Of a stretch of DNA of 64,000 nt, positions 1 to 64,000 are shown in pieces. Each line of letters begins with the position of its first letter. The stretch's first letter is position 1. The notes below the pieces were generated by a model that worked only from the letters and a program-made list of their open reading frames with translations, ran no database searches and was not told the origin of the DNA. This DNA is from a virus. The stretch covers positions 1-64,000 of the IMG/VR virus record IMGVR_UViG_3300028563_000016; one strand, written 5' to 3'. A program made the translations under genes and the position numbers.

Positions 1-48
1 TGGTGTTTTCAGTGGAAAGAAATCACGCCAATCAGGATGATTTTGCAT
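1..48 (-). CDS. N-terminal fragment of a minus-strand gene
   Basis: An open frame begins with ATG at 48 and runs off the left edge. Only about 16 residues are visible (MQNHPDWRDFF..), too few to identify. Together with the plus-strand gene at 116 it frames a divergent intergenic region of about 70 bases that is AT-rich and probably holds promoters in both directions. On the minus strand the string TATATAAT lies about 8 nt before this ATG. The start is plausible but unproven. Confidence 0.4.
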   Translation of the reverse strand, partial: MQNHPDWRDFFPLKTP

Positions 49-115
49 TGTGAAAGATTATATACGGATTTTCACAAAATTACACTATGTATTTTGCATC
101 AAAGTATGATACAAT

Positions 116-538
116 GTGTTCATGAAGCTAATTTTTCTTGATATTGATGGTGTGTTAAATTCACATGGTAATCCAAAAATTGAACATGATAAAGTTTTAC
201 TCCTGAATGAAATTGTAAAAGAAACAGGAGCAAAAGTTGTCATAACATCAACGTGGCGAATTGGTCAATCAATTGATACGCTTCAAAAAACGTTGAATGA
301 TTTAGATTTTGTCGGAAACATAGTTGGCAAAACGGTAATGTTATGGTCTCGAGGTGAGGAGATTGACGATTACTTATACCAACAAAATTTAACTTCGCAA
401 GAAGACGTAAAGTACATCGTCATAGACGATCTATGGGTTTCTGGACATGAGTATAAGCAATTGAAAACAAAGACGAAGTATGGATTAACAAAGTGGCATG
501 TTGACTTGGCAATCATGATGCTGAACGTTGATGAGTGA
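116..538 (+). CDS. HAD-like hydrolase domain protein
   Basis: A small HAD-superfamily protein of 138-140 residues. The N terminus carries FLDIDGVLNS, the HAD motif I (DxDGVLN) with the nucleophile Asp. Motif II is the STWR segment near residue 47, and an acidic IDD near residue 103 stands where motif IV is expected. This layout matches the compact HAD domain found in RNA-repair polyproteins and in many phages; the substrate is unknown. The frame opens with GTG at 116, but ATG at 122, just before the first beta strand, is equally good. The end of the gene overlaps a hairpin (531-552) that reaches the start codon of the next gene. Confidence 0.7.
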   Translation: MFMKLIFLDIDGVLNSHGNPKIEHDKVLLLNEIVKETGAKVVITSTWRIGQSIDTLQKTLNDLDFVGNIVGKTVMLWSRGEEIDDYLYQQNLTSQEDVKYIVIDDLWVSGHEYKQLKTKTKYGLTKWHVDLAIMMLNVDE

Positions 539-552
539 TATTTATCATTCAT
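531..552 (+). promoter_or_regulatory. Start-codon hairpin with embedded TATTTATC
   Basis: ATGAGTGATA (531-540) can pair with TATCATTCAT (543-552), ten pairs with one G-U. The 3' arm includes the first two bases of the ATG of the next gene. GATATTTATC, resembling a late-promoter element seen elsewhere in this window, covers 538-547. A transcript reading through from the HAD gene would form the hairpin; one starting at the embedded element would lack the 5' arm. Confidence 0.45.
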
Positions 553-1009
553 GAATATTCGACTTCTTCGTGAATGCATTCGTAAAATCATCAAAGAAGG
601 CACTTACGACAGTAAGTCATCTGAAGCAAAAAATGCAATCAATGCAATTCGTGACAAAGGTTATGATGAAATTGCTGACGTGATTGCACGTGCTTGGACA
701 CTACACGATCTATTAGGCGATCAAGCAAAAGACGTGGCTTCACATGCAAAAGGCGGTGATTCACGGTTCACCGTAGATGATATGTTTAAGTCAGCTGATC
801 AATTGATAAAATTATGTGATAGGACGTTGAAACCAAAACTTCAGCAAAAAGACTTATTGACTGACTACGTTGAAGAGGAAATTAGTTCCGCAAAGAGCGC
901 GTTAGACATTGCGGAGACACCAAAAGACATGTCATTGCTTGTACAACGTCCAATACACAACGCAATTGAGGGTGCGGTTGAAAAGATTTTAGACAAGTCT
1001 TTGAATTGA
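551..1009 (+). CDS. Hypothetical protein with possible capsid-targeting N terminus
   Basis: 152 residues, largely helical and charged, with no recognised domain. The N terminus has the pattern LLRECIRKIIKEG, an amphipathic helix ending in I-K-E-G. The IxE/G string fits the (I/L)xE|G/A cleavage rule of T4-type prohead proteases, which remove targeting peptides from internal head proteins. The 62-residue protein at 8087 has a related leader. That it is packaged in the head is an inference. It ends directly against the convergent spike gene (stop at 1009, next stop at 1010), with no room for a terminator. Confidence 0.6.
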   Translation: MNIRLLRECIRKIIKEGTYDSKSSEAKNAINAIRDKGYDEIADVIARAWTLHDLLGDQAKDVASHAKGGDSRFTVDDMFKSADQLIKLCDRTLKPKLQQKDLLTDYVEEEISSAKSALDIAETPKDMSLLVQRPIHNAIEGAVEKILDKSLN

Positions 1010-2467
1010 TCAAAGAATTAATACTTTTGTACTAAAAACTCCATTCGCACCGTCAGTGCCCCCTTGAACGCCTCCCATGGTATCCACAATTGGCGTTGCA
1101 GTTACTTGACCACCCGCGCCACCATTGTTGACACGCGTCCCAAGTATTGCTTTATCTGCGCCCTCACCGCCTAATTTTAGGACAGCACTTTTTGCGGGTG
1201 TAAAAACTATCTCACCGCTAGTTTTTATCAAGACACTTGCACACTTGTCAGGATCAATTGGCGAATCTATAATTCTACCTTGTTCGTCTCGTTGATCATC
1301 ACCCGTAACAAGTATCACTAAGTCTTGGCGCGCTATAAACCTTATTTTGTCTGACCTCATCACGGCTGCGCCTTCGCCTTGTGAACCATCAGACACGTCG
1401 CCACCTGAATGTGCAGATATAGCTTTGTCTATCTGCAACTTCGTGTCAATTTTTGTGCGCTGCCAACCAGCAATGCGAGTGCGGTCGTTCTTGTAATCTG
1501 GATCACCCTCGCCGGGTGATAACTCGCTCTTGCTTTTGCCAAGTTCGTTGAAACCGAGAGAATTTTTGACGGGTGTACCACCGGTCGACGTAGTCTGACC
1601 GCGCCCGACGACTAAGTCAATTGCTCCAACATTTTCACCTGGTAAGTCAGTTTCAGGTAACTTTGGTACATTGCCAACGTCAGGATCAACGTTATATTGC
1701 GCCGAAATTGACGTTCTATCAGTGCCTAACACGATTAATGAATTATTCGAACCCTCAATGAACAGTTCACCAGGTCTACCTCTATAACGAGGGACAGGTT
1801 CTATCTGTAACAGCTTTGCTGCGTCTGCACCGGTGATCAAATTTTCATAAGACTTTTCGTCACCTGGTAACGTTGCAGTTTGTCCAATTACATAATGATT
1901 TCCATCACTATCAATTCCTACGGCACCGTTCGGAAAATCGTACGTGACTTTTGTGCCATTTGCGGTGTCAATTGTTCCGGGAACATATGACGGATCAAGC
2001 TGTCTGTTGCTGTGTGTATGATTTACGTCGTCAACAAAGTTAGGCTCTGCAATCTTACTTATCCAATATCCGAGTTCATTCACTTTTGCGTCTGGATTCT
2101 CAAAGAATGCCCAAACGTGTTCACCTGGCTTCACCGGTAACGACAAGTGTGTCATCATTGGATACATGACGAGAACTTGTTCGCTTGCAGCGGTCGAAAT
2201 ATTTAACATTCGGCGAGCAATGATTGAATTTCTCGGCGCGACAGCGGCATAACGTATGTTTGATACTTGTAACGTGTGTTCCCAATACGTCAGTTTTGTG
2301 TCGTCTATCATTTGTGGATCAGATATGACGTCAAGCACGACCATACGTAGAAATATTGGAAACCCACCCGTTTGCGCGTTATCAAAACGTTTTGCGTCAA
2401 GAATTTTCCCATAGTTTCCCTCCGCTATATTTTTTATACTTGCATTTTGATCGTAATTGGTTCTCAC
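1010..2467 (-). CDS. Baseplate spike/hub protein with gp5-like OB domain
   Basis: 485 residues. Residues about 40-150 look like the OB-fold domain of the T4 gp5 central spike, with the typical run LPVKPGEHVWAFFE followed by GYWISKI and a VDDVNHTH segment. The rest is rich in Gly, Asp and short beta-like repeats, as in the needle-forming part of contractile-tail spikes. No lysozyme domain is visible in it, unlike T4 gp5; a separate T4-type lysozyme is encoded at 21699. Expected to sit at the tip of the tail. It lies far from the main structural block (46-62 kb), 6 nt downstream of a small gene in the same minus-strand operon as the late sigma factor. Confidence 0.7.
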   Translation of the reverse strand: MRTNYDQNASIKNIAEGNYGKILDAKRFDNAQTGGFPIFLRMVVLDVISDPQMIDDTKLTYWEHTLQVSNIRYAAVAPRNSIIARRMLNISTAASEQVLVMYPMMTHLSLPVKPGEHVWAFFENPDAKVNELGYWISKIAEPNFVDDVNHTHSNRQLDPSYVPGTIDTANGTKVTYDFPNGAVGIDSDGNHYVIGQTATLPGDEKSYENLITGADAAKLLQIEPVPRYRGRPGELFIEGSNNSLIVLGTDRTSISAQYNVDPDVGNVPKLPETDLPGENVGAIDLVVGRGQTTSTGGTPVKNSLGFNELGKSKSELSPGEGDPDYKNDRTRIAGWQRTKIDTKLQIDKAISAHSGGDVSDGSQGEGAAVMRSDKIRFIARQDLVILVTGDDQRDEQGRIIDSPIDPDKCASVLIKTSGEIVFTPAKSAVLKLGGEGADKAILGTRVNNGGAGGQVTATPIVDTMGGVQGGTDGANGVFSTKVLIL

Positions 2468-2473
2468 GTATGT

Positions 2474-2836
2474 TTACTTTTTGTTGATTTGTGAAAAAAT
2501 CTCTTCAGGGCTGCTACCACTATCTTCTTCTTCTCGAAGTTGATTAATGTGTTCAGCAAGTTTGCCAAGCTGTTCATTCGCTTTTTGCATGACGGTTATT
2601 GCATTATGAATTGTGCGCCCATGGACTGCCCATTCAGAACCGCTATTCCCAACAATTTCAACGAGAATTTGTAATGTACAATGAGCATTTGCTCGATCGC
2701 ACACGCAATTGTTATAAATTTCTGTTAAAAGTGATTTTCGTTTATCTGATAAATTTTCAATGTCACCGAGCAACGCTTTAAATTCTTCAGTCTTCTTTTC
2801 AAAATCAATTTCTGTTGGTGGGATAAAATTCGCCAT
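2474..2836 (-). CDS. Hypothetical coiled-coil protein
   Basis: 120 residues, acidic and mostly helical, with a likely coiled coil toward the C terminus (heptad-like spacing around AVTVMQKANEQLGKLAEHI). A few Cys lie in the centre (NNCVCDRANAHC). No family is recognised. It lies 15 nt after the sigma factor gene and 6 nt before the spike gene, so the three are probably cotranscribed. The start ATG at 2836 is preceded by TTATAAAC rather than a clear Shine-Dalgarno. Confidence 0.6.
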   Translation of the reverse strand: MANFIPPTEIDFEKKTEEFKALLGDIENLSDKRKSLLTEIYNNCVCDRANAHCTLQILVEIVGNSGSEWAVHGRTIHNAITVMQKANEQLGKLAEHINQLREEEDSGSSPEEIFSQINKK

Positions 2837-2851
2837 GTTTATAACTATTTC

Positions 2852-3598
2852 TCAATAATCGTTTTCATCCTCTTCCTTTTGTTCCATATATAATCGCTTT
2901 ATTACGGCAATCGCAGTGATGAGCTGCTTGTGTGACAAATTCGTCAAGTCTTTCATGTAAAGACTCATTGCCGCTTTGCTCACAATGTCTATTTCGTTCT
3001 TGTTTTGAAACAACGTTATGATGCCATTCAACGTTGAAAGTTCATTTTCGGTGCTCACATTTTCACGTATTACATGTAATCTATCTAAAATTTCCTGCGA
3101 AGCAAACTGATCTTCAAGTTGCTCGTCCTGAGCCTGTACTGAACACTTTTCTTCAAGAATGTGATAGTCTGAAAGAGTTAATGATTCAGGATCGTCTATT
3201 GACAAAAACTTCTTTGTTGACTGCGACTTTTGCTTCGTGCGAATTATCAACCAATTTTTTGCGCACACGTTGAAGTACGAAAATGCTGCACATCCTCGAG
3301 TGGGATCAAACTTATTCAAAGTTTCAAACAGAAAGCACACGCAGTCATTTTTCAATGTCTCATACGTGTCATGAGCCGACGTGAACTTGTGTATATTTAT
3401 CAAATTTTCGACAAGCTTCTCAAAAGCAGGAGCAATCTTTGTGACGTACGTCTTATTTCGCACGTTGAAGTCGTCTTCAGTCTGATACTCGACGACCGCA
3501 GCTTGCGTGTCTGCGTTGAAGTACATTCGAGACTGACGTGCCTTTTCACGCTCTTCAGGAGTTCCAGTTGTTGGCTTGCGTCTTCGTCGTTGTACCAT
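2852..3598 (-). CDS. Late-transcription sigma factor, T4 gp55-like
   Basis: 248 residues. Residues 97-118 read FDPTRG..AFSYFNVCAKNW, a clear sigma-70 region 2 signature: the FDP..G..F..Y core that binds the RNA polymerase clamp and melts the -10 element. No region 4 helix-turn-helix is visible, which is the organisation of T4 gp55 (185 residues), the sigma that reads late promoters of the TATAAATA type. The first 40 residues are basic and the C terminus acidic. The protein should direct host RNA polymerase to late promoters in this genome. It is the first gene of a minus-strand operon with the baseplate spike. A separate small protein at 43741 has a region-4-like fold and may complement it. 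Confidence 0.8.
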   Translation of the reverse strand: MVQRRRRKPTTGTPEEREKARQSRMYFNADTQAAVVEYQTEDDFNVRNKTYVTKIAPAFEKLVENLINIHKFTSAHDTYETLKNDCVCFLFETLNKFDPTRGCAAFSYFNVCAKNWLIIRTKQKSQSTKKFLSIDDPESLTLSDYHILEEKCSVQAQDEQLEDQFASQEILDRLHVIRENVSTENELSTLNGIITLFQNKNEIDIVSKAAMSLYMKDLTNLSHKQLITAIAVIKRLYMEQKEEDENDY

Positions 3599-3664
3599 GA
3601 TATTTTTAATTTATAGCATTATGAAGAAGTTGAAATGTTTACAGATAATTATGTTTGAGGTTTT
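3599..3664. promoter_or_regulatory. Divergent intergenic promoter region
   Basis: 66 bases separate the divergent sigma gene and the zinc-ribbon gene. On the minus strand TATAAATT (3615 to 3608) closely resembles a T4-type late promoter octamer and lies about 10 nt before the sigma gene. On the plus strand TTTGAGG (3653-3659) gives a Shine-Dalgarno for the gene at 3665. If the octamer is functional, the sigma gene could reinforce its own expression. Confidence 0.35.
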
Positions 3665-4417
3665 ATGAAAACGATCAAAGAAGCGCTAGAAGATTTTGAT
3701 GAAGAATTTCGTACTAATCCAATGTCTGCTGATAATCCGGATCATTGGGCATATTCTGGATCAAATCAACGTTTGCGACCAAGTGGTATGGGCGCTCAAG
3801 AAATTGATGATGACGAAGACAACGAATTTGATCTTAGTGAACCCGACGAAGAAGAAGATGGGTATCCCAATGAAATTCCTGTTGATGACGACAACATTTG
3901 CACGCATTGTGGATGTTCAAACGATGATCATGCTGTAGATTGTCGATATAACAGAGAGCTTGACGATGACATGTCACCTGACGCTTGTGAAGAGTGTGGT
4001 GGAAACATTGTTGGTGGCGAATGCACGAGTTGTGGCAAAGCAACAAGTAAATATGACATCAACGAAGACGGACCCGTTGGTTATGAAGGACACGAAGTCG
4101 AAAAAGAAGTAATTGAAGAAGCAGACGATTTTGGAACAACCGCCAATCGAACTGAAACAGAGCTTCCCGCTGACTATGAAACGTGCGGTGATTGTGGATT
4201 TGATCACGACTATGAGTACGAAGAAGCAGCAAAGTGGCACACTGAAAATCCAGGAAGCTACGATGGGTTGCAGGAAACTTTCTCGTTCGATCGCTTCATG
4301 GACAACATTTTACTTACTGAAACACGCACCATTCAATGTCAACCCGACAGTCCACAACGTATACGACAGGCACGTCGACAAGAACGACCTCTTGGAAGAA
4401 CTCGATACGCGAGGTGA
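3665..4417 (+). CDS. Acidic protein with several zinc-ribbon-like CxxC pairs
   Basis: 250 residues, very acidic in the first half (runs of D/E at about 56-72). Cys pairs lie at CTHCGC (about residue 80), CEECGG plus CTSCG (about 109-123) and CGDCG (about 173), the last followed by HDYEYEEAAKWH. These look like two or three zinc-binding knuckles. The last 30 residues are Arg-rich, unlike the rest. The stop codon GAGGTGA forms the Shine-Dalgarno of the next gene, so the two are coupled. No function is assigned; a structural or regulatory zinc protein is the most that can be said. Confidence 0.6.
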   Translation: MKTIKEALEDFDEEFRTNPMSADNPDHWAYSGSNQRLRPSGMGAQEIDDDEDNEFDLSEPDEEEDGYPNEIPVDDDNICTHCGCSNDDHAVDCRYNRELDDDMSPDACEECGGNIVGGECTSCGKATSKYDINEDGPVGYEGHEVEKEVIEEADDFGTTANRTETELPADYETCGDCGFDHDYEYEEAAKWHTENPGSYDGLQETFSFDRFMDNILLTETRTIQCQPDSPQRIRQARRQERPLGRTRYAR

Positions 4418-4420
4418 TTC

Positions 4421-4990
4421 GTGGCATATCACATTTCAAGATTTGACGACATAAAAAATATGCTTCGACCGGGTGACGTTGTCGCCTTTGGCGGAAATGG
4501 CATTGTGTCAGACGTTGTCAAGTTGGCGTGTCATTCACACGTCTCACATGTCGGTTGCGCGCTCTCACTTGATCCAGTAAAAATCATTGAGAGCACGTCG
4601 TTGAATGGACTCGTTGGAGTGACAATAAACTTGCTTGAACAACGTTTGAATTACGACGGTGAAGTGTGGTTATTACCTTTGTCAGACGACATACATCGAG
4701 CACTCAATAAAACGTCGTTCTTCAACTTCATGTTTGATCAAAACAAGAAGCCATATGACTTCTACGGTGCTGCGGCGAGTGCTTTGCACATTGAACGTGA
4801 TAAATTAGACATGTCAAAGTTCTTCTGTAGCGAACTCGTCGTTGCAGGACTTGAAGCGGGTGGGTTGAACATAACGAACAGACCTGACTTTGTGCGACCA
4901 TGTGACCTGTGTGCGATGCACATATTTTCAGGTGAGTATTATCAGCTTATGGGTGAGCCACAAATCATTGATGAATACATAATTTGTTAA
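4421..4990 (+). CDS. YiiX/YaeF-like permuted papain-fold hydrolase
   Basis: 189 residues, starting at GTG 4421 with GAGGTGA as ribosome site. The order of catalytic residues is that of circularly permuted NlpC/P60 enzymes (YiiX/YaeF group): LRPGDVVAFGG, then His43 in SHVGCAL, a Glu in IIESTS, and Cys136 in FFCSELVVAGLEAGG. These enzymes cleave amide or lipid-linked bonds and are often associated with cell envelopes. In a phage the target could be peptidoglycan or a host envelope amide. The C-terminal 20 residues are variable. It overlaps the convergent gene at 4987 by four bases. Family confidence is good; the substrate is unknown. Confidence 0.7.
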   Translation: MAYHISRFDDIKNMLRPGDVVAFGGNGIVSDVVKLACHSHVSHVGCALSLDPVKIIESTSLNGLVGVTINLLEQRLNYDGEVWLLPLSDDIHRALNKTSFFNFMFDQNKKPYDFYGAAASALHIERDKLDMSKFFCSELVVAGLEAGGLNITNRPDFVRPCDLCAMHIFSGEYYQLMGEPQIIDEYIIC

Positions 4991-5262
4991 ATCAATGGTT
5001 CAATGTCCAAATCGTCGTTTTCTTCAACAAACATTGGTGCTGCAAGAAAGTGTTTTTGTAAGCATTCCCAATGTTTTTCTGGAACAACATCAGCAATAAC
5101 TCTATATCCTTTTGGCCGCATCCGTTCTTTGATGCGTTCACGACACTTTTCAACGCGTTCTTTTTGTTCTTCTTTTGTAAGATGAACTTTCGAAAGCTCG
5201 TTCAACAAAAATTCAGCGTCTTCACCTTCGAATACAGGCGTTGCTTCAATTGGTGTTGCCAT
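4987..5262 (-). CDS. Hypothetical acidic protein
   Basis: 91 residues from the ATG at 5262 (MATPIEATPVFEG). A longer frame to 5352 exists, but the ATG at 5262 overlaps the stop of a tiny upstream reading frame (TAATG) and is preceded by GGAG, so the short form is preferred. The protein is helical and charged (KEEQKERVEKCRERIKERM), followed by a short hydrophobic end. No family is recognised. It is the last gene of the coupled minus-strand chain from 8042 down. Confidence 0.6.
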   Translation of the reverse strand: MATPIEATPVFEGEDAEFLLNELSKVHLTKEEQKERVEKCRERIKERMRPKGYRVIADVVPEKHWECLQKHFLAAPMFVEENDDLDIEPLI

Positions 5263-5336
5263 TACGAAATAAATTCTCCAATCACCCACATTAGAAAAAT
5301 TACACCAAACACAACACATAATGTTATGTACATCAT
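5262..5336 (-). CDS. Tiny single-span membrane peptide (24 aa)
   Basis: The reading frame MMYITLCVVFGVIFLMWVIG.. is almost entirely one hydrophobic helix. Its ATG overlaps the stop of the upstream gene (ATGA at 5333-5336) and its TAA overlaps the ATG of the downstream gene (TAATG at 5260-5264). GAGG lies about 10 nt upstream. The perfect nesting between two genes is the main reason to believe it. Comparable peptides occur at 17850, 29981, 30885 and 33454. Function unknown; it would insert in the host inner membrane. Confidence 0.6.
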   Translation of the reverse strand: MMYITLCVVFGVIFLMWVIGEFIS

Positions 5337-5638
5337 TGTGACACATCCTCAACTACATTTGTGATGTTTTTTGCAACGATTGCGACTGCGTCCCGTGATC
5401 TGATTAGTTCAGCGCAAAGAGAACGTATTTCAGGAGAATCATATAAGATTGGAGTGCTTGACACGTTTACGAGATTTTTGTAACAACTGTCAAGTTCATC
5501 TAACGCGTTTTCAATTGTTTCAAGCGTAGTTGATAACCTGTCTTGTTGTTCTGCACATTTTAGAAAAAGTTTTCGCGTAAGGAACGTTAATGACGTTGAA
5601 TACAAAATCAACAATATTATTGATAAAACAGTTAACAC
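5333..5638 (-). CDS. Membrane-anchored coiled-coil protein
   Basis: 101 residues beginning at GTG 5638, just inside the end of the upstream glycosyltransferase gene. The first 20 residues (LTVLSIILLILYSTSLTFL) form one transmembrane segment, followed by a basic RK and a long helical region with coiled-coil character. The layout, short N-terminal anchor plus helix, resembles inner-membrane spanin subunits or small anchored phage proteins, but no partner gene for a spanin pair is evident. It is coupled by overlap to genes on both sides. Confidence 0.6.
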   Translation of the reverse strand: MLTVLSIILLILYSTSLTFLTRKLFLKCAEQQDRLSTTLETIENALDELDSCYKNLVNVSSTPILYDSPEIRSLCAELIRSRDAVAIVAKNITNVVEDVSQ

Positions 5639-6786
5639 AATAAATCTCCAATCGCTGCATCGTATGATTTAAAAATTTCACTAAGCGCTAGTTTCTCAAC
5701 AATCTTTGGTTGAAGCTCGCGAGCCCATTGCGTTGGGATCTCTGAGCGCTCACGAAATTTTATCAATTTACTTTTGAAATCATGTTCAGATGCTTCTGCC
5801 CATCTCGCATTTTGCATAAAAATATTTGTATCAACACGTTGTGGTGGAATTTGTTGTAATGTATAATCAACCTTTACAAACTTTCCCAAGTTCAAAAACT
5901 CAGTGTGTGCGCTCCAATTCGTTGCAATGATTGGCAATCCTGACGCGGCAGCTTCACATGCGGGCAGGTTCCAACCTTCGCCTCGAGACAACGTCACCAT
6001 TGCTTTTATCTGCGGGTGTCTGTACAATGCTGCAACTTCGTCGTCGCTCATGTCGCCGTGAAGCAGTGTAACTTTAGGTTTTCCAGACCTGCGAACTTGT
6101 TTCAACAAGTCTTGTAACAGCTTCTTCGTGTTTGCTCGATCAATCTTGGTGTTCTTTCCAAGATTTGTCTTGATAACCAACCCTACATCGTCGTTACCCT
6201 TGAACGCCTCACAGAACCACTTGATCGTGTTGAAGATGTTCTTACGATCAGTACGTGCGTCTGCCGCTGTGAGTTGTCCGAACAATAAAAAGTTGAAAGG
6301 CGTCTCAAAGTCAGGCAACGTCAGGAGATCATTTTTTACGCACGCATCATTGTATGCTTCATTGACGACGTGTAGTGGTACGTTGACTGTGCCTGAATTT
6401 GTCAATGATGCTGCGGCATGCAAAGACGGCACGACGATTGCGTTCATCTTGTTACAAGCTTCAACCCACGTAGGATTACACCTATCGCACTCGACCATTG
6501 CCGACACGCCAATATTCACGTTACCAATGTCTGTCGTGAACTCGTTGGGCAACTTCACGTGAATTGCAACGTCAGCCTTTGTGGGAGGATTGCTGCGATG
6601 CATAATTTCACCGATGAGACCATCACAGGCGTTTTCATCTAAAATCCACGGGCATTGCCCCCACGGTGTGAGGTGGAATTTTACGTCAAGATTTGGTTTA
6701 GAAAGTAAAAATTTTGCAATCTGACGTCCATGCACAGAATATCCGGATTGTACACAAAGTGGACCAGAAAGAATTACGGTTTTCAT
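5632..6786 (-). CDS. Glycosyltransferase, GT4-like (GT-B fold)
   Basis: 384 residues from ATG 6786 (MKTVILSGPL), which overlaps the stop of the upstream transferase (ATGA). The C-terminal half has the GT4 donor-site pattern RGEGWNLPACEA (about 268-279) followed by SGLPIIATNWSAHTEF, and an FNFLLFGQLTA strand before the Rossmann-like donor domain. The N-terminal SGYSVHGRQ is typical of the acceptor domain. It would transfer a sugar from a nucleotide donor. It forms a pair with the 419-residue enzyme at 6783, and both belong to a set of about eleven transferases spread over 5-37 kb. Confidence 0.8.
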   Translation of the reverse strand: MKTVILSGPLCVQSGYSVHGRQIAKFLLSKPNLDVKFHLTPWGQCPWILDENACDGLIGEIMHRSNPPTKADVAIHVKLPNEFTTDIGNVNIGVSAMVECDRCNPTWVEACNKMNAIVVPSLHAAASLTNSGTVNVPLHVVNEAYNDACVKNDLLTLPDFETPFNFLLFGQLTAADARTDRKNIFNTIKWFCEAFKGNDDVGLVIKTNLGKNTKIDRANTKKLLQDLLKQVRRSGKPKVTLLHGDMSDDEVAALYRHPQIKAMVTLSRGEGWNLPACEAAASGLPIIATNWSAHTEFLNLGKFVKVDYTLQQIPPQRVDTNIFMQNARWAEASEHDFKSKLIKFRERSEIPTQWARELQPKIVEKLALSEIFKSYDAAIGDLLC

Positions 6787-8042
6787 AGTGTTATTGCCTC
6801 CCAACGAGTATTATTTGGAAGCCGTTTATTTTTCCAATCATCAACAAGTTTTGTCAAAGTTTCATCCCACGTTGTTATAAGATTGTTCACGCTATACTCT
6901 TTACGAGTGTATTCCATTCCACGTAACCCAAGTTCTTTTCGTTTTTCTTCACCCATTTCATAAACTGTCATAAAAGCGTTTGCGAACGTTTTGTTTGAAC
7001 ACCAATCTTCATTTATCCAAGGAACAACTTGTGTTCCCCTGAGCGAGACTACTTCGGGTGTTATTGCGACGCCGTATTGTTCACCTGTTTCAACGTCTTC
7101 TATTTGGCGCGTGATGCCGCCGGTTTTAAGAGCTATATTTAAACGCCCGGTCATCCGAGATTCTAATAACGGCAAGCCAAATCCTTCTGCATTTGATCTA
7201 TTTACGACAACATCACACGCATTGTACAATGCGTTCATTTGTTCAAACCCAACACGATCGTTTGAGAATATAACATTGTCTTTCACATCAAACAACTCAA
7301 CGAGTGATTGTAAGTTTGGTCCCTCTTGATCAAAAGGATCAGTGTGCATCACCAACGTTGATTTTCTATGTCCGTATTTTTTTTCAAGTTCATCAAGAAA
7401 CATTTTGAACGAACACACTATGTCAGATGGATTTTTTCGATGCGCGTTGCGACTAACAAACAGTGGCATGAAGTGATCAACTCGTCCAGTACCAAAAAAC
7501 GCAAGCTTTGCATTTCGTGCATCTGCATCACTCATTGGAAAATACGTTTCTTTTGGAACAGCATGAGGCACGTATGAAGTTCTATCAGGAAACCATTCTT
7601 TCAAAAAAGAATACGCAACCCAATTGATACAATTCAATAAATCACAACTTTCATATAATGGTTTGTTGAACGTCGGTGCAGGATAGTTGTCCCACAACGT
7701 GTTGTATGCTATTGGACAAATTTGATGCACTTCGTCTTCATGAGCAAAGATGTGCATAAAAAAACGAGGATCAGTGAACAAAAGCATTACATCGGGTTTT
7801 TCAGATACCAATACTTGACGAATTAAATTTGGATCTCCAAACCCATTGATTGGCTTTATGATAAAGTCATCATTGACTACAATGGTGCGCATGTCTTCTT
7901 GTCTAAGGGCGGCTCCCAAACAACGAAACGTGAAACGTCCTGTCGATACTAATCCATTTATTAAAACACGACTTTGTGTCGCGACGCCCGACGTCGAAAG
8001 TTGCATGTCACTTATCATTAAAACTTTTATCTTTTGTGCCAT
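6783..8042 (-). CDS. Glycosyltransferase, GT4-like (GT-B fold)
   Basis: 419 residues. Near the N terminus the pattern MISDMQLSTSGVATQSR is typical of GT4 enzymes. The donor-binding motif EGFGLPLLESRMTG lies at about 286-299, preceded by the ALYNACDVVVNRS helix-strand. The spacing is right for a complete GT-B enzyme. Donor and acceptor cannot be read from sequence. It is the first gene of the coupled chain that continues through the second GT4 enzyme and several small membrane proteins to 4987, and is divergent from the small gene at 8087. Confidence 0.8.
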   Translation of the reverse strand: MAQKIKVLMISDMQLSTSGVATQSRVLINGLVSTGRFTFRCLGAALRQEDMRTIVVNDDFIIKPINGFGDPNLIRQVLVSEKPDVMLLFTDPRFFMHIFAHEDEVHQICPIAYNTLWDNYPAPTFNKPLYESCDLLNCINWVAYSFLKEWFPDRTSYVPHAVPKETYFPMSDADARNAKLAFFGTGRVDHFMPLFVSRNAHRKNPSDIVCSFKMFLDELEKKYGHRKSTLVMHTDPFDQEGPNLQSLVELFDVKDNVIFSNDRVGFEQMNALYNACDVVVNRSNAEGFGLPLLESRMTGRLNIALKTGGITRQIEDVETGEQYGVAITPEVVSLRGTQVVPWINEDWCSNKTFANAFMTVYEMGEEKRKELGLRGMEYTRKEYSVNNLITTWDETLTKLVDDWKNKRLPNNTRWEAITL

Positions 8043-8086
8043 ACGTAGATGTTAAGAAAATAACTCACCTCATATCTATTGTTTAG

Positions 8087-8275
8087 ATGAAACTGACAAT
8101 TAGACAACTTCGTCAAACAATTCGTGAAGGACTTGCTGGTTCACAGCCCGAAGAAGACTATTCTAACGAGATTGTTGATGACAAATCTCTTGACGGTGAG
8201 AGCTTGCTTGTAAATGACGAAACAAAGAAAAGAATGCGAAAATATTTCAAAGCAATGGGACTTGCAACGCATTGA
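8087..8275 (+). CDS. Small protein with LRQxIREG leader
   Basis: 62 residues. The N terminus MKLTIRQLRQTIREGLAG is a basic amphipathic helix ending I-R-E-G, similar to the leader of the protein at 551. It matches the (I/L)xE|G rule for prohead-protease cleavage, so a packaged head protein is possible. The rest is acidic with a short basic helix near the C terminus. It is divergent from the transferase operon and followed 8 nt later by a lipoprotein gene whose Shine-Dalgarno (GAGGTG) overlaps its stop. Confidence 0.55.
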   Translation: MKLTIRQLRQTIREGLAGSQPEEDYSNEIVDDKSLDGESLLVNDETKKRMRKYFKAMGLATH

Positions 8276-8283
8276 GGTGTATC

Positions 8284-8538
8284 ATGAAACGTTTTTTGTT
8301 TGTGTTCATGTTTTTACTTTCATCATGCTCACCAATGATATCTTGGCATGATAAGCAAATGGTAGCCACAATGCAGGTTGCTGGTAAATCATTAAGTTGT
8401 TTTAATTCACAATGTTGCTTTCCATACAAACACCACAAGGACGTGAAAAATGTACACGTCATGGTGTGTTCAGAACAACAACTTGACAAAGATGGTTTTC
8501 ACCAACTGAACGTTTCAACAAAAATATACTTTCGTTAG
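8284..8538 (+). CDS. Small lipoprotein
   Basis: 84 residues from ATG 8284; an in-frame TTG at 8272 is less likely because GAGGTG at 8274-8279 is the ribosome site for 8284. The N terminus MKRFLFVFMFLLSSCSP is a textbook lipoprotein signal with lipobox L-S-S-C. The mature part is Cys- and His-containing (C-x5-CC, HKDVKNVHVMVCSE). It would be lipid-anchored in the host envelope. No family is recognised; superinfection exclusion or spanin-like roles are possible but unproven. The end overlaps the convergent lipoprotein gene by four bases. Confidence 0.65.
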   Translation: MKRFLFVFMFLLSSCSPMISWHDKQMVATMQVAGKSLSCFNSQCCFPYKHHKDVKNVHVMVCSEQQLDKDGFHQLNVSTKIYFR

Positions 8539-9107
8539 TTCACGAACGACTTGTCAACGTTCACCGTCAAGTGAAACGAGATTTCAATGTCATAACTCGT
8601 TGAAATAGTCAAATCTTTTGTTAGAGTTGCATCCAATACGACATTCAACGTCGTTTTACCGCTCTCAAGCAACTTTTTTACATCATCAAATTTTGCAGTC
8701 ACAGGAATAGAAATATAACTTGATGTTACTTCAACGTTTGTTAACGTATGTTTTACAAGTGCAATATTTGCTAAACTCGCTGAAAAATCGTTAATATTTT
8801 TCCAGCATCCAGGTGTTCCGCAATCGAGTTTCACTACGATGTCTGACAATGAATAACTTGCACCGTATTTAGCGCTGTCAAAATTCTTCAATTCATTGCT
8901 TACGTCAACGTCTGTTGACGCAGGTAAAGACACTTTTTCACTAAAATTCGCGGGTAAATAATTTTGGTATGACAGCTTTATTGGCATAATAAATGATTGC
9001 AAGCTTGCGGCGACATCAATGTGCTTTTTGACGATTATATCATCATCAAGAGACGCCGAAATACAACCAGTCGTAATTAGCGCAAGAATAACGAATATAT
9101 TTTTCAT
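8535..9107 (-). CDS. Lipoprotein, beta-rich
   Basis: 190 residues. The signal MKNIFVILALITTGCIS ends in lipobox T-T-G-C. The mature protein alternates hydrophobic and polar residues and looks like an all-beta domain, with two Cys close together (LDCGTPGC) that could form a disulfide. AAAGGAAC lies just before the ATG. It is probably exported and lipid-anchored. It is one of four consecutive exported or membrane proteins (8284-10190) without phage-structural features, suggesting modification of the host surface. Confidence 0.65.
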   Translation of the reverse strand: MKNIFVILALITTGCISASLDDDIIVKKHIDVAASLQSFIMPIKLSYQNYLPANFSEKVSLPASTDVDVSNELKNFDSAKYGASYSLSDIVVKLDCGTPGCWKNINDFSASLANIALVKHTLTNVEVTSSYISIPVTAKFDDVKKLLESGKTTLNVVLDATLTKDLTISTSYDIEISFHLTVNVDKSFVN

Positions 9108-9146
9108 TTTTGTTCCTTTACACGATTTTATATCACTATGATCAAA

Positions 9147-9401
9147 TTATAAGAATATCACCAATCCAAGTATATCGATTAATCCTGCAACGGGCATCAG
9201 CAAATATGCTATTATTGGATGAAAACACCAAAATAACGTCAACACTCCAAATACAACACCATGTATCATGAATTGTCGACCCACGCTTCTCCCAAAGTCT
9301 GACATCATCTCTTTTGCGAAAACATTATAACCACATATCCACATCACGATTGCGATACCAGAGACAAGAAAAAACACTTTTCCAAAAATTGACAACTTCA
9401 T
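9147..9401 (-). CDS. Small integral membrane protein
   Basis: 84 residues with hydrophobic segments at about 8-28, 46-64 and 66-84, linked by a polar FAKEMMSDFGRSVGRQ stretch. Two to three membrane spans are likely. No family is recognised. The ATG lies inside a perfect hairpin (9397-9423), implying translational control. The neighbours are exported proteins on both sides. Confidence 0.6.
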   Translation of the reverse strand: MKLSIFGKVFFLVSGIAIVMWICGYNVFAKEMMSDFGRSVGRQFMIHGVVFGVLTLFWCFHPIIAYLLMPVAGLIDILGLVIFL

Positions 9402-9423
9402 GATAGAATCAATCTATCATAAA
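9397..9423 (-). promoter_or_regulatory. Hairpin covering the start codon of the 9147-9401 gene
   Basis: On the minus strand TTTATGATAGA, loop TTGAT, TCTATCATGAA pairs over eleven positions with one T-G. The ATG (9399-9401) is in the 3' arm, so initiation should be blocked when the hairpin forms. This parallels the start-codon hairpins at 531, 59476 and 62031. Confidence 0.5.
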
Positions 9424-9443
9424 ATGCAACTTTTTACACTTTC

Positions 9444-10190
9444 TCAAAAGAATGAATTAAACCCAATCTTGAATGCGCCGCCAACGCGAGCGTGTAAGGA
9501 CGGATCGCCAACGACAATGTCGTCGTTATTCACCAGGTTGTTTATGTTGTGAGTCTTCACGTCAATCCAACTCACACCTGCGCGTAAAAAGAACCGAAAG
9601 CTCCTGCGATTTCCAAATTCCAACCCACAAAGGATTTGCTTGTAATCCCACCCAACAGAAGCGCCTTTGCTTGAAGGCATACTTCCTTGTGCAATGTGTC
9701 CAAATTCTGCTGTCAAGGTGGGTGCAATTGGAAAATTTATTGGATCGAACGTAAGCGACGCCGCGTATCCCAATTTTAGAACATAATTCGCCATTACATC
9801 AATGTGAACGAATTGAAATCCTGGGTGAATTGAAATTCCAACTTGGGGTCCTGACGGGACTCCAACACCCGACGTCAAGCCAACCCACTTGTTACGTTCT
9901 TTGGGAGGTAAAGTGATTGAACCACCGAACAATGTAACCCTTGAGGGTTGTTGCAAAACAGGTTGTACAATAATAGGTGGTGGCACAACTACGGGCGCTT
10001 GTTCGCGTTCGATAATGTTAAAAGCAAAATCTTCTTGCCCATCATCTTGTGTTGTCTCGTCGTCAGGTTGTTCAGTATCAAGTTGAATTCCGGAATTTTC
10101 TTCAATATTTGCATCAACAAGTTTTTGATCTTGCGCGTATGAAACACTTGAAATAAATAATAACGGCAAAAAAATAGTGATAAATTTCAT
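9444..10190 (-). CDS. Secreted outer-membrane beta-barrel-like protein
   Basis: 248 residues. A cleavable signal peptide (MKFITIFLPLLFISSVSYAQ, cleavage after A-Q or Y-A) is followed by an acidic linker (about 20-70), a proline-rich segment (PVVVPPPIIVQPV), then a C-terminal half of alternating residues that ends GFNSFF. A terminal Phe with alternating hydrophobics is the assembly signal of outer-membrane barrels in Gram-negative bacteria. It has AGGAG as ribosome site. A phage-made outer-membrane protein could block receptors or alter the host surface. The barrel assignment rests on pattern only. Confidence 0.55.
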   Translation of the reverse strand: MKFITIFLPLLFISSVSYAQDQKLVDANIEENSGIQLDTEQPDDETTQDDGQEDFAFNIIEREQAPVVVPPPIIVQPVLQQPSRVTLFGGSITLPPKERNKWVGLTSGVGVPSGPQVGISIHPGFQFVHIDVMANYVLKLGYAASLTFDPINFPIAPTLTAEFGHIAQGSMPSSKGASVGWDYKQILCGLEFGNRRSFRFFLRAGVSWIDVKTHNINNLVNNDDIVVGDPSLHARVGGAFKIGFNSFF

Positions 10191-10291
10191 TATTGACTCC
10201 TGTTTTAGAATATCACAATTATGAAAATATTACACTTTTATTATCACAACTTTGCAATGATATCACCGTAATAATCAACACATCAATATTT
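10191..10291. other. AT-rich intergenic region
   Basis: About 100 bases between two minus-strand genes. It contains the upstream region of the secreted protein gene (GTGATATTC followed by AGGAG), with no reading frame or clear terminator. Confidence 0.4.
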
Positions 10292-11029
10292 TCATGTTAA
10301 TTTTGCTTTTGCTTTCGCATATGCATTTAAAAATTTATCATCATTGTAATTAAATTCATTCGTTCCACGAAATAATTCGCAATCGTCAAACCCTTGCAAC
10401 GCAAACATGTGTGGAAATGATTTTACAAATACGGGTAAATTTTGTAATGCACGTAAAATTTTATCCCTTTTGTCAAATTGTCCTTTTAACCCACGATGAA
10501 TTCCATAGTGATATGCTTGAACGTTTGATAACATTGTTGCATGAGAACCCGCAGGAATTAGTGATTCTGGAAAGTTTCTGAAATTATCATGACGCATCGT
10601 CACGTTGTTTTTTGTGCACCTATCAGTGTATAAATTGTCAATTTTCACGTTCCATTCTACTTGCGTAGAATACACGTTCAATCCCATCACGTAATTGTTC
10701 GTCAAGTAATCGTAAAGAGGCGCTTGTAACGATGTGAATGTCTTTGTGTTATCACGCAGTGGAGCTAAATGTAAATTTAATATTTTTGTTGCATCGTCGA
10801 ACACATGATCATGTGCGAGTATTGTGTCAGCGTCGACTTGAATAAAAAAATCGTATTCACATTTTACTATGTTCCACGTTGAATACAATTCTTTTGCTGC
10901 ATCACGTTCTGATTTGTCTTTTACAAGATACTTTGAAACAATTACGTTCTTTTGTTCATCAATGAATTGTTGTGAACAATCAAACTCGTTTTCATTACAG
11001 TACATTGTACCAACAAAAATTTTGAACAT
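10292..11029 (-). CDS. Glycosyltransferase-like protein, GT-A fold
   Basis: 245 residues. FFIQVDADTILAHDHVF at about 61-77 carries the DxD motif (Asp66-Ala-Asp68) of GT-A glycosyltransferases, which holds the metal and nucleotide sugar. An N-terminal FKIFVGTMYCNENEF strand and the Trp-rich segments downstream are compatible with a GT2-like enzyme, though the classic GT2 N-terminal motif is weak. It lies downstream of two more transferases and a DUF3310 gene in the same direction. Confidence 0.65.
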   Translation of the reverse strand: MFKIFVGTMYCNENEFDCSQQFIDEQKNVIVSKYLVKDKSERDAAKELYSTWNIVKCEYDFFIQVDADTILAHDHVFDDATKILNLHLAPLRDNTKTFTSLQAPLYDYLTNNYVMGLNVYSTQVEWNVKIDNLYTDRCTKNNVTMRHDNFRNFPESLIPAGSHATMLSNVQAYHYGIHRGLKGQFDKRDKILRALQNLPVFVKSFPHMFALQGFDDCELFRGTNEFNYNDDKFLNAYAKAKAKLT

Positions 11030-11125
11030 AATATTTTATTCACAATGTTATAAAATGACAGCTGGAGGTTTTCAAAGCGACAAACACACGTGAGCAATCT
11101 ACTTGAACCAATGGCATAAACTTTA

Positions 11126-11230
11126 TCATCTTTTATCTGAATCAAACCAACGATGAAACACAATTTCGTCTTCAGATTGAGACAATTTTGCGTTTTTATC
11201 GACCCAATACTGTTTAACATCAATGTTCAT
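11126..11230 (-). CDS. Small ORF (34 aa), translationally coupled
   Basis: Hydrophilic reading frame MNIDVKQYWVDKNAKLS..; its ATG overlaps the stop of the DUF3310 gene (ATGA at 11227-11230). A longer frame in another register (10942-11223) overlaps the next gene and has poor composition, so this one is preferred. It could also be the remnant of a larger gene. No function is assigned. Confidence 0.4.
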   Translation of the reverse strand: MNIDVKQYWVDKNAKLSQSEDEIVFHRWFDSDKR

Positions 11231-11490
11231 TCTTCGTATCCAAGTTTTTCGAGTCGTGCAACTTCACGGTTCATGTAAAACTGTGCTTTTTTTGCATCAC
11301 GCAAAGAGGGAGTTTCATCTTTCATTCCCATGCGCCACAAGTATTTGTAAACATTTCCACAATTAAAATTCATGTGTTCTACTATATCAATACACTCAAT
11401 GCCGGATGGGTGCATGTTATAATGTGCAGGATGATTTACGTGCTCTTTTTTTGATAATTTTTTCTTCAACGTACATGATTTCTTACGCAT
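11227..11490 (-). CDS. DUF3310 family protein
   Basis: 87 residues. The core VNHPAHYNMHPSGIECIDIV, then an NCGNVYKYLWRMG segment, is diagnostic of the DUF3310 phage family (SaV-like, sometimes labelled nucleotide kinase without proof). The C-terminal helix (DAKKAQFYMNREVARLEKL) also matches. The function is not established; the family is common in phages near nucleotide-metabolism genes, but here it sits among glycosyltransferases. The N terminus has a Lys-rich extension. Confidence 0.85.
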   Translation of the reverse strand: MRKKSCTLKKKLSKKEHVNHPAHYNMHPSGIECIDIVEHMNFNCGNVYKYLWRMGMKDETPSLRDAKKAQFYMNREVARLEKLGYEE

Positions 11491-11494
11491 GTCA

Positions 11495-12265
11495 TTATTT
11501 TAATTCATCACAAAGTGCTTGTAAATTAACCATGTTAAAATTATTTCCCGCCTGTAAACGAGCACTTGTTTGTTGTGGAAATGTGTGACACACGCCTTTA
11601 TCAATAAAACCAGAAACATACGTCATGTCTTTGTCTGCACAATCATACATGTGTTTTTCAAACATTTGCATAACATGACATGGATTTGGATAACCAATAA
11701 TTCTTTCAAAATCAAACGTTCGCCACAGTGTGGGACGCGATATTGGACGAAAATTTGATTTGTAAAAAGTGTGATTTCCAACGAATTGTTTGTCATAGTG
11801 AACAACGTTTTGGCATCTCACACCGACATGTGACACTGACTCGTGATTTATGTGTTTAGGTGTCGATAAACTATCATAACGTTTAATGTCATTGACATCA
11901 TATTCTGGAAGTCTAATACAGTTTACGTCTGGATTTTTATCCATGTATGACACGGCGTCTGCAACAAACGTTCCATCGTACACGACAAAATCATCGTACA
12001 TGTATGCAAAATATTTACATTTTAACGATTTTGCGCGCAGTAATGCAACGTAATGAGCTACAACATCAACCCATTTGTTATTCGCATTAAAATATTCATA
12101 ACACGTGTTAACAACTGAACGTGTTGGAGCGGCGTTATCAACGACTATGATGTGTGCGTCGTTTATTGTTTTAAGCGATTGATATGATTTTTCCCAAATA
12201 TCAAGTCGCTTAGCACGATTTACGTCTGTCAAGTACGACAACCACGATATGACGATTTTAGACAT
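11495..12265 (-). CDS. Glycosyltransferase-like protein, GT-A fold
   Basis: 256 residues. It has a GT-A-like start (IVISWLSYLTDVNRAKRLDIW), an AHIIVVDNAA strand at about 37-46, and YMYDDF (88-93) in the place of the metal-binding acidic motif, followed by a Trp/His-rich acceptor half. This layout is found in phage and capsule-associated transferases. The enzyme overlaps the upstream gene by eight bases, so the two are probably translated together. Donor sugar unknown. Confidence 0.6.
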   Translation of the reverse strand: MSKIVISWLSYLTDVNRAKRLDIWEKSYQSLKTINDAHIIVVDNAAPTRSVVNTCYEYFNANNKWVDVVAHYVALLRAKSLKCKYFAYMYDDFVVYDGTFVADAVSYMDKNPDVNCIRLPEYDVNDIKRYDSLSTPKHINHESVSHVGVRCQNVVHYDKQFVGNHTFYKSNFRPISRPTLWRTFDFERIIGYPNPCHVMQMFEKHMYDCADKDMTYVSGFIDKGVCHTFPQQTSARLQAGNNFNMVNLQALCDELK

Positions 12266-13067
12266 GTGATAACACCGATCCGATAATTGTACTCGACGTC
12301 ATGTATTTTTCCCATGTGTACACACAATATTCGCTTCGAATTTTATAGTCATCACAAACTAAATCGACATAATTTGGCACGTCACCAGGTGTGTATTCAA
12401 TACAACATTCCAATATTTCTTTCTTCCAATACGAAGACGGTGGCACAAGTGATGGAATTCCCAAACACAGCGCTTCGTATGTTCCATGACGTGGACCTAT
12501 GCCATGCGGTTGCAACGTAAAATAAGAATTCATTAGTTCTTGAACGTAATTGTTTGTTCGCAATCCACTCATTTCAACAAACGTATCACCATACGCTGCT
12601 TTCGCTGAATTCACGTCCGCTTTGCGATCGTAAGCGTAGCAAGATGCATATCCGCCAAAGAACGCAACGAGGTGCTCACCACTTAAATTTTCTCGAAAAG
12701 CATGACGATTGTTTATGATGTGTGAGTACGCATCGTAATACGACCACGGAAAACACGTTAATAGCTCGCCTTTTATTTCGTCAATTTTCTCGTAAAAGTG
12801 TTTGCTACACGTCGGTGATAAGTTTGGCTTCACGTAAAAGAATTTTTTGTACCTGTTTCGTGCAGCGATGCACAAATCAAGTCTTTCAGTGCTCTCAACC
12901 TGACTGTCTAACACGCCGTCATGACACTCCCACCAGACTTCACAAGTTGGCATGTCCCACAACATCGTCTTTGCGACTATTTCTTGTCGTTGTTGCCATT
13001 CTTTGGGAATTGATGGTAGGAGATAATTGAAACGATGTGATGAGACGTAACAGATGTTATGCTGCAT
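12258..13067 (-). CDS. Exostosin/GT47-like glycosyltransferase
   Basis: 269 residues. The C-terminal part reads YFTLQPHGIGPRHGTYEALC then GIPSLVP, which matches the donor-site pattern of exostosin-type (GT47) and related GT-B transferases (..P.G..P...R..EA...G.IPV). The N-terminal region has several Trp/Cys/Tyr and no signal peptide, so the enzyme is cytoplasmic. It is the first gene of this minus-strand segment, divergent from the LamG-like gene at 13114, with an AT-rich 46-base region between them. Confidence 0.65.
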   Translation of the reverse strand: MQHNICYVSSHRFNYLLPSIPKEWQQRQEIVAKTMLWDMPTCEVWWECHDGVLDSQVESTERLDLCIAARNRYKKFFYVKPNLSPTCSKHFYEKIDEIKGELLTCFPWSYYDAYSHIINNRHAFRENLSGEHLVAFFGGYASCYAYDRKADVNSAKAAYGDTFVEMSGLRTNNYVQELMNSYFTLQPHGIGPRHGTYEALCLGIPSLVPPSSYWKKEILECCIEYTPGDVPNYVDLVCDDYKIRSEYCVYTWEKYMTSSTIIGSVLSHV

Positions 13068-13113
13068 TATTTTTAATTTAATTTATTATCGTAATTTTGT
13101 ATACATATAACAC

Positions 13114-13311
13114 ATGATTATTTCGATATCTAATGTTGAACTATCTGGCACATTGACTGGTGATTTTAATGACACAACCACATTTCCAAAATATGATTTG
13201 CCATCAACAAACATTGTAATTTCTGCATCAATGGGTACTGATTTTTATCTTAACAAAGGATACGTTAACAACATCAAGTTATGTAACAATTTTGCCAATT
13301 GGATCGCTTGA
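13114..13311 (+). CDS. 5' part of a probable frameshifted LamG-type virion protein
   Basis: 65 residues, beta-rich (ISISNVELSGTLTGDF..), ending at a stop just after the reading frame of the next ORF has opened. The two ORFs overlap at 13292-13311, and the downstream frame is open back to 13220. Around 13271 the +1 frame reads TSSYVTILPIGSLDKQ, a smoother continuation than the end of this frame (CNNFANWIA). The simplest reading is one gene of about 370 residues interrupted by a one-base insertion or two-base deletion between 13220 and 13300, or a sequencing error. Confidence 0.5.
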   Translation: MIISISNVELSGTLTGDFNDTTTFPKYDLPSTNIVISASMGTDFYLNKGYVNNIKLCNNFANWIA

Positions 13312-14230
13312 TAAACAAATAATTTCATTTTTAATCAATGACACAACGTATCAATATGACATTATCAATTCCGGAACGTTAAACACGAACACACTTTTTA
13401 GTAGTCATGTCAATGCACCCGTGAAAGTTGACGTTCAATTTAACGGAACTGACTGGGAATTAAATTCGTTTAAAAATTTATCATATACAAATTATACTGC
13501 ACCTTCAATTGATCCTACAAGTATTTCAGGACTTGTTCATTGGTATCGTTCAGATCAACTTGTTACATATGATGAAAATGGTATATCGTCATGGGACGAT
13601 CTTATTGGAAATGCAAACGGAATTCAAACAAATAACAACAATAAACCAACGTTTTATTCGTCATCAAGTTTAAATGGCCATCCAAAAATTAGATTTGGAG
13701 AAGGAACACCAATTATTAATCAATCGACAATGGACGCTTTAAATTTTTCAATAACATTAGCACAACCATATACAATTATTTTAGTTTGGCAAAGATGGAA
13801 TGATGTTGGATATAATAATAATGATGGTAGCACGGTACATTGGTCTATAATCGGCAGTTCAACTGGAGACATTGCATTACAAGAATATACCGACGTTCAT
13901 ACACGATGGAATTGTGGTGCAAATCTAACATATTCTTCATATTTAAATGATGCATATGATGTAGGTATTGACACATTTGGTGTAACAACACTCATTGGAA
14001 ATGGAACGTTATCAAAAATCATCAATAATGGAACAATACTTGCAACTGGTGATGCTGGAAATGCTGCATTTAATGGCTCAACTTATGCATTAAGTCTTGG
14101 TTCAAGAGGTGACGTATGGGGATGTAGTTACATTGACGCTGTTGAGATGTGTATTTTCAATAAATCATTAAATGATGCTGAAATTAGTGTATTACAACAA
14201 AATTACTTTCATGTTCGTTATGGCATCTAA
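13292..14230 (+). CDS. LamG/ConA-like domain protein (possible receptor-binding protein)
   Basis: 312 residues from a TTG codon, so the true start is probably in the upstream frame. SISGLVHWYRSDQLVTYDEN with SSWDDLIGNANGIQ is the classic start of a concanavalin A-like/LamG domain (GLV.WY..D......G..SW.D..GN...). NGHPKIRFG and the later WSIIGSS, then LSLGSRGD, strands also fit. Such domains bind glycans and occur in tail fibres or surface proteins. It stands apart from the structural block, surrounded by glycosyltransferases, and its 3' end overlaps the convergent transferase by 47 bases. Confidence 0.65.
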   Translation: MPIGSLDKQIISFLINDTTYQYDIINSGTLNTNTLFSSHVNAPVKVDVQFNGTDWELNSFKNLSYTNYTAPSIDPTSISGLVHWYRSDQLVTYDENGISSWDDLIGNANGIQTNNNNKPTFYSSSSLNGHPKIRFGEGTPIINQSTMDALNFSITLAQPYTIILVWQRWNDVGYNNNDGSTVHWSIIGSSTGDIALQEYTDVHTRWNCGANLTYSSYLNDAYDVGIDTFGVTTLIGNGTLSKIINNGTILATGDAGNAAFNGSTYALSLGSRGDVWGCSYIDAVEMCIFNKSLNDAEISVLQQNYFHVRYGI

Positions 14231-14693
14231 TATCTGATAATAGATTTATAATATTTTTTTTCATATCATGATATTTCATTAAACATGATGTATAACGTAC
14301 AATTCTATTTTCATATTCTCGTAAACCAACATCAATTACATCACATAATTCTTTAAATGAAAACAATTGATTGTCTTCACCAATTACAATCATTGATTTT
14401 TTCATTTCGTTTTCCATATATGAGGGAACATCTCCGACAGGAAGACACCATGACATACCAAATTCTGCATATTTTGGTACAAATCTATCCCTCCACCCAG
14501 CTTTACACACACTGCCTAATTTACATTGATCTAATATTTCAAAATATTTTTCACCAAAAACTTGATGTGTTGCTTCAGAAATTGAATTTCCTGGATGTAA
14601 TATTACGCCCACCTTGTATCCATTATACCTTTTTTTTTTGTAAACTAAACAAATTAAATATCTGTGTACGAACAGGATACGCAACATTGTCAA
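14184..14693 (-). pseudogene. 3' part of a glycosyltransferase split at an A10 tract
   Basis: The meaningful part begins after the poly-A tract at 14639 (RYNGYKVGVILHPGN) and runs to the stop at 14184. GVILHPGNSISEATHQV, then SWCLPVGDVPSYM and MIVIGEDNQLF, resembles the C-terminal donor half of a GT-B transferase. The ORF's own upstream Met codons overlap the 5' fragment and are probably not used. With one A fewer in the tract, this half joins the frame of the gene at 14623-15129 and gives a protein of about 314 residues. It may be a decayed gene, a phase-variable gene, or an assembly error. Confidence 0.55.
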
Positions 14694-15129
14694 GTTGACC
14701 AGAAATCAAAATATCGTATTTTTTTTCTTTCCGTGGGCGTAATGATTTAATTGATAATGGACATTTTAAAACATGTAATCCATGACTTTGTAAATCTTCA
14801 ATGTTTCGCTTTGAAGGAAACGTTATTATGACATTTTTACAGTCAATTTGATTCAAAAGCTCATAAACTGTTCGAAATAATATTCCATCACTTTTACTTT
14901 CGTCTATGACGTAGATGTATTTATGACATTGTAAATTACGTAATTTTTCCTTTGAAGATTGATGTTCAAATGAAATAAAGACAACAATTGTGTCAGAATC
15001 ATTGAAATTTAATTCATTAAATTCTTTTTCAGAAAGAATTTTAACACCATTTATTATCAATTCTTCAAATAATCCGTTAAAATTCCAAATATAATTAAAT
15101 TGATTGTCTTTGTGAATAAAATATATCAT
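14623..15129 (-). CDS. 5' part of a glycosyltransferase split at an A10 tract
   Basis: 168 residues from ATG 15129 (MIYFIHKDNQF), which overlaps the stop of the hexapeptide-repeat gene (ATGA); a longer frame to 15213 is unlikely. The sequence has alternating strands and helices of a GT-B N-terminal domain (DTIVVFISFEHQSS, KYIYVIDESKS, NVIITFPSKRN), and a YDILISGQLDN strand where the second domain starts. It terminates in LQKKKV right after ten A residues. The remainder of the domain continues in the next frame. Confidence 0.6.
   Translation of the reverse strand: MIYFIHKDNQFNYIWNFNGLFEELIINGVKILSEKEFNELNFNDSDTIVVFISFEHQSSKEKLRNLQCHKYIYVIDESKSDGILFRTVYELLNQIDCKNVIITFPSKRNIEDLQSHGLHVLKCPLSIKSLRPRKEKKYDILISGQLDNVAYPVRTQIFNLFSLQKKKV
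14630..14639 (-). repeat. Homopolymer tract A10 inside a coding region
   Basis: Ten T on the plus strand (A10 on the coding minus strand). The glycosyltransferase frame breaks exactly here; nine or twelve A would restore it. Such tracts are prone to polymerase slippage, transcriptional slippage and sequencing error. Confidence 0.85.
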
Positions 15130-15572
15130 TTTACAACTTCTATATTTGAATAATAACCTTTGGTGATGTTTGCGACACCATGAATTATGGCATTTTCTAC
15201 AATCAATCCACAACTAATATGTGCATTGCCACCAATTACCGCATTCGCGCCAATGTAGCCTCCATATACTTTTGCATTTGTTGAAATTCTTGCATTTTCT
15301 ACAACGATTGCAAATCCAAAAACTTGTCCGCAATTGTACACCCACACATGTCCACGAAGAACTGCTTGACCATACACTTTTGCGTCACAATTGACGACAA
15401 CGTGATCTTCGACGATCGCTTCATCAAACACTAACACATTCCTGCCAACGAATGCTGTTTTTGCAACGTATGCAGTGTCAGCAACCCATCCACCAAGAAT
15501 TCCTGATTTCACATGTCGATGTGCACGAACAAGTCCGTGTCCATCACCAAAATCGTAAAAACATTGTGTCAT
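15126..15572 (-). CDS. Left-handed beta-helix (hexapeptide-repeat) protein
   Basis: 148 residues. After an FGDGHGLVRAHRHVKSG segment the protein has a long run of hexapeptide-like repeats ([VIA]-x-x-x-A-x), such as VADTAYVAKTAFVGRNVLV and ANAVIGGNAHISCG. This builds a left-handed parallel beta helix, the fold of sugar and amino-acid acyltransferases and of some phage polymer-forming proteins. No catalytic His-rich loop stands out. In this setting an O-acetyl- or acyltransferase acting on the glycan made by neighbouring enzymes is plausible, but a purely structural role cannot be excluded. Confidence 0.7.
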   Translation of the reverse strand: MTQCFYDFGDGHGLVRAHRHVKSGILGGWVADTAYVAKTAFVGRNVLVFDEAIVEDHVVVNCDAKVYGQAVLRGHVWVYNCGQVFGFAIVVENARISTNAKVYGGYIGANAVIGGNAHISCGLIVENAIIHGVANITKGYYSNIEVVK

Positions 15573-15578
15573 AATTTC

Positions 15579-16532
15579 CTAAATCGATTGTAATAACGTG
15601 CGGTACTTTTCAAACCCGCGTGGTATTTTCCAATCGTCAGGAACGACAGGAATTGTGGGAACACACTGCAATAAGTTCGTTGATATCGCGCTTTGTGGCA
15701 ACACATCTTCAGCGATTCCAACGGGAGTAGAAATTGTCGGAACTTCACATAACGAAGTTTCCAACAAAGCTTGCGGCCCACCTTCATAACGAGCAGAAAC
15801 TACGTATAAATCTAAACAATTGTATAGCTCATTGATTGTTTCAATCTTTGGTAGCTCGATGTACGTATATGGTATGTTTGCAAATTGTAAACGATTAATC
15901 ACATATTGGCGCCGCCAACCTGCAAGTAACACATGAACGTTTGGATGAACTATTGCTTGCGATATCACATAGTCACAAAATGTGTCAGGACCTTTTTCCC
16001 ACTTTCCGGTGAAATCTCCTGACGCTATCGAAGAACCTTCGGTATCTCGTTGAAAACTGCCTATAACGTATGCGTCGTGTGGAACGTTATATTTTTGACG
16101 AAGAGAAAGTTTTTCATCAATGGGTTTAAACAAAAATTGATTTGCCCAATAAGGCAGCACATGTACGTCTTTTTTGGGAAGTTTGAGATTTTCTTGAATT
16201 TCTTTTACTTGCTCTAACGTGTGACGATTGAAAACGTGATACGCATGAGTGAATTTGTCACGAGCAATAAAATCAAGAGCTTCTGCTCTTCCAAATTTAG
16301 TGGGTACAATATGGTGTATTGTTGTTAAAACTCGCTTGTTAACAAGAAGTCCTGCGCGCGCAAGACCATACCAACACCAATCTGCAAGTAAACAAATTAT
16401 ATCTGCTTGTGCTGGACTTGGGACACACATATCTTGATTTCCTTCAAAAAACTCGCGTGACATGCGATCACATATCCAATTTTCATTTGACGGCAAAACG
16501 TAAACTTTTTTATATGCGTGAAAGTGCTGCAT
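15579..16532 (-). CDS. Glycosyltransferase, GT4-like (GT-B fold)
   Basis: 317 residues from ATG 16532; ATG codons at 16541 and 16538 are in frame, but AAAGGA suits the third. YEGGPQALLETSLCEVPTIS near residue 265 is the GT4 donor motif (E.G...LEA...G.P), followed by TPVGIAEDVLP. The HHIVPTKFGR stretch and YVIGSFQRDTEG strand lie in the expected positions. It is a complete enzyme of the usual short phage length. It lies behind a homing-endonuclease-like gene whose remnant overlaps its start. Confidence 0.75.
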   Translation of the reverse strand: MQHFHAYKKVYVLPSNENWICDRMSREFFEGNQDMCVPSPAQADIICLLADWCWYGLARAGLLVNKRVLTTIHHIVPTKFGRAEALDFIARDKFTHAYHVFNRHTLEQVKEIQENLKLPKKDVHVLPYWANQFLFKPIDEKLSLRQKYNVPHDAYVIGSFQRDTEGSSIASGDFTGKWEKGPDTFCDYVISQAIVHPNVHVLLAGWRRQYVINRLQFANIPYTYIELPKIETINELYNCLDLYVVSARYEGGPQALLETSLCEVPTISTPVGIAEDVLPQSAISTNLLQCVPTIPVVPDDWKIPRGFEKYRTLLQSI

Positions 16533-16632
16533 TTTCATCATCCTTTAATTCACGATCAGTAATTCTGATAAGACGTAATTCTTTTAGAGTAAAATATGCG
16601 TCACATAATCTATCACGATCATATTTTGATTT
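16510..16632 (-). pseudogene. C-terminal remnant of the endonuclease beyond an in-frame stop
   Basis: Directly after the TAA at 16633-16635 the same frame continues KSKYDRDRLCDAYFTL.., then LRLIRITDRELKDDE, to a TAA at 16510. This matches the C-terminal helix and strand of the related endonucleases at 46245 and 57744 (YDCDRKKDEWF...GLRLIRFTD). The gene is thus interrupted by one nonsense codon, not a frameshift. It is either inactive, read through, or affected by a sequencing error. Confidence 0.6.
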
Positions 16633-17148
16633 TTATGGACCTGTACAAAGTTGTTCATATGGTCTGTCAAGACCATGCCAATATAATCCATCAAGCTGTA
16701 CATATGTATTACAACTTTTTACATAAAAATCAATACGATAATTATTTACACTTATGTGATGTATTACGTCTTCACAACCAAAACGTTGTATTAAAAGTTC
16801 ATAAAGTCTTTCTTCAGGTCTTGAAGACCACAATTTACCGTTACGTCTAATTGTTTCAAATCGTTTTTTTACCGCGGCGGGTGAATTTGAACGTACACTT
16901 GTTTTCTTTGCAGCACATGAACGACATGTCATATACCCGGATTGTGTTGATCGTTTTACGTTACGAATAATACCACATTCTAAACACGTGACAGTTTTTC
17001 TTGATCGTTGTGAATTTAAAATTCTTTTAGAACAACTTCTACATTTTCTTTGTACTTGAACGCCTAATTTAAAATCAATTTTTTCTTGTTTAAACAAGTA
17101 TTTTACTTCTCTGGAAGAGTTACAAACATCACAATATACGATATGCAT
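16633..17148 (-). CDS. Homing-endonuclease-like protein (zinc ribbons + VSR-like domain), truncated
   Basis: 171 residues up to an in-frame TAA. Four Cys pairs (CDVC, CRSC, CLEC, CRSC) in the first 95 residues suggest zinc ribbons. The C-terminal part SSRPEERLYELLIQRFG.., then YRIDFYV, then VQLDGLYWHG is the VSR/DUF559-like nuclease core shared with the genes at 45355 and 56839. The expected end of the domain follows the stop codon in the same frame, so the protein lacks its last 40 residues. A freestanding homing endonuclease inserted among glycosyltransferase genes is the best interpretation. Confidence 0.6.
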   Translation of the reverse strand: MHIVYCDVCNSSREVKYLFKQEKIDFKLGVQVQRKCRSCSKRILNSQRSRKTVTCLECGIIRNVKRSTQSGYMTCRSCAAKKTSVRSNSPAAVKKRFETIRRNGKLWSSRPEERLYELLIQRFGCEDVIHHISVNNYRIDFYVKSCNTYVQLDGLYWHGLDRPYEQLCTGP

Positions 17149-17162
17149 ATTAACTTTACTTT

Positions 17163-17378
17163 CTACATCACCAAATCGTACACGTTATACTTTCCAAATT
17201 CGTTTTCACGTTCTTCAACAAACTTTAAATCTTGACTTGCATAAACATGAGCCACATTTCCGAGTTCAGTTTTACAAAAAGAATATTGACCATCACAATG
17301 TCTGAACCAGACATATGTTGAACCATCGGTTGTCAAACAGTTTATCATCGAATTCTGTGGAATTTCATATAGTTTCAT
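17163..17378 (-). CDS. Small hypothetical protein
   Basis: 71 residues, beta-rich with several aromatic residues (YVWFRHCDGQYSF), ending NEFGKYNVYDLVM. No known motif. It lies between the SLOG-domain gene and the endonuclease-like gene, in the same direction. It could be a small single-domain binding protein; nothing more can be said. Confidence 0.5.
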   Translation of the reverse strand: MKLYEIPQNSMINCLTTDGSTYVWFRHCDGQYSFCKTELGNVAHVYASQDLKFVEERENEFGKYNVYDLVM

Positions 17379-17403
17379 GATGTTTCATCGTAATACACAC
17401 GTA

Positions 17404-17853
17404 TCAAACGTTACACACTATATTCGTCTTGTCGTTAATTTTTTGAATTATCTTTCGTAAGTCACTTGGTAATATGTTCATGAAATCAACAATTTCAATG
17501 TCTTTTGCGTCTTTGCACCTTATAACCATATCATTCGTGCCTTTACACTCTTCTAAATTCTTCGGGTAAACAAAGTAGACGCACATGTCGACGGGATTTG
17601 AAATAACGTGTTCGCGCTCTAACATTTTAATGTTTCTCAAAATTCCCGCAGCGTGGTTGTGGATTGTCCAACTTGCAGGATAATCACGAACTGTCATGCC
17701 CATCATCTTTGCGCACTCGCTCGCAAGTTTATCTGCGCCTCGGCAGTAACCCGTTATGACTGTCGTACACTTGCATTTCGGGAAGTAATCAAGAAAATTG
17801 ATGATGTAATCTTCGTAACTGAAATCGCGACTTCCACAAACGAGAATTTTCAT
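17404..17853 (-). CDS. SLOG-fold (YspA/DUF2493-like) protein
   Basis: 149 residues. KILVCGSRDFSYEDYI at the N terminus and TGYCRGADKLASECAKMMG at about 34-52 form the nucleotide-binding signature of the SLOG/YspA (DUF2493) family, related to DprA and lysine-decarboxylase-like folds. These proteins are thought to bind or process nucleotides or their derivatives. The C-terminal 40 residues are an extension with mixed charge. Its ATG overlaps the stop of a tiny membrane-peptide ORF. Confidence 0.8.
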   Translation of the reverse strand: MKILVCGSRDFSYEDYIINFLDYFPKCKCTTVITGYCRGADKLASECAKMMGMTVRDYPASWTIHNHAAGILRNIKMLEREHVISNPVDMCVYFVYPKNLEECKGTNDMVIRCKDAKDIEIVDFMNILPSDLRKIIQKINDKTNIVCNV

Positions 17854-17936
17854 TTTTTATTCTTTCGAAAAAATATTTCAATGTGATTAGCAGAAAATAA
17901 AAGTAACACAATGATTACACAAAAAACATTTATCAT
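17850..17936 (-). CDS. Tiny single-span membrane peptide (28 aa)
   Basis: MINVFCVIIVLLLFSANHIE.. ends in a Lys-rich tail. Its ATG overlaps the stop of the carbamoyltransferase gene (ATGA at 17933-17936) and its TGA overlaps the ATG of the SLOG gene (17850-17853). The hydrophobic stretch of about 14 residues followed by basic residues fits a small inner-membrane peptide. The double overlap makes a chance ORF unlikely. Confidence 0.6.
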   Translation of the reverse strand: MINVFCVIIVLLLFSANHIEIFFRKNKK

Positions 17937-19615
17937 TTTGTCTCTCGCTTTGTCACAATAATTCTAAATTCTGGAAAATACAACGCGTCGATGTCTGTCC
18001 CAAGAAAACACCTAACGGCGTCATCTGGGCTGTCTACGATGGGTGAACGATCATTTTGGCTCGTGTTTAGTAGAATTGGCACTCCTGACTTTTGCTCCCA
18101 CAACGTCAAGAATTTGTGCCAAAATGGATTTGTTTCTTTTTCGACCGTTTGAAGCCTTGCTGTTCCGTCGACATGAATTACAGCAGGAATTAAATTTCTC
18201 TTTTCTTCTTTTACATTTGCCGTAAATCCCATGTATGGACTATCAATTGTGCCTTCAAACCACTCATTTGCTTTTTCTTTTAATACACTCGGAGCAAACG
18301 GGCGGAACGCTTGACGATGTTTCACCTTCTCATTTATCAAATCCTTCATCGACAAGCTTCGTGGATCAGCTACGATAGACCGATTTCCCAAAGCCCTTCG
18401 TCCACACTCTGATCGTCCTTGAAAAATTGACACAATCTTTTGATCGAGCAACATGTCTATCACAAGATCGTCAGTTGTTCTATTAAACTTCAACACGCCT
18501 TTGCTTACTGTACAGCAATTTGCTTTAGTTCGTAGTACATGTGAATTTACCTCAACTTTGTCTTTATAAAAGTCTAAGGCCTTCAACACATCGCTTTCAG
18601 TGTAGCTATTTCCCATGTAAGGTGAGAACGAGTGCGATGTGTAGATGCGTGGGTTGTCAAGGATGTGGTGCCAATGATACGAGCAACATCCCAAACACAG
18701 TCCCCCATCATAGGGCACCGGCGGCACGAACACGTTCTTCACGTTCGGAAACCATTTTTGTATCTTGCCTGTCATCAACGAGTTCAATGCAACACCGCCG
18801 CTGACACAGACGTTTTCAACTTTTTCTACGCCTGCATGTAACATGATATTGTAGATGTACTCTTCGGTTGCAAGTTGAAGCGAGGCTGCGATGTTACACG
18901 TCTCTTCGAACGAAGACTTTGCGATGTATTCAAACTTTCCTATGTATGGGTGTTTTGGTGAACGTGGATCTTTTGCACTCATCCCTTTCACGTGACCCTC
19001 AGGAGCCTGGCACACGCGTCGATTGGTTTCTCCATTGAACCACGTGCGAATTTCACCGATGTACTTCTGTGAATCACCGAATGCGGCAAGCGCCATCACT
19101 GTGCCGCAGCAATTTCCCTGCGGGAAGCCTGATTCTAAGCGAAATATGAAACGCGTTGCACGTGACCATACTGTCCCAACGTTCACACCCGGGAAGTGTC
19201 CGACAAAATCTATTTTGTTGTCGTGTCCATGATACACGCCAGTGGTGATTTCATTTCCATGCTCATCGTCTATGCCACCGCCATCAATTGTAAAAATCAG
19301 TGCGTCCTTCATCTGTGATGAGTAAAATGCATGCGCAGCGTGAGCCAAGTGATGTGAGTACAGGTGAACTTTGTCTATTCCTATCGTGTCGAGCACGCTT
19401 GTGATGTGTATGTCACGTGACAGGTGTTGCGGGTAGCATGACACTGCGACGTCAGGCTTCACGAACTCACGCTCGAACATGTACGCGTGAATGGGATTTC
19501 CCATGGGCTCTTTCGTACGTAGAACTCTTTCGAGCTCAACGTGCTTCGTGACGATGCCATCTTCGAGCGTGCACCAGGACGCATCGTGATGGTGATGATA
19601 GCCAATGATCTTCAT
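17933..19615 (-). CDS. Carbamoyltransferase (NodU/CmcH family)
   Basis: 560 residues from ATG 19615 (MKIIGYHHHHDAS); the longer frame to 19678 overlaps the upstream gene. The N-terminal ASKHA-type domain shows SHHLAHAAHAFYSS, the conserved HHLAHA metal/catalytic motif, then FTIDGGGIDDEHGN and VSGGVALNSLMTGK. The C-terminal YrdC-like half has GRSECGRRALGNRSI then LLNTSQN, both diagnostic. These enzymes move a carbamoyl group from carbamoyl phosphate, via carbamoyl-AMP, to hydroxyls of sugars, antibiotics or Nod factors. Beside many glycosyltransferases, O-carbamoylation of a glycan is the likely role. Length is normal for the family. Confidence 0.9.
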   Translation of the reverse strand: MKIIGYHHHHDASWCTLEDGIVTKHVELERVLRTKEPMGNPIHAYMFEREFVKPDVAVSCYPQHLSRDIHITSVLDTIGIDKVHLYSHHLAHAAHAFYSSQMKDALIFTIDGGGIDDEHGNEITTGVYHGHDNKIDFVGHFPGVNVGTVWSRATRFIFRLESGFPQGNCCGTVMALAAFGDSQKYIGEIRTWFNGETNRRVCQAPEGHVKGMSAKDPRSPKHPYIGKFEYIAKSSFEETCNIAASLQLATEEYIYNIMLHAGVEKVENVCVSGGVALNSLMTGKIQKWFPNVKNVFVPPVPYDGGLCLGCCSYHWHHILDNPRIYTSHSFSPYMGNSYTESDVLKALDFYKDKVEVNSHVLRTKANCCTVSKGVLKFNRTTDDLVIDMLLDQKIVSIFQGRSECGRRALGNRSIVADPRSLSMKDLINEKVKHRQAFRPFAPSVLKEKANEWFEGTIDSPYMGFTANVKEEKRNLIPAVIHVDGTARLQTVEKETNPFWHKFLTLWEQKSGVPILLNTSQNDRSPIVDSPDDAVRCFLGTDIDALYFPEFRIIVTKRETK

Positions 19616-19632
19616 ATGAGTAATATAATAAT

Positions 19633-19866
19633 TCACCGACGCAACACGTATTGCATTGATTCTTGAGCCTCTTTCCATTTAACCCAAAACTTTGACGAAC
19701 GAGTTGCTTCACACTCAGGACATGTAAAAGACACGCGATTGTTGTAAACAGTAACTTTCCACCCAACGGGACAACAAAGTTCTAATACACTTTCATTTTC
19801 AGCTTCGACAGTTCCTGGAACAAAATGTGCGCCGCACTCTGCACATGAAATTGTAAATATTACCAT
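19633..19866 (-). CDS. Small zinc-ribbon protein
   Basis: 77 residues with CAECG at 8-12 and CPECE near residue 49, spaced as in a zinc ribbon, plus a CCPVGW segment between them. The C-terminal helix is basic. It overlaps the upstream gene by seven bases. Probably a nucleic-acid or protein-binding zinc module; function unknown. Confidence 0.6.
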   Translation of the reverse strand: MVIFTISCAECGAHFVPGTVEAENESVLELCCPVGWKVTVYNNRVSFTCPECEATRSSKFWVKWKEAQESMQYVLRR

Positions 19867-20555
19867 GTCTGCTCCTGATTATATAGCTTTCTGAAGTCTT
19901 TTTGTTGAATGAAATACGTGCATGGAAATTCACCCAACGTTAAAACTCCCCAACCTGTCACAGACCTCGTCTTGTGACCTCGCCACGGGTGATGCCAAAT
20001 CGTTTTGTAATTTAAACGCAGAACAGTTCCAAACTCAACCATTCGTTTTACGTCAGTGTGATCTCGTGAGCAGAAAAAATTATCTGCTCCCGCGGGATTT
20101 GTGACGACGACGAGTGAACTATCAAACCGTTCGTATTTGTTATGTGTTGATAACAAATGAATTTCGTCTCGTAATTCACTCACTCGTTCCGGTAACCCAT
20201 GTGTCAACGATTTGAATAAGTCGGATGAAATTACGGGATACAATATTGAATCATAGTCATCAGGGCGCGTATGTAAAATATTTTCTTGATAAAGAAAGTG
20301 TGTTTCAACCCCGTTATATGGATCAATGCCTGACTTTTCACGTATTTCTTGTGAACAAATACAGTTTCCTAAAGGTTTACCCGTCTTGTCATAGAATTTT
20401 CCAAGCCCAAAACAAACTTTACACCCATTGTTTTCAACAAACCTCTTGTGAAGAAGTCTCGCAACGTAGTTGTGACTGTTCAAAATCAGTCGCTTCACGT
20501 TTTTGAGTTCCTGTTTTTTCTGTTTCAGGACGTCGTCGATTGTGGTGAGATCCAT
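19860..20555 (-). CDS. Hypothetical protein with a Cys-rich knuckle
   Basis: 231 residues. After an N-terminal coiled-coil-like helix (LKQKKQELKNVKRLI), residues about 45-66 read CKVCFGLGKFYD..GNCIC, a CxxCxG-type zinc knuckle reminiscent of DnaJ-like ribbons. The C-terminal half has Trp/His-rich beta segments (TIWHHPWRGHKTRS). No family is recognised. Coupled to the zinc-ribbon gene downstream; divergence from neighbours is not evident. Confidence 0.55.
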   Translation of the reverse strand: MDLTTIDDVLKQKKQELKNVKRLILNSHNYVARLLHKRFVENNGCKVCFGLGKFYDKTGKPLGNCICSQEIREKSGIDPYNGVETHFLYQENILHTRPDDYDSILYPVISSDLFKSLTHGLPERVSELRDEIHLLSTHNKYERFDSSLVVVTNPAGADNFFCSRDHTDVKRMVEFGTVLRLNYKTIWHHPWRGHKTRSVTGWGVLTLGEFPCTYFIQQKDFRKLYNQEQTW

Positions 20556-20573
20556 TTGTCAATAAACAAATTA

Positions 20574-21530
20574 TCACATTGACGAGTGAATTACACTCTC
20601 AAACAATTCAACGTATTTTTTTGCAACGTTCTTTATCGATACATCAACGTGTGAACCCAAAGACTTGACGTCAGGTAATTGTTTTATCTGCTTCACGTTT
20701 AGTGTGGGTGGTAAATCCCAATCAAAGTACCCGTGTTCAAGTTCATTCTCTTCTTGCAAGACTATCCCAAAGTCTTTGACAATTTCTTTAGTGCCGCCTG
20801 AAGATGCACATATCACAGGAGTTTCTTGAGACAACGCATGAATTACAGTGTTAGGGCAGTGATCACACCACGCACTATGAATAAAATACGTCGACATCGC
20901 ATAGACTTCAAGACACACGTCAAGCGATTGACAACCCGCATAAAAAATTCCTGTGTCAGCGCGTAATAAGTCGTAGTTTTGTTGATTGTCGACAGTGCCA
21001 AGAACTATCAAACAACTCTTCTTGTCGGGCGACAAGCTTCGCAGGTGTTTGAACAGCTCAACATTTTCTCGCAATCGCTTTTGTGTGTGCCACATTGCCG
21101 AGCAAGAGTACACTATGTCATGTTCTTGACGAATTCTCTCTAACCCTGTGAACTTGTGTTCACGTATTGGCGTTGCGTCAGTGCCATTGTGAATGACGAC
21201 GCTTTGCTTTGGCTCGCCAAACAGCTTCGTGATGACTCCTTTATCAAACTCGCTCTGAAACACGACTGCGTCTGCGAGAACGTACGTTTGTTTTATGTTC
21301 CTGTTTTTCTGTTCAAAGTCTTTTTGCGACGACCATATGCCGTCGAGTCGATGTACAACTTTGTCACACAGCTTTTCTCCCGTTCTCTCAATGAACACCA
21401 AGCTCACGTCTGCGTTGCTGTCAAAGACGACTTCGTGTCCTATCTCAAAGAAAGCCTTTGCGAGACAAGTTCCAAAACAGTTTGGACCGCTTGAACTGCT
21501 CAAGTCGATATTATTCAGCTGAATTCGCAT
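20574..21530 (-). CDS. Glycosyltransferase, GT4-like (GT-B fold)
   Basis: 318 residues. The N-terminal SSGPNCFGTCLAKAF and VVHRLDGI segments are typical of phage GT4 enzymes. The donor site has HSAWCDHCPNTVIHALSQETPVI then SSGGTKEIV, corresponding to the E.....EA...G.P and S..GG..E motifs, although the usual first Glu is replaced by an Asp-Cys-Pro context. FQSEFDKGVI also fits. It is preceded by GGAGCGAAT as ribosome site. Confidence 0.75.
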   Translation of the reverse strand: MRIQLNNIDLSSSSGPNCFGTCLAKAFFEIGHEVVFDSNADVSLVFIERTGEKLCDKVVHRLDGIWSSQKDFEQKNRNIKQTYVLADAVVFQSEFDKGVITKLFGEPKQSVVIHNGTDATPIREHKFTGLERIRQEHDIVYSCSAMWHTQKRLRENVELFKHLRSLSPDKKSCLIVLGTVDNQQNYDLLRADTGIFYAGCQSLDVCLEVYAMSTYFIHSAWCDHCPNTVIHALSQETPVICASSGGTKEIVKDFGIVLQEENELEHGYFDWDLPPTLNVKQIKQLPDVKSLGSHVDVSIKNVAKKYVELFESVIHSSM

Positions 21531-21551
21531 ATTCGCTCCAACATGCTAAAA

Positions 21552-21653
21552 CTAACCATCTATTAAGATTGTCGCGAACACGTAACACGTAATAACACCC
21601 AGTAAAATGCGCATCATACTCTGAAAAATCTTGCATCCAATTTGACGTGTCAC
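21552..21653 (-). CDS. Possible tiny membrane peptide (33 aa or 21 aa)
   Basis: In the 168-base gap between two larger genes a GTG-started frame reads VTRQIGCKIFQ then MMRILLGVITCYVFATILIDG. The internal ATG-ATG would give only the hydrophobic part. It fits the series of tiny membrane peptides in this operon, but it lacks the stop-start overlaps and a good ribosome site, so it is less certain. Confidence 0.35.
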   Translation of the reverse strand: MTRQIGCKIFQSMMRILLGVITCYVFATILIDG

Positions 21654-21698
21654 TTCTTTAACAATAATAATTTGACTGTGTTTTTTGACACCTTCATA

Positions 21699-22304
21699 TT
21701 ACAACCCATGAATTTGTGAAGGATCATCATCTGGCTTGATCGCGAGTAACAACTTTTTATTCGCAACGTTTCTTGGAATCACTCCCGCGTTGTTCGTCTC
21801 GTCAATGTGACACTCTTTTGACGCACTAACCCAATCAAAACTCTCACAATAGTGAGTAAAATATTTCCACGTGTGTTCAAAGCCAGCACCGAGTGCCCAC
21901 GCCATCGAGTGTATTGCTAATTGCGCGTTTGCAGGAAACTTGTTCCAATTGATGAATGCGTTTGAAATGTATTTCTCGTTCGCCTGAAGTCTCTGCATCA
22001 CGATATTGTCGATGCTTGCATCAGTCAACATCAACGTTGCGACTTTTTCTGCGGCTTTGTGACCGCCTTTTGCGAGACTTTTGTTTTCTTTTATCTTATT
22101 CCATTCAACAACAATTTCATCCTTTGTTGCAGGTAACTTCGTGTCTCGATGTATCCATGGCAATTTCAACGCGCGTTCTACGGGATCGATGAGTACACCG
22201 ACCGCACACGTTATGAGCTGCTTTACGTCAGCGTACATCACATAAATTCGCCCTTCAAGCTTTGTGGAAAATGAAGGAAAAATGTCTATGACTGATTTAT
22301 ACAT
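21699..22304 (-). CDS. T4-type lysozyme (endolysin)
   Basis: 201 residues. The N-terminal lobe carries Glu17 (KLEGRIYVMY), Asp26 and Thr32 (ADVKQLIT). The spacing is 9 and 6, identical to the catalytic triad Glu11-Asp20-Thr26 of T4 lysozyme, followed by the CAVGVLIDP equivalent of TIGIGHLLT. A C-terminal helix with MAWALGAGFEHTWKY matches the usual WN-type lobe. It should cleave the N-acetylmuramic acid to N-acetylglucosamine bond of peptidoglycan. No signal peptide, so a holin would be needed for release. It is last in a three-gene group with a hydrophobic protein at 22662. An extra 40-residue tail follows the usual lysozyme end. Confidence 0.75.
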   Translation of the reverse strand: MYKSVIDIFPSFSTKLEGRIYVMYADVKQLITCAVGVLIDPVERALKLPWIHRDTKLPATKDEIVVEWNKIKENKSLAKGGHKAAEKVATLMLTDASIDNIVMQRLQANEKYISNAFINWNKFPANAQLAIHSMAWALGAGFEHTWKYFTHYCESFDWVSASKECHIDETNNAGVIPRNVANKKLLLAIKPDDDPSQIHGL

Positions 22305-22675
22305 TATCGCCTTTTCACAAATTTGATTATGTCATCAGCAAAGTCTGTTCCATTCAAAAGCATTGCCATGAGAGCGAGTTCTTTGGACGGAATGTTTTCC
22401 ATCTTTGCTTTCTTTTCAAAAATGTTTGGATCAAGTTCTTCCTTACCATTTATCTTCAAAGATCCGTAATAACATTGAGCGATATAATTTGCGCTTTCGT
22501 TGTCAAGCTTCACGTTAGATTGCTTCAATACGTCAGTCAAACAATTAAATATAACGGTGTAAATCTCAACACACGTTGCTTTGTTTAGGCTCCTACCATC
22601 CAAAAACATTGACAATCTTTCACCTAACAACAAACTAAACACGTCGTTGAACGTCTTCTTTTCACTTTGTGTCAT
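22304..22675 (-). CDS. Hypothetical helical protein next to the lysozyme
   Basis: 123 residues, all-helical in appearance, with hydrophobic moments but no membrane span, and a basic end (IIKFVKRR). It overlaps the downstream lysozyme gene by one base and the upstream hydrophobic protein gene by 14. No family is recognised. It could be an accessory of lysis, or a virion protein sharing the operon. Confidence 0.5.
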   Translation of the reverse strand: MTQSEKKTFNDVFSLLLGERLSMFLDGRSLNKATCVEIYTVIFNCLTDVLKQSNVKLDNESANYIAQCYYGSLKINGKEELDPNIFEKKAKMENIPSKELALMAMLLNGTDFADDIIKFVKRR

Positions 22676-23219
22676 TTTCCTGTTTCCTTTTTAACGTAAG
22701 CTTCGTTGCAGCGGTTTGAACTGCTTGTTTTTGACACTCATCAATCCATGAGTTACCCGAACTAATGCCTAATGCGGTCAGGCCCGTTCCAACGCCTGTC
22801 GTTATCAACGCGCCGATCATCACGCCCTTATTGACTTCCTTTTCAGTGACAGCAAAGCCAGACAGACCAGTGCCAATGCCGGCAGCCGCGATTCCTGCCG
22901 AAGTGCCGAAAATGTGCAACGTGTCAAGCGTGTTACAATGTTCCTGTGAGACAGCGGCGGTTGCAGCTTGTGGGTTCGCAGTGGGTGACACGTCAAAGTG
23001 ACTAACGCATCCCATCGCCAACATCGTCGCCAGGAGAGAAATTTTCTTTGCAAGTGGTAGAGCCCATTCAGGTATTGTCATTTTATTTTTCTCACAAAGT
23101 TGTAATGCGAGTGCACGTGAGTGTTCTGCGTTCTGTGGGAGATCTATGTCACAAAAGTACGCGTAGTCTTTTTGCAGATTTTCAAGCTGATTTTCTATAC
23201 CCGTAGTGTGAAGAGGCAT
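22662..23219 (-). CDS. Hydrophobic membrane protein, lysis-cassette candidate
   Basis: 185 residues. A soluble N terminus of about 50 residues is followed by a hydrophobic stretch with a lipobox-like L-A-M-G-C at about 67-71, then two Gly/Ala-rich segments (IFGTSAGIAAAGIGTGLSG; VMIGALITTGVGTGLTALG) that look like a helical hairpin. GGAGAATTAACA before ATG 23219 supports the long start. A shorter form from ATG 23081 would expose a lipoprotein signal. Position two genes before the lysozyme makes a holin- or spanin-like role possible, but no family is recognised. Confidence 0.5.
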   Translation of the reverse strand: MPLHTTGIENQLENLQKDYAYFCDIDLPQNAEHSRALALQLCEKNKMTIPEWALPLAKKISLLATMLAMGCVSHFDVSPTANPQAATAAVSQEHCNTLDTLHIFGTSAGIAAAGIGTGLSGFAVTEKEVNKGVMIGALITTGVGTGLTALGISSGNSWIDECQKQAVQTAATKLTLKRKQENDTK

Positions 23220-23221
23220 TG

Positions 23222-23590
23222 TTAATTCTCCAACATTCTTCGTTGATGTTCAGCCAATAGCTTCTCACAAAACGGCGTTCCTTCAAACATTTCGGACAAT
23301 GACACCACATCGCTGGCGCTAATCTGATTTAGTTCAACATCGTTCGTCACTATTAAGTCAACGATCTTAGTGTCAGGTGTCAGTTGAACATTTTTGAATA
23401 CCTCATTTACTACCCATTGTGCGCCTGCTACAGAAATTGACGTTGCATACACGCTGTCACGTAGGCACTCCATGAACACGTTTGCGATTAAGTCTCTAAC
23501 TTCGTGCAGGTACTCAACGTCGACTTCTTTGTTATAAAGCTCCGACAATTTCACCGAGAGAACGTTTTCAAATGTTTTTGCAAAAGTCAT
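23222..23590 (-). CDS. Hypothetical helical protein
   Basis: 122 residues from ATG 23590, overlapping the stop of the upstream transferase (ATGA). Acidic and helical, with a small central strand region (ATSISVAGAQWVVNEVF). No known motif. It lies two bases before the next gene's ribosome site and is probably cotranscribed with the lysozyme group. Confidence 0.5.
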   Translation of the reverse strand: MTFAKTFENVLSVKLSELYNKEVDVEYLHEVRDLIANVFMECLRDSVYATSISVAGAQWVVNEVFKNVQLTPDTKIVDLIVTNDVELNQISASDVVSLSEMFEGTPFCEKLLAEHQRRMLEN

Positions 23591-24498
23591 GATGTCAATA
23601 TTTCCATATAAGATTGTATACATTCGTCCCAATCTTGTATTCGATAATCGTTCTGCACGTACTTTTTTCTCAACAAAATCTTCTCAAGCTGCTTCACATT
23701 GTCGTACAAGTGTTTTTCGTCTCCTGCGAACTCGACTGCGCCACCACCATCTGACAACGCGTACGATGGTACCCCACAACTGATACTTTCTAAAAGCGTG
23801 TTAGGACCTGGGTCTCGACGACTCGCAAAAACATAGACATCGTGTTTTGATAATTCACGTCCAAGTGGCTCACCACACAAAGGTTCAACGTGAACGCTGT
23901 TCTTAAGCTGAGCTTTTGTCCTACCGACGAACGTGAACTCAAAGTCGTCGTGCTTTCCGACAAACTCATCGAGCCACACAAACACGTCCTCGCCCTTCAA
24001 TGGGTTATCAGACCACGAGTGTGCGACGACGTAAGTCTTGTCTGACACTCGAGACAATTTGTTGTTGTGATCCTTGAAAATCCCTTTGTCACACCCATTG
24101 ATTATCACGTGTGTACTCGGGTGTCTCAGGTGAACAAACTTGTGGTTGGCAAAGTAGCTGCACATCCATTCAGAGACGTACACGACGTGCATGCTGTTCT
24201 GCACGACGAATGCTATCTCACCGTCAACGTTGTTCGTGTTCTTGCGAGCATCGCAATCGTTGACACGGGTGATTATCTTTAACTTCTTGAGACGACCATG
24301 AGGCGAGATTGCGTAGTTTATGATTTGTGTTGCTGACGGCAAGCCACTGTCACTACCCATGCCTGCGATCAGTACGGTATCAGCGTCGTCAATGCGATCA
24401 ACAATTTTGTCACCGAGACGTTCATAAATGGCATTCACCCACCTGACGCCTCCACCCCATGGGCCATGATAGGGCCGACGATTTACGTATAACTTCAT
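23587..24498 (-). CDS. Glycosyltransferase, GT4-like (GT-B fold)
   Basis: 303 residues from ATG 24498 (MKLYVNRRPYHGPWGGGV). The N-terminal GPWGGGVRWVNAI loop is the typical Gly-rich acceptor-domain loop. The donor site RRDPGPNTLLESISCGVPSYA (about 245-266) matches GT4, with DGGGAVEFAGD after it. The base composition of this and the next gene is GC-richer than the surroundings, producing long antisense shadow ORFs. It lies 18 bases downstream of a methyltransferase gene and is probably part of the same glycan set. Confidence 0.75.
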   Translation of the reverse strand: MKLYVNRRPYHGPWGGGVRWVNAIYERLGDKIVDRIDDADTVLIAGMGSDSGLPSATQIINYAISPHGRLKKLKIITRVNDCDARKNTNNVDGEIAFVVQNSMHVVYVSEWMCSYFANHKFVHLRHPSTHVIINGCDKGIFKDHNNKLSRVSDKTYVVAHSWSDNPLKGEDVFVWLDEFVGKHDDFEFTFVGRTKAQLKNSVHVEPLCGEPLGRELSKHDVYVFASRRDPGPNTLLESISCGVPSYALSDGGGAVEFAGDEKHLYDNVKQLEKILLRKKYVQNDYRIQDWDECIQSYMEILTS

Positions 24499-24516
24499 GA
24501 CACTAATATAATACAC

Positions 24517-25440
24517 TCACGCGACGAGTTTTTCTTTCACCCACTCAGGGCACCAACGAGAGTCCCAACTCACGGTGTTCAGCATATGTTCCCGAGGCAC
24601 TTCTAACAAATCACGTTTGAACAACGTCAGCGGCCTGTGGTTCCATAACGCCTTGTGCTCAACATTGATATAGTTCTTGTTTTCGTAGAAGCACCTGTTG
24701 ACGTGGCGCTGCACTTGCGTGCCCTTGACGACGTTGTCTTGTTCACCAAGTCGAGCCACGTTGTACTCGGTGAAGTGACCGCAAAAGTTGGGTTGCGTGA
24801 ACGACGACGCGTGCATGACGACCTTGGGATCATTCTTCGACAGGAGCTCCTGAACGAACTGCACGGGCTTTCGCATGTGCTCCATGACTTCGCTAATGAA
24901 GTACACGTCAGCGGGAGGAATTTCGTCGCGGGAGCACACCTCAATGTCTTCACCCTCAAAAAAGCGAGACGCAAGCTTTGTCTGTAAGGTGGCGGACGCA
25001 CAGTTCTGATAGACTACCTTTGCCTTCAGCCCGAGCTTCTTGAACAAGTGAGCGATGTGCAAAGTCGACAGGCCGATGCCCGCACCGAAGTCGACGACTG
25101 TCTCGACGTCGTTGAACACGTTATTAGACAGCTTTTGCGCAGTCTCGAACAGGCTCTCGAAGCGTTGCACGTACGCTCGAGACCAATAGATATAAGTGTT
25201 GAAGCAACCGAGCGTGAAAAGAGGATCAGAATACAACTCTGCTTCTGCTTTTTCGTCCTTTGACGATGAATTCCAACGTTCAAGCAGAAAGTTTCCACAC
25301 TTCCAATCGTTCGTTATTTTGCTCCCGTCGAACGACGTCCACTCGTAGACCCATGACAGTGGCCTCTCTAAGATTTCTGCAAATACGGGAGCGTATTCAA
25401 GAAATATTTCAGTGCTGTTGTGCTTGTCAGATAAGTTCAT
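24517..25440 (-). CDS. SAM-dependent methyltransferase
   Basis: 307 residues from ATG 25440 (MNLSDKHNS; ATG 25464 is also in frame). VVDFGAGIGLSTLHIAHLF is motif I of class I methyltransferases, binding S-adenosylmethionine. ADVYFISEVMEHM corresponds to motif IV (acid-x-EVxEH), as in small-molecule or sugar methyltransferases. Its position beside a GT4 gene suggests O-methylation of a sugar, but the acceptor cannot be read. The gene stands near the start of the long minus-strand operon that begins at the divergent promoter region around 25.6 kb. Confidence 0.75.
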   Translation of the reverse strand: MNLSDKHNSTEIFLEYAPVFAEILERPLSWVYEWTSFDGSKITNDWKCGNFLLERWNSSSKDEKAEAELYSDPLFTLGCFNTYIYWSRAYVQRFESLFETAQKLSNNVFNDVETVVDFGAGIGLSTLHIAHLFKKLGLKAKVVYQNCASATLQTKLASRFFEGEDIEVCSRDEIPPADVYFISEVMEHMRKPVQFVQELLSKNDPKVVMHASSFTQPNFCGHFTEYNVARLGEQDNVVKGTQVQRHVNRCFYENKNYINVEHKALWNHRPLTLFKRDLLEVPREHMLNTVSWDSRWCPEWVKEKLVA

Positions 25441-25489
25441 ATCAATAGATAAATCTATCGGCACAAAGCGTTACATTCTGTGCTGTGAA

Positions 25490-25573
25490 TTATTCACGTT
25501 CTTCGACAGGATGTTCGTACTTTGCGTCAAAGAACATGTCATCGAGCCAGCTCGGAATTTCTTCACTTTCCAT
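25490..25573 (-). CDS. Very small acidic ORF (27 aa)
   Basis: MESEEIPSWLDDMFFDAKYE.. ends VEERE. It fills part of the 180-base region between the divergent genes. Composition is protein-like and acidic, but the ribosome site is weak and nothing overlaps. It may be the first gene of the minus-strand operon. A short acidic phage peptide could act as a host-protein inhibitor; this is speculation. Confidence 0.35.
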   Translation of the reverse strand: MESEEIPSWLDDMFFDAKYEHPVEERE

Positions 25574-25633
25574 AGTTCAAGTTTACCACAAATTGTGAAA
25601 ATTTACACATTTAATAAATTTTTTGAGAAAGTG

Positions 25634-25641
25634 TATAAATA
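25634..25641 (+). promoter_or_regulatory. TATAAATA, T4-type late promoter octamer
   Basis: The exact T4 late-promoter octamer TATAAATA lies 24 bases before the ATG at 25666, upstream of a plus-strand two-gene unit. The genome encodes a gp55-like sigma that would read it. A TATACT at 25654-25659 could alternatively be a -10 for the host sigma, but no -35 is found at the right distance. Confidence 0.5.
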
Positions 25642-25665
25642 ACGAAATTGTGTTATACTCTATTC

Positions 25666-26355
25666 ATGGCAATGATCAAAAATGCAAAGTCTCTCGAAGA
25701 AAAACCCTCAAAGAAAGCTTCTAAGAAAGAAGAAGTTGAGATTGCGCAGCTAAGCGAGCTCGCAAAGCTCGACGCGCTCATCAAGACTTTGTCTACAATG
25801 AAAGCAAATGTCGAGCAAAGCGTCAAAGAAACAGCTTTCAAAAAGTTCATTGAAGACGCAAAGATTTCTCACAAGAAGGTAGACAGCTTTCGCGGCGTTG
25901 ACGGTGACACGAGCGCTTCAGTTGAAATTCGAAAGCGCACGTCAGCTGCAAAGTTGAGCAAAGACGAAATAACATACCTGACTTCAAAAAACATTCCCGT
26001 TGAAACAGTCATTGAAGTACAGAAATTGTATTCTATCAATCCAAAATATGCAAGCGATGACGTGCTCATGGAAAAAATAGAAATTGCATTGGAAACAGCA
26101 CTTGAAGGAATAGTCGACACGTCAGATTTTTTTGTAGTTCAAGAAGAACGCAGCAAGGTTGTTGTCGGTGACGAGACGATCACAAAAGCATTCGCTGGAG
26201 AAATTGATGAACAAGTAATTCGCATGACGACATGTCTTGCAATCAAACCAAAGTGTGACAACTTTGACCTTGTTGTCGCATTGAATTCAGTTTTGGAATC
26301 TTGTGAGAGCGTCGAAGAAAAAGTTGAAACTGAAGAGACTGCGAAGGTTGCGTAA
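25666..26355 (+). CDS. Hypothetical protein, Lys/Glu-rich
   Basis: 229 residues from ATG 25666 (MAMIKNAKSLEEK); a TTG at 25648 is in frame but less likely. The first 80 residues are highly charged and helical, the middle looks alpha/beta, and the end is acidic (VEEKVETEETAKV). No family is recognised. Its stop overlaps the ATG of the ligase-like gene (TAATG), so the two are coupled and probably act together in nucleic-acid metabolism. It lies behind a late-promoter-like octamer. Confidence 0.55.
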   Translation: MAMIKNAKSLEEKPSKKASKKEEVEIAQLSELAKLDALIKTLSTMKANVEQSVKETAFKKFIEDAKISHKKVDSFRGVDGDTSASVEIRKRTSAAKLSKDEITYLTSKNIPVETVIEVQKLYSINPKYASDDVLMEKIEIALETALEGIVDTSDFFVVQEERSKVVVGDETITKAFAGEIDEQVIRMTTCLAIKPKCDNFDLVVALNSVLESCESVEEKVETEETAKVA

Positions 26356-26963
26356 TGGAATACGATAAATTCACATATCTCTTTCCACCGAGACCAACCG
26401 CACAAATACCCAAAAATCTGTTGGGCTTTTACGAAAAACAAGGTTATCTTGCACAGGTGAAGAAGAATGGCACTTGCACAGTGATATTCGCTCGAGGACT
26501 TGATATTACTTTCATGACGCGACACAACGACTATCACAAGCAGTGGAGCGCACAGGACTTGCACAAACGACCGTTTCAGTCTTCAAGTTTGAAGTACAAT
26601 GTCTTTTGTGGTGAATTGATACACAACAAGACAAAGAACACAAAGAATCAATTATACATTTTTGACATCATTGTCAGAGATGGCACACAACTCGCTGGAA
26701 CTACGTTCGCAGAGCGGCAGGTGATGTTACACTCGATGTTTGGTGGAAAAGACGAGGGTGATCAGACGCGGGTGAACGAATTTGTGACAGTCGCAAACAG
26801 TTTCAACAAAAGGTTTGCTGACGTGTGGAATTCGTTGAGCGATGAAGACGAGGGAATTGTATTGAAGAAGTCAACGGGTAAACTTGAACCTTGCTTCAAC
26901 CAAAGCACAAATTGTGGATGGCAATGCAAGACGCGCAAAAGCACTAAGAACTATTCATTTTGA
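26355..26963 (+). CDS. ATP-dependent polynucleotide ligase-like nucleotidyltransferase
   Basis: 202 residues carrying the motifs of covalent nucleotidyltransferases in order. Motif I is K36-K-N-G (AQVKKNGTCT), with Lys36 as the AMP-accepting nucleophile; motif III is VFCGELI at about 83-89. LYIFDIIV follows, then motif IV DEGIVLKK at about 169-176 and motif V WQCKTRKS near the C terminus. KxNG instead of KxDG occurs in some RNA ligases. At 200 residues it is a minimal catalytic domain without an OB fold. It could seal DNA or RNA nicks; the substrate is not determinable. A hairpin terminator follows. Confidence 0.65.
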   Translation: MEYDKFTYLFPPRPTAQIPKNLLGFYEKQGYLAQVKKNGTCTVIFARGLDITFMTRHNDYHKQWSAQDLHKRPFQSSSLKYNVFCGELIHNKTKNTKNQLYIFDIIVRDGTQLAGTTFAERQVMLHSMFGGKDEGDQTRVNEFVTVANSFNKRFADVWNSLSDEDEGIVLKKSTGKLEPCFNQSTNCGWQCKTRKSTKNYSF

Positions 26964-26981
26964 TCACAAGATAACACGTTG

Positions 26982-27006
26982 TTGACACGTGAAACACGTG
27001 TGTCAA
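26982..27006. terminator. Bidirectional hairpin between convergent genes
   Basis: TTGACACGTG, loop AAA, CACGTGTGTCAA forms a strong stem with a two-base bulge, located between the convergent ligase-like gene and the GT2 gene. No long T run follows, so efficiency is uncertain. Confidence 0.5.
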
Positions 27007-27013
27007 TAATGAT

Positions 27014-27799
27014 TCATTTTATCACGTCTTCCCAGCGCGCACCCTCACTCACGAAGCCACGTTTTGCGAGGAAATTGGCTTCTTCTTTCTGAAAACGTGC
27101 GTCTTCAGTGTGATAGACTTCGCCACCCTGTTCGTCTATCGTGTACGAGTATGTAACCATCGGCAAGTACCCTGAACATTTTGCTTTGTGTAGAACAGGT
27201 AAGTAAAGCGCTCTGTCTCCAGCGCGTCTGACAAGTTCACCGTTCATGTTCGTGAAGTTTTCGTATGGCACGTCGTTGATGAGCTTTTTGCGAAACGTTT
27301 TGAGGTGCGATGAGCGCCATTCAGATTTATAAGGATTTTTGTCAGTTAGCGAACCACTAATATTTCTACATGATCCCGTCCAACGATGAGCTGTCCAAAC
27401 ACAATCATAGCCACGTTGATACGATATGTCTAAAGCGAGCAGCGCGTCACTGTCACAAAGTGCATCGTCACCATCAATTCTACACACGATGTCTTCGTCG
27501 GAGCAAAAATTCTTTATCCCGTAGAGCACGTTCGAAGTCTCGTAACACTTGCCACGATCAATGTCTTCGTTCCAAACGGTGATAATCTTAATTTCTTCTT
27601 CTGGTAAAGTTAGAAGTCTGTGAAATCCTGCAATGATGTCGTCTTCTTTGTCTGCCTCTTCTTTACTCGAACAGTCATCAATTAATATGATTTTCCAATT
27701 CGTGTACGACTGACACGCTATTGAGTGAAGACAACGAGCGAGCGTTTTTGATGCATTGAAGATTGGACAAACGAAAATAAACTTTTCACGTTTCATCAT
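27014..27799 (-). CDS. Glycosyltransferase family 2 protein
   Basis: 261 residues. FVCPIFNASKTLARCLHSIACQ opens the protein in the manner of GT2 enzymes, followed by IILIDDCS (about 37-44) and the metal-binding CRIDGDDAL (DxD at about 109-112). This is a complete GT-A catalytic core. The C-terminal part carries Arg/Trp-rich acceptor residues and EGARWEDVIK. It is coupled to a newly noticed 53-residue ORF upstream and ends near the terminator at 26982. Donor sugar unknown. Confidence 0.8.
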   Translation of the reverse strand: MMKREKFIFVCPIFNASKTLARCLHSIACQSYTNWKIILIDDCSSKEEADKEDDIIAGFHRLLTLPEEEIKIITVWNEDIDRGKCYETSNVLYGIKNFCSDEDIVCRIDGDDALCDSDALLALDISYQRGYDCVWTAHRWTGSCRNISGSLTDKNPYKSEWRSSHLKTFRKKLINDVPYENFTNMNGELVRRAGDRALYLPVLHKAKCSGYLPMVTYSYTIDEQGGEVYHTEDARFQKEEANFLAKRGFVSEGARWEDVIK

Positions 27800-27957
27800 T
27801 TTTCCTTAATCACAACAATTTTTGAAGGCACGATCTTCGGTAATTGTTTCCAATCAATCATCCAAAACGGCCACCTTGCGACTAACTTCGCGCTTTCATC
27901 AACACCTTCCCAAAACTTACGATGTTCTTCTGTCGATGTATTTCTATAAATTGTCAC
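27796..27957 (-). CDS. Small protein (53 aa), Trp-rich
   Basis: Frame from GTG 27957: VTIYRNTSTEEHRKFWEGVD.., then RWPFWMIDWKQLP and a basic end. AGGAG lies 8 nt before the GTG, the GTG overlaps the upstream stop (GTGA), and the TGA overlaps the start of the GT2 gene (ATGATG). These features make a real gene likely in spite of its size. No membrane span. It has the look of a small soluble domain; function unknown. Confidence 0.65.
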   Translation of the reverse strand: MTIYRNTSTEEHRKFWEGVDESAKLVARWPFWMIDWKQLPKIVPSKIVVIKEK

Positions 27958-28256
27958 GTTAACATCTCCTGCCCACGCATGTACTCTTCACACACGTCAA
28001 CGATCTTTGCTTGTGGCAATTCTTCAAGCATGTCACCAATGCCAATTTCTTCCATGCGTCGTTGCATGGCACAATCTTTGCACAAGTATTCGTTTGGACA
28101 TTGGTGATTGTGAGCACGCAAGACGTACATCGCATGTGCTTGGCGAAGCATGTTACTTGATGGACACTTTTCGCTCGTACACTTCAACGTGAAGACTTGT
28201 AACAAATCGCGCACCAGAGACACGGGATACTGTTTATACCGTTTGATGTCAAGCAT
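27954..28256 (-). CDS. Cys-rich hypothetical protein
   Basis: 100 residues from ATG 28256 (MLDIKRYKQYP); the longer frame overlaps the upstream gene by more than 50 bases. Cys spacing (C..KC, then C-x5-C-x2-C) with His residues (HNHQCPNEYLCKDC) suggests a zinc-binding fold. The C-terminal half is acidic. Overlaps on both sides show translational coupling. No family is recognised. Confidence 0.55.
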   Translation of the reverse strand: MLDIKRYKQYPVSLVRDLLQVFTLKCTSEKCPSSNMLRQAHAMYVLRAHNHQCPNEYLCKDCAMQRRMEEIGIGDMLEELPQAKIVDVCEEYMRGQEMLT

Positions 28257-28512
28257 GTGACAGTCTTTCTTTGACGGTTTCAAGCCAATCACACAAAATT
28301 TGTTTATCAATTTCAGAAGTAGTTTCTGACGTCATTATGACTGAATTCAAAACGTCAATATTGTTTGCAAGCGGTTGACGTTGCTTTACATATTTCTTTT
28401 TGCTCCCGTGAGCACGTCTGTACTTGCGATTTTCGTGAAAAGGACCACAAACGAATTCATTAAAGTCGTTGTCACAAATTTCTGACGCAGGGAGAATTTC
28501 AGGAGGATGCAT
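28249..28512 (-). CDS. Hypothetical protein
   Basis: 87 residues with a basic central stretch (ENRKYRRAHGSKKKYVKQRQ) and a C-terminal helix ending in WLETVKERLSHA. No motif is recognised. It overlaps the downstream gene by eight bases and the upstream gene by 14. A small nucleic-acid-binding role would fit the basic stretch, but nothing more specific can be said. Confidence 0.5.
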   Translation of the reverse strand: MHPPEILPASEICDNDFNEFVCGPFHENRKYRRAHGSKKKYVKQRQPLANNIDVLNSVIMTSETTSEIDKQILCDWLETVKERLSHA

Positions 28513-28663
28513 TTATAATCCTGTTCCAACGTAAAATTTCATTTAATTCTTTTTCAGTTATTTCAAGTTCAAGTCGTCGCATTAATTCTTTTCCAACATC
28601 AGAACGCAAATAATCAATTTCTTGAAGAAGTTCATCATTTGTTAATTTTGTGAGATCGTTCAT
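28499..28663 (-). CDS. Small helical protein
   Basis: 54 residues from ATG 28663 (MNDLTKLTNDELLQEIDYL), a likely two-helix coiled coil: TNDELLQEI then RRLELEITEKELNEILRW. The start is chosen because the upstream methyltransferase ends at 28668. No family is recognised. Small coiled-coil proteins of this kind are common in phage operons. Confidence 0.5.
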   Translation of the reverse strand: MNDLTKLTNDELLQEIDYLRSDVGKELMRRLELEITEKELNEILRWNRIINASS

Positions 28664-28667
28664 ATGT

Positions 28668-29423
28668 TTACCAATCACACGCATCTCTAACAAGATCTTT
28701 TTTGATAGCTAAAACTTGACCATAATTTATATCTTCATCTGCTAACTGTCTCTCGTCTACAAAAATTCTCCTGTCAAGTCTGATAATTTCAGCTTCTTTA
28801 TATCCTTCTTTATCCCAATCAATCGTGTTGATAAAATCTGCGCATTTAATTCCTGGATCGTCTTTCGACGGGAGATGATAATCATCCATCAACACTGCGC
28901 TATTCACAAGCACCTTCGTTCCCTCCCAATCTGCCTTCGTGCCCTCGAACGAGTGATCAGCATCGATGTACGCAAAGTCGAACTTCTCACCCTTCTCAAT
29001 GAGCTGTGCCAAGACTGCTTGCGACGGGCCCTTGACAAAGGTGATGTTCTCAAACCACTCTTTCGGAAACACGTTCTGAAGCTGTTCAAAGAAGTTCTTG
29101 TCAGTTGCGATGTCCATCGTCAAGATTTTTCCCTTGACGCCCATGTCGTAGAACGCCTTTGCGACACAGAACGTAACGTAGCCGCGGCCCGTGCCGACCT
29201 CGAGGAACGACTTGAAACCATACTGCTTCACGAGGTAGTAAACGAGAATTCCTCGTTCATAATTGCTTCGATAATAACACCCAACAGATTTATAAAGAGG
29301 ATCACCGGGTGAACGAGTTCTCTTGGCTGTAAACTCCGCAATTTGATCGAAGTCGCCAAGACAAATGTCTTCAACATTAACGCAAAGTTCAGCGAGTTTA
29401 TCTTTAATGTGTACTATTTTCAT
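28668..29423 (-). CDS. Class I SAM methyltransferase (TylF/Methyltransf_24-like)
   Basis: 251 residues. FLEVGTGRGYVTFCVAKAF is motif I, ILTMDIATDK the post-I acidic strand, and FAYIDADHSFEGTKADWE with VLMDDYH gives the metal-binding DADHS and DD pattern of TylF-like sugar O-methyltransferases and catechol O-methyltransferase-like enzymes. This pattern favours O-methylation of a hydroxyl, plausibly on a sugar. It overlaps the upstream gene (ATGA). It is the second methyltransferase of the glycan set. Confidence 0.75.
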   Translation of the reverse strand: MKIVHIKDKLAELCVNVEDICLGDFDQIAEFTAKRTRSPGDPLYKSVGCYYRSNYERGILVYYLVKQYGFKSFLEVGTGRGYVTFCVAKAFYDMGVKGKILTMDIATDKNFFEQLQNVFPKEWFENITFVKGPSQAVLAQLIEKGEKFDFAYIDADHSFEGTKADWEGTKVLVNSAVLMDDYHLPSKDDPGIKCADFINTIDWDKEGYKEAEIIRLDRRIFVDERQLADEDINYGQVLAIKKDLVRDACDW

Positions 29424-29935
29424 GTTTGCTCCAACAATTTCAAAATTTCATTGTCACACTCTTCAGAAATTTCATCCCATAGTGACTTATATTTTACGTT
29501 GTCCAACGTACGTACAGAACCATTTTTGTTCCAAGGTTTGTCAAGCAACACAATTTCAGCGAACGGCACAAATTCATTGTTTTCAATGTATCCGACGACA
29601 GCATCTTCGTTCGTTTCATTCTTATAAAATGACAAAATGCCAACGTATGTACCAATTTTTGGCCTCTCACTATCAAAATTTGGTCGATACAAACATGAAC
29701 ACTCAACTAACATCAACGTGTTGTCTGACACTTTTACAACAAAATCGGCGGGAGATTTTTTAGTTTCCCGACAGTACTCATTACATGCGTCTATTAGAAC
29801 CTCTGACAAGCACTCATACCACTCACGAATTGAACCACGAAACACGTATCCCGACGATATGATCGTTTCATTTGGTTCTCCCGTGTGTTTATCAACAAAA
29901 TTACCAGGCTGACACGAAAAATACATTTTCTTCAT
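29420..29935 (-). CDS. Hypothetical protein (ATP-grasp-like region possible)
   Basis: 171 residues from ATG 29935 (MKKMYFSCQPGNFVD). The run ADFVVKVSDNTLMLVECSCL, with conserved-looking VxDN..LVE, is reminiscent of the ATP-grasp-related DUF4343 pattern (V.D....LVE.N), but the N-terminal domain of that family is missing, so this is tentative. It has a Trp/Tyr-rich start (GSIREWYECLSEVL). Coupled to the methyltransferase downstream. Confidence 0.45.
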   Translation of the reverse strand: MKKMYFSCQPGNFVDKHTGEPNETIISSGYVFRGSIREWYECLSEVLIDACNEYCRETKKSPADFVVKVSDNTLMLVECSCLYRPNFDSERPKIGTYVGILSFYKNETNEDAVVGYIENNEFVPFAEIVLLDKPWNKNGSVRTLDNVKYKSLWDEISEECDNEILKLLEQT

Positions 29936-29980
29936 GTACAAAATACTAATCTGTCGATGACAACGGGTACAAAATACGCA

Positions 29981-30085
29981 TCAAAACGCCACTGTATACA
30001 TGATAAATCCCATTGCACACCAAATGCACACAAGAACTATCGCACCAATCAAAAATTGTTTATCGTCTTTTTTCGACAGGAACAT
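29981..30085 (-). CDS. Tiny single-span membrane peptide (34 aa)
   Basis: MFLSKKDDKQFLIGAIVLVC.. continues hydrophobic to VAF. A basic/acidic N terminus is followed by one membrane span. Its ATG overlaps the stop of the upstream gene (TAATG) and GGAG lies 8 nt upstream, an excellent ribosome site. Strong candidate for a real small gene. Confidence 0.65.
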   Translation of the reverse strand: MFLSKKDDKQFLIGAIVLVCIWCAMGFIMYTVAF

Positions 30086-30390
30086 TAAATTAGCTCCTCC
30101 CTGCACTTCTTACAATTGTCGTTCGACCACAAGAAGTGTATCCACCCCAACGAAAACGTGCAGTGACAACCATCATAATACAGGTGATAAGAACCCCAAT
30201 GAAAATATTTCGTGATGCTGATCAAATAGTTCACTGAGTGATTATCATGCCATTTATTGCCATGCTTTGACTTATGCTGGTGAATGAAACCCGCATAAAA
30301 TTTCCCGATTTGAAACGTCCACCTGAACGCTAACGGGTAATATTCACCTATGCGAGTTTCAGGGACTTCTTTAGATTTCCAGAATATCAT
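30085..30390 (-). CDS. Hypothetical His/Trp-rich protein
   Basis: 101 residues, unusually rich in His, Trp, Tyr and Phe (IHQHKSKHGNKWHDNHS, HWGSYHLYYDGCHC), ending NDNCKKCREELI. The Cys/His content suggests metal binding. No membrane span or family is recognised. It is coupled upstream (ATGA) and downstream (TAATG). Confidence 0.5.
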   Translation of the reverse strand: MIFWKSKEVPETRIGEYYPLAFRWTFQIGKFYAGFIHQHKSKHGNKWHDNHSVNYLISITKYFHWGSYHLYYDGCHCTFSLGWIHFLWSNDNCKKCREELI

Positions 30391-30848
30391 TCTTCCTCGT
30401 AGTTGTCAATAGTTTCTTGCACAAGTTTCCAAAATTCAAGCGTGTCATCGTCATCAAGAGGAATTAGTCTCTTATTTCCGATTCGTTTCGAGTAATAATT
30501 TATGATGCGTGTAGTCGCATTCCGACGTCTGCCATCATCTATTTTTGACATCTTTACTTGAACTTTTTTGAAAGCCTTTTCTTTGTTGAACGATCCTTTG
30601 ACTTCGTGAAAGTATGCTCTCGCGAAACTATCAAGAAGTCTGGACACTTCGTTGAACAGCCAATGATCGTAGTCTTGTTGCACACAAAGCGAATTTTTAC
30701 GTGCCAATCGTGCTTTGTAGAATTCTCGTATTGCTCCAGTGAGGTATTCCAATAAATTATCAGTCCACACTTCTTGCGTGTGCGCTTTTTCCATGAGAAG
30801 CATTTTCTTAATGGCTTCTCGCAACAGCGTCTCTTCATATTTTGTCAT
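30387..30848 (-). CDS. Hypothetical helical protein
   Basis: 153 residues from ATG 30848 (MTKYEETLLREAIKKML). The N terminus (LLREAIKKMLLMEKA) again resembles the short leader helices at 551 and 8087, with L-M-E at the point where a prohead protease would cleave. The remainder is helical and basic in the centre (GSFNKEKAFKKVQVKM). No domain is recognised. A packaged or head-associated protein is possible. Confidence 0.5.
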   Translation of the reverse strand: MTKYEETLLREAIKKMLLMEKAHTQEVWTDNLLEYLTGAIREFYKARLARKNSLCVQQDYDHWLFNEVSRLLDSFARAYFHEVKGSFNKEKAFKKVQVKMSKIDDGRRRNATTRIINYYSKRIGNKRLIPLDDDDTLEFWKLVQETIDNYEEE

Positions 30849-30884
30849 GTGAACATTATAAACTAATCGCGACAAAATTACACG

Positions 30885-31007
30885 TCATTGTATTGCGTGT
30901 AGAAGAAAGCCGAGCAAGAAACCAAACACGCTTCCCACGAGCACTCCCACTACGGGCCACCTGCGAAATATATCTGACAACGACGGTGTTTCAAATGAAA
31001 AACTCAT
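30885..31007 (-). CDS. Tiny single-span membrane peptide (40 aa)
   Basis: MSFSFETPSLSDIFRRWPVV then GVLVGSVFGFLLGFLLHAIQ: a soluble 18-residue N terminus followed by one Gly-containing membrane helix (G-x3-G-x3-G-type). The ATG overlaps the stop of the upstream gene (ATGA at 31004-31007) and GAGAAAG lies about 10 nt upstream. Gly-zipper spacing suggests helix packing or oligomerisation in the host inner membrane. Confidence 0.65.
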   Translation of the reverse strand: MSFSFETPSLSDIFRRWPVVGVLVGSVFGFLLGFLLHAIQ

Positions 31008-31228
31008 GACATTTCGACTTTCTCATCATTGATGGTGATTGTTTTAAAAAATCGAAAGTCATTGGCATCATACATTGGCGGTGAAATCTCTATAACGTAT
31101 TGTTTATTGGGAACGCGTTTTAGTTCAGGCGTAGATGCATCTTGCGCTTCTGATAGGCTACCAACACGAGGTTCTACGTTTGAAAGAATAGAACCCAATA
31201 CGTTTAATTGTTCATATGTTAATTTCAT
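31004..31228 (-). CDS. Small hypothetical protein
   Basis: 74 residues with an N-terminal helix (MKLTYEQLNVLGSILSNV) and a beta-like C-terminal half (YVIEISPPMYDANDFRFFKT). No family is recognised. AGGAG precedes the ATG. It sits between a homing-endonuclease gene (overlap ATGA) and the tiny membrane peptide. Confidence 0.5.
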   Translation of the reverse strand: MKLTYEQLNVLGSILSNVEPRVGSLSEAQDASTPELKRVPNKQYVIEISPPMYDANDFRFFKTITINDEKVEMS

Positions 31229-31959
31229 AATAACTCCTTTTGAACGCTTCCATAATCAATGTTCAAATCTTCTAACTTCTTCTTGTCATAAATCACAAGT
31301 TTCATTGTCGGATTTGAATTCCGAATGTGATCAAGTTTGTCACGTTGTTCCCAACTCCAAAACGCGCCCTTGACGTCGACGTGTTCGTTAGTAGACGGGA
31401 GAAAGAAGTCTGGATAGTAAGAGCGAGTTGCGCCATCGGGAGTTGTGTATGGAAACCTGCCTCGGTGAGCAACGTAGTCAATGTTATTTGCGTCGAAGTA
31501 ACGAGCGACTGCGACTTCCCACGTGCCTTGAAGCTTCACTATCTCGCCGGATGGCTTTGTGTGAGCGTACCACTTGCACTTTCCGACGGGCACATTGTCG
31601 TACTTGCCGTCTAGCCAGGCTTGACGACGTTGCTGAGCATGTTGTTCTCTAAAAATAGGATCATTTGCAAACTTTTCTTTTCGAGTTTTAGATTGTTTTG
31701 CGCGAGCATCAGGCTGTTTCATCCCATTTTTATCGCCGACATTAACTTCGTTTCGAATTAGTCCTTTACTAATATTTTCAGCCCATTCAGGATGTGTGGC
31801 TTTTGAACGATAAACTTTACCACGTGCAGGATTATTTGTCGAAGCCCACACTTTATAACACATACGATTACAAAAACGACGTTCACGATGTTTGTAGCGT
31901 ACAAATTCTTTTGTGCCACACACTATGCATGTGACCTCGACTTCGGGATGTCTAGACAT
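31225..31959 (-). CDS. Homing endonuclease, PD-(D/E)xK-like with zinc finger and NUMOD-type region
   Basis: 244 residues from ATG 31959, inside the end of the UDP-sugar dehydrogenase gene. The N-terminal CIVCG and FCNRMC pairs form a zinc finger. The middle (KATHPEWAENISKGLI..) is NUMOD3-like DNA-binding repeat material. The C-terminal part has GTWEVAVARYFDANNI, SYYPDFFLPSTN and HVDVKGAFW, the E...PDF...D.KG pattern of PD-(D/E)xK endonucleases. It overlaps both neighbours, an unusually neat insertion for a homing gene. Confidence 0.7.
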   Translation of the reverse strand: MSRHPEVEVTCIVCGTKEFVRYKHRERRFCNRMCYKVWASTNNPARGKVYRSKATHPEWAENISKGLIRNEVNVGDKNGMKQPDARAKQSKTRKEKFANDPIFREQHAQQRRQAWLDGKYDNVPVGKCKWYAHTKPSGEIVKLQGTWEVAVARYFDANNIDYVAHRGRFPYTTPDGATRSYYPDFFLPSTNEHVDVKGAFWSWEQRDKLDHIRNSNPTMKLVIYDKKKLEDLNIDYGSVQKELL

Positions 31960-32914
31960 CACGTTTTCTATACGCCCTTCCAACCATTTTTTCCCAATCA
32001 CGATGTTCAGGTGGTACCAATTCTAAATTTTTATCTCGTATAGCTTCCATCAACTTTGGTTTCATCCCAACGGCATTTGACATGAAAACCATCGCAGAGA
32101 GGTCTTTCGGGAAACAATGGCCGCGGCCTCCGGGAATGCCATTTTCACCAGGTACATTCATGTGTGTGCCACCAAGACGAGGATCAAGCTTTGCGTATTC
32201 AACGATTTTATCGTAATCAACGTTATATCCTAACTCATCAAGTTTATTTGCTATTTGCCACAGTTCACAACTCAATACAACACGAGCCATGAGTTGAATA
32301 TTTGTGAAATACTTTACAAATTCAGCCGTTGAACTACTTGTCTTGATAATTGGTACGTTTGGAAATGCGGTTTGAAATAATTGTTTAACAACATTGATAT
32401 AAGGACGAGGCCCACCGAGAATTATGCGATTTTGATTTCGCATGTCGTCAACAGCGTTCTTTTCTGTTAAAAATTCAGGGCTGAAGCAAATTCGAAGTCC
32501 AGTATTTTCATACTTTTTATTCCACTTTTCAGTACTTCCAGGAGGAATTGTACTTTTTACAACAACAATATGATTTCCTGGGATGACGGCGAATTCTTCA
32601 AGAACACTTTCAACAATTGAAAGATCACATTCGCCGTCATCCCACATTGGCGTTGGAAGACAACAAAAATAAATTCCCGAAAACCCTTCCTTCGGTGAAC
32701 AGCTCTCGACTAACTCTCGAATGTTTTCAACGTTTCTATAATCAGGAGCTCCTGAACAATCAGTAAAATATCGTATTTGTGCTTTTTCAGCACCCACGGC
32801 ACACTTGCCTGCTTTGTCGTAGTTATAAACAGTCAGTCCACGCTCAACTAATACTTGAGCAAGTGAACCACCCACAAAGCCCGCACCTATCACTGCAACC
32901 GATGTCTTTGTCAT
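31952..32914 (-). CDS. UDP-glucose/GDP-mannose 6-dehydrogenase-like enzyme
   Basis: 320 residues. The Rossmann motif VAVIGAGFVGGSLAQ is at 6-20, VVVKSTIPPGSTEKW and FSPEFLTEKNAVDD are family blocks, the central dimerisation helix follows, and GRGHCFPKDLSAM near residue 260 contains the catalytic Cys. Members oxidise the C6 hydroxyl of UDP-glucose, UDP-N-acetylmannosamine or GDP-mannose to the acid with NAD+. The usual C-terminal UDP-binding domain is largely missing (family length 390-450), so it is a short version. It should supply an acidic sugar donor for the glycosyltransferases of this window. Confidence 0.8.
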   Translation of the reverse strand: MTKTSVAVIGAGFVGGSLAQVLVERGLTVYNYDKAGKCAVGAEKAQIRYFTDCSGAPDYRNVENIRELVESCSPKEGFSGIYFCCLPTPMWDDGECDLSIVESVLEEFAVIPGNHIVVVKSTIPPGSTEKWNKKYENTGLRICFSPEFLTEKNAVDDMRNQNRIILGGPRPYINVVKQLFQTAFPNVPIIKTSSSTAEFVKYFTNIQLMARVVLSCELWQIANKLDELGYNVDYDKIVEYAKLDPRLGGTHMNVPGENGIPGGRGHCFPKDLSAMVFMSNAVGMKPKLMEAIRDKNLELVPPEHRDWEKMVGRAYRKRDV

Positions 32915-32947
32915 GTAGTAGAATTTATGCTACACAAGAGCACGTGT

Positions 32948-33457
32948 TCACTTAATTGGCCACCACTCAGGAACTTTTGTTCTTGGCTCCCACGCAGCAA
33001 ATTTTGCCTTTTCACCCACGTAGTAGTTTCTGTACGCTTGCACTGCATCATCGTGATTTCTGTACTTTTCCGGCATTGCTTGCGCAAAGGGCGAGTGATG
33101 CTTGAAGTTTCCGCATCGATAAAATTCTTCACCCGCGAACTCTGACGCGCACTCGATGACGCGCTGCGACGCATGAACCCGCTTGTAGCGACGCGTGTAC
33201 TCGTCACAGAGCTCGAGCGAGTGCTTCACAAGCCAGTCAAAGTTGTCAGACGTTGCCATGGCCCACCTGACGCATGGGTGATGCTTGTGCGTCGGTTTGT
33301 ACAGACAACACGCGTATTCAGAATAACGTATGGGATCCCGAAGGTGTATTGCAGTCGACAAGATTTGGGCGCTTTCGCAAACCATTTTCACAACGTGGCG
33401 ATTGCACTGCATTTGTGCTGCTTCATGAGGATCTGACGACAAAATAAAAATGTTCAT
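32948..33457 (-). CDS. Pyrimidine-dimer glycosylase-like phage protein
   Basis: 169 residues. NIFILSSDPHEAAQMQCNRH then VVKMVCESAQILSTA and CDEYTRRY.KVH, with PFAQAMPEKYR and DAVQAYRNYYVGEKAKFA.W, is a widespread phage family commonly annotated as pyrimidine-dimer DNA glycosylase-related. The conserved His/Lys-rich N terminus and QAYRNYY block are the diagnostic parts. The assigned activity comes from annotation custom; I cannot confirm the catalytic residues. It is coupled to a tiny membrane-peptide ORF upstream. Confidence 0.65.
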   Translation of the reverse strand: MNIFILSSDPHEAAQMQCNRHVVKMVCESAQILSTAIHLRDPIRYSEYACCLYKPTHKHHPCVRWAMATSDNFDWLVKHSLELCDEYTRRYKRVHASQRVIECASEFAGEEFYRCGNFKHHSPFAQAMPEKYRNHDDAVQAYRNYYVGEKAKFAAWEPRTKVPEWWPIK

Positions 33458-33534
33458 TTTTTAATTTTATCACGTTTTGCCGATATAATAAACTCGTAAA
33501 TCACACAAATTACTATTGGCACGACGTAGATCAT
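33454..33534 (-). CDS. Tiny single-span membrane peptide (26 aa)
   Basis: MIYVVPIVICVIYEFIISAK then RDKIKK: one hydrophobic helix and a basic tail. The ATG overlaps the stop of the ribbon-helix-helix gene (TGATG) and the TGA overlaps the ATG of the next gene (ATGA). The positive tail implies an N-out/C-in orientation in the inner membrane. Confidence 0.6.
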   Translation of the reverse strand: MIYVVPIVICVIYEFIISAKRDKIKK

Positions 33535-33713
33535 CACAGACCACAGTGTTCGCACTCAGTAATTAACCCATCGCCAGAACTTTGTGATAGAAAGTCTATC
33601 GTGATCTTTCTGAGAAGCTTGCTGACAGACGTGTCCTTTGCTTTTGCGATTGTGACTAATTTTTCATAGTGTTCATCTGATAAACGTAATGTAGCTGAAC
33701 TTTCATAATTCAT
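33534..33713 (-). CDS. Ribbon-helix-helix (Arc/MetJ-type) DNA-binding protein
   Basis: 59 residues: NYESSATLRLSDEHYEKLVT, then IAKAKDTSVSKLLRKITIDFL. An alternating beta strand (SATLRLS), helix A, a turn with DTSVS and helix B is the ribbon-helix-helix signature of small dimeric repressors. A short tail with CEHC may bind zinc. AAAGAG lies just before the ATG. It is the first gene of the minus-strand operon running down from 33.7 kb and is divergent from the isolated unit at 33881, so it may regulate the 167-base region between them. Confidence 0.75.
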   Translation of the reverse strand: MNYESSATLRLSDEHYEKLVTIAKAKDTSVSKLLRKITIDFLSQSSGDGLITECEHCGL

Positions 33714-33880
33714 GATAATATCTCTTTCCCTCTACAACATGGGGATAATAACATTCTTACCCGTAGTTTTTCACTGTTTACAAAAAAAATAAAAGATACT
33801 AAATATACAACACTTTTGAAACTTGTCCCTCATACTTATAAAAAGATGCCAGAAATGGCAAGAAAGAAAGAAAAAATAAT
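33714..33880. promoter_or_regulatory. Divergent control region with TCATACTTATAAA and 5' hairpin
   Basis: 167 bases between the ribbon-helix-helix gene and the plus-strand gene at 33881. TCATACTTATAAA (33830-33842) recurs exactly at 46250. About four bases downstream, TGCCA-GAAA-TGGCA (33847-33860) is a perfect GNRA-type hairpin that would form the very 5' end of the transcript. TTGAAA at 33816 lies 15 bases before TATAAA, a near-consensus host promoter. A 15-codon frame starts at 33847 but is probably not translated. Confidence 0.55.
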
Positions 33881-34582
33881 ATGGCAACAGTACTAACACC
33901 CATGCCCGGACAAACAGTCGTGTCTTCAGACGATAATGACGATCGACGGAACCGTGGTTACGAACATCGCGAGAATTTCGACAAGCGAGAACACTGGATC
34001 GACCAGCAAATTCTTGACAACCGCAAGGCGATTTCGGCTGACAATACTGTCATTCAAACTAATCAGTTTGCAATCGAAGGTCGGTCTTTAGTCGAGGCTG
34101 CGAAGAATGCGGCTGCACAGAGTCTAGAAAGCGCGAAAAACGCTGCTGCTCAAATTTTAGAAAGTGCGAAAAACACTGCGGCTTTGGACGTTCAAGCCGA
34201 GAAAAATGCTGCTGCACTAGGCGTTCAGGCTGAAAAACTGTCAGCGTCGCGTGAAGTTCAAGCGGAAAAAATTGCGGCTGCGTCTCTTGTCAACAGCTTG
34301 ACCCTGAATTCAGCAACTAACGTGCTTATTCAGACTAAGGCTGATGCGGCCACGTTGTTTGCTGCACAGAATGCTGCCTCTATCACCGCACAGATGGCGA
34401 CTTGTTGTTGTGAACTGAAAGAAGCAATTCGCGATGACGGTGATCACACTCGAGACGACATTGATGACCTCGAAGAGAGAATCAATGCCATTGAAAGTTT
34501 GAGGAATGCCGTTGATCTCGTTGATGCCAAGAACGAAATCACACTTTTGAAGACGAAGTTACCGACCGGTACTGTCGTCTAA
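33881..34582 (+). CDS. Coiled-coil repeat protein
   Basis: 233 residues. An Asp/Arg-rich start is followed at about 62-130 by Ala-rich near-repeats of 11 residues (AAKNAAAQSLE, SAKNAAAQILE, SAKNTAALDVQ, AEKNAAALGVQ, AEKLSASREVQ). The 11-residue periodicity belongs to right-handed coiled coils. Near residue 170 a CCC triplet precedes a second acidic helix. The gene stands alone between a promoter-like element with 5' hairpin and two terminators, the layout of a strongly expressed monocistronic unit. It is possibly a virion or abundant intracellular structural protein; no family is recognised. Confidence 0.65.
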   Translation: MATVLTPMPGQTVVSSDDNDDRRNRGYEHRENFDKREHWIDQQILDNRKAISADNTVIQTNQFAIEGRSLVEAAKNAAAQSLESAKNAAAQILESAKNTAALDVQAEKNAAALGVQAEKLSASREVQAEKIAAASLVNSLTLNSATNVLIQTKADAATLFAAQNAASITAQMATCCCELKEAIRDDGDHTRDDIDDLEERINAIESLRNAVDLVDAKNEITLLKTKLPTGTVV

Positions 34583-34592
34583 ACTGACCCGT

Positions 34593-34614
34593 GTGACAGT
34601 GGGTTAACTGTCAC
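34593..34614 (+). terminator. Stem-loop after the coiled-coil gene
   Basis: GTGACAG, loop TGGGTTAA, CTGTCAC: a perfect 7-bp stem beginning 11 bases after the stop codon. No T tract follows, so it may serve RNA 3'-end protection before the stronger terminator at 34629. Confidence 0.5.
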
Positions 34615-34628
34615 TAAATAAGAATGAC

Positions 34629-34662
34629 AAAGCTCTTGCGAAAGTGAGAGCTTTGTGTTTTT
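34629..34662 (+). terminator. Rho-independent terminator
   Basis: AAAGCTCT, ten-base loop, AGAGCTTT, followed by GTGTTTTTAA: an 8-bp perfect stem with a T run. It is the clearest intrinsic terminator in the window and closes the single-gene unit starting at 33881. Confidence 0.8.
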
Positions 34663-34674
34663 AATAGAACGACA

Positions 34675-35007
34675 ATGAAAAATAAACAAAAATACGAACC
34701 AAGCAAAACATACATTGAACTGTTGGCATTACGAAAAGAAATCGCCACAATAAAAAATGGACATAAATATCAAAAACAAATCGTCGTAAATAAAAATCCA
34801 CATCCATGCACGAACGTCATGATGAACATTGCGTACGAATTATCTCAACCACAAATTGATGAAACACCAACACAACACATTGAAGAAACTATGAGTTCTG
34901 TTTCACCAAATGCATTGCGATTTTTAACAAAAGATGAACTTGAAACATTGAAAAAAGAAGAAGTCGTGCAACAAGTCAAAAAACGTGGACGAAAACGAAA
35001 AGTTTAA
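34675..35007 (+). CDS. Small basic hypothetical protein
   Basis: 110 residues. A Lys-rich N-terminal half (YEPSKTYIELLALRKEIATI) and a basic tail (VVQQVKKRGRKRKV) surround a central region with PTQHIEETMSS. The C-terminal AT-hook-like GRKRK suggests nucleic-acid binding. It starts 12 bases after the terminator and ends convergent with the large glycosyltransferase gene (4-base overlap). Confidence 0.55.
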   Translation: MKNKQKYEPSKTYIELLALRKEIATIKNGHKYQKQIVVNKNPHPCTNVMMNIAYELSQPQIDETPTQHIEETMSSVSPNALRFLTKDELETLKKEEVVQQVKKRGRKRKV

Positions 35008-37010
35008 TCTTTCACGCATAGTGGTTCTTGTTTTGTTACACGAATACATGGCGTTTGAGAACCATCCCAATTTCGATGAAACACCCAACCACCAATTTGT
35101 TCAAGTTCTGAAGCGCGGCGTTTGATCATTTCATCAGTCACTTGTGACCACGAAACATCAAAAAACATGTTATGTTCAGCGTCATCGACGTAACTGTTGT
35201 TAGTAAGGACGTTCCAATGCCTGCTCCAGAAATCACGATATAGGCGAATTTTTCTCTCAATGTCAACCCATGAGTAATGAAACACTCCAGGTAATTCGTT
35301 CACGTAAGCATTGAACCACTGTTCGTATGCAGCTAATGCGTTCTTGTCGCCTTGCAATGCTTTTGCTTGTGCATGTCGTGCATCGTTTGGCACGGCAGTC
35401 ACGAATGGAACGCGTAGACCGGTATCTCTGAACACCATGTCACACCCGTCGCTGCCACCTTTGCAATAAAGGTTTCCTTCATCATCTGTTGCGCGTAATT
35501 CGAGAGGGATGCCATGTGTCACTGTGTGGCATTGATCGTTCATTGACAAGCGCCATTTTTCAGGCGGAATATCTACGCGCACTTTTCCATTTTTCACCGG
35601 GCCCCACCATTCTACGACCGGTAAAGAAATTCCATCAATTCCATTATTTTTCATGTACTCACATAATGGAAGAATTTTCTTTGCATCGTCTTCTGACACG
35701 ACTTCGTCAACGTCCATCTGCCAACAGTAATCACCTGTGCACATGTCACGAGCTTCTGCTTTTTGCATGCCATCGAAGAGTGCAGATTGCTTTGAGTTCC
35801 AGTCGCGTGGAATTATCTTGACACGCACTTTACCACGTTTTACACCAAACCATTCGTCTGGAAATTCATACGGTTCACCCGTGTTTTTGCAATGTAGCAT
35901 TGCCTCTGCGTATAATCCTAACGTAAAGTGACAATCACAATCTCCTGGATATGCGAGCCAAATTAATTCGTTTAATGTTGTGTCGGTTGAACCACCATCA
36001 ACTACACACACTTCATCACAGAATTGTAACATTGAACGAATGCACGCTTCGAAAGGATATTGTTGAGATATACAATTGTACGTTGTGCAATAACCAGAAA
36101 TTGTTATGTTATTTGTTTCTATTTCACGAATGTTATCCCAAAATAATTGATGAGCATTTTGAAGATACGTTTCAATGTAATCAATACGTTCGTTAAACCA
36201 ATGTTCATCCTTGTGTTGAACAAACTTGTTCAAAACAAGTTCACAATTTAGCAATTTTCCTTCAATACAAAACCTCGGACATGTATCTGGTCCCGATGGA
36301 AGATATACGATACCTTTTGATTTTGACAATTTCTCCAATAGTTGATCATATGGCAAATTCCAAACAACTTCATATTTAATGTCATTTTTTTCGCAATATT
36401 GTTTTGCATTCTCAAAGCCTTTAACCCAACTTTGAGAACCCAACACAATCCACGTATCACTTTTTGTGTTTTCTCTTAGTAATTTGATTTTGTCAAGAGT
36501 TTTCTGATCAAAGACTGATGACAACACATCACTGTTTCGAGACAGCTGGGGAAAATTATCAAGATACACTTGTCTCTGTTTTTCTGACATGAACCATAGT
36601 TGTTTTGCATTTGAGAAGAAACTCGAAATTAATCTCCCGATGTCTTGAGTTGCACAGTCACATTTTCCAGTTTTTTCTATGTGAAGCTGTGGCAAACGAT
36701 ACAGACAAAATTTATAGTCAAATTCACAAACAACATATTTCAAAAATTTCGAGATCACCGGTAACAGTTGTGGATTAATTGTCGAGAAATTTCCAAACAC
36801 AAATATTTTGTTTATGTTGTTTTTTATGATTTGCTCAGTTATGTCACGAGCATGTAATTTAAAGTAAGCATATGGACACGAAGACATGATTGCCGCTAAC
36901 GTTGCTTCTGCGCCACCAAAATATTCATGTTCAAATAAATCTGATACAAACACGACACGTGTTTCTGGAGGGATCAGCATTGTCTGTTTTGACAAATCAA
37001 TAAAGTTCAT
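35004..37010 (-). CDS. Bifunctional glycosyltransferase (GT-B-like + GT2)
   Basis: 668 residues in two parts. Residues 1-300 look like a GT-B enzyme (VVFVSDLFEHEYFGGAEATL at the start, WIVLGSQSWVKGFENAKQY, then YLPSGPDTCPRFCIEGKLL as donor site). After about residue 310 a GT2 domain begins with SGYCTTYNCISQQYPFEACI, then CDEVCVVDGGSTDTT (about 335) and CWQMDVDEVV (about 435), the metal-binding DxD. The last third (HYSWVDIERKIRLYRDFW) is the usual GT2 acceptor part. Two activities on one chain suggest successive sugar additions. It is the largest transferase here and has its own AT-rich upstream region. Confidence 0.75.
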   Translation of the reverse strand: MNFIDLSKQTMLIPPETRVVFVSDLFEHEYFGGAEATLAAIMSSCPYAYFKLHARDITEQIIKNNINKIFVFGNFSTINPQLLPVISKFLKYVVCEFDYKFCLYRLPQLHIEKTGKCDCATQDIGRLISSFFSNAKQLWFMSEKQRQVYLDNFPQLSRNSDVLSSVFDQKTLDKIKLLRENTKSDTWIVLGSQSWVKGFENAKQYCEKNDIKYEVVWNLPYDQLLEKLSKSKGIVYLPSGPDTCPRFCIEGKLLNCELVLNKFVQHKDEHWFNERIDYIETYLQNAHQLFWDNIREIETNNITISGYCTTYNCISQQYPFEACIRSMLQFCDEVCVVDGGSTDTTLNELIWLAYPGDCDCHFTLGLYAEAMLHCKNTGEPYEFPDEWFGVKRGKVRVKIIPRDWNSKQSALFDGMQKAEARDMCTGDYCWQMDVDEVVSEDDAKKILPLCEYMKNNGIDGISLPVVEWWGPVKNGKVRVDIPPEKWRLSMNDQCHTVTHGIPLELRATDDEGNLYCKGGSDGCDMVFRDTGLRVPFVTAVPNDARHAQAKALQGDKNALAAYEQWFNAYVNELPGVFHYSWVDIERKIRLYRDFWSRHWNVLTNNSYVDDAEHNMFFDVSWSQVTDEMIKRRASELEQIGGWVFHRNWDGSQTPCIRVTKQEPLCVKD

Positions 37011-37104
37011 AGAAAAAATTATATTACAAGAAAAAAGAGACGTTCACAATCACTTTTTCTATACACGTTTCACGTAAACTATTATAATAGCTAATAGCTA
37101 AACA

Positions 37105-37167
37105 AGAGCTAGCAAGAGCTACTGTTTAATAGAGCTAGCAAGAGCTACTGTTTAATAGAGCTAGCAA
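37105..37167. repeat. 26-bp tandem repeat, 2.4 copies
   Basis: The unit AGAGCTAGCAAGAGCTACTG plus TTTAAT occurs perfectly at 37105-37130 and 37131-37156, with 11 more bases to 37167. Each unit contains the palindrome GCTAGC and two AGAGCTA half-sites. The array fills most of the 199-base divergent gap between the bifunctional transferase and the GroEL-like gene. Operator array, origin iterons or a promoter spacer are possible; a repeat count change would be easy. Confidence 0.85.
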
Positions 37168-37209
37168 CGTTTTGTACATTTGCCATTATATTGATTAAAC
37201 ACGATTAAC

Positions 37210-38412
37210 ATGATTAAATTTGATGTTGATATTCAAAAAACGATTCTCAAAATTTGTGATGAAATTTCACAATCATTAAAATTCGATAGATTTATTTTAC
37301 TTGAACAAAATGATAGATTGCTTAAACAAACAAATTTACAACATATTTTTAATTTCAAGTTTGAATCTGAACTTGATCGTTTGATTTTTCAAACAATTAT
37401 TACGTATGCGTTAAAAGCTGAACAGTTCGCGCCATTTGGCTTTGTTCGAACAATTGATTATTTATTAACTAAATTTATTCATAATCGAAATATTATCGAA
37501 ACTAACAACTCAATATCGAGTAAAGCTAAAAAATCTCATATTATTGACGTTATCAAGCATATTTCAAAATCAACATTTGTCACAGAAGTTGCGCTACGTG
37601 CTATTGAACTTGCAGGTCATTATGGGAAAGTTTTGGTTGAAAAAACACAATCCGACGTAGTGTCAGTAGAGCTTGTTCGTGGTTACACTTTTAGTGTAAT
37701 ACCCTCTTGGAACATGAAATTACTTCGTCTTGTGTCACCAAGAGTGATATGTATCGATGGTTTTATTGAGTCAGTTTCCGAAATTAATTCTTTATTAGAA
37801 AGTGCAGCAGAAAATAAAGAAACAGTTTTATTATTTACGCGTGGAATATCAGAAGAAGTTAAACACACGTTAAAAGTGAATAATGATCGTGGAACATTAA
37901 ACGTTTATTCGTATATCACTGAGACTGATTTGAGTGGATTGAACACGCTTAAGGACATAGCGACTGTGTGTTGTGGCGACGTTGTGTCGTCATTTAAAGG
38001 TGAACTAATTAGCACGATATCGCTTGCAACGTTGCCAATTATTAATGAAGCGACGTTATATTCGAATAAAATTGTCATAAAAAATATGTGTTCAAACAAT
38101 AACGTTAAACTTTTAGTGAAAGAACTTAATGAAAAAAAGAAAGAAAAAGTCGACGATGTGGTTGAACTAATAAACAAGCGTATTAAAAGTTTGTCACCCA
38201 ATCATGTAGTCATTAGACTTATTGATGATATTGATTTTGTGATAAATTCACAAAAAATTGATTACATTCTTCGTTCTATAAAATCTTTGATTGAACATGG
38301 TGTAACAATCATCGATAACAATATTTTGTTGACTGCGACAGAATTGGCTGCACAAAAATGCGCAAATGAATGCTATCTTTATTTACAAGATTTAAGTTGT
38401 GTCATTCGTTAG
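37210..38412 (+). CDS. GroEL-like chaperonin homologue, shortened and ATPase-degenerate
   Basis: 400 residues (GroEL has 548). Residues 121-265 follow the GroEL apical domain: AIELAGHYGKVLVEKTQSD matches EAMDKVGKEGVITVEDG, and NNDRGTLNVYSY matches NTMRGIVKVAAV. LKDIATVCCGDVVSS (248-261) matches LQDIATLTGGTVISE. SLIEHGVTIIDNNILLTATELA (359-380) matches the [23 protein letters not shown] turn of the intermediate/equatorial domain. At the ATP site KANDAAGDGTTTAT of GroEL is KAEQFAPFGFVRTI (69-82), so Asp87 and the Thr cluster are absent, and the position of Asp398 is Tyr. The C-terminal equatorial segment of about 110 residues is missing. It is probably unable to cycle ATP; it may cap or modify host GroEL, or serve as a passive holdase. 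Homology is confident, the function inferred. Confidence 0.75.
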   Translation: MIKFDVDIQKTILKICDEISQSLKFDRFILLEQNDRLLKQTNLQHIFNFKFESELDRLIFQTIITYALKAEQFAPFGFVRTIDYLLTKFIHNRNIIETNNSISSKAKKSHIIDVIKHISKSTFVTEVALRAIELAGHYGKVLVEKTQSDVVSVELVRGYTFSVIPSWNMKLLRLVSPRVICIDGFIESVSEINSLLESAAENKETVLLFTRGISEEVKHTLKVNNDRGTLNVYSYITETDLSGLNTLKDIATVCCGDVVSSFKGELISTISLATLPIINEATLYSNKIVIKNMCSNNNVKLLVKELNEKKKEKVDDVVELINKRIKSLSPNHVVIRLIDDIDFVINSQKIDYILRSIKSLIEHGVTIIDNNILLTATELAAQKCANECYLYLQDLSCVIR

Positions 38413-39358
38413 GTTCTTTTAAAACATCCATGTCGGCGAGTGCTGCAATTAACCTTGCCGGATCTTTCACACCCAAGTCTTCTAACGCGGGTTTTACTTT
38501 GTTTAACACAACACGTTGTGTTTGATCGACTTGGCGTCCAGGTTTTATTTGTGGTTGTTGTGTTGGTGTCGTACCTGTTTCTTGAGATTCAACATCGTTT
38601 TTAGAACCTTGTTGCGATAATTTTTCTTCAGTAGAATTAGAAATTTCTTTTCCATGTTCAACTGCGTCTTCGGCTGCCGCAACTTTTGTGGTTATATCAG
38701 CAATGTTACTTAGTTGTTGCATGACTTGTCGACAAATAATCCAAATATCACCCTTTGTCATTTTTGATATGCCGGTAACGAAGTCGTTAACAACAAATCC
38801 TTGCAAATATTTCTTTGTCCAATTTGTTCCAAGTTTTTGAATTATTCCACTTTGTGGTTTAATTCCCTTTTGAACAATTGCTGTCAACGTATTTTTTCCA
38901 TTTATTCCAATAATTTCTTCGACAGTTTGATCATCGTCGCCACCCATTGCTGAAAGAAATTTGTACATTAACGTAAAAAATGAAAACAACATATTCGCAA
39001 AAGCTATCACGTCGACTAACGGATTGTCTTTTTCTTTTTTAAAAAGTCCAATGATTTTGTCAAACAAATTTTTAGATCTGTCTTTACCACTAAAAATTTG
39101 TTGAAGTTCTGCTATTGCAGATTTTGTTGCAGTTCGAAACAAAATAAATGGATCAGTGACGTCGGTTGGCGAATGCATTGGCCATTTTATTGCATTTAGT
39201 CTTTCAATAAGAGCGATTGCATCATTTGCTGTTGTTTGATCGAACACTTCACGTAGTAAAAGTGTCGTATTTGCGTTTCGTATCTTCTCTTGAAGAATTA
39301 ATTTCTTGTCAATGACGCTAATACGTGTTTTTAATTCACTGATTAGAAAACTATTCAT
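38402..39358 (-). CDS. Hypothetical protein, possibly virion-associated
   Basis: 318 residues. An N-terminal coiled coil (ISELKTRISVIDKKLILQEK), a hydrophobic helix near 115-135 (VIAFANMLFSFFTLMYKFLS), a central folded part and a long low-complexity Q/T/P-rich linker (about 235-280) lead to a C-terminal helical domain (RVVLNKVKPALEDLG..DPARLIAALADMD). No family is recognised. It overlaps the GroEL-like gene end (convergent, 11 bases). CCATACTTATG, related to other promoter-like sites, precedes the ATG. Confidence 0.5.
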   Translation of the reverse strand: MNSFLISELKTRISVIDKKLILQEKIRNANTTLLLREVFDQTTANDAIALIERLNAIKWPMHSPTDVTDPFILFRTATKSAIAELQQIFSGKDRSKNLFDKIIGLFKKEKDNPLVDVIAFANMLFSFFTLMYKFLSAMGGDDDQTVEEIIGINGKNTLTAIVQKGIKPQSGIIQKLGTNWTKKYLQGFVVNDFVTGISKMTKGDIWIICRQVMQQLSNIADITTKVAAAEDAVEHGKEISNSTEEKLSQQGSKNDVESQETGTTPTQQPQIKPGRQVDQTQRVVLNKVKPALEDLGVKDPARLIAALADMDVLKEPNE

Positions 39359-39407
39359 AACACATAAGTATGGAGTGACTTACTATCAAAATATAGGAGT
39401 TTTCAAA

Positions 39408-39689
39408 GTGGACGAAAAAACTACATTTCAAATTTTAACTTTCATAAAGAATTCACTCGAGGAAAAAATTGCCAATGCAGTAGGTGAAAATCAACTTTTG
39501 ATCGATCAAAAACAGCTACCTGTGTTGTTTGCTACGTTGCAAAACGTTGTTGATGCATGCCAGATACCTGTTTCAAGAATGTTAAATGAAGCAAACAAAG
39601 CTTATCAAATAAAATTTAACGTTCCTTATGAGACGACTGAAGAATTTGCTAAAAATCTTTCAAAGAAGTTTTCACGAAAAGAAAAGTGA
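39408..39689 (+). CDS. Small hypothetical protein
   Basis: 93 residues from GTG 39408, chosen because AGGAG lies 8 nt upstream; the frame is open further 5' but antisense to the neighbour. Helical with an alternating pattern (FQILTFIKNSLEEKIANAVG) and a Lys-rich C terminus. No family is recognised. It is the first gene of the plus-strand block to 43 kb and is followed directly by a zinc-binding protein. Confidence 0.55.
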   Translation: MDEKTTFQILTFIKNSLEEKIANAVGENQLLIDQKQLPVLFATLQNVVDACQIPVSRMLNEANKAYQIKFNVPYETTEEFAKNLSKKFSRKEK

Positions 39690-39690
39690 C

Positions 39691-40158
39691 ATGTCAAATG
39701 GAATGAAACATTTGGTGAAATGTAGGTGTACATTACCTCAATTCAAAAAGGCGTTTTCACCACCAAATCACCAATTTATTGTATTTTCCGTAATAGACGA
39801 TAGCGATAATGTAATTCCAAAAATTGTTGTTTGTAACAATTGTGGCGTAGTTCACAAAGTGATTGATATCACAAAGTCAGTCATTGTCAACGGGAAAGAA
39901 AATATTACAACGCTTGTAACCGCAGAAGAAATTGCGTGTGGGTTACCTGAAAAGCTTGTTTCAGTTCTTGAAGCAAATAACGTTGACATTCCAACGTGGG
40001 AAGCTGTCAAATTTACATTTGACAATAAACAGTGGGGTAACATGGTCGTGTTGACGGGTGAAACAATAGACGATGAGAGAACAGGAAAATTTATTGTTCT
40101 ATTGAGCGAGACAGCTTTTCGCGTTGAAAACTTCACTCGTAAAGAGGTTGCACAATGA
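39691..40158 (+). CDS. Hypothetical protein with zinc-binding Cys pairs
   Basis: 155 residues from ATG 39691, immediately after the preceding stop. CRC near residue 11 and CNNCG near residue 48 form a possible zinc site around a beta-rich region (FIVFSVIDDSDNVIPKIVV). The C-terminal half is alpha/beta. No family is recognised; the layout resembles small phage proteins with a rubredoxin-like knuckle. Overlaps the next gene by four bases. Confidence 0.5.
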   Translation: MSNGMKHLVKCRCTLPQFKKAFSPPNHQFIVFSVIDDSDNVIPKIVVCNNCGVVHKVIDITKSVIVNGKENITTLVTAEEIACGLPEKLVSVLEANNVDIPTWEAVKFTFDNKQWGNMVVLTGETIDDERTGKFIVLLSETAFRVENFTRKEVAQ

Positions 40159-40409
40159 TGTACGGCAAACTTAGTTCTGAAAAGTTTTCAGAAGAAAATG
40201 AACAGTGTAGGGAAATTCTTGGTGAAATTGTTAATTTTGGTGTGTCTGATAGACAAAAACTTTTCATAATTTATTTGCTCGCTCTGGAATTAGAAGACGT
40301 AGAAAAGATGCAAAACATCGCATCTTTTATGAAAGAATTTTATGGTAGCGAAATTTTTCTAACTGAACACTATGAAAGCGAGAACGAAAATGGGACGTCA
40401 AGCACTTGA
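40155..40409 (+). CDS. Small acidic helical protein
   Basis: 84 residues, helical and acidic (FSEENEQCREILGEIVNFGV; LELEDVEKMQNIASFMKEF), with ATGATG at the start overlapping the upstream stop. The C terminus overlaps the start of the ClpP-like gene. No family is recognised. It may be a partner or regulator of the ClpP-like protein because of the coupling, which is only positional evidence. Confidence 0.5.
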   Translation: MMYGKLSSEKFSEENEQCREILGEIVNFGVSDRQKLFIIYLLALELEDVEKMQNIASFMKEFYGSEIFLTEHYESENENGTSST

Positions 40410-40989
40410 GTGTACAAAGAATGCAACAACAAATAGTTCAGCGCTTGAGAGCATGCTTGTGCAGTCTCAGTCTCCGGACATGCGTGTCATAACGTTATAC
40501 GGAGACGTTAATGAACAATCAATTTCTACTACAATAGAAAAATTAATTTGGCTTGACAGTCAAAGTCACAAAGACATTCACCTCATAACTTCAACGTATG
40601 GAGGTGTAATACATGATATGATGGCTTTGTATGACACGTGCATGTTACTGAAGTCTCATGGAACTCAAGTTTGTACGGTTGGAATTGGAAAGATCATGAG
40701 CGCAGGTGTGTTAATTTTGGCTTGTGGTGCAAAAGGAAAGCGTCTCATTGGACGCACTACAACCGTAATGATGCACGGTGCAAGTAGTGGTACTGTGGGA
40801 AACGTGTTTGAAATGGTGAATGAAGTCACCGAAGCAAAAAGGATTAATGATCTGATGGTTGAATTGTTAGTTGAAAATACAAAGATGTCAAAGTCATACA
40901 TTGAAGACATGTTCAGTAAAAAACTTGACAAGTACATTGATGCAGAAAAAACAATTGAACTAGGAATTGCTGATAAAATCATTGGGTAA
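40390..40989 (+). CDS. ClpP-like serine protease
   Basis: 199 residues from ATG 40390 (ATG 40372 is also in frame; numbering here from the latter). VITLYGDVNEQS opens the ClpP fold, STYGGVIHDMMALYDT is the oxyanion region, GIGKIMSAGVLILACG holds Ser110, TTTVMMHGASSG His135 and SKKLDKYIDAEKTIELGIAD Asp186. The Ser-His distance of 25 equals that in ClpP (97, 122). Could act in head maturation, as ClpP-fold prohead proteases do, or in degrading host or phage proteins. No propeptide or scaffold gene is adjacent, so its role stays open. Confidence 0.85.
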   Translation: MGRQALECTKNATTNSSALESMLVQSQSPDMRVITLYGDVNEQSISTTIEKLIWLDSQSHKDIHLITSTYGGVIHDMMALYDTCMLLKSHGTQVCTVGIGKIMSAGVLILACGAKGKRLIGRTTTVMMHGASSGTVGNVFEMVNEVTEAKRINDLMVELLVENTKMSKSYIEDMFSKKLDKYIDAEKTIELGIADKIIG

Positions 40990-41006
40990 TGTGGTAAAAT
41001 ATTCTT

Positions 41007-42554
41007 GTGAATATAACAATTGACGATTGGAAACAGCATTTTCCATATGACAACATTCGTCCTCAACAGGAGGATGCAATTAATTTTGTTCTTGATGCAT
41101 TTTTGAACAAAAAAAAGAAATTTTGTGTGTTGGAATGTGCCGTTGGTGTAGGAAAGTCAGCAATTGGAATAACGGTTGCAAGATTTCTGCGTGCAAGTAC
41201 ACATTTGAAAGTTAATTATGCGCTTGGTTCATACGTTTTGAGCACGCAAAAAGTCTTGGTGTCACAGTATACACGAGACTTTGGACCCAAGAATAGAAAT
41301 CTAATTAGAGAAATATCGTCCGCGAGCAATTTTACGTGTGCTCACAATCCTACACAAAAATGCAGTGAAAGCAAACGTATTTTAAAAGCTCTTAAAGAAA
41401 AGTTACAAGGGACTGAATTTTACAATACGTGTAAAAATAGGTGTCCATATACACTTGCAAAACAAGATTTTTTAAATGCTGACATTGGTGTGACGAACTT
41501 TTCGTATTTTCTTGCAGAAACAAAGTATGCGCATCAACTTGAACCCAGATCGTTAGTCATCGTGGATGAATGTCATTCGCTCGAGAATGTTTTAAGCAGT
41601 TTTGTTGAAATAACGTTTTCTGAAAAGTTCGCTAAAGACGTGTTGAATTGTAAGTTTTCAAAACGTGCAGCAACACAAGAAGAAGTTTTTGATTGGGTGA
41701 AGAAAAATTATAAGCCTTCATTGAGTAGAAAAATCAAAGCGCTTGAAAAGCAAATTGAAATTGAAATTGCAGGTTCAGAAGATTTGACTGTTGAAACTGC
41801 AAATAGCAAACAATTTGAGATGCTTGATAAACACATATGTAAAATCAATCGTTTTATTGAGGCATATGAACCTGATAATTGGGTGATGAACGTAGTTGAT
41901 GTGCAGGCGGGAGACAAAAAACTACGTCGTTATGAATTCAAACCTGTTGATATATCACCGTTTTGTGAAGACTATTTGTACAAGTATGGCACTGATCACG
42001 TGTTGCTGATGTCAGCGACAATAATGAACAAAGAAGCATATTGTCGATCAGTTGGAATCAAACCTGCTGATGCCGAATTCTACACCGCACCTTCACCGTT
42101 CCCGGTAGAAAATAGACAAATTCACATAATTCCCGCGGGTAGCATGTCGTATCGTTGTATTGATAACACATTACCCATTCTTGCTGAAGCCGTAAAAATG
42201 TTATTAGAACGTCATAAAGACGTCAAAGGGATGATTCATTGTGTTGATAAAGATACGCTTGTGACAATGAGTAATGGATCATATAAAAAAATTGTAGACG
42301 TTAAACAAAATGATAATATTTTAACATATAATGAAAATACTTCAAAATTTGAAAATCAATCCGTTATTGATGTTTGGGAAAATGGTATGAAAAATTGTAT
42401 TGAAATTGAATTTAAAAATGGAAATCGTGTTATATGCACACCTGAACATTTGTTTTTAACAAGAAATCGTTCTTGGGTACAAGCACAGTTTATAACTGAA
42501 TATGATGACGTAATCATATTGAAACGTCCCAATTGTGGGATAAACAACGTTTAA
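41007..42554 (+). CDS. XPD/DinG-like helicase, N-terminal part fused to N-intein
   Basis: 515 residues from GTG 41007. Residues 1-411 are the first helicase part: Walker A AVGVGKSA (45-52), four Cys at 111, 119, 142 and 146 spaced as in the 4Fe-4S domain of XPD/DinG helicases, and VDECHS (187-191, DEAH box). LLMSATIM is motif III. At residue 412 an intein begins (CVDKDTLVTMSNG), with block B NRVICTPEHLF (TxxH). The N-intein is 104 residues and stops at 42554. The C-intein is encoded by the next ORF. The joined helicase would have 411 + 142 = 553 residues and should unwind DNA in replication or repair. Confidence 0.85.
   Translation: MNITIDDWKQHFPYDNIRPQQEDAINFVLDAFLNKKKKFCVLECAVGVGKSAIGITVARFLRASTHLKVNYALGSYVLSTQKVLVSQYTRDFGPKNRNLIREISSASNFTCAHNPTQKCSESKRILKALKEKLQGTEFYNTCKNRCPYTLAKQDFLNADIGVTNFSYFLAETKYAHQLEPRSLVIVDECHSLENVLSSFVEITFSEKFAKDVLNCKFSKRAATQEEVFDWVKKNYKPSLSRKIKALEKQIEIEIAGSEDLTVETANSKQFEMLDKHICKINRFIEAYEPDNWVMNVVDVQAGDKKLRRYEFKPVDISPFCEDYLYKYGTDHVLLMSATIMNKEAYCRSVGIKPADAEFYTAPSPFPVENRQIHIIPAGSMSYRCIDNTLPILAEAVKMLLERHKDVKGMIHCVDKDTLVTMSNGSYKKIVDVKQNDNILTYNENTSKFENQSVIDVWENGMKNCIEIEFKNGNRVICTPEHLFLTRNRSWVQAQFITEYDDVIILKRPNCGINNV
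42240..42551 (+). other. N-terminal half of a split intein
   Basis: 104 codons beginning with Cys1 after the N-extein GMIH. Block A CVDKDTLVTMSNG and block B with T-P-E-H are present; no endonuclease domain. The size equals that of known naturally split N-inteins (about 100 residues, as in cyanobacterial DnaE). Confidence 0.8.
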
Positions 42555-42570
42555 ATGAACTTGGAATATT

Positions 42571-42672
42571 ATGAAAATTAAGTCAAAAAAATATGTCGGA
42601 TTACGATTAGTTTACGATATGACAGTTAATAAAAATCATAATTTCATTGCAAATGAAGTTGTAGTTCATAAT
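42571..42672 (+). other. C-terminal half of a split intein
   Basis: 34 codons from its own ATG to Asn34, followed by Cys+1 of the C-extein at 42673. The order LVYDMTVNKNHNF..VVVHN is the canonical block F/G of split inteins such as DnaE (..NVYDIGVERDHNF...SN/C). Confidence 0.8.
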
Positions 42673-43101
42673 TGTCAAACTTACAAAATTGCAACATTCA
42701 TAAAAGATTATGTAAATTCTGATAGAATTTTGTTACATAATTCTGAAAATCGTGATGCAGTGTTAAAACAACATATGAAATCAAATAAACCAACAATTTT
42801 ATTGTCTCCTTCGATGGCTGAAGGAATAGATTTGTTTGACGACAATAGTAGATTTCAAATTCTTTGCAAAATTCCATATCCGTTTTTAAAAGACAAAGTG
42901 GTGTTAAAACGAATGGAAAAAGACAAAGAATGGTATGCATATCAGACAGCAAAGACAATAGTACAATCTTTAGGAAGATCAGTTAGAAATGAAAAAGATT
43001 TTGCGGTGAGTTATATTCTTGATAGTGATTGGAAGCGTTTTTACGCTCAAAATAAACATATGTTTCCCACTGATTTCGTGCAACTTCTCATTGCGGAGTG
43101 A
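42571..43101 (+). CDS. C-intein fused to C-terminal part of XPD/DinG-like helicase
   Basis: 176 residues. Residues 1-34 are a C-intein: KYVGLRLVYDMTV (block F), then NHNF and VVVHN before Cys35, with His33-Asn34/Cys35 as the splicing residues. From Cys35 the helicase continues with CQTYKIATFIKDY, LLSPSMAEGIDL (motif V) and QSLGRSVRNEKD (motif VI, Q..GR..R). It starts 16 bases after the stop of the N part and in another frame. Weak ribosome site (TTGGAATATT). Both halves should assemble and trans-splice to give one active helicase. Confidence 0.85.
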   Translation: MKIKSKKYVGLRLVYDMTVNKNHNFIANEVVVHNCQTYKIATFIKDYVNSDRILLHNSENRDAVLKQHMKSNKPTILLSPSMAEGIDLFDDNSRFQILCKIPYPFLKDKVVLKRMEKDKEWYAYQTAKTIVQSLGRSVRNEKDFAVSYILDSDWKRFYAQNKHMFPTDFVQLLIAE

Positions 43102-43103
43102 TT

Positions 43104-43454
43104 ATGCCAAGATTAAAACACAAAGTTTTAAAGTACGATCAAGTCGAAAATGATCCCGACAATGATGATCAGGTGAGCATCATGTCAATGTGGCGTGTCG
43201 TTGAAGACACCGTTGCTGCAATTCGTCTAGATGTTGCAAAATGTGCAAATGGAAGTATAGTTGCCGGCAGACGTTCACGAGTTGGGTTACGTAATATAAA
43301 GAACGTCGTTATGATACTCATACGTGAGACAAACAAACGAAACAAACAATCAATTAATCGTCGTCGTAAATATCGCGAAGAGAACGGCATTCAGCCGATG
43401 AATAGGGTGAAGTATCTCAAAAAGAAGTCAAAGATTAATGAGGAAAATAATTAA
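43104..43454 (+). CDS. Basic histone-like protein
   Basis: 116 residues from ATG 43104. The segment RLDVAKCANGSIVAGRRSRV then GLRNIKNVVMILI resembles the Hc1/H1-like phage family (..K..NG...AGRR.R..L..IK), followed by a strongly basic tail (NKRNKQSINRRRKYREENG; KYLKKKSK). Such proteins bind and compact DNA. The N-terminal 30 residues are acidic. It overlaps the stop of the helicase C part by position (43101) and precedes a repeat-containing small protein. Confidence 0.6.
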   Translation: MPRLKHKVLKYDQVENDPDNDDQVSIMSMWRVVEDTVAAIRLDVAKCANGSIVAGRRSRVGLRNIKNVVMILIRETNKRNKQSINRRRKYREENGIQPMNRVKYLKKKSKINEENN

Positions 43455-43457
43455 AAC

Positions 43458-43751
43458 ATGGCAAATTTACGCACCCATCGCGCAGTGTTGGCTGACATAA
43501 TTGATTTACACCTTGATCCTACAAAACCACATACAATTGTTGGTAAAGATGGAAGATTAAAAATCTCGAATTTGTGGCATGATGAATTAGTTATCACGCC
43601 GACGATTTTTACTGACGAAACAGTCGAAGCTCCAGTTACTGACGAAACAGTCGAAGCTCCAGTTACTGACGAAACAGTCGAAGCTCCAGTTACTGACGAA
43701 ACAGGCGTTGTCGTAGTTGGTCGTCGTAGAAACAAGAAGACTACGAAGTAA
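43458..43751 (+). CDS. Small protein with TDETVEAPV repeats
   Basis: 97 residues. The first half is a soluble domain (VLADIIDLHLDPTKPHTIVG). The second has three exact TDETVEAPV repeats and a fourth partial one, then a basic end (VVVGRRRNKKTTK). The acidic, Pro-containing repeat is probably extended and flexible. Repeat number can change by recombination. It is followed by a convergent Cys-rich regulator (11-base overlap). Confidence 0.55.
   Translation: MANLRTHRAVLADIIDLHLDPTKPHTIVGKDGRLKISNLWHDELVITPTIFTDETVEAPVTDETVEAPVTDETVEAPVTDETGVVVVGRRRNKKTTK
43611..43704 (+). repeat. 27-bp coding tandem repeat, 3.5 copies
   Basis: The unit ACTGACGAAACAGTCGAAGC plus TCCAGTT occurs identically at 43611-43637, 43638-43664 and 43665-43691, with a 13-base partial copy after it. 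It is exact at the DNA level, so the expansion is recent. Confidence 0.9.
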
Positions 43752-43968
43752 TAAATTTACAAATTTTATTAATAATTTCTTTTTCTTGCTGCCCCGTGCT
43801 GATGCGATTATTTCCTATCGCTTTTCCAATGTCGTGAAGAGTGTGTGGCCCGTTGTTGACGGCAAGTATCATACAATTGTAGTTTTCAGAGAAACTGCAC
43901 CATTGTTTACATGATGTATTTTTGCAAGAGACATTATTTGTTGAACAGTTTGAATAACATGTTGTCAT
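43741..43968 (-). CDS. Cys-rich protein with sigma region 4-like helix-turn-helix
   Basis: 75 residues. Six Cys in the first 32 residues (CYSNC, SCKNTSCKQWC, NYNC) probably bind zinc. Residues 33-70 (ILAVNNGPHTLHDIGKAIG then STGQQEKEIINKICKFI) follow the GPxTLxxIGxxxG pattern of sigma-70 region 4, where the -35 element and activators bind. This small zinc-plus-HTH family is frequent in marine phages. With the gp55-like factor at 2852 lacking region 4, it may serve transcription of a subset of promoters; this link is inference. Start at ATG 43968. Confidence 0.6.
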   Translation of the reverse strand: MTTCYSNCSTNNVSCKNTSCKQWCSFSENYNCMILAVNNGPHTLHDIGKAIGNNRISTGQQEKEIINKICKFITS

Positions 43969-43996
43969 ATGGTATAGTTAAATAATAGGATAAGTT

Positions 43997-45358
43997 GTGC
44001 ACCGGTACAACAAAGAAAGCAGGCTCAACGTGGTGAAAACGTACGTTTTAGATACTAACGTTTTACTGAGCGATGCATATGCATTGTTTGCGTTTGAAGA
44101 CAACAATGTGATCATTCCAATGATAGTGTTGGAAGAACTTGATAAATTTAAGACACGTCAGGACGATGTTGGTAAAAATGCGCGCCTTGCAAACAGATTA
44201 TTAGATGAACTTAGAGAAGTAGGATCATTGGTTGATGGCGTGAAACTTCGTTGTGGTGGAACACTTCGAGTTATTTTAACAGATAATGAAATGTTGTGTT
44301 GTTTACCTGTTGAAATGCAACAACATCCGACCGCAGACAATTCAATAATCGCATTAGCGCTTGCGTTTAAAGATTCGCACCACATGCTAACAATGGTATC
44401 AAAAGACATTAACATGCGCATCAAGTGTGATGTGTTACGAATTAGGTGTGAAGATTATAAACACCTGCGCGTCACGGACGCGGAAGACAAATTATATACA
44501 GGCGTAAAAGTTCAAGTCGTTCCAGATGATGTTGTACAAGCATTTTATGATGACAATTTCTTAGATTTGAGTGACTATTGTTCATTATACCCAAATCAGG
44601 CTGTTGTGCTTAAGAGCGAAGATGAACAAAAAAAGACGATTAGATCTGTGCTTGCAAAGTGTAAACCAATTGCATCATCAAAAGACGTGATTGTTCCAAT
44701 TGCAAAAATTGGTGATGTGTATGGTTTACGATCAAGAAATAAGGAACAAGCGTTAGCGTTAGACATGTTATTGGATAATGACGTAAAGCTTGTGACGTTA
44801 GCGGGCAGAGCCGGCTGTGGGAAAACGTTATTGGCGTTAGCAGCCGGATTACAACAATTAAAGAAAAAATATTCTAAAATTATTGTTACACGTCCAATTC
44901 AACCATTAGGAAAAGATATCGGATTTTTACCGGGAACCATGGAAGAAAAAATGGCGCCGTGGATCGCCCCAATTAGGGACAATATCGGATATCTGATGAG
45001 TGCAAAAAATTCAAAAAATAATTTAATGCTCGACGCTATGTTGAAAAAGGGCGAAATTGAAATTGAAGCAATTACGTACATTCGTGGTAGATCAATTCCA
45101 AATGCGTTTATTATTGTAGACGAATGTCAGAATATTACGTTACATGAGCTTAAAACAATTTTGACTCGCGTGGGTGAAGGATCAAAGGTAGTTTTGACTG
45201 GCGACGAAAGTCAAATCGATAACGTGAACGTTGATATGTTTTCAAATGGTCTTACGCATGTCATTGAGAAGTTCAAGGATCAACAAATTGCTGCACATAT
45301 TAAATTAATTAAAGGCGAAAGATCGCAGCTTGCAAGCCTTAGCGCTGATATCTTATGA
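43997..45358 (+). CDS. phoH: PhoH-like protein with N-terminal PIN domain
   Basis: 453 residues from GTG 43997; GTG 44030 or 44033, preceded by GCAGG, may be the true start (protein then begins VKTYVLDTN). The N-terminal PIN ribonuclease domain shows TYVLDTNVLLSD and PMIVLEELDKFK, with a later TADNSIIALAL acid motif. The C-terminal PhoH ATPase has LAGRAGCGKTLLAL (Walker A), TRPIQPLGKDIGFLPG and FIIVDECQNI (Walker B), then LTGDESQIDN. The PIN-PhoH fusion is a predicted RNA-processing helicase, very common in large phages. Its last bases overlap the homing-endonuclease ATG (ATGA). Confidence 0.9.
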   Translation: MHRYNKESRLNVVKTYVLDTNVLLSDAYALFAFEDNNVIIPMIVLEELDKFKTRQDDVGKNARLANRLLDELREVGSLVDGVKLRCGGTLRVILTDNEMLCCLPVEMQQHPTADNSIIALALAFKDSHHMLTMVSKDINMRIKCDVLRIRCEDYKHLRVTDAEDKLYTGVKVQVVPDDVVQAFYDDNFLDLSDYCSLYPNQAVVLKSEDEQKKTIRSVLAKCKPIASSKDVIVPIAKIGDVYGLRSRNKEQALALDMLLDNDVKLVTLAGRAGCGKTLLALAAGLQQLKKKYSKIIVTRPIQPLGKDIGFLPGTMEEKMAPWIAPIRDNIGYLMSAKNSKNNLMLDAMLKKGEIEIEAITYIRGRSIPNAFIIVDECQNITLHELKTILTRVGEGSKVVLTGDESQIDNVNVDMFSNGLTHVIEKFKDQQIAAHIKLIKGERSQLASLSADIL

Positions 45359-46245
45359 CAGTAATTAAAATTGAGAAAAAAGAAAAAACATGTGGTCGAA
45401 ATATACGATTGATGTGTGATGAATGTAAATGTGAATTTATAAAAACATATCAAAAGGTTCAAATAGAAAAAGTGTATCATTTTTGTTCACAAAAATGTCA
45501 TTATAATGCACAAAAGGATGGTCATATATTACAACTTGCGTTTTTAACAAAATATGGTGTTTCAAATAATTTTGCTAGGCAAGACGTTGTTGAAAAAATT
45601 AAAGAAACTACGTTTGCAAATTATGGCGTTACGAACATATCGCAAGATGAAAATATAAAACGAAAAAAAGAAGAGACGTGTTTTAAACATCACGGAGTTT
45701 TATATCCTTCACAAGATCCAATTATACTTACAAAACAACGTCAAACGTTTTTTGAAAATAATGGAGTGACAAATTGGCATGATCTTTGTGTTAAACGTGG
45801 AACAGTATTTCATGCATACGATCATGAAAAAATACGAATAAAAGCATTAGAAACTCGCATTACAAATTCATCATTATTTACGTCAAAAGCAGAAAAAGAA
45901 TTCATTGAACGTCTTGATATATTATTTATTGATAACGTTCATTCAAAACGCGTCAAAATGTGGCCAATTGATTGTTATGTCACATCATGTGATGTTTATG
46001 TGCAACATGATGGTGAACATTGGCACGGATTACAACAAAAATCATTAAAATATGACAAAGTATGTGAACAAGTAAAACGTGATCGTATTCAAGATGAATA
46101 TTTTACAATAATGAACATGAAGTTAGTTCGTATAGCAAGTTTAATAGCAAAAAAGATATCAAATGATGAACTACGTGATTTAATCGTGAATGCAAAAGTG
46201 GGTGTCACGTACGTTTACGGTGACGCAAAAGTTCCCGTTTTGTAG
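45355..46245 (+). CDS. Freestanding homing endonuclease with repeat region and VSR-like domain
   Basis: 296 residues. Cys pairs (CDECKC, CSQKC) near the N terminus suggest a zinc ribbon. The middle has about three 30-35 residue repeats with the core (K/N)YGV.N.....D...KIKET, a DNA-reading repeat found in such phage proteins. The C-terminal SKAEKEFIERLD..., WPIDCYV and VQHDGEHWHGL form the VSR/DUF559-like nuclease core. Base composition is more AT-rich than neighbouring genes, as in mobile genes. It lies between PhoH and the first structural gene, with overlap to the former. Confidence 0.7.
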   Translation: MTVIKIEKKEKTCGRNIRLMCDECKCEFIKTYQKVQIEKVYHFCSQKCHYNAQKDGHILQLAFLTKYGVSNNFARQDVVEKIKETTFANYGVTNISQDENIKRKKEETCFKHHGVLYPSQDPIILTKQRQTFFENNGVTNWHDLCVKRGTVFHAYDHEKIRIKALETRITNSSLFTSKAEKEFIERLDILFIDNVHSKRVKMWPIDCYVTSCDVYVQHDGEHWHGLQQKSLKYDKVCEQVKRDRIQDEYFTIMNMKLVRIASLIAKKISNDELRDLIVNAKVGVTYVYGDAKVPVL

Positions 46246-46249
46246 CACG

Positions 46250-46269
46250 TCATACTTATAAATGTGTCA
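46250..46269 (+). promoter_or_regulatory. TCATACTTATAAA site abutting a GTG start
   Basis: TCATACTTATAAA (46250-46262) is identical to 33830-33842 and ends one base before the GTG of the first structural gene, so a transcript starting there would lack a leader or start within the gene. TGACGCA (46221-46227) can pair with TGTGTCA (46263-46269), seven pairs with one G-U, over the GTG. No Shine-Dalgarno is visible. Confidence 0.4.
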
Positions 46270-47235
46270 GGTATTTTAGATAATAAGACGCGTATATTAG
46301 ACACTATTATCACGCAGCAAGGTCGTGAACAACTTTCAATGGGGAAGTTGAAGATACGATATGTGTCGTTCACCGATTGTCACACTTTTTATAAAGCTGA
46401 TATTGTTAGCGGAACTCAAGATGCTGCTTCACGAATATATCTTGAAAGTTGTTGCTTACCACAAGATCAAATTACCTTTGAGGCAGACGATAGTGGCAAA
46501 ATAATGCCATTTGGAAATTCATCAAACGTTCAAATAAGAGCAGGCCAAGCGTATCATTTTACACCTGTGACGAGCAGTTTTATTGCAGGTAATTATGCGC
46601 CTGTATTTTACACAGGTGACGAATTCGCGTCATTAGCCGATGATTTGCTAGCATCATCAATAGATAATTTTACAAAATTACAGTTGGTTGGAACATTTGA
46701 TAAAGTGTTTGACGAAGACGGGTTTGGCGTTAGTAACAATGATGTAACGTTCGTAATTAACAACAACAAACCAGTAAAATATGGTTCAGAAACAGTAAAT
46801 TTAACATCACTCGACAGTTTATTTAATGATGCAAGATTTAGTAATTTAGAAAATTTTAAATTTTTGCCACCAATCAATAAAATTCAAAGCGCAATAGATA
46901 AATCTAACATTAATCAAACAAAGGATACGTGGTTAGGTCATTATAAACCTTTAGGCAGAATTCAAAATAATTCAATTACGTCAGGACAAATTGAAGGCGA
47001 ACTTGCTCATTATGAGCAACAAGGTTTCGCAAGAGAGGTGTATTTTGAACCAACATCAAAAAACAACAGATTAATGTTACAGTTTTTTGAGGTTACAAAT
47101 GATACAATGAAAAAACTTGACGTTGTTGATTTTGGTGTTCTTGGTAACAAGAAATATTTTTTTGTTGGAAAAATTTTTACAGATGCAAATAACGTAAACA
47201 CGTTTGTTCATTTGTTTACAATGGTGTTTTCATGA
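46264..47235 (+). CDS. Virion structural protein
   Basis: 323 residues from GTG 46264. The N terminus SGILDNKTRILDTIITQQGREQL then GKLKIRYVSFTD belongs to a phage structural family also present at 56014 (LLLDAVLTDLGRQFL then FSIVKFALGDDEIDY): the LDxxxTxxGRxxL...F..(D/F)xx pattern. The remaining sequence is beta-rich with a YVSFTDCHTF strand and a C-terminal KKYFFVGKIF. Probably a baseplate or tail component. It is coupled to the next gene by ATGA. The homing endonuclease precedes it. Confidence 0.65.
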   Translation: MSGILDNKTRILDTIITQQGREQLSMGKLKIRYVSFTDCHTFYKADIVSGTQDAASRIYLESCCLPQDQITFEADDSGKIMPFGNSSNVQIRAGQAYHFTPVTSSFIAGNYAPVFYTGDEFASLADDLLASSIDNFTKLQLVGTFDKVFDEDGFGVSNNDVTFVINNNKPVKYGSETVNLTSLDSLFNDARFSNLENFKFLPPINKIQSAIDKSNINQTKDTWLGHYKPLGRIQNNSITSGQIEGELAHYEQQGFAREVYFEPTSKNNRLMLQFFEVTNDTMKKLDVVDFGVLGNKKYFFVGKIFTDANNVNTFVHLFTMVFS

Positions 47236-49574
47236 CATATTACACTTACGCTAAAACAAAAATGTTAAATGTAGATAATACGTTTGCACATCTTGTTGCA
47301 ATGAATGATGATACATTAACGTTTGAATTCACGTACAGCGTGTCACAAGTCGACGTCGTTGTAAACAATGCATTAGCAGTCATTGTTTACGTGTACACAC
47401 AATCTGTAACACCTAGTTCGATACAATCGATAACAAACACACGCAATGCACAACAAGTTGTTTCTTCATTACAATCATACGTGTCAGATGTTAAAAAATC
47501 AATAAATGAACAAAAACAATACATTATAGCAACAAAAAGATCTGATATATCAGCATATGTTAATAACTCGGTATTATCAGAAATTAATTCAGGTTTTTCA
47601 AAGAATGACATATTTTTGCTTCGAAAGACAAAGTTAGCGCTGGCACAAGATACTTCTTTACCAACAATAACATTTCCACAAGATAGTGAAAAGTACACCA
47701 CGAATGATGCAATGACATTTATGAAAAATCTCATTCTTGATGGAATTGATCCAACAAAAGTTTTAGATTTAACAGATTTATCAATTTCGGCACACGATAG
47801 TATTGCAGGAACATCTAAAAATGTTAAAATTGATGAATTGATGACGTTAAAGAAATTACAAGATTTTTATCTCTATTCAGACACACAACAAAAAAGTGTT
47901 AACTACGCATTAGTAAATGCTCCTGATGATACAATTGAAGTTTCAATGTATGTTGCAGTCCCTAGAAACAAAATTAGCTCATCAAAGTTATACGTTAGAT
48001 TTGATTTAATCAATTCAACAACAATGTGCATTGATACTATTACGAGAGATTTTGATGTTACAAAACATATGCAAATATTTTCAATGCCCGTAATTTCACC
48101 AACGGTTTTGTTTAAGCGATCAACATCTGGCGAATCGCAATTAGAAATAAGACAAAATGATGAAAAGGCAAAAAGTATTAAACTTTATAAGAAAGTAATT
48201 TCGACGGTTAGTGCTGATTCAAATAACGGCTATTCGTTTTATAATGAATATAAATTAAAAAAAGCTGAAACCATTAAAGTACCCGTTAGTGAATGTGTTA
48301 ATTCATTTGCAGTTTATAGAGCAATTTCAACAGGAGAACAAAATAATATTAGTGATACGTTTACAAACGTTGTTGTTTCACCACGATTTTACGTAAATGA
48401 AAAAAATGTTGTTATTAATACTTTACAAATTGAGAATGGTATAAAGGTTTGCATTAGCAATATTCCAAATCGTGTTGTGTCTGTTGAAATTGTAGTGAGA
48501 AATTTATCTTATCATGAGGTTACATACAAAAATGTTGATAAACAAGTTCATTATGTGTCAAAGCTAATGTCTGTTGCAAAAGCAGGAATAGTCAACATTG
48601 ACAAAAACGTTAATAAAGGAAATGTATATGAATATGCGGCAAAACTAACATATTCTACTGGAGAATGGGTAATTACGGGATCTTGTATAGTTGAATATAT
48701 TAAGTCAGAAACTAACAAAATTTTTACAAATATTCAAAATGTTAAAATTGATTCAACAAATGTAGATGTGTCATTCGACATATCAACAAAAATATCTGAT
48801 ACCGACAATACGAACGTAAAAACATTATTGGAGGCCGCAGGAATAACACAATATGATGATATGTTAATAACAACTCGTGACGCTCTAAGCGTTTTAATAG
48901 CACACAATGTGCAACGCGTTGATCTAACATCAGGCGTTAGATCTGATTTTGGAATAATTACGGGCAATAATTTTATTGACAGTGCATTTGCAATAAACAA
49001 TTCAATTGAAAAATTGCAATCAACACATTCATACCGTTACGAAGTAATGCCATTGTTACGATCATCAGACACATTATTTTATGATTTATTAAAATCAGCA
49101 GTTGATGTAGAAACAAAAAAATCATTCAATTACAGTCCTGCAAAATATTTGAATCCACTCTCACTAGACAACGGAACGTTATATTCGAGCGATGGCATAA
49201 AACAACTTAATGCAAAAGATCAAATGTCATATGGTGCGATTGGAAATGTAATTACGACAAATGTTGTTTTCAATGAGATAGTTTCAATATCTACATCGAT
49301 CACGCTAGAACGCACAGATAGATATACAAACGTAATTAACTGGAAAGCTGCAAACGAACTATCAACAATTGATCATTTTATGATAATATTAAATAACATG
49401 AACGTCAAAACAATCGTTGGTAGAGTTCATTCACAATCTGAAAATTGTCAATTTACACACACATTAACAAAACAAAATATTGGAGCGTTACAATATGAAA
49501 TAGTTCCTGTGTTTAATGATTATAGTTTGGGTTCTTTTGTTAATACTGACACAATCTTTATAGAGGACATATGA
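47232..49574 (+). CDS. Large virion structural protein (780 aa)
   Basis: 780 residues of low-Cys, Ser/Thr/Asn/Ile-rich sequence with many short alternating strands. A helical region (SSLQSYVSDVKKSINEQKQY) at about 75-150 is followed by several beta-sandwich-like modules. No enzymatic motif is seen. The composition and operon position, between two other structural genes with ATGA overlaps on both sides, point to a tail or baseplate protein. I cannot assign it to a T4 equivalent. A search with structure prediction would be needed to place it. Confidence 0.6.
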   Translation: MTYYTYAKTKMLNVDNTFAHLVAMNDDTLTFEFTYSVSQVDVVVNNALAVIVYVYTQSVTPSSIQSITNTRNAQQVVSSLQSYVSDVKKSINEQKQYIIATKRSDISAYVNNSVLSEINSGFSKNDIFLLRKTKLALAQDTSLPTITFPQDSEKYTTNDAMTFMKNLILDGIDPTKVLDLTDLSISAHDSIAGTSKNVKIDELMTLKKLQDFYLYSDTQQKSVNYALVNAPDDTIEVSMYVAVPRNKISSSKLYVRFDLINSTTMCIDTITRDFDVTKHMQIFSMPVISPTVLFKRSTSGESQLEIRQNDEKAKSIKLYKKVISTVSADSNNGYSFYNEYKLKKAETIKVPVSECVNSFAVYRAISTGEQNNISDTFTNVVVSPRFYVNEKNVVINTLQIENGIKVCISNIPNRVVSVEIVVRNLSYHEVTYKNVDKQVHYVSKLMSVAKAGIVNIDKNVNKGNVYEYAAKLTYSTGEWVITGSCIVEYIKSETNKIFTNIQNVKIDSTNVDVSFDISTKISDTDNTNVKTLLEAAGITQYDDMLITTRDALSVLIAHNVQRVDLTSGVRSDFGIITGNNFIDSAFAINNSIEKLQSTHSYRYEVMPLLRSSDTLFYDLLKSAVDVETKKSFNYSPAKYLNPLSLDNGTLYSSDGIKQLNAKDQMSYGAIGNVITTNVVFNEIVSISTSITLERTDRYTNVINWKAANELSTIDHFMIILNNMNVKTIVGRVHSQSENCQFTHTLTKQNIGALQYEIVPVFNDYSLGSFVNTDTIFIEDI

Positions 49575-52500
49575 CGTTGCAACAAACATTATCAAGCGGT
49601 AATTCTGCATTGACATTAGGAAATATTCAAATACAACCCGTAAATGATGTTAGTGGAATTGTATTGTCTGCAAAAACAGTTCCGGCGTTAAATTCATTAG
49701 GTGGTGTTGCAGCACATGAAGTACCAATTTCTCCGTCAATGCTACATTATAAGAATAATAACATTGAACTCATAAAAAATATTCAATTCAATTCAATAAT
49801 TGAAGATATTTTGTCAGATGAAGTCTATGTGTTAGCTCCAATGGAAAGTAAATACAACACAATTTCTTTGGCATTTCCAACTGTAAGTACTTCAAAACAA
49901 AAGATATTTTCTGAGAAAATAAAATCTAAATATGAAAATTTAACAAATGTTTCGCAAGAACGTCCTGAAATAATATCGATGATAGATTTTTTGCCAATAT
50001 TTGAGAATGAAAAATATCAACAGCGAAGTGTTTCAGATAATGATATAACAACATTTATGACATCTGCTGGAAAATTTGTTAATACACAAATGCAGGTTAG
50101 AAATTTGTTGTATGATAACATGTCGGCGATGATTGAAAGTCTTAAAAAAATTAATTCAAATTTGTCGTCAATGTGTGATAAGACAAATTCTGATTTTTAT
50201 AATCAGTTGTTAGCATTACGCACAATATTGCAGACTTTGTACAGAATTGTGTCAAATACAAATAAAATGAAAAGAAGTTTTAGTCTTCATGATGAATCGT
50301 ACATAATCGATGCGCCAAATATCATTGATGCGTATGCTGAAAATTATTCTCAAGTCGCATCAACTGATAATCTAAAACTATTGTATGCAAATTACGAATT
50401 TACTGTAAAAAGTTTAGTTGATGTGTTTACTAAATTGGGATATGTAGAAAAAAACGTTAAAACATTTTCTTCTACAAAAATATGGTTACAATTATTATCA
50501 GAGTACAAAACGATATTATCATACCACACACCAGGATTACTTGACTTAGATTATACAATTCAAAAAAATGATACCAATGCAACAAACATTAATAATGCAG
50601 GTAGTTTGTCGTATTTTTATGTTGTAAATGATGCAAAAACTGCAACGTTATCTACGTTTCTTGCACAAATTGTAGATACACCAACAGTTACTAATATTTC
50701 GCAAATAGAACAAAAATTTGGTACATTATATTCAACGTCATTTAAGTCTGATGAAATTAAAATATCTGCATTGTTATTCTTTTTATCAAAAGAATATCGA
50801 TATTCACTTGGTATTACAGAAAATGCTTATGTTTTATTGAACGCGTATAATTACACTGTTATAAAATCTGATTATTCTTCTCGACAACCTGAAAATGTTA
50901 AAATGTTTGATGCAATTTTTGGAAATCAAAAAAACATAACGCAGTTATCGACTAACAAAAATAGTATTTCAACATTATCGCAATTAATTGATTCAAATCA
51001 AAAAATTCTAACATTTGAAACAGAACAAATCAATTTAGCTACAAATTCATTCTTACCCGGATCTGAATACTATTTTAGTGATAACTTGACAGATGTTACA
51101 AAAATATCAACATTTTCTGTGACAGTTGATCAATATTTACAATCTTTTTGTAAATTATCATCAGTTCTTGATATTTTGTATTCAAACAAATCTAATACTT
51201 CTTCGTATTCTGACGCACTCAATAATCCTACTGATATATTCAATACTTTTGTTCTGCGATTTCAAAATTATGAAATCGCAGATGATATTTTGTCACCCGT
51301 GTTTGCGTTGGCAAACTCTAGTCTTGAATTAAAGGCTGCATTATTTTTATATGTGATGTCAGTTATTGATATTCGAATGTCATATATTGAATTGTTTGAA
51401 TGTATTATCAATACAATACAAAGAAATACAATTGACGTAACAAAAACGTTGAAAACAACACCTAGTAGTGATATGTTGTTGACGAACGAAATGATTGAAT
51501 CGTCGTTGTTTGATGGTACGAATATTCTTTTATTTTTAAGAGAATTTTTTTCAGACGTTGGTGCAAAATTTAATGTGTTGAATGATTCGTATACTGCATA
51601 TAGCGGTTTATCAAATTTGACGCTTTATATGGTGATGTTTGATGTATTTGTCGCATACTGTGCAAAAATGACAACGAAGAAAATTTTGGGTCAGACATAC
51701 ATCAATAACGCAACACAACAATCTGTTCTTACATATGTATTGGCGTCAACAGGAGCATCAAGCCAAACGCTTAATATGACGATTGTTGGAAAATTAAATC
51801 AAGAAATTGCAACTACGCAATTATTATTTTATACCGTATATGCAATTTTAACAAATTTACAATCATCAATTAAAAGTTACATAAATAATGTAAAATTTGG
51901 TAATGCAGAAGAAACTATAAATACAATAACGAATTTCATTGGAAGTGATAAACAAAATTTCCTAATGAGCACGCAACAAATATATTCGTTAAACAACTCG
52001 TTAATGAATGTATTTGAAAAATACAAAGAAACATCATCGACGTTTAAATCGTTAGATGATTTTAGCGTGTCATCCACATTACGAGATATATTTTTTGGTG
52101 TATTTTCAGATCCAACGCTAACGTCGGCAAAAGGTAATAACAAAAAATTGTTGTCAGTTGGAATCCCATTAGGTTTATCAGATAGTTTAAGACGACAGAC
52201 AAACATTGAAACATTGGTAACTTATGACGATAAGCAAATTGATCTTGTGAATTTATGTGTATACAAAATTGATATCATTAATGATGACATTGTGTATAAA
52301 CCACAAAAGTTCTTGTTTGATTTATCAAGGTTTGTTCCACGTGATGATACGTTATATTTGCAAAATTCAAACAAAACGTTAGTTGATGTCGTAAAAGCGA
52401 TTCCAACGCGTGACGCATCAATAGTATATGATAGCACAAATGTTCAGTATTATTCACCATCAAATACGGCGTTGACAGCAGCTTTTGATGCGACATATAG

Positions 52501-53278
52501 TTTTTTGAGTTATGATCAAAAATATCAAATTGCAAAAAATCATATTTTAAGCTTTTTTGTTGAAATGTACGTAAAATTTTTGACAGGTGTGTCAGTTTCA
52601 GAAGATAGTTTTGTAATGAGTGACGTTGGAAAGCTCGTAAACACAGATCTTCTTAGACAAATGATTAATACATACGTGATGTTGGCGACTACGTCTACGT
52701 CTGAATCTGAAGAAACAAATTCGGGTGGCATATTGTTTTCAAATGCATTACAAACAAATAGTGTTCAAACACAAAATGTGTCAATTAGTTCATTAAATAC
52801 ACAACAAGCAATTGTTGATATAAACTCAAATTTATCTCAAATTTCACAAAATAATTTTGATTCTGTATTACACGGCGTAAGAACAATAAATGGACTGTCG
52901 TACACATTAACGTCATTGTCTGATAAGGACAAATGTTCTTCGAAATTGCTCGCGCCCAAAATATTTGACAGGGTTTTTAATCTAATAATAGATCCTGATG
53001 ATTTTGAAATAGACGTTGAACAAACAAACAAATCACCGACAGGCACTCAATCACTACTTCAACTAATTTCAACTGGCGACGTCGTCGCGACAATTGTCAA
53101 TTCAACAACAAAAGTTCCTACGACTTTGGCATCAAACGTCGTGAGAGAGCTCGCTGCCGGAACAGGTAAAGTTGCGTATACGTTCATAAACAAGGATAAA
53201 AATGTTGGTGATTCAACGTTTGAAAAATATTTCGTAACAATAGAAACGTTTAGTCAAAACACCACGATCAATCAATGA
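49571..53278 (+). CDS. Very large virion structural protein (1235 aa)
   Basis: 1235 residues, the largest gene in the window. The sequence is rich in Ser, Asn, Thr and Leu, strongly helical in many parts (NLLYDNMSAMIESLKKINSN; TFKSLDDFSVSSTLRDIFF) and without Trp/Cys clusters. It has no visible transglycosylase or peptidase motif. Length and helicity would allow a tape-measure-like or baseplate-wedge scaffold role, but the usual hydrophobic tape-measure segments are missing. It ends FVTIETFSQNTTIN. Overlaps its upstream neighbour by four bases; the next gene follows after about 20. Confidence 0.6.
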   Translation: MTLQQTLSSGNSALTLGNIQIQPVNDVSGIVLSAKTVPALNSLGGVAAHEVPISPSMLHYKNNNIELIKNIQFNSIIEDILSDEVYVLAPMESKYNTISLAFPTVSTSKQKIFSEKIKSKYENLTNVSQERPEIISMIDFLPIFENEKYQQRSVSDNDITTFMTSAGKFVNTQMQVRNLLYDNMSAMIESLKKINSNLSSMCDKTNSDFYNQLLALRTILQTLYRIVSNTNKMKRSFSLHDESYIIDAPNIIDAYAENYSQVASTDNLKLLYANYEFTVKSLVDVFTKLGYVEKNVKTFSSTKIWLQLLSEYKTILSYHTPGLLDLDYTIQKNDTNATNINNAGSLSYFYVVNDAKTATLSTFLAQIVDTPTVTNISQIEQKFGTLYSTSFKSDEIKISALLFFLSKEYRYSLGITENAYVLLNAYNYTVIKSDYSSRQPENVKMFDAIFGNQKNITQLSTNKNSISTLSQLIDSNQKILTFETEQINLATNSFLPGSEYYFSDNLTDVTKISTFSVTVDQYLQSFCKLSSVLDILYSNKSNTSSYSDALNNPTDIFNTFVLRFQNYEIADDILSPVFALANSSLELKAALFLYVMSVIDIRMSYIELFECIINTIQRNTIDVTKTLKTTPSSDMLLTNEMIESSLFDGTNILLFLREFFSDVGAKFNVLNDSYTAYSGLSNLTLYMVMFDVFVAYCAKMTTKKILGQTYINNATQQSVLTYVLASTGASSQTLNMTIVGKLNQEIATTQLLFYTVYAILTNLQSSIKSYINNVKFGNAEETINTITNFIGSDKQNFLMSTQQIYSLNNSLMNVFEKYKETSSTFKSLDDFSVSSTLRDIFFGVFSDPTLTSAKGNNKKLLSVGIPLGLSDSLRRQTNIETLVTYDDKQIDLVNLCVYKIDIINDDIVYKPQKFLFDLSRFVPRDDTLYLQNSNKTLVDVVKAIPTRDASIVYDSTNVQYYSPSNTALTAAFDATYSFLSYDQKYQIAKNHILSFFVEMYVKFLTGVSVSEDSFVMSDVGKLVNTDLLRQMINTYVMLATTSTSESEETNSGGILFSNALQTNSVQTQNVSISSLNTQQAIVDINSNLSQISQNNFDSVLHGVRTINGLSYTLTSLSDKDKCSSKLLAPKIFDRVFNLIIDPDDFEIDVEQTNKSPTGTQSLLQLISTGDVVATIVNSTTKVPTTLASNVVRELAAGTGKVAYTFINKDKNVGDSTFEKYFVTIETFSQNTTINQ

Positions 53279-53300
53279 TACAAACACCTAATTATTGTTG

Positions 53301-55097
53301 ATGACTATAACGTCTTTACCATCAGTTGAAATCTATAACGTGACAGTACCTGATGTCTCTGATTTAACTGCGGAATTTTTTTATAATTTCTTTTCTATTG
53401 ATGAATATACTAATGACAGTGGCGTAATTGACATTGATAAATTATCTTTAAATTCTTCACAAGCTCCTGATTCAGCATTTTTACAGTACGCTGTGTCTAA
53501 AGTTCCAAGAATGATTGTTTTGACGTGGACACCTGCAAAATATTCTGTGCCGTCAGAAAAAAGTAAATTCCAGGATGGTGCTCTAATAAAGAAGAATTAT
53601 ACTAACATTATAACAGAAGATAGTTTATCAAAATTGAAATTTTTGTCGATTTCGTATTTTGACGATGAAGTACAGGATAAAAGATTTACGCTCGTGTCAG
53701 GTTCGTATTCATCACGAACGTTTTCAAATTCTACGCCAACGAACGTTTCACCTGAGAAAATTGCAGCAGGCGCAAACACGATTACGCCATCGACAGTTAC
53801 GCAAGATTTTTTGTTATCGTCAATGACGAATCTCGCAAAGTCTGCCGGCGCGTATTTTGCAAAATCAAAATTAGACAAAAAACAGCCAATTGTCAACGTT
53901 TCGACAAGGGGTAAATTTGTAAAACAACAACTTGAACGTCAAATGTTTGATCCAGTATCGCCATATAGCATTGATTTAGTTGATGTGTACAAATTTACGC
54001 AAGAATTGGATTTTTCTAAATTTTCTGACGTAACAGATGATGATTACAAGACGTATGTACCGTATTTTGACATCACGTTAGTAGATTCAAGTATGACTCA
54101 TAACACTCAGCCTGAAATAGTAGGTTATGTGGTTGATAAATTTGAGATTACTCAAGACGGTGCAATAATCAAACATCCGCAAATAATTTTAGAGGATGCA
54201 TCACTCAGCAAATATGTTGATTTTAAAGTGAAATATGGTTCAACGTATTCTTATTCAATAAGAGCGATTACAATATACACGTTGACAGCAATTGATGCTA
54301 ACACAAATGATGTAGCTTTGCTTAGAACTTTAGTTGCAGGTAAATTATCAAGTAAAGTGTATGCTCAAGCGATTGACACACAAGCACCCCCACCCCCGGC
54401 TGACGTAGATTTTAGGTGGGATTATGACAATGATAGACTAGTAATAAATTGGACGTTTCCCGTTAATTCTCAACGTGACATTAAAAAGTTTCAAGTGTTT
54501 AGGCGACAGTCATTAAATGATTCGTTTGAGCTAGTGAAAATGTATGATTTTAATGATTCAAACACAATTGTAGACGACTTAGAGAATAATGTCGACAAAT
54601 CATTAGTACAAAAGCTAACGTCACCGTACAATATTTACTTTGATGAAGATTTTGACAAAACAAAACACCATAATGAGCGTAGTTCATTAATTTACGCACT
54701 TGCGTCTGTTGACGCGCATGGGTATACGTCAAACTATTCAATGCAATTCGCTGTGTGGTTTGATGTATTTAAAAATAAGGTACAAAAAAAATTAGTAAGT
54801 CATTCGGGTGCACCAAAACCATATCCAAACATGTACATAGAAGTCGATGCGTTTGTTGATACAATTCGTGTCCACGGGTCAAAGACAACGCATATGAAAT
54901 TATATTTTAACCCTCAATACTATTACATAATTGATAAAAATGGTGCAAAAGATCACGTTATTTCTACGTTACAAGAGCACGGTTCATATAAGCTCAACAT
55001 AATCAATCTTGACAATCAAAAGAGTGACGTGATGACAATAAACGTTGATGACAAACACTCGACATTGCTTTTAAGAAACTTAATGCCTGTTAGATGA
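53301..55097 (+). CDS. Virion structural protein with fibronectin III-like domain
   Basis: 598 residues from ATG 53301 (TTG codons at 53295 and 53298 are in frame). Residues about 370-450 (APPPPADVDFRWDYDNDRLV, INWTFPVNSQRDIKKFQVFR) match a fibronectin type III sandwich: Pro-rich linker, a Trp-containing B strand, and a KFQVFRR F strand. Upstream is a long beta-rich region (VSDLTAEFFYNFFSIDEYTN) and a later TYSYSIRAITIYTLTAID strand, another Fn3-like piece. Such modules are frequent in tail and baseplate proteins and may bind carbohydrates weakly. Followed by a GIY-YIG endonuclease gene. Confidence 0.7.
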   Translation: MTITSLPSVEIYNVTVPDVSDLTAEFFYNFFSIDEYTNDSGVIDIDKLSLNSSQAPDSAFLQYAVSKVPRMIVLTWTPAKYSVPSEKSKFQDGALIKKNYTNIITEDSLSKLKFLSISYFDDEVQDKRFTLVSGSYSSRTFSNSTPTNVSPEKIAAGANTITPSTVTQDFLLSSMTNLAKSAGAYFAKSKLDKKQPIVNVSTRGKFVKQQLERQMFDPVSPYSIDLVDVYKFTQELDFSKFSDVTDDDYKTYVPYFDITLVDSSMTHNTQPEIVGYVVDKFEITQDGAIIKHPQIILEDASLSKYVDFKVKYGSTYSYSIRAITIYTLTAIDANTNDVALLRTLVAGKLSSKVYAQAIDTQAPPPPADVDFRWDYDNDRLVINWTFPVNSQRDIKKFQVFRRQSLNDSFELVKMYDFNDSNTIVDDLENNVDKSLVQKLTSPYNIYFDEDFDKTKHHNERSSLIYALASVDAHGYTSNYSMQFAVWFDVFKNKVQKKLVSHSGAPKPYPNMYIEVDAFVDTIRVHGSKTTHMKLYFNPQYYYIIDKNGAKDHVISTLQEHGSYKLNIINLDNQKSDVMTINVDDKHSTLLLRNLMPVR

Positions 55098-55134
55098 TAC
55101 ATGTAAGTAAATAATGAATATACTAAATTAATTG

Positions 55135-56010
55135 ATGATTATATACTGTCTTACAAACGTTATTAATGGTAAAAAATATGTTGGAATGACAACAATGACG
55201 CTTGAACGTCGTGTTGCAGGACATTTTGGAAGCGCAAGTAAAGATAGTCGCATGTACGTTTTACGTGCAATTGCAAAATATGGAAAAGATGCATTTAAAT
55301 CAAGTGTATTACAGGAGTGTGAGACATTCGAAGAGTTGATTACAGCGGAAAAATTCTGGATTGCGAAGTTAAACACAATGGATCATGCAATTGGGTATAA
55401 CTTAACGTTAGGTGGTGAAGGAACACCTGGTCATGTGGTGAGTGAAAAGACACGTGATATAATGCGTGAATTACATAAACGTGAAAATTTAAGTTTTAAG
55501 ACAATTACATTATTGGCACAGGCTGCAAAAATACGTTATTTTCAAGGCCATGGTGCATTGATGCGATCAAAAAGAAAACGAGGAAAAGATCATTTTTTCT
55601 TCGGAAAAGCGTTTGGACGAACCGGTCCATTGAGTGAAGAAACAAAAAAGAAAATTTCACTTGCACGTTCTGGAATGTTATTATCTAACGAACATAAAGA
55701 AAACATCGGAATTGGAGTTAGAAAATATTATACAAACCACGTTGGACCAAATCTTGGAAAAACATGGTCAGAACAACAATATTTAAATGATTGGCATAAT
55801 CGATTGTTACGAAAGAAACCCGTGTTTGGATTTGATGTTGAGGGCGAATGTTGTGTTATGTATTTTTCAGTCGATGATGCCGTAATAGGAACAAATTTGT
55901 CATATAGAAAAATATCATTTGTTAAAAAGAAACCAAAATTTTTCGACGGAATTACTTATTTTAGAAGTGAAAAAACGTTCGCTGAACTAAAATTTGTGAA
56001 CAGGAATTAA
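55135..56010 (+). CDS. GIY-YIG homing endonuclease with NUMOD repeats
   Basis: 291 residues from ATG 55135. The GIY-YIG core is IIYCLTNVINGKKYVGMTTM, with Arg (LERRVAGHF) and a later AEKFWIAKLNTM holding the catalytic Glu-type helix. NUMOD3-like segments follow (GTPGHVVSEKTRDIMREL; GPLSEETKKKISLARSGM; LSNEHKENIGIG), then a C-terminal NUMOD1-like DNA-reading end (PVFGFDVEGECC). It is a complete homing endonuclease of the usual length and freestanding between two structural genes. It precedes the structural gene at 56014 by three bases. Confidence 0.85.
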   Translation: MIIYCLTNVINGKKYVGMTTMTLERRVAGHFGSASKDSRMYVLRAIAKYGKDAFKSSVLQECETFEELITAEKFWIAKLNTMDHAIGYNLTLGGEGTPGHVVSEKTRDIMRELHKRENLSFKTITLLAQAAKIRYFQGHGALMRSKRKRGKDHFFFGKAFGRTGPLSEETKKKISLARSGMLLSNEHKENIGIGVRKYYTNHVGPNLGKTWSEQQYLNDWHNRLLRKKPVFGFDVEGECCVMYFSVDDAVIGTNLSYRKISFVKKKPKFFDGITYFRSEKTFAELKFVNRN

Positions 56011-56013
56011 AAC

Positions 56014-56730
56014 ATGGGATTATTAAATAATAATACATCAAATCTGCTTCTTGATGCAGTTTTAACTGATCTTGGACGTCAATTCCTTGCTCGCAATGAT
56101 GGTTCATTTTCAATTGTCAAATTTGCGCTCGGTGATGATGAAATTGATTATAATATCATTCAAAAATACGGCCGCTCTGTAGGAATAGAAAAAATAACAA
56201 AAAACACTCCCGTGTTCGAAGCATTAACAAATCCCGCCCATGCACTAAAATATAAGCTTGTTAGCATATCAAACCCAAACTTATTACGCTTGCCAACTCT
56301 CACATTGTCTGGAGACTCAAACGTCGATGGTACTGCGGGAACTGTTACGTTGGGTAGGAATTCACAAAAGTCAGCGACAGTCATCTTACAACAGACAATA
56401 CAGAACGAGACGACAATAGACGTCGAACTTCGCGACCAGACGTTCATTGTAGACTTACCTAACTTGTTCTTGCAATTGATTAGTGCAACGCCGGAGAACA
56501 TTGATGGTCAGCAACGTGCTCAGTACCTATTGTCAAGGACGCCCACAGAGAACGCATTTGGTGGATCAAGTTGTCAGTTCACGTTGAACACAAAGTCACT
56601 AAACGATGCGCTCTTTGCGGTGTACGGTAGCACAACAAATAAACAGATCATAAAGTCATATGTTCGTGTAACAGGATTGCAATCAGGTGCAGTCAAAGAC
56701 ATCGCGGTGTATATTAACAAAGCATTGTAA
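56014..56730 (+). CDS. Virion structural protein, paralogue of the 46264 product
   Basis: 238 residues. The N terminus (NNNTSNLLLDAVLTDLGRQF then SFSIVKFALGDDEIDY) shares the LDxxxTxxGRxxL plus xFxxxDDE pattern with the protein at 46264, a recurrent motif of jumbo-phage virion proteins. The rest is beta-rich with ATVILQQTIQNETTID and a C-terminal SGAVKDIAVYINKAL. AGGAAT is the ribosome site. A rho-independent terminator at 56771 follows. Probably a baseplate or tail-fibre-attachment component. Confidence 0.65.
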   Translation: MGLLNNNTSNLLLDAVLTDLGRQFLARNDGSFSIVKFALGDDEIDYNIIQKYGRSVGIEKITKNTPVFEALTNPAHALKYKLVSISNPNLLRLPTLTLSGDSNVDGTAGTVTLGRNSQKSATVILQQTIQNETTIDVELRDQTFIVDLPNLFLQLISATPENIDGQQRAQYLLSRTPTENAFGGSSCQFTLNTKSLNDALFAVYGSTTNKQIIKSYVRVTGLQSGAVKDIAVYINKAL

Positions 56731-56770
56731 CTTATCTTCTAAATCATCGCTTCAACCATGTGTTGTTGTT

Positions 56771-56797
56771 CCAATGGGCTCAGGCTCATTGGGTTTT
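56771..56797 (+). terminator. Rho-independent terminator
   Basis: CCAATGGGC, loop TCAG, GCTCATTGG then GTTTTT: a nine-pair stem with one G-U and a T run, 40 bases after the stop of the structural gene at 56730. It would end the transcript before the homing endonuclease gene, so the gene at 57749 needs its own promoter or read-through. Confidence 0.7.
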
Positions 56798-56838
56798 TAA
56801 ATGACGAGAATTGTGAGGTGAATTAAAATTTAGTAGAG

Positions 56839-57744
56839 ATGTATTTGCGAAACACGACTGAAATTTGTATTAATAAACGATGGGGACATGAATACGTTCG
56901 TAAATTGTGTGTTTTTGAGTGTGATGAGTGTCGTATTGAATTCACGTGTGGATATTCGAAATGTCATGAAGAATGCGGTGCGTTGAAATTTTGTTGTAAA
57001 GAGTGCGCGGATAAATCTCGATCAAGTGGAAAATTTTTACAAAAAGTAAAACAAGTAAATTTAGAACGTCATGGTGTTGAATTTGGTGGACAAGTTCTTG
57101 GTGCATCTGAAAAAATGATTGCTACACGAATTGAACGTTTTGGTACGTCTACACCAATACATTTTAACGAAGAAATATCTGTAAAGTTTCGTAAAACAAT
57201 GTTGGAAAATCATGGTGCAGAACATCCTTCGAGAGCAGAAGACGTTAAAGAGAAAAAGAAACAAACATATCTTGAAAGATATGGAATTCCAAGCACGTTT
57301 GTAGGTGATTCACCATTTAGATCTTCAAACGAAGATTATAGTATTTTTGGTGCAAAAGGTTATCGTTCACTTGAGCAAATTTCACAAGGAAATAGTTTAT
57401 CAAAACCAGAAAAATTATTATTAGGCTTTCTTGAAGAGAATTATGGACAAGTTAAAAAACAAATAGAAATTTTCCACGATAATTCAAAAAAGCCGTGGTT
57501 AATAGATGCGTACGTAACAAGTATTGATACGTACGTTGAACTTGATGGTGTATTTTGGCATGGGTTAAACAAAACATATGACGAATTACATCCTGATAAA
57601 CGGTTGCAATATGATTGCGATAGAAAAAAAGACGAATGGTTTAAAAACGCGGGTTTAAGACTAATTAGATTTACGGATTTACAAATAAATGAGTGTTCAA
57701 AAACAGGAAATTGGGCTTGCATAACTGCAACGCTCGGAGGATAA
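56839..57744 (+). CDS. Freestanding homing endonuclease with repeat region and VSR-like domain
   Basis: 301 residues. Cys pairs (CDECRIEF, CCKEC) near the start form a zinc ribbon. Three repeats with cores (LERHGVEFGG, IERFGTSTPI, LENHGAEHPS, LERYGIPSTF) match those of the 45355 protein. The nuclease end has SKPEKLLLGFLEENYG, PWLIDAYV and VELDGVFWHGL, then YDCDRKKDEWFKNAGLRLIRFTD. Its final codons CTC-GGA-GGA-TAA provide the GGAGG ribosome site of the following structural gene, indicating how tightly the mobile gene sits on its neighbour. Confidence 0.75.
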   Translation: MYLRNTTEICINKRWGHEYVRKLCVFECDECRIEFTCGYSKCHEECGALKFCCKECADKSRSSGKFLQKVKQVNLERHGVEFGGQVLGASEKMIATRIERFGTSTPIHFNEEISVKFRKTMLENHGAEHPSRAEDVKEKKKQTYLERYGIPSTFVGDSPFRSSNEDYSIFGAKGYRSLEQISQGNSLSKPEKLLLGFLEENYGQVKKQIEIFHDNSKKPWLIDAYVTSIDTYVELDGVFWHGLNKTYDELHPDKRLQYDCDRKKDEWFKNAGLRLIRFTDLQINECSKTGNWACITATLGG

Positions 57745-57748
57745 ACCA

Positions 57749-58939
57749 ACGGCAATTTTTAAAGAATTAACCAGTTCAGATATTAAATCTTCTCGATCAT
57801 ATTTGTCGCAACTCGTTGATGTGTTACAAGAAGATGTAAGTGGATCTGTTTCTAGAAGAAAGTATCAATCTTTCATTACGGGAACAACTACTTCGATTGG
57901 CGTCACGTCCAGTCTTTTTCAAACAGTTTATGATAGTGATTTTACGTTACAGACGTCTAATGCGATAATGGATATCGCGTTTGGGCTATTACCTAGCGGT
58001 TCGACTGTTTTGACAAGTCAACAAGCAATAGACGTTGCTGGCAAAGAACTATTTCCATCATCATCGTTGATGATGCGCGAAAAAATGGACGTGTATAGAC
58101 AATTCGCACAGTCGTTATTGGGTGATGCAACGCAGGCATTCAGTTCACCCTTTGATAGTACTTCTGCGGGAGACAAAATAGACTGCGCTGTATTTATCGC
58201 GTTTAAACGCCTGTTTGCAAGAGATAAAATTTCACGTGAAACGCTTGCAATGAGATTTTATCAGACAGCGTCAATTAGCATACCAAATTTACAGACAAAT
58301 TCATTGTCTGGTTCTGCAATATACACTGACATGGGTGCCGCAACGAACAAGTTGACAGCGTTCGGCGGTGAGGTTGGAAACGTAATCGACTCTGCGAACA
58401 CGTCAAAAGGTGTCGGCCTCATGTTTTATGATAGAGGCATTCTTGTGCTTGATCTTGCAAAGATAACAAAAGCAGACCAGTATGTTAATGGAACGATAGA
58501 CGCAGTAACGCCAACAGGACAAATGACACTTGGAGGTGTAGGCACTGAAACCGCAGGAATATCAAAATTCATACCCGACTTTGTAGTGTCTGCTAGCATT
58601 GATAATATCATTGATCACATTGCAGGTTGTAGGATGGGAAGTGGTAGTAACACTGAGATAACGTTCCAAAATGTGACAAACATAAACTCATCATTAATAT
58701 TTTGCAGAGCTGCTGCTGATGAGTTTAATTACAGTTCGAATCCGACGTTTACTGATGACGCGTCGAGGATTGTTGTAATAACACCAGGACAGGAAGATGT
58801 GCAAAGTTCTTTTACTTTCATAACTTCGATTGGAATGTATGACTCGAATGACAATTTGTTGGCGGTTGGCAAGGTTTCTCGTCCAATAGAAAAAAATAAT
58901 CAAAGTGATTTAACGTTACGAACTCGACTTGATTATTAA
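57749..58939 (+). CDS. Virion structural protein with apparent ACG start
   Basis: 397 residues if read from ACG 57749. The frame is open from 57725. The first ATG/GTG/TTG is TTG 57803, but the in-frame sequence before it, (A)IFKELTSSDIKSSRSYLSQL, looks like authentic protein and GGAGG (57736-57740) lies 8 nt before ACG. The body is beta-rich with a STVLTSQQAIDV region. The end, LLAVGKVSRPIEK then LTLRTRLDY, resembles the end of the 59528 product. A baseplate/tail protein is likely. The abnormal start follows the homing endonuclease directly. TTG 57803 remains the conservative alternative. Confidence 0.6.
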   Translation, partial: TAIFKELTSSDIKSSRSYLSQLVDVLQEDVSGSVSRRKYQSFITGTTTSIGVTSSLFQTVYDSDFTLQTSNAIMDIAFGLLPSGSTVLTSQQAIDVAGKELFPSSSLMMREKMDVYRQFAQSLLGDATQAFSSPFDSTSAGDKIDCAVFIAFKRLFARDKISRETLAMRFYQTASISIPNLQTNSLSGSAIYTDMGAATNKLTAFGGEVGNVIDSANTSKGVGLMFYDRGILVLDLAKITKADQYVNGTIDAVTPTGQMTLGGVGTETAGISKFIPDFVVSASIDNIIDHIAGCRMGSGSNTEITFQNVTNINSSLIFCRAAADEFNYSSNPTFTDDASRIVVITPGQEDVQSSFTFITSIGMYDSNDNLLAVGKVSRPIEKNNQSDLTLRTRLDY

Positions 58940-58983
58940 TTTCAAAAATGTACACAACGTATTTTTTGATGTAATAAAATGTT

Positions 58984-59451
58984 ATGCGATCTTGTTACGT
59001 CAAAATATCATTACAAAGAGCGCGTGATTTATTGTTATTTCTTCTTGCTTTTTCGTGTGCATCTTCACATCATATTTCGCGCACCGTGACACATGAACAA
59101 CGTGAGCAAACGTACTCATGTGTCACGTATAATCGTGAAACAATGATTCCAGGGTTTCAAACGTTGGGTTGTTCTCGTATTGAACAATCTAAGGGTTCAT
59201 TCACGTTACATCGAGGTGACACTGGCTCGGGACTGTATGATACACCATGGTGGTGCACAAAATGGTTAGTCAAAGCTGCAATGAACTCGAGAGGGTTTTG
59301 CGACGTTAAGTTGTCTGACGACAATGTGTTACATGCGTCGTACTGTGGTGACACACAGACTTTTTTGGCACCCACGCGCTTGAAGTGGGTTGTCGTAAAA
59401 AGTGAACACAACGTTGACAGAAATAAATTTTATGAAAATAACGCGAATTGA
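58984..59451 (+). CDS. Probable lipoprotein or secreted Cys-containing protein
   Basis: 155 residues. After a basic start, RDLLLFLLAFSCASSHH looks like a lipoprotein signal with lipobox A-F-S-C; the n-region is unusually long (about 13 residues). The mature part has five further Cys (SCVTY, LGCSR, WWCTKW, RGFCDV, ASYCGD) that could form disulfides in the periplasm, and TGSGLYDTPWWCTKW. No family is recognised. It sits between two structural genes, so it may be a late, lysis- or exclusion-related exported protein. Confidence 0.5.
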   Translation: MRSCYVKISLQRARDLLLFLLAFSCASSHHISRTVTHEQREQTYSCVTYNRETMIPGFQTLGCSRIEQSKGSFTLHRGDTGSGLYDTPWWCTKWLVKAAMNSRGFCDVKLSDDNVLHASYCGDTQTFLAPTRLKWVVVKSEHNVDRNKFYENNAN

Positions 59452-59475
59452 AAATACGTTCAATATAAAGTTCAA

Positions 59476-59541
59476 CGTCGAAGTGATGTGAGACACAATT
59501 TTCCGTCGCGACTTACTTATATCATCAATGTCACTTCAACG
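59476..59541 (+). promoter_or_regulatory. Start-codon hairpin with TTACTTATATC in the loop
   Basis: CGTCGAAGTGATGT (59476-59489) can pair with ATGTCACTTCAACG (59528-59541): 13 of 14 positions, two of them G-U. The 3' arm begins with the ATG of the 834-residue structural gene. The 38-base loop contains CTTACTTATATC, a promoter-like element of the type seen at 33830, 46250 and 62042. A transcript initiated at that element would not contain the 5' arm. Confidence 0.55.
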
Positions 59542-62032
59542 ATTATCGCCACAGGACATCGAGGTAGTCTCAGTTCAGACAAACCCGATTAGGCACTATG
59601 TTTCGAGTTCAACTGGCACTTCTGGCTTTGTGCAGTTGTTTCCACGTCAGACGCACATGTTGAAAGATATTTCACCATCAAGCGTATATGTTGACTTGAC
59701 ACATGATGACGCCGATTTATCGTCTTTATACAATTTTGCTCAGCGCCTAGGACAAGGAGCTGTTTTAAATTCAGGCAGTTATCTTGCAAATGACATTGCA
59801 AAATCATTCACTCGCGCGCTAAATCAATATCTTGATGGCGTTACTGCACAAATAACGTCTGAAAGAAACAGTAAGGTGTTGGATGTTGTGAGATTTACTC
59901 CCGGCGTTGTTTATTCACAAGACACTGTCAGCAAATCAATTGTCAAGAATTTATTGAACAACTATTACAACACAACGTATCCGACTGCACACTGGGGCTT
60001 TACAAATTACAATACATTGAATTTTTTCACCGCCTCGTCAGTTCCATCGTCAAGCGTGTTGATATATCCTAACGTCGATACAGAACACTCTGAATTTCAT
60101 GAAGGATACGTTAGTGGAACGTACACACCGTCTGGATCGTTTAGTTTTGATTTTTATATCAATCCACGTTATAAACAATCTGACACAGACGTTGATTATC
60201 ATGCAGGAACAATTTTGCATCTTTCGTCGACATATGCCTTATCATTAATTTCTGGTTCTTTACGAGACGAAAATGGAAAAGCAGCAGCATTTAGATTACA
60301 ACTTCAATTGAGTCACAGTGCGGACGTAAAACCATCACTTGCGAAGCAAGGAAACTATCCACAAGACTTAGTTTTTTTGTCAGATGACAACGGTTTACTA
60401 TACAACAATTGGCATCATGTTATTGTAAGATGGGGAACAAATAACTTTTACGGTGGAACGGGATCTTTTAACATTGACGCAGTAAATGCGGGAACGTTTT
60501 GTGTCCCAAGTGGAACTATAACTCCCAAACTGATGATTCCGGAACCTGACGTATTGTGTGTCGGAAACTATTTTGATGGTGTTGGTTTTGGTGATGCAGC
60601 TGCAAGTTTATTTTTTGCGACAAATCCTGCAACGAGAGATGGATTACAAATTTTAGTCAATGATGCTGGTGCACATGAGGCTCCCGTTGATTATGCGTTT
60701 GATCATCCGCTTAACGCTGAGTTACATGATTTGTCAATGCGCAGAAGGTATATGTCTGACACTGACATTGCATTTTCTGCGTCTAAACCACCCACGTCGT
60801 TAGACAAGTCATTCATGTTGTACATCCCTCCATTTTTTAGGCCAACGTCACCAATAAGAAAGTTTGTGGGTGATCATGGTGGAATATTACAAACACCATT
60901 TTTTGAAGTTGATGGAACAACGATCGATCCGTTCAACGTTGCAATGTCATTCGGAGTCGATGGACATTACATGAATATTGAGAATTATGTTCATGACTTT
61001 GCAAGTGATCTTGATCCACTGTTACATCACATGACTGGATCTGCAATCACAACGACAACTGACGCGTTGTTTGCAAACGACTTTCTCTACGCGCAACCGT
61101 TTGTAGTGCGTAGAAATACATTTATAATGCCATGTGATGACGGAAATTTCGTTCCTAGTTTTGAATTATTAATGAGTGAAAGCAAGACATATAACAAGTT
61201 TGTTGATGACTTGGGACAGACTGACTTTACGATGGTGAACTTAGATAACCTTGTAACTCCCGCGTCATTACTTTTTGGAAGTGACTTTGATCAAGGAAAC
61301 GTTGCTGACACAATTGCATACGCAATGGCGGATGATGCGATCGGTTTTTCACCTGAAAATGTAGCCGGGCCATTCGGTCCTGCGTATGCGAACTATGCGA
61401 GATCATTGGCAATATCAATTGCATCAGGTGAGTTTGAGCCTGGCATTCAAGCAACTGCGCCATTGACAATATACCAACGTACCCGCGATCCATCTTCAAA
61501 CCAAGTAACGTTCTTTAGCATAAGTAACATATTTTACGGTGATTCAATTAAACCACAAAGTTTTTATTTGAACGACGATAACTTGTCGGGCTCTGCTGGT
61601 ACAATTTCAATCACGTTGCGAGACGACGGGTACGGAAATTTGTATCGTGCTGATTGTTTGACAAAACAAGCAACGTGGAACTCGTGCGGAAATTTGTATT
61701 ACAATGAGGGTTTGGCTGTCGTCAAGAATCCTTCGTTGAACTTCTTTGGAAAAGAAAAGTACACGATTGATTTGCGAGGAACTCACAACGTTCACGTAAT
61801 GAAGATTGACGTGTTTGCACAGGCAGGTCAGATCAATTCATCTAGCAATCCGACTTATCTAAGTATCCCACCAAGTCTAATGGCGAACGAGTGGGACGAC
61901 ACGTTTGTGCAACTTTCAGGAATTAACTTTCATGATGACAACATGAACGTTGTCGCAAAGACATCATTTGCACAGCCCATAGTAAAAAGAGCGAGCGATC
62001 GACTCTGCATTCGTACAAAGTTTGATTTCTGA
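59528..62032 (+). CDS. Large virion structural protein with LamG-like region
   Basis: 834 residues. The first 130 residues are mixed (TGTSGFVQLFPRQTHMLKDI), then a concanavalin/LamG-like domain at about 170-430 (SFSFDFYINPRY, ILHLSSTYALSLISGSL, NNWHHVIVRWGTNNFYGGTG), the W.HV..R(W/Y) pattern being typical. The C-terminal half is beta-rich. The end MNVVAKTSFAQPIVK then LCIRTKFDF matches the end of the protein at 57749. Tail fibre, baseplate or capsid decoration are possible. Its start lies in a predicted hairpin. Confidence 0.65.
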   Translation: MSLQRLSPQDIEVVSVQTNPIRHYVSSSTGTSGFVQLFPRQTHMLKDISPSSVYVDLTHDDADLSSLYNFAQRLGQGAVLNSGSYLANDIAKSFTRALNQYLDGVTAQITSERNSKVLDVVRFTPGVVYSQDTVSKSIVKNLLNNYYNTTYPTAHWGFTNYNTLNFFTASSVPSSSVLIYPNVDTEHSEFHEGYVSGTYTPSGSFSFDFYINPRYKQSDTDVDYHAGTILHLSSTYALSLISGSLRDENGKAAAFRLQLQLSHSADVKPSLAKQGNYPQDLVFLSDDNGLLYNNWHHVIVRWGTNNFYGGTGSFNIDAVNAGTFCVPSGTITPKLMIPEPDVLCVGNYFDGVGFGDAAASLFFATNPATRDGLQILVNDAGAHEAPVDYAFDHPLNAELHDLSMRRRYMSDTDIAFSASKPPTSLDKSFMLYIPPFFRPTSPIRKFVGDHGGILQTPFFEVDGTTIDPFNVAMSFGVDGHYMNIENYVHDFASDLDPLLHHMTGSAITTTTDALFANDFLYAQPFVVRRNTFIMPCDDGNFVPSFELLMSESKTYNKFVDDLGQTDFTMVNLDNLVTPASLLFGSDFDQGNVADTIAYAMADDAIGFSPENVAGPFGPAYANYARSLAISIASGEFEPGIQATAPLTIYQRTRDPSSNQVTFFSISNIFYGDSIKPQSFYLNDDNLSGSAGTISITLRDDGYGNLYRADCLTKQATWNSCGNLYYNEGLAVVKNPSLNFFGKEKYTIDLRGTHNVHVMKIDVFAQAGQINSSSNPTYLSIPPSLMANEWDDTFVQLSGINFHDDNMNVVAKTSFAQPIVKRASDRLCIRTKFDF

Positions 62033-62074
62033 AATTTCATGATATTTATCGACAGGAGAACATCATGAAATTTC
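62031..62074 (+). promoter_or_regulatory. 13-bp perfect hairpin over the start codon, with TATTTATC and Shine-Dalgarno in the loop
   Basis: GAAATTTCATGAT (62031-62043) is exactly complementary to ATCATGAAATTTC (62062-62074), which contains the ATG at 62065. The 18-base loop holds ATTTATC and AGGAG. A late start within or after GATATTTATC (62041-62050) removes the 5' arm and frees the site, whereas read-through RNA from the structural gene would be untranslatable. The arrangement equals that known for T4 genes e, soc and 49. Confidence 0.65.
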
Positions 62075-62553
62075 TACCCGTTTTAGCACTTATCATTGCA
62101 ACTTCATTTACGCCTGCTTGTGCTATGTTGACGCAGCCACAAACGCCTGTGACGACTATTACAAACGCTGAAACAATTGCTCGCACTACGCTACAAAACG
62201 CACAAATTGGGTGGCTTTTTGTCGTGCCGCTCATCACTGTTTCACATCCTGATAAAGTTCAAGACTTGACTACAAAATACTACGCCGCGGTGCAAAAGGC
62301 GTCTGACGCGCTTGATACTCTTGATAAAGTAAAAGCTTCTCTCACGAGCGGTGTCACGGTAACTATCGACTTGAACACTGCGTTGAAAGCGGAGTCGCTT
62401 GCAATCGTTGAGGTGATGAACATAATTGCTGAAGCAAAAGCTGCATCAGGAAAAGCAAAAGCTACGCAAAATAGTCATGCACAAAATCTTGGTGTGCCTG
62501 GCTATGACAACGCACTTGCAGGGTCTGATCAACTTCGTTCAATGGTGAAGTGA
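62065..62553 (+). CDS. Exported protein/lipoprotein
   Basis: 162 residues. The signal MKFLPVLALIIATSFTPACA has either a signal peptidase I site after A-C-A or a lipobox (T-P-A-C). A second hydrophobic stretch (IGWLFVVPLITVS) at about 48-60 is followed by a helical domain (YYAAVQKASDALDTLDKVKA) of coiled-coil type. An o-spanin- or exclusion-type envelope protein is conceivable. Strong AGGAG, but the start is hidden in a perfect hairpin. The stop TGA abuts the next gene's GTG. Confidence 0.6.
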   Translation: MKFLPVLALIIATSFTPACAMLTQPQTPVTTITNAETIARTTLQNAQIGWLFVVPLITVSHPDKVQDLTTKYYAAVQKASDALDTLDKVKASLTSGVTVTIDLNTALKAESLAIVEVMNIIAEAKAASGKAKATQNSHAQNLGVPGYDNALAGSDQLRSMVK

Positions 62554-62973
62554 GTGCCTCGCAGACGTCGCAAAAAGCGTTATCACACCGGAATTCATTT
62601 AAGCGATAAATTGACAAGTAAAATGAAATACCGCTCTGGGTGGGAGTGTACTTTTGCATGTTTGCTCGACAATGATCCGACAGTAAAATTATATAGCTAC
62701 GAAAGTATCGTCATTCCTTACGTGTCAAACAAGACTACACACAAGGTGCGACGATACTTTCCTGACTTTTTCATTACGTATGTCGATGGTTCACGTGTTC
62801 TCGTTGAAATAAAACCACGACGAAAATTGGTTCAAAAGACGGTGCAGAAAAAGCTCGCTGCCGCTAAAAGTTGGTGTTCGTGTAACGACGTGACACTCAG
62901 GATCATTACTGAAGTTGAGTTAAAGGAATATGAACTGTCACAAAAAGAAGCGTCAGAATTGAAATCAATCTAA
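62554..62973 (+). CDS. TnsA-like / T4 gp4-like head-completion nuclease
   Basis: 139 residues from GTG 62554, directly after the upstream stop. A basic start (RRRRKKRYHTGIH) leads to YRSGWECTFACLLDNDPTV, SYESIVIPYVS, RRYFPDFFITY and VLVEIKPRRKL: the E...(S)YE....IPY....R.Y.PDF......EIKP order of TnsA-type PD-(D/E)xK nucleases, as in the T4 gp4/gp50 head-completion protein (about 150 residues). The following K..A...WC segment also fits. It probably trims or protects DNA ends at the portal during head completion. Convergent with a small gene (9-base overlap). Confidence 0.75.
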   Translation: MPRRRRKKRYHTGIHLSDKLTSKMKYRSGWECTFACLLDNDPTVKLYSYESIVIPYVSNKTTHKVRRYFPDFFITYVDGSRVLVEIKPRRKLVQKTVQKKLAAAKSWCSCNDVTLRIITEVELKEYELSQKEASELKSI

Positions 62974-63270
62974 AAACTTGACAATGTTTCTTGCGATTGT
63001 TTCTATGTCACTAATTTCGTTAACAACGGGAACGTATGATTTGTCTTCACGTTGTTTTATTAGATCGATGTAATAACAATTTGATCCGGTGTTGTTGCGA
63101 ACTAACGTAACGAGTTTATTGTCATTTTTTTGTAAATCAACAATTGTCTTTTTGTTCTCACCCACTGCAACGTTGACTACGGAAACAGGAGACATTTTTT
63201 GAACTCGCCAAACAATGTTTATGATTGTTATGTCGGTGTAATAAATGCTTTGGAGCTCAACGTTGTTCAT
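62965..63270 (-). CDS. Small hypothetical protein
   Basis: 101 residues, alternating beta (YYTDITIINIVWRVQKMSPV; VVNVAVGENKKTIVDLQ), possibly a small beta barrel or sandwich, ending in an acidic helix (ISDIETIARNIVKFLD). No family is recognised. The ribosome site AGGAGAA is good but is paired in a predicted hairpin (63278-63299). It overlaps the head-completion gene by nine bases. Confidence 0.5.
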   Translation of the reverse strand: MNNVELQSIYYTDITIINIVWRVQKMSPVSVVNVAVGENKKTIVDLQKNDNKLVTLVRNNTGSNCYYIDLIKQREDKSYVPVVNEISDIETIARNIVKFLD

Positions 63271-63277
63271 GAAAAGT

Positions 63278-63299
63278 TCTCCTGTTGATAAATAGGAGA
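63278..63299 (-). promoter_or_regulatory. Shine-Dalgarno-masking hairpin with TATTTATC in the loop
   Basis: On the minus strand TCTCCT, loop ATTTATCAAC, AGGAGA gives a perfect 6-bp stem that hides the AGGAG ribosome site of the gene at 63270. CTATTTATCAACAGGAGAA closely resembles GATATTTATCGACAGGAGAA at 62041-62060, in the same orientation to the gene. Confidence 0.5.
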
Positions 63300-63322
63300 G
63301 AATTAATTGTATACAATTTTAA

Positions 63323-63892
63323 CTAACAATATTCTTTCAACCCCGCCAATGCCACGACATAAGCATCAACTTCATCGTAGCAAAATCCTTCAATCGAAAC
63401 TTTGCCTTTGTTCTTTCCACGAGAACACGTGATCGTTGGCCAAACTACGTTCTTGAGGTCATGTGTAGACATGTGGTTGAACACTTGTTGCTTGTGATCG
63501 ATGCCAACCTTCTTTGCTTGTTGCATCTTCATTCCACACGCTTTTCGTGCATGTGTGCAAGCGATGAACGTGGGCGTAAATCCCGTTACGTTGCGAGCGA
63601 TGTAAGATGCAATGCCATTAAATTGTGAAAGCGTCGATATTGTCTGTGCAGAACTTGAACCTGCAGAAAATTTCATTGCGATGTTTTCAACAAAAAGATG
63701 AGTTATTTTATTGAATAATTTTCCATTCTGCAAAATTGACTTCAACACTTTTTCAAACTCGTCGGCCTTTTCCCAAGGTCCTTCAAACTTTGACAAGTCG
63801 ACATGTGCAAGCTCGAATTCACCCTGCTTTGTGACAGCCGCAACACCGACGACGTGAGTGCTGATGTCGAGCCCAAAAGAAACAGTCTCCAT
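63323..63892 (-). CDS. RuvC-like Holliday junction resolvase
   Basis: 189 residues. Asp9 in SFGLDISTHVVGVA, Glu69 in HLFVENIAM and Asp173/Asp176 in YDEVDAYVVALAG fit the four-acid active site of RuvC-type resolvases (Asp7, Glu66, Asp138, Asp141). The length is slightly above that of RuvC (173). In T4-like and jumbo phages such an enzyme resolves branched replicative DNA before or during packaging. It carries a KNKGKVSIEGF insertion before the last acids. The upstream 100 bases contain no clear gene. Confidence 0.75.
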   Translation of the reverse strand: METVSFGLDISTHVVGVAAVTKQGEFELAHVDLSKFEGPWEKADEFEKVLKSILQNGKLFNKITHLFVENIAMKFSAGSSSAQTISTLSQFNGIASYIARNVTGFTPTFIACTHARKACGMKMQQAKKVGIDHKQQVFNHMSTHDLKNVVWPTITCSRGKNKGKVSIEGFCYDEVDAYVVALAGLKEYC

Positions 63893-64000
63893 GAATGATT
63901 AATAAACTACGGAGAATTTTTTGAAAATTTATCCCTTAATACACATGAACTGCTTCAACATGTGTTCTTATACGCTCCTGGTGTTGCTATCACGCTTCCA
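63893..64000. other. Window edge without a clear gene
   Basis: About 100 AT-rich bases upstream of the resolvase gene. ACACATG (63941-63947) and CATGTGT (63959-63965) form an inverted repeat. No frame of convincing composition was found; the end of an upstream gene may be included. Confidence 0.35.

Follow-up and report, generated by a model that had tools for sequence, protein, structure and literature searches.

A predicted lipoprotein gene of this phage begins inside a perfect 13-bp hairpin that has a putative late promoter between its arms, and we put at about even the chances that this is a new, independent late switch of the T4 gene e kind, built on a different late promoter. The window, the whole stretch of DNA that was analysed, comprises 64,000 bases of the 75,723-base virus record IMGVR_UViG_3300028563_000016; where genomes are compared, this phage is represented by the entire record, including the part beyond the window. 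In such a switch, RNA read in from upstream would contain both arms, pair the AUG of the lipoprotein gene and block initiation, while late RNA starting at the TATTTAT between the arms would be free of the 5' arm, leaving the Shine-Dalgarno sequence and AUG exposed for translation. Transcription would begin inside the loop, at about 62054-62056. The existence and timing of the read-through RNA, and the repression of its translation, are what we infer. The locus contains the following features.

59528-62032, +: conserved upstream ORF of 834 aa, probably structural, with its own TACTTAT at 59514
62031-62043, +: 5' arm, GAAATTTCATGAT, its first bases shared with the TGA stop of the preceding ORF
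62043-62049, +: TATTTAT, an instance of the clade motif TAYTTAT and putative -10 element of a gp55-type late promoter
62054-62058, +: Shine-Dalgarno sequence AGGAG, in the loop, conserved in the closest relative (contig G002)
62062-62074, +: 3' arm, ATCATGAAATTTC, containing the ATG, conserved in G002
62065-62553, +: the gene proposed to be controlled, encoding a 162-aa predicted lipoprotein
62554-62973, +: downstream gene for a head-closure/TnsA-like nuclease, T4 gp4-like (phrog_218, E 1e-25)

The start hairpin and the lipoprotein gene

The arms GAAATTTCATGAT and ATCATGAAATTTC are complementary at 13 of 13 positions and enclose an 18-base loop, ATTTATCGACAGGAGAAC. The preliminary description, in which this hairpin hides the start codon and its arms enclose the Shine-Dalgarno sequence, was accurate on both points, with the ATG at 62065 within the 3' arm and AGGAG in the loop. 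The 5' arm shares its first two bases with the stop codon of the 834-aa ORF (TGA, 62030-62032), and the promoter-like element TATTTATC (62043-62050) has as its first base the last base of that arm. RNA folding agreed with the hairpin: the 54-base local RNA has a predicted energy of -16.1 kcal/mol (z -4.8), a stability equalled by 0 of 200 shuffles, and folding over 101 nt gave a z of -2.0. AUG pairing is predicted to exceed 0.99 from 15 to 37 C, and the Shine-Dalgarno sequence to be only partly paired, through weak pairs within the loop. Of the two elements that a gene e-type leader may sequester in read-through RNA, start codon and Shine-Dalgarno sequence, it is the AUG that would be hidden here, by its predicted pairing. 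The proposed late form of the RNA, which would have no 5' arm, is predicted to be nearly unstructured at about -1.9 to -3.6 kcal/mol, and an RNA assumed to start at 62054 gave -3.6 kcal/mol (z 0.45).

Perfect arms of at least 13 bp with a loop of 3-40 were seen three times in the window, against 0.12 expected under a first-order Markov model of the window. Such a 3' arm holding a start codon was expected 0.0017 times in the window, and 0 of 20,000 random upstreams placed before real starts reached 13 bp, all of these being post hoc figures for the start hairpin. Random coincidence of the 13-bp pairing is very unlikely, and such low figures for pairing may be compatible with a mutational origin without function. 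Rfam gave no match at gathering scores, and the 16-mer TTATCRACAGGAGAAC had at least 118 matches across IMG/VR, which is uninformative at that collection size. The longest perfect inverted repeat in the window is 16 bp long (TGGGATGACGGCGAAT, 32579-32644) and lies inside a UDP-glucose dehydrogenase-like coding region. No tRNA was found in the window; a tRNA-like sequence with a CTTGATTGCTAATCAAG arm occurs outside it, at the start of the primase ORF (L007 ~8410-8480, record ~66,410-66,480).

The lipoprotein has, by sequence, a signal peptide and the lipobox TPAC, and its mature part is conserved. A structure model of moderate quality (mean pLDDT 72) shows four predicted helices. A family search returned no significant match, and a fold search with the model returned nothing under E 0.05. 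Copies of the gene among viral and genome contigs were confined to four contigs, the same ones throughout, and named phages yielded no DNA or protein relatives of the locus. A role in lysis or superinfection would be speculative.

The TAYTTAT motif and a gp55-like protein

A late-promoter-like element had been described within the hairpin. The element does match a motif of this clade, TAYTTAT, but it is not the T4 element: TATTTATC has three mismatches to the T4 consensus TATAAATA and so does not fit that consensus for a gp55-type promoter. As a late promoter of this phage TATAAATA itself was rejected, showing no enrichment in the window (2 matches against 3.4 expected), as was its antisense reading GATAAATA, with 5 matches against 3.2 expected. 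In a search of upstream regions, TATTTAT and TACTTAT were both over-represented ahead of starts. TAYTTAT lies within 40 nt before 9 of 94 starts, against 0.56 expected, and occurs before starts 9 times in sense and once in antisense orientation; most of its non-coding copies are 9-24 nt ahead of a start codon. The copies and the candidate protein reader are listed here.

59514, 46253, 39370(-), 539 and 63294(-): TAYTTAT copies in the window, putative late promoters
71788, 72203 and 73895 (record coordinates, in L007): further TAYTTAT copies, putative late promoters
2852-3598, -: gp55-like late sigma homologue of 248 aa, candidate reader of TAYTTAT

The relatives compared for the motif were IMG/VR contigs G001, G002, G003, G010 and G012. 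TAYTTAT is kept in them, with C/T swaps, at genes orthologous to those at 551, 39358(-), 46264, 63270(-) and 71797, the 834-aa gene and terL. At the lipoprotein site this phage has TATTTATCGACAGGAG where G002 has TACTTATCGACAGGAG, and TACTTAT stands at the same place in G002. Alone, the 248-aa protein matches the late sigma family phrog_234 weakly (E 0.008), and all 11 of its 11 homologues match the same family, with a best E of 2e-6.

Since it is enriched before starts, is kept at orthologues and is accompanied by a gp55-like homologue, TAYTTAT is most likely the late promoter of this phage group. A single element just before late genes is found together with a phage late sigma, the element preceding terL, the 834-aa gene and others, and the sigma being the gp55-like homologue. 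Between the hairpin arms the putative late promoter, identified by motif only, stands in sense orientation. The position of many TAYTTAT copies 9-15 nt from a start codon suggests that the late RNAs are leaderless or nearly so. Distant gp55-like homologues, annotated there as hypothetical, occur in Flavobacterium phage immuto and Microcystis phage Mel-JY01, and in these two phages TAYTTAT shows no excess over the reversed pattern. The promoter half of our interpretation is, as far as sequence can tell, well supported; the hairpin half is the weaker one.

The hairpin in relatives and competing explanations

The lipoprotein of the closest relative, G002 (L003), is 90% identical, and the promoter, the Shine-Dalgarno sequence, the 3' arm and TACTTATCGACAGGAGAACATCATGAAATTTC are kept; the 5' arm is missing, and the G002 leader has almost no predicted structure (-2.4 kcal/mol, z +1.9). 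G001 and G003 have a different leader with no 5' arm. The arm is thus missing from all readable relatives (G001, G002 and G003) and covariation support for this hairpin is therefore nil. A structure kept in close relatives would be a mark of function, although it does not strictly define a gene e-type switch. In G002 and G001 an extra ORF, absent from the window, separates the 834-aa and lipoprotein genes.

G002, L137 4821-5303: extra ORF with a ribbon-helix-helix-like N-terminus (by eye)
G001, L136 2709-3179, -: extra ORF with a ribbon-helix-helix-like N-terminus (by eye)

In G002 this ORF is flanked by two copies of TACTTAT, which could have mediated its loss. As the relatives have no 5' arm, the start hairpin exists in one genome, where both genes adjoin, and its role is therefore no more than likely. 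A hairpin confined to one genome is compatible with a device required only when the two genes adjoin and also with a by-product of recent origin.

The main rival to a late switch is accordingly a lineage-specific by-product of mutation, recent and with no selected role, in which quasi-palindrome template switching made the 5' arm as a copy of the 3' arm, or loss of the gene in between left it behind. We regard this as somewhat unlikely. It would account for a perfect arm seen only in this lineage and for the ribbon-helix-helix-type ORF that stands between the genes in G002 and G001, where the 5' arm is missing; compared by eye with the G002 junction CTGAATTACTTATC, this phage is also longer by about 8-9 bases, whose sequence is the start region in reverse complement. 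The arm is, however, in precisely the position that conceals the start and encloses a real promoter, and comparable layouts recur at terL and at the gene starting at 63270, both of which speak against a by-product.

The timing of the read-through bears on a second alternative. Because the upstream 834-aa gene carries its own conserved TACTTAT late motif, read-through need not be early, and transcripts running on into the lipoprotein gene may be late ones too. The hairpin could then act in late infection as a translational coupling or read-through filter: lipoprotein synthesis would depend on ribosomes that end at the TGA at 62030-62032 and cover the 5' arm, which would set the ratio of the two proteins and not the timing. 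The overlap of the stop codon with the arm and the late motif of the upstream gene both accord with this, but T4 gene e likewise has the upstream stop adjoining its 5' arm, and repression of the read-through RNA occurs there all the same (PMC3014915), and we judge coupling to be improbable. Less probable again is some other DNA or RNA element: the hairpin could end the transcript of the 834-aa gene or stabilise its 3' end, or it could be a palindromic operator covering the promoter. In G001 and G002, too, a hairpin comes immediately after the 834-aa gene, and there it overlaps the TACTTAT of the next gene. Here, however, no U tract is present, just 4 of the 13 pairs are GC, the site was not called terminator-like, and the arms reach into coding sequence, all of which makes an element of this kind highly improbable.

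Comparable sites and the T4 switches

Three further layouts with a promoter in a hairpin were found, at terL, 63270(-) and 551. In this phage, G002 and G010, the GTG start of terL is in the 3' arm and TAYTTAT is in or beside the loop, with predicted energies of -13.6, -12.3 and -10.3 kcal/mol, respectively. The other two are located as follows.

63274-63300, -: second promoter-in-hairpin, TCTCCT-ATTTATCAAC-AGGAGA, ahead of the gene whose start is 63270(-), with the Shine-Dalgarno sequence in the 3' arm
522-555, +: third promoter-in-hairpin, around the TATTTAT at 539, whose 3' arm contains the ATG (551)

The 63270(-) sequences of three lineages folded into hairpins of -7.6 (this phage), -12.1 (G001) and -16.8 kcal/mol (G002). 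The stem at 551 has -15.3 kcal/mol in this phage; inspection by eye suggested covariation of this stem in G012, an idea discarded because G012 folds differently. A separate hairpin at 9385-9425(-), ATGATAGA-TTGAT-TCTATCAT, which is without TAYTTAT, has -19.4 kcal/mol with flanks, and the gene at 9147-9401(-) has its start codon within the 3' arm of this hairpin.

The start hairpin and weaker cases in the window had been taken as signs of a general timing device. A test of start accessibility showed no tendency of late genes to hide their starts. By duplex complementarity, the late genes of this phage had a mean rank of 0.15, compared with 0.50 for 86 controls (p 5e-4), and the shift was smaller in the relatives (mean about 0.40); the same test on T4, used as a yardstick, gave 0.34-0.38 for late genes as compared with 0.49 (p 0.006-0.04) and placed gene e among the leading late genes. 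The mean local energy was unshifted, with an excess of extremes (8 of 24, not independent, against 8.6% of controls). What stands of the earlier claim is that some late genes of this phage, terL, 63270 and 551 among them, have such hairpins; the tests of a general rule across the genome disagree.

In T4 gene e, long transcripts form an inhibitory structure that lowers lysozyme synthesis 100-fold, and late transcripts are without the 5' part (PMC3014915). The same hairpin logic had been attributed to soc, 49 and I-TevI, and these genes are indeed so described (PMC3014915); I-TevII, I-TevIII, segB and Aeh1 mobE are additional cases (PMC2988022). Folded in the same way, the gene e leader, whose loop contains TATAAATA, gave -14.9 kcal/mol (z -4.6), a predicted stability like the -16.1 kcal/mol found here, and the upstream stop (nudE, 67035) immediately precedes its 5' arm. 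Both loci have an upstream stop beside the 5' arm, a late promoter in the loop, then the Shine-Dalgarno sequence, and the start codon at or in the 3' arm. They differ in that a shorter stem hides both the Shine-Dalgarno sequence and the start in gene e, whereas the stem here is 13 bp with the Shine-Dalgarno sequence mostly in the loop; in the promoter, TATAAATA as against TAYTTAT; and in the gene, lysozyme as against a predicted lipoprotein. Similar leaders recur in close T4-type phages, though not in every phage with gene e (PMC3014915), unlike the present hairpin, which is not kept in relatives. In soc, 49, I-TevI, segB and Aeh1 mobE (PMC3014915, PMC2988022) the Shine-Dalgarno sequence or start is likewise sequestered in RNA from upstream and the late promoter placed so that late RNA omits the 5' strand; several of these cases are proven by experiment, whereas the one here is predicted. 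The gp55-dependent T4 late promoters (PMC2988020) share with TAYTTAT a single AT-rich, -10-like element near the start, with no -35 element, and an encoded gp55-like protein, but they use TATAAATA, while TAYTTAT is often 9-15 nt from the start codon. The genome had been called unrelated to T4; in late transcription it is not wholly unrelated, because it has a gp55-like sigma homologue and T4-type terL and head-closure genes.

A broader proposal, which we consider rather unlikely, is that a clade with a diverged gp55-type sigma and TAYTTAT independently put its promoter inside hairpins that hide the start or Shine-Dalgarno sequence at several late genes, among them terL; the arms would differ in sequence from lineage to lineage and still pair. 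Gating of this kind would then be recurrent in phages with replication-coupled late transcription. If the switch at the lipoprotein gene is real, the logic of T4 gene e arose outside the close relatives of T4, with a different promoter sequence and type of gene, and the generality of promoter-in-hairpin gating would become countable across phages with gp55-like factors. The hairpin aside, TAYTTAT and the gp55-like homologue make a concrete prediction of a new class of late promoter, in a phage group found here as metagenome contigs only.
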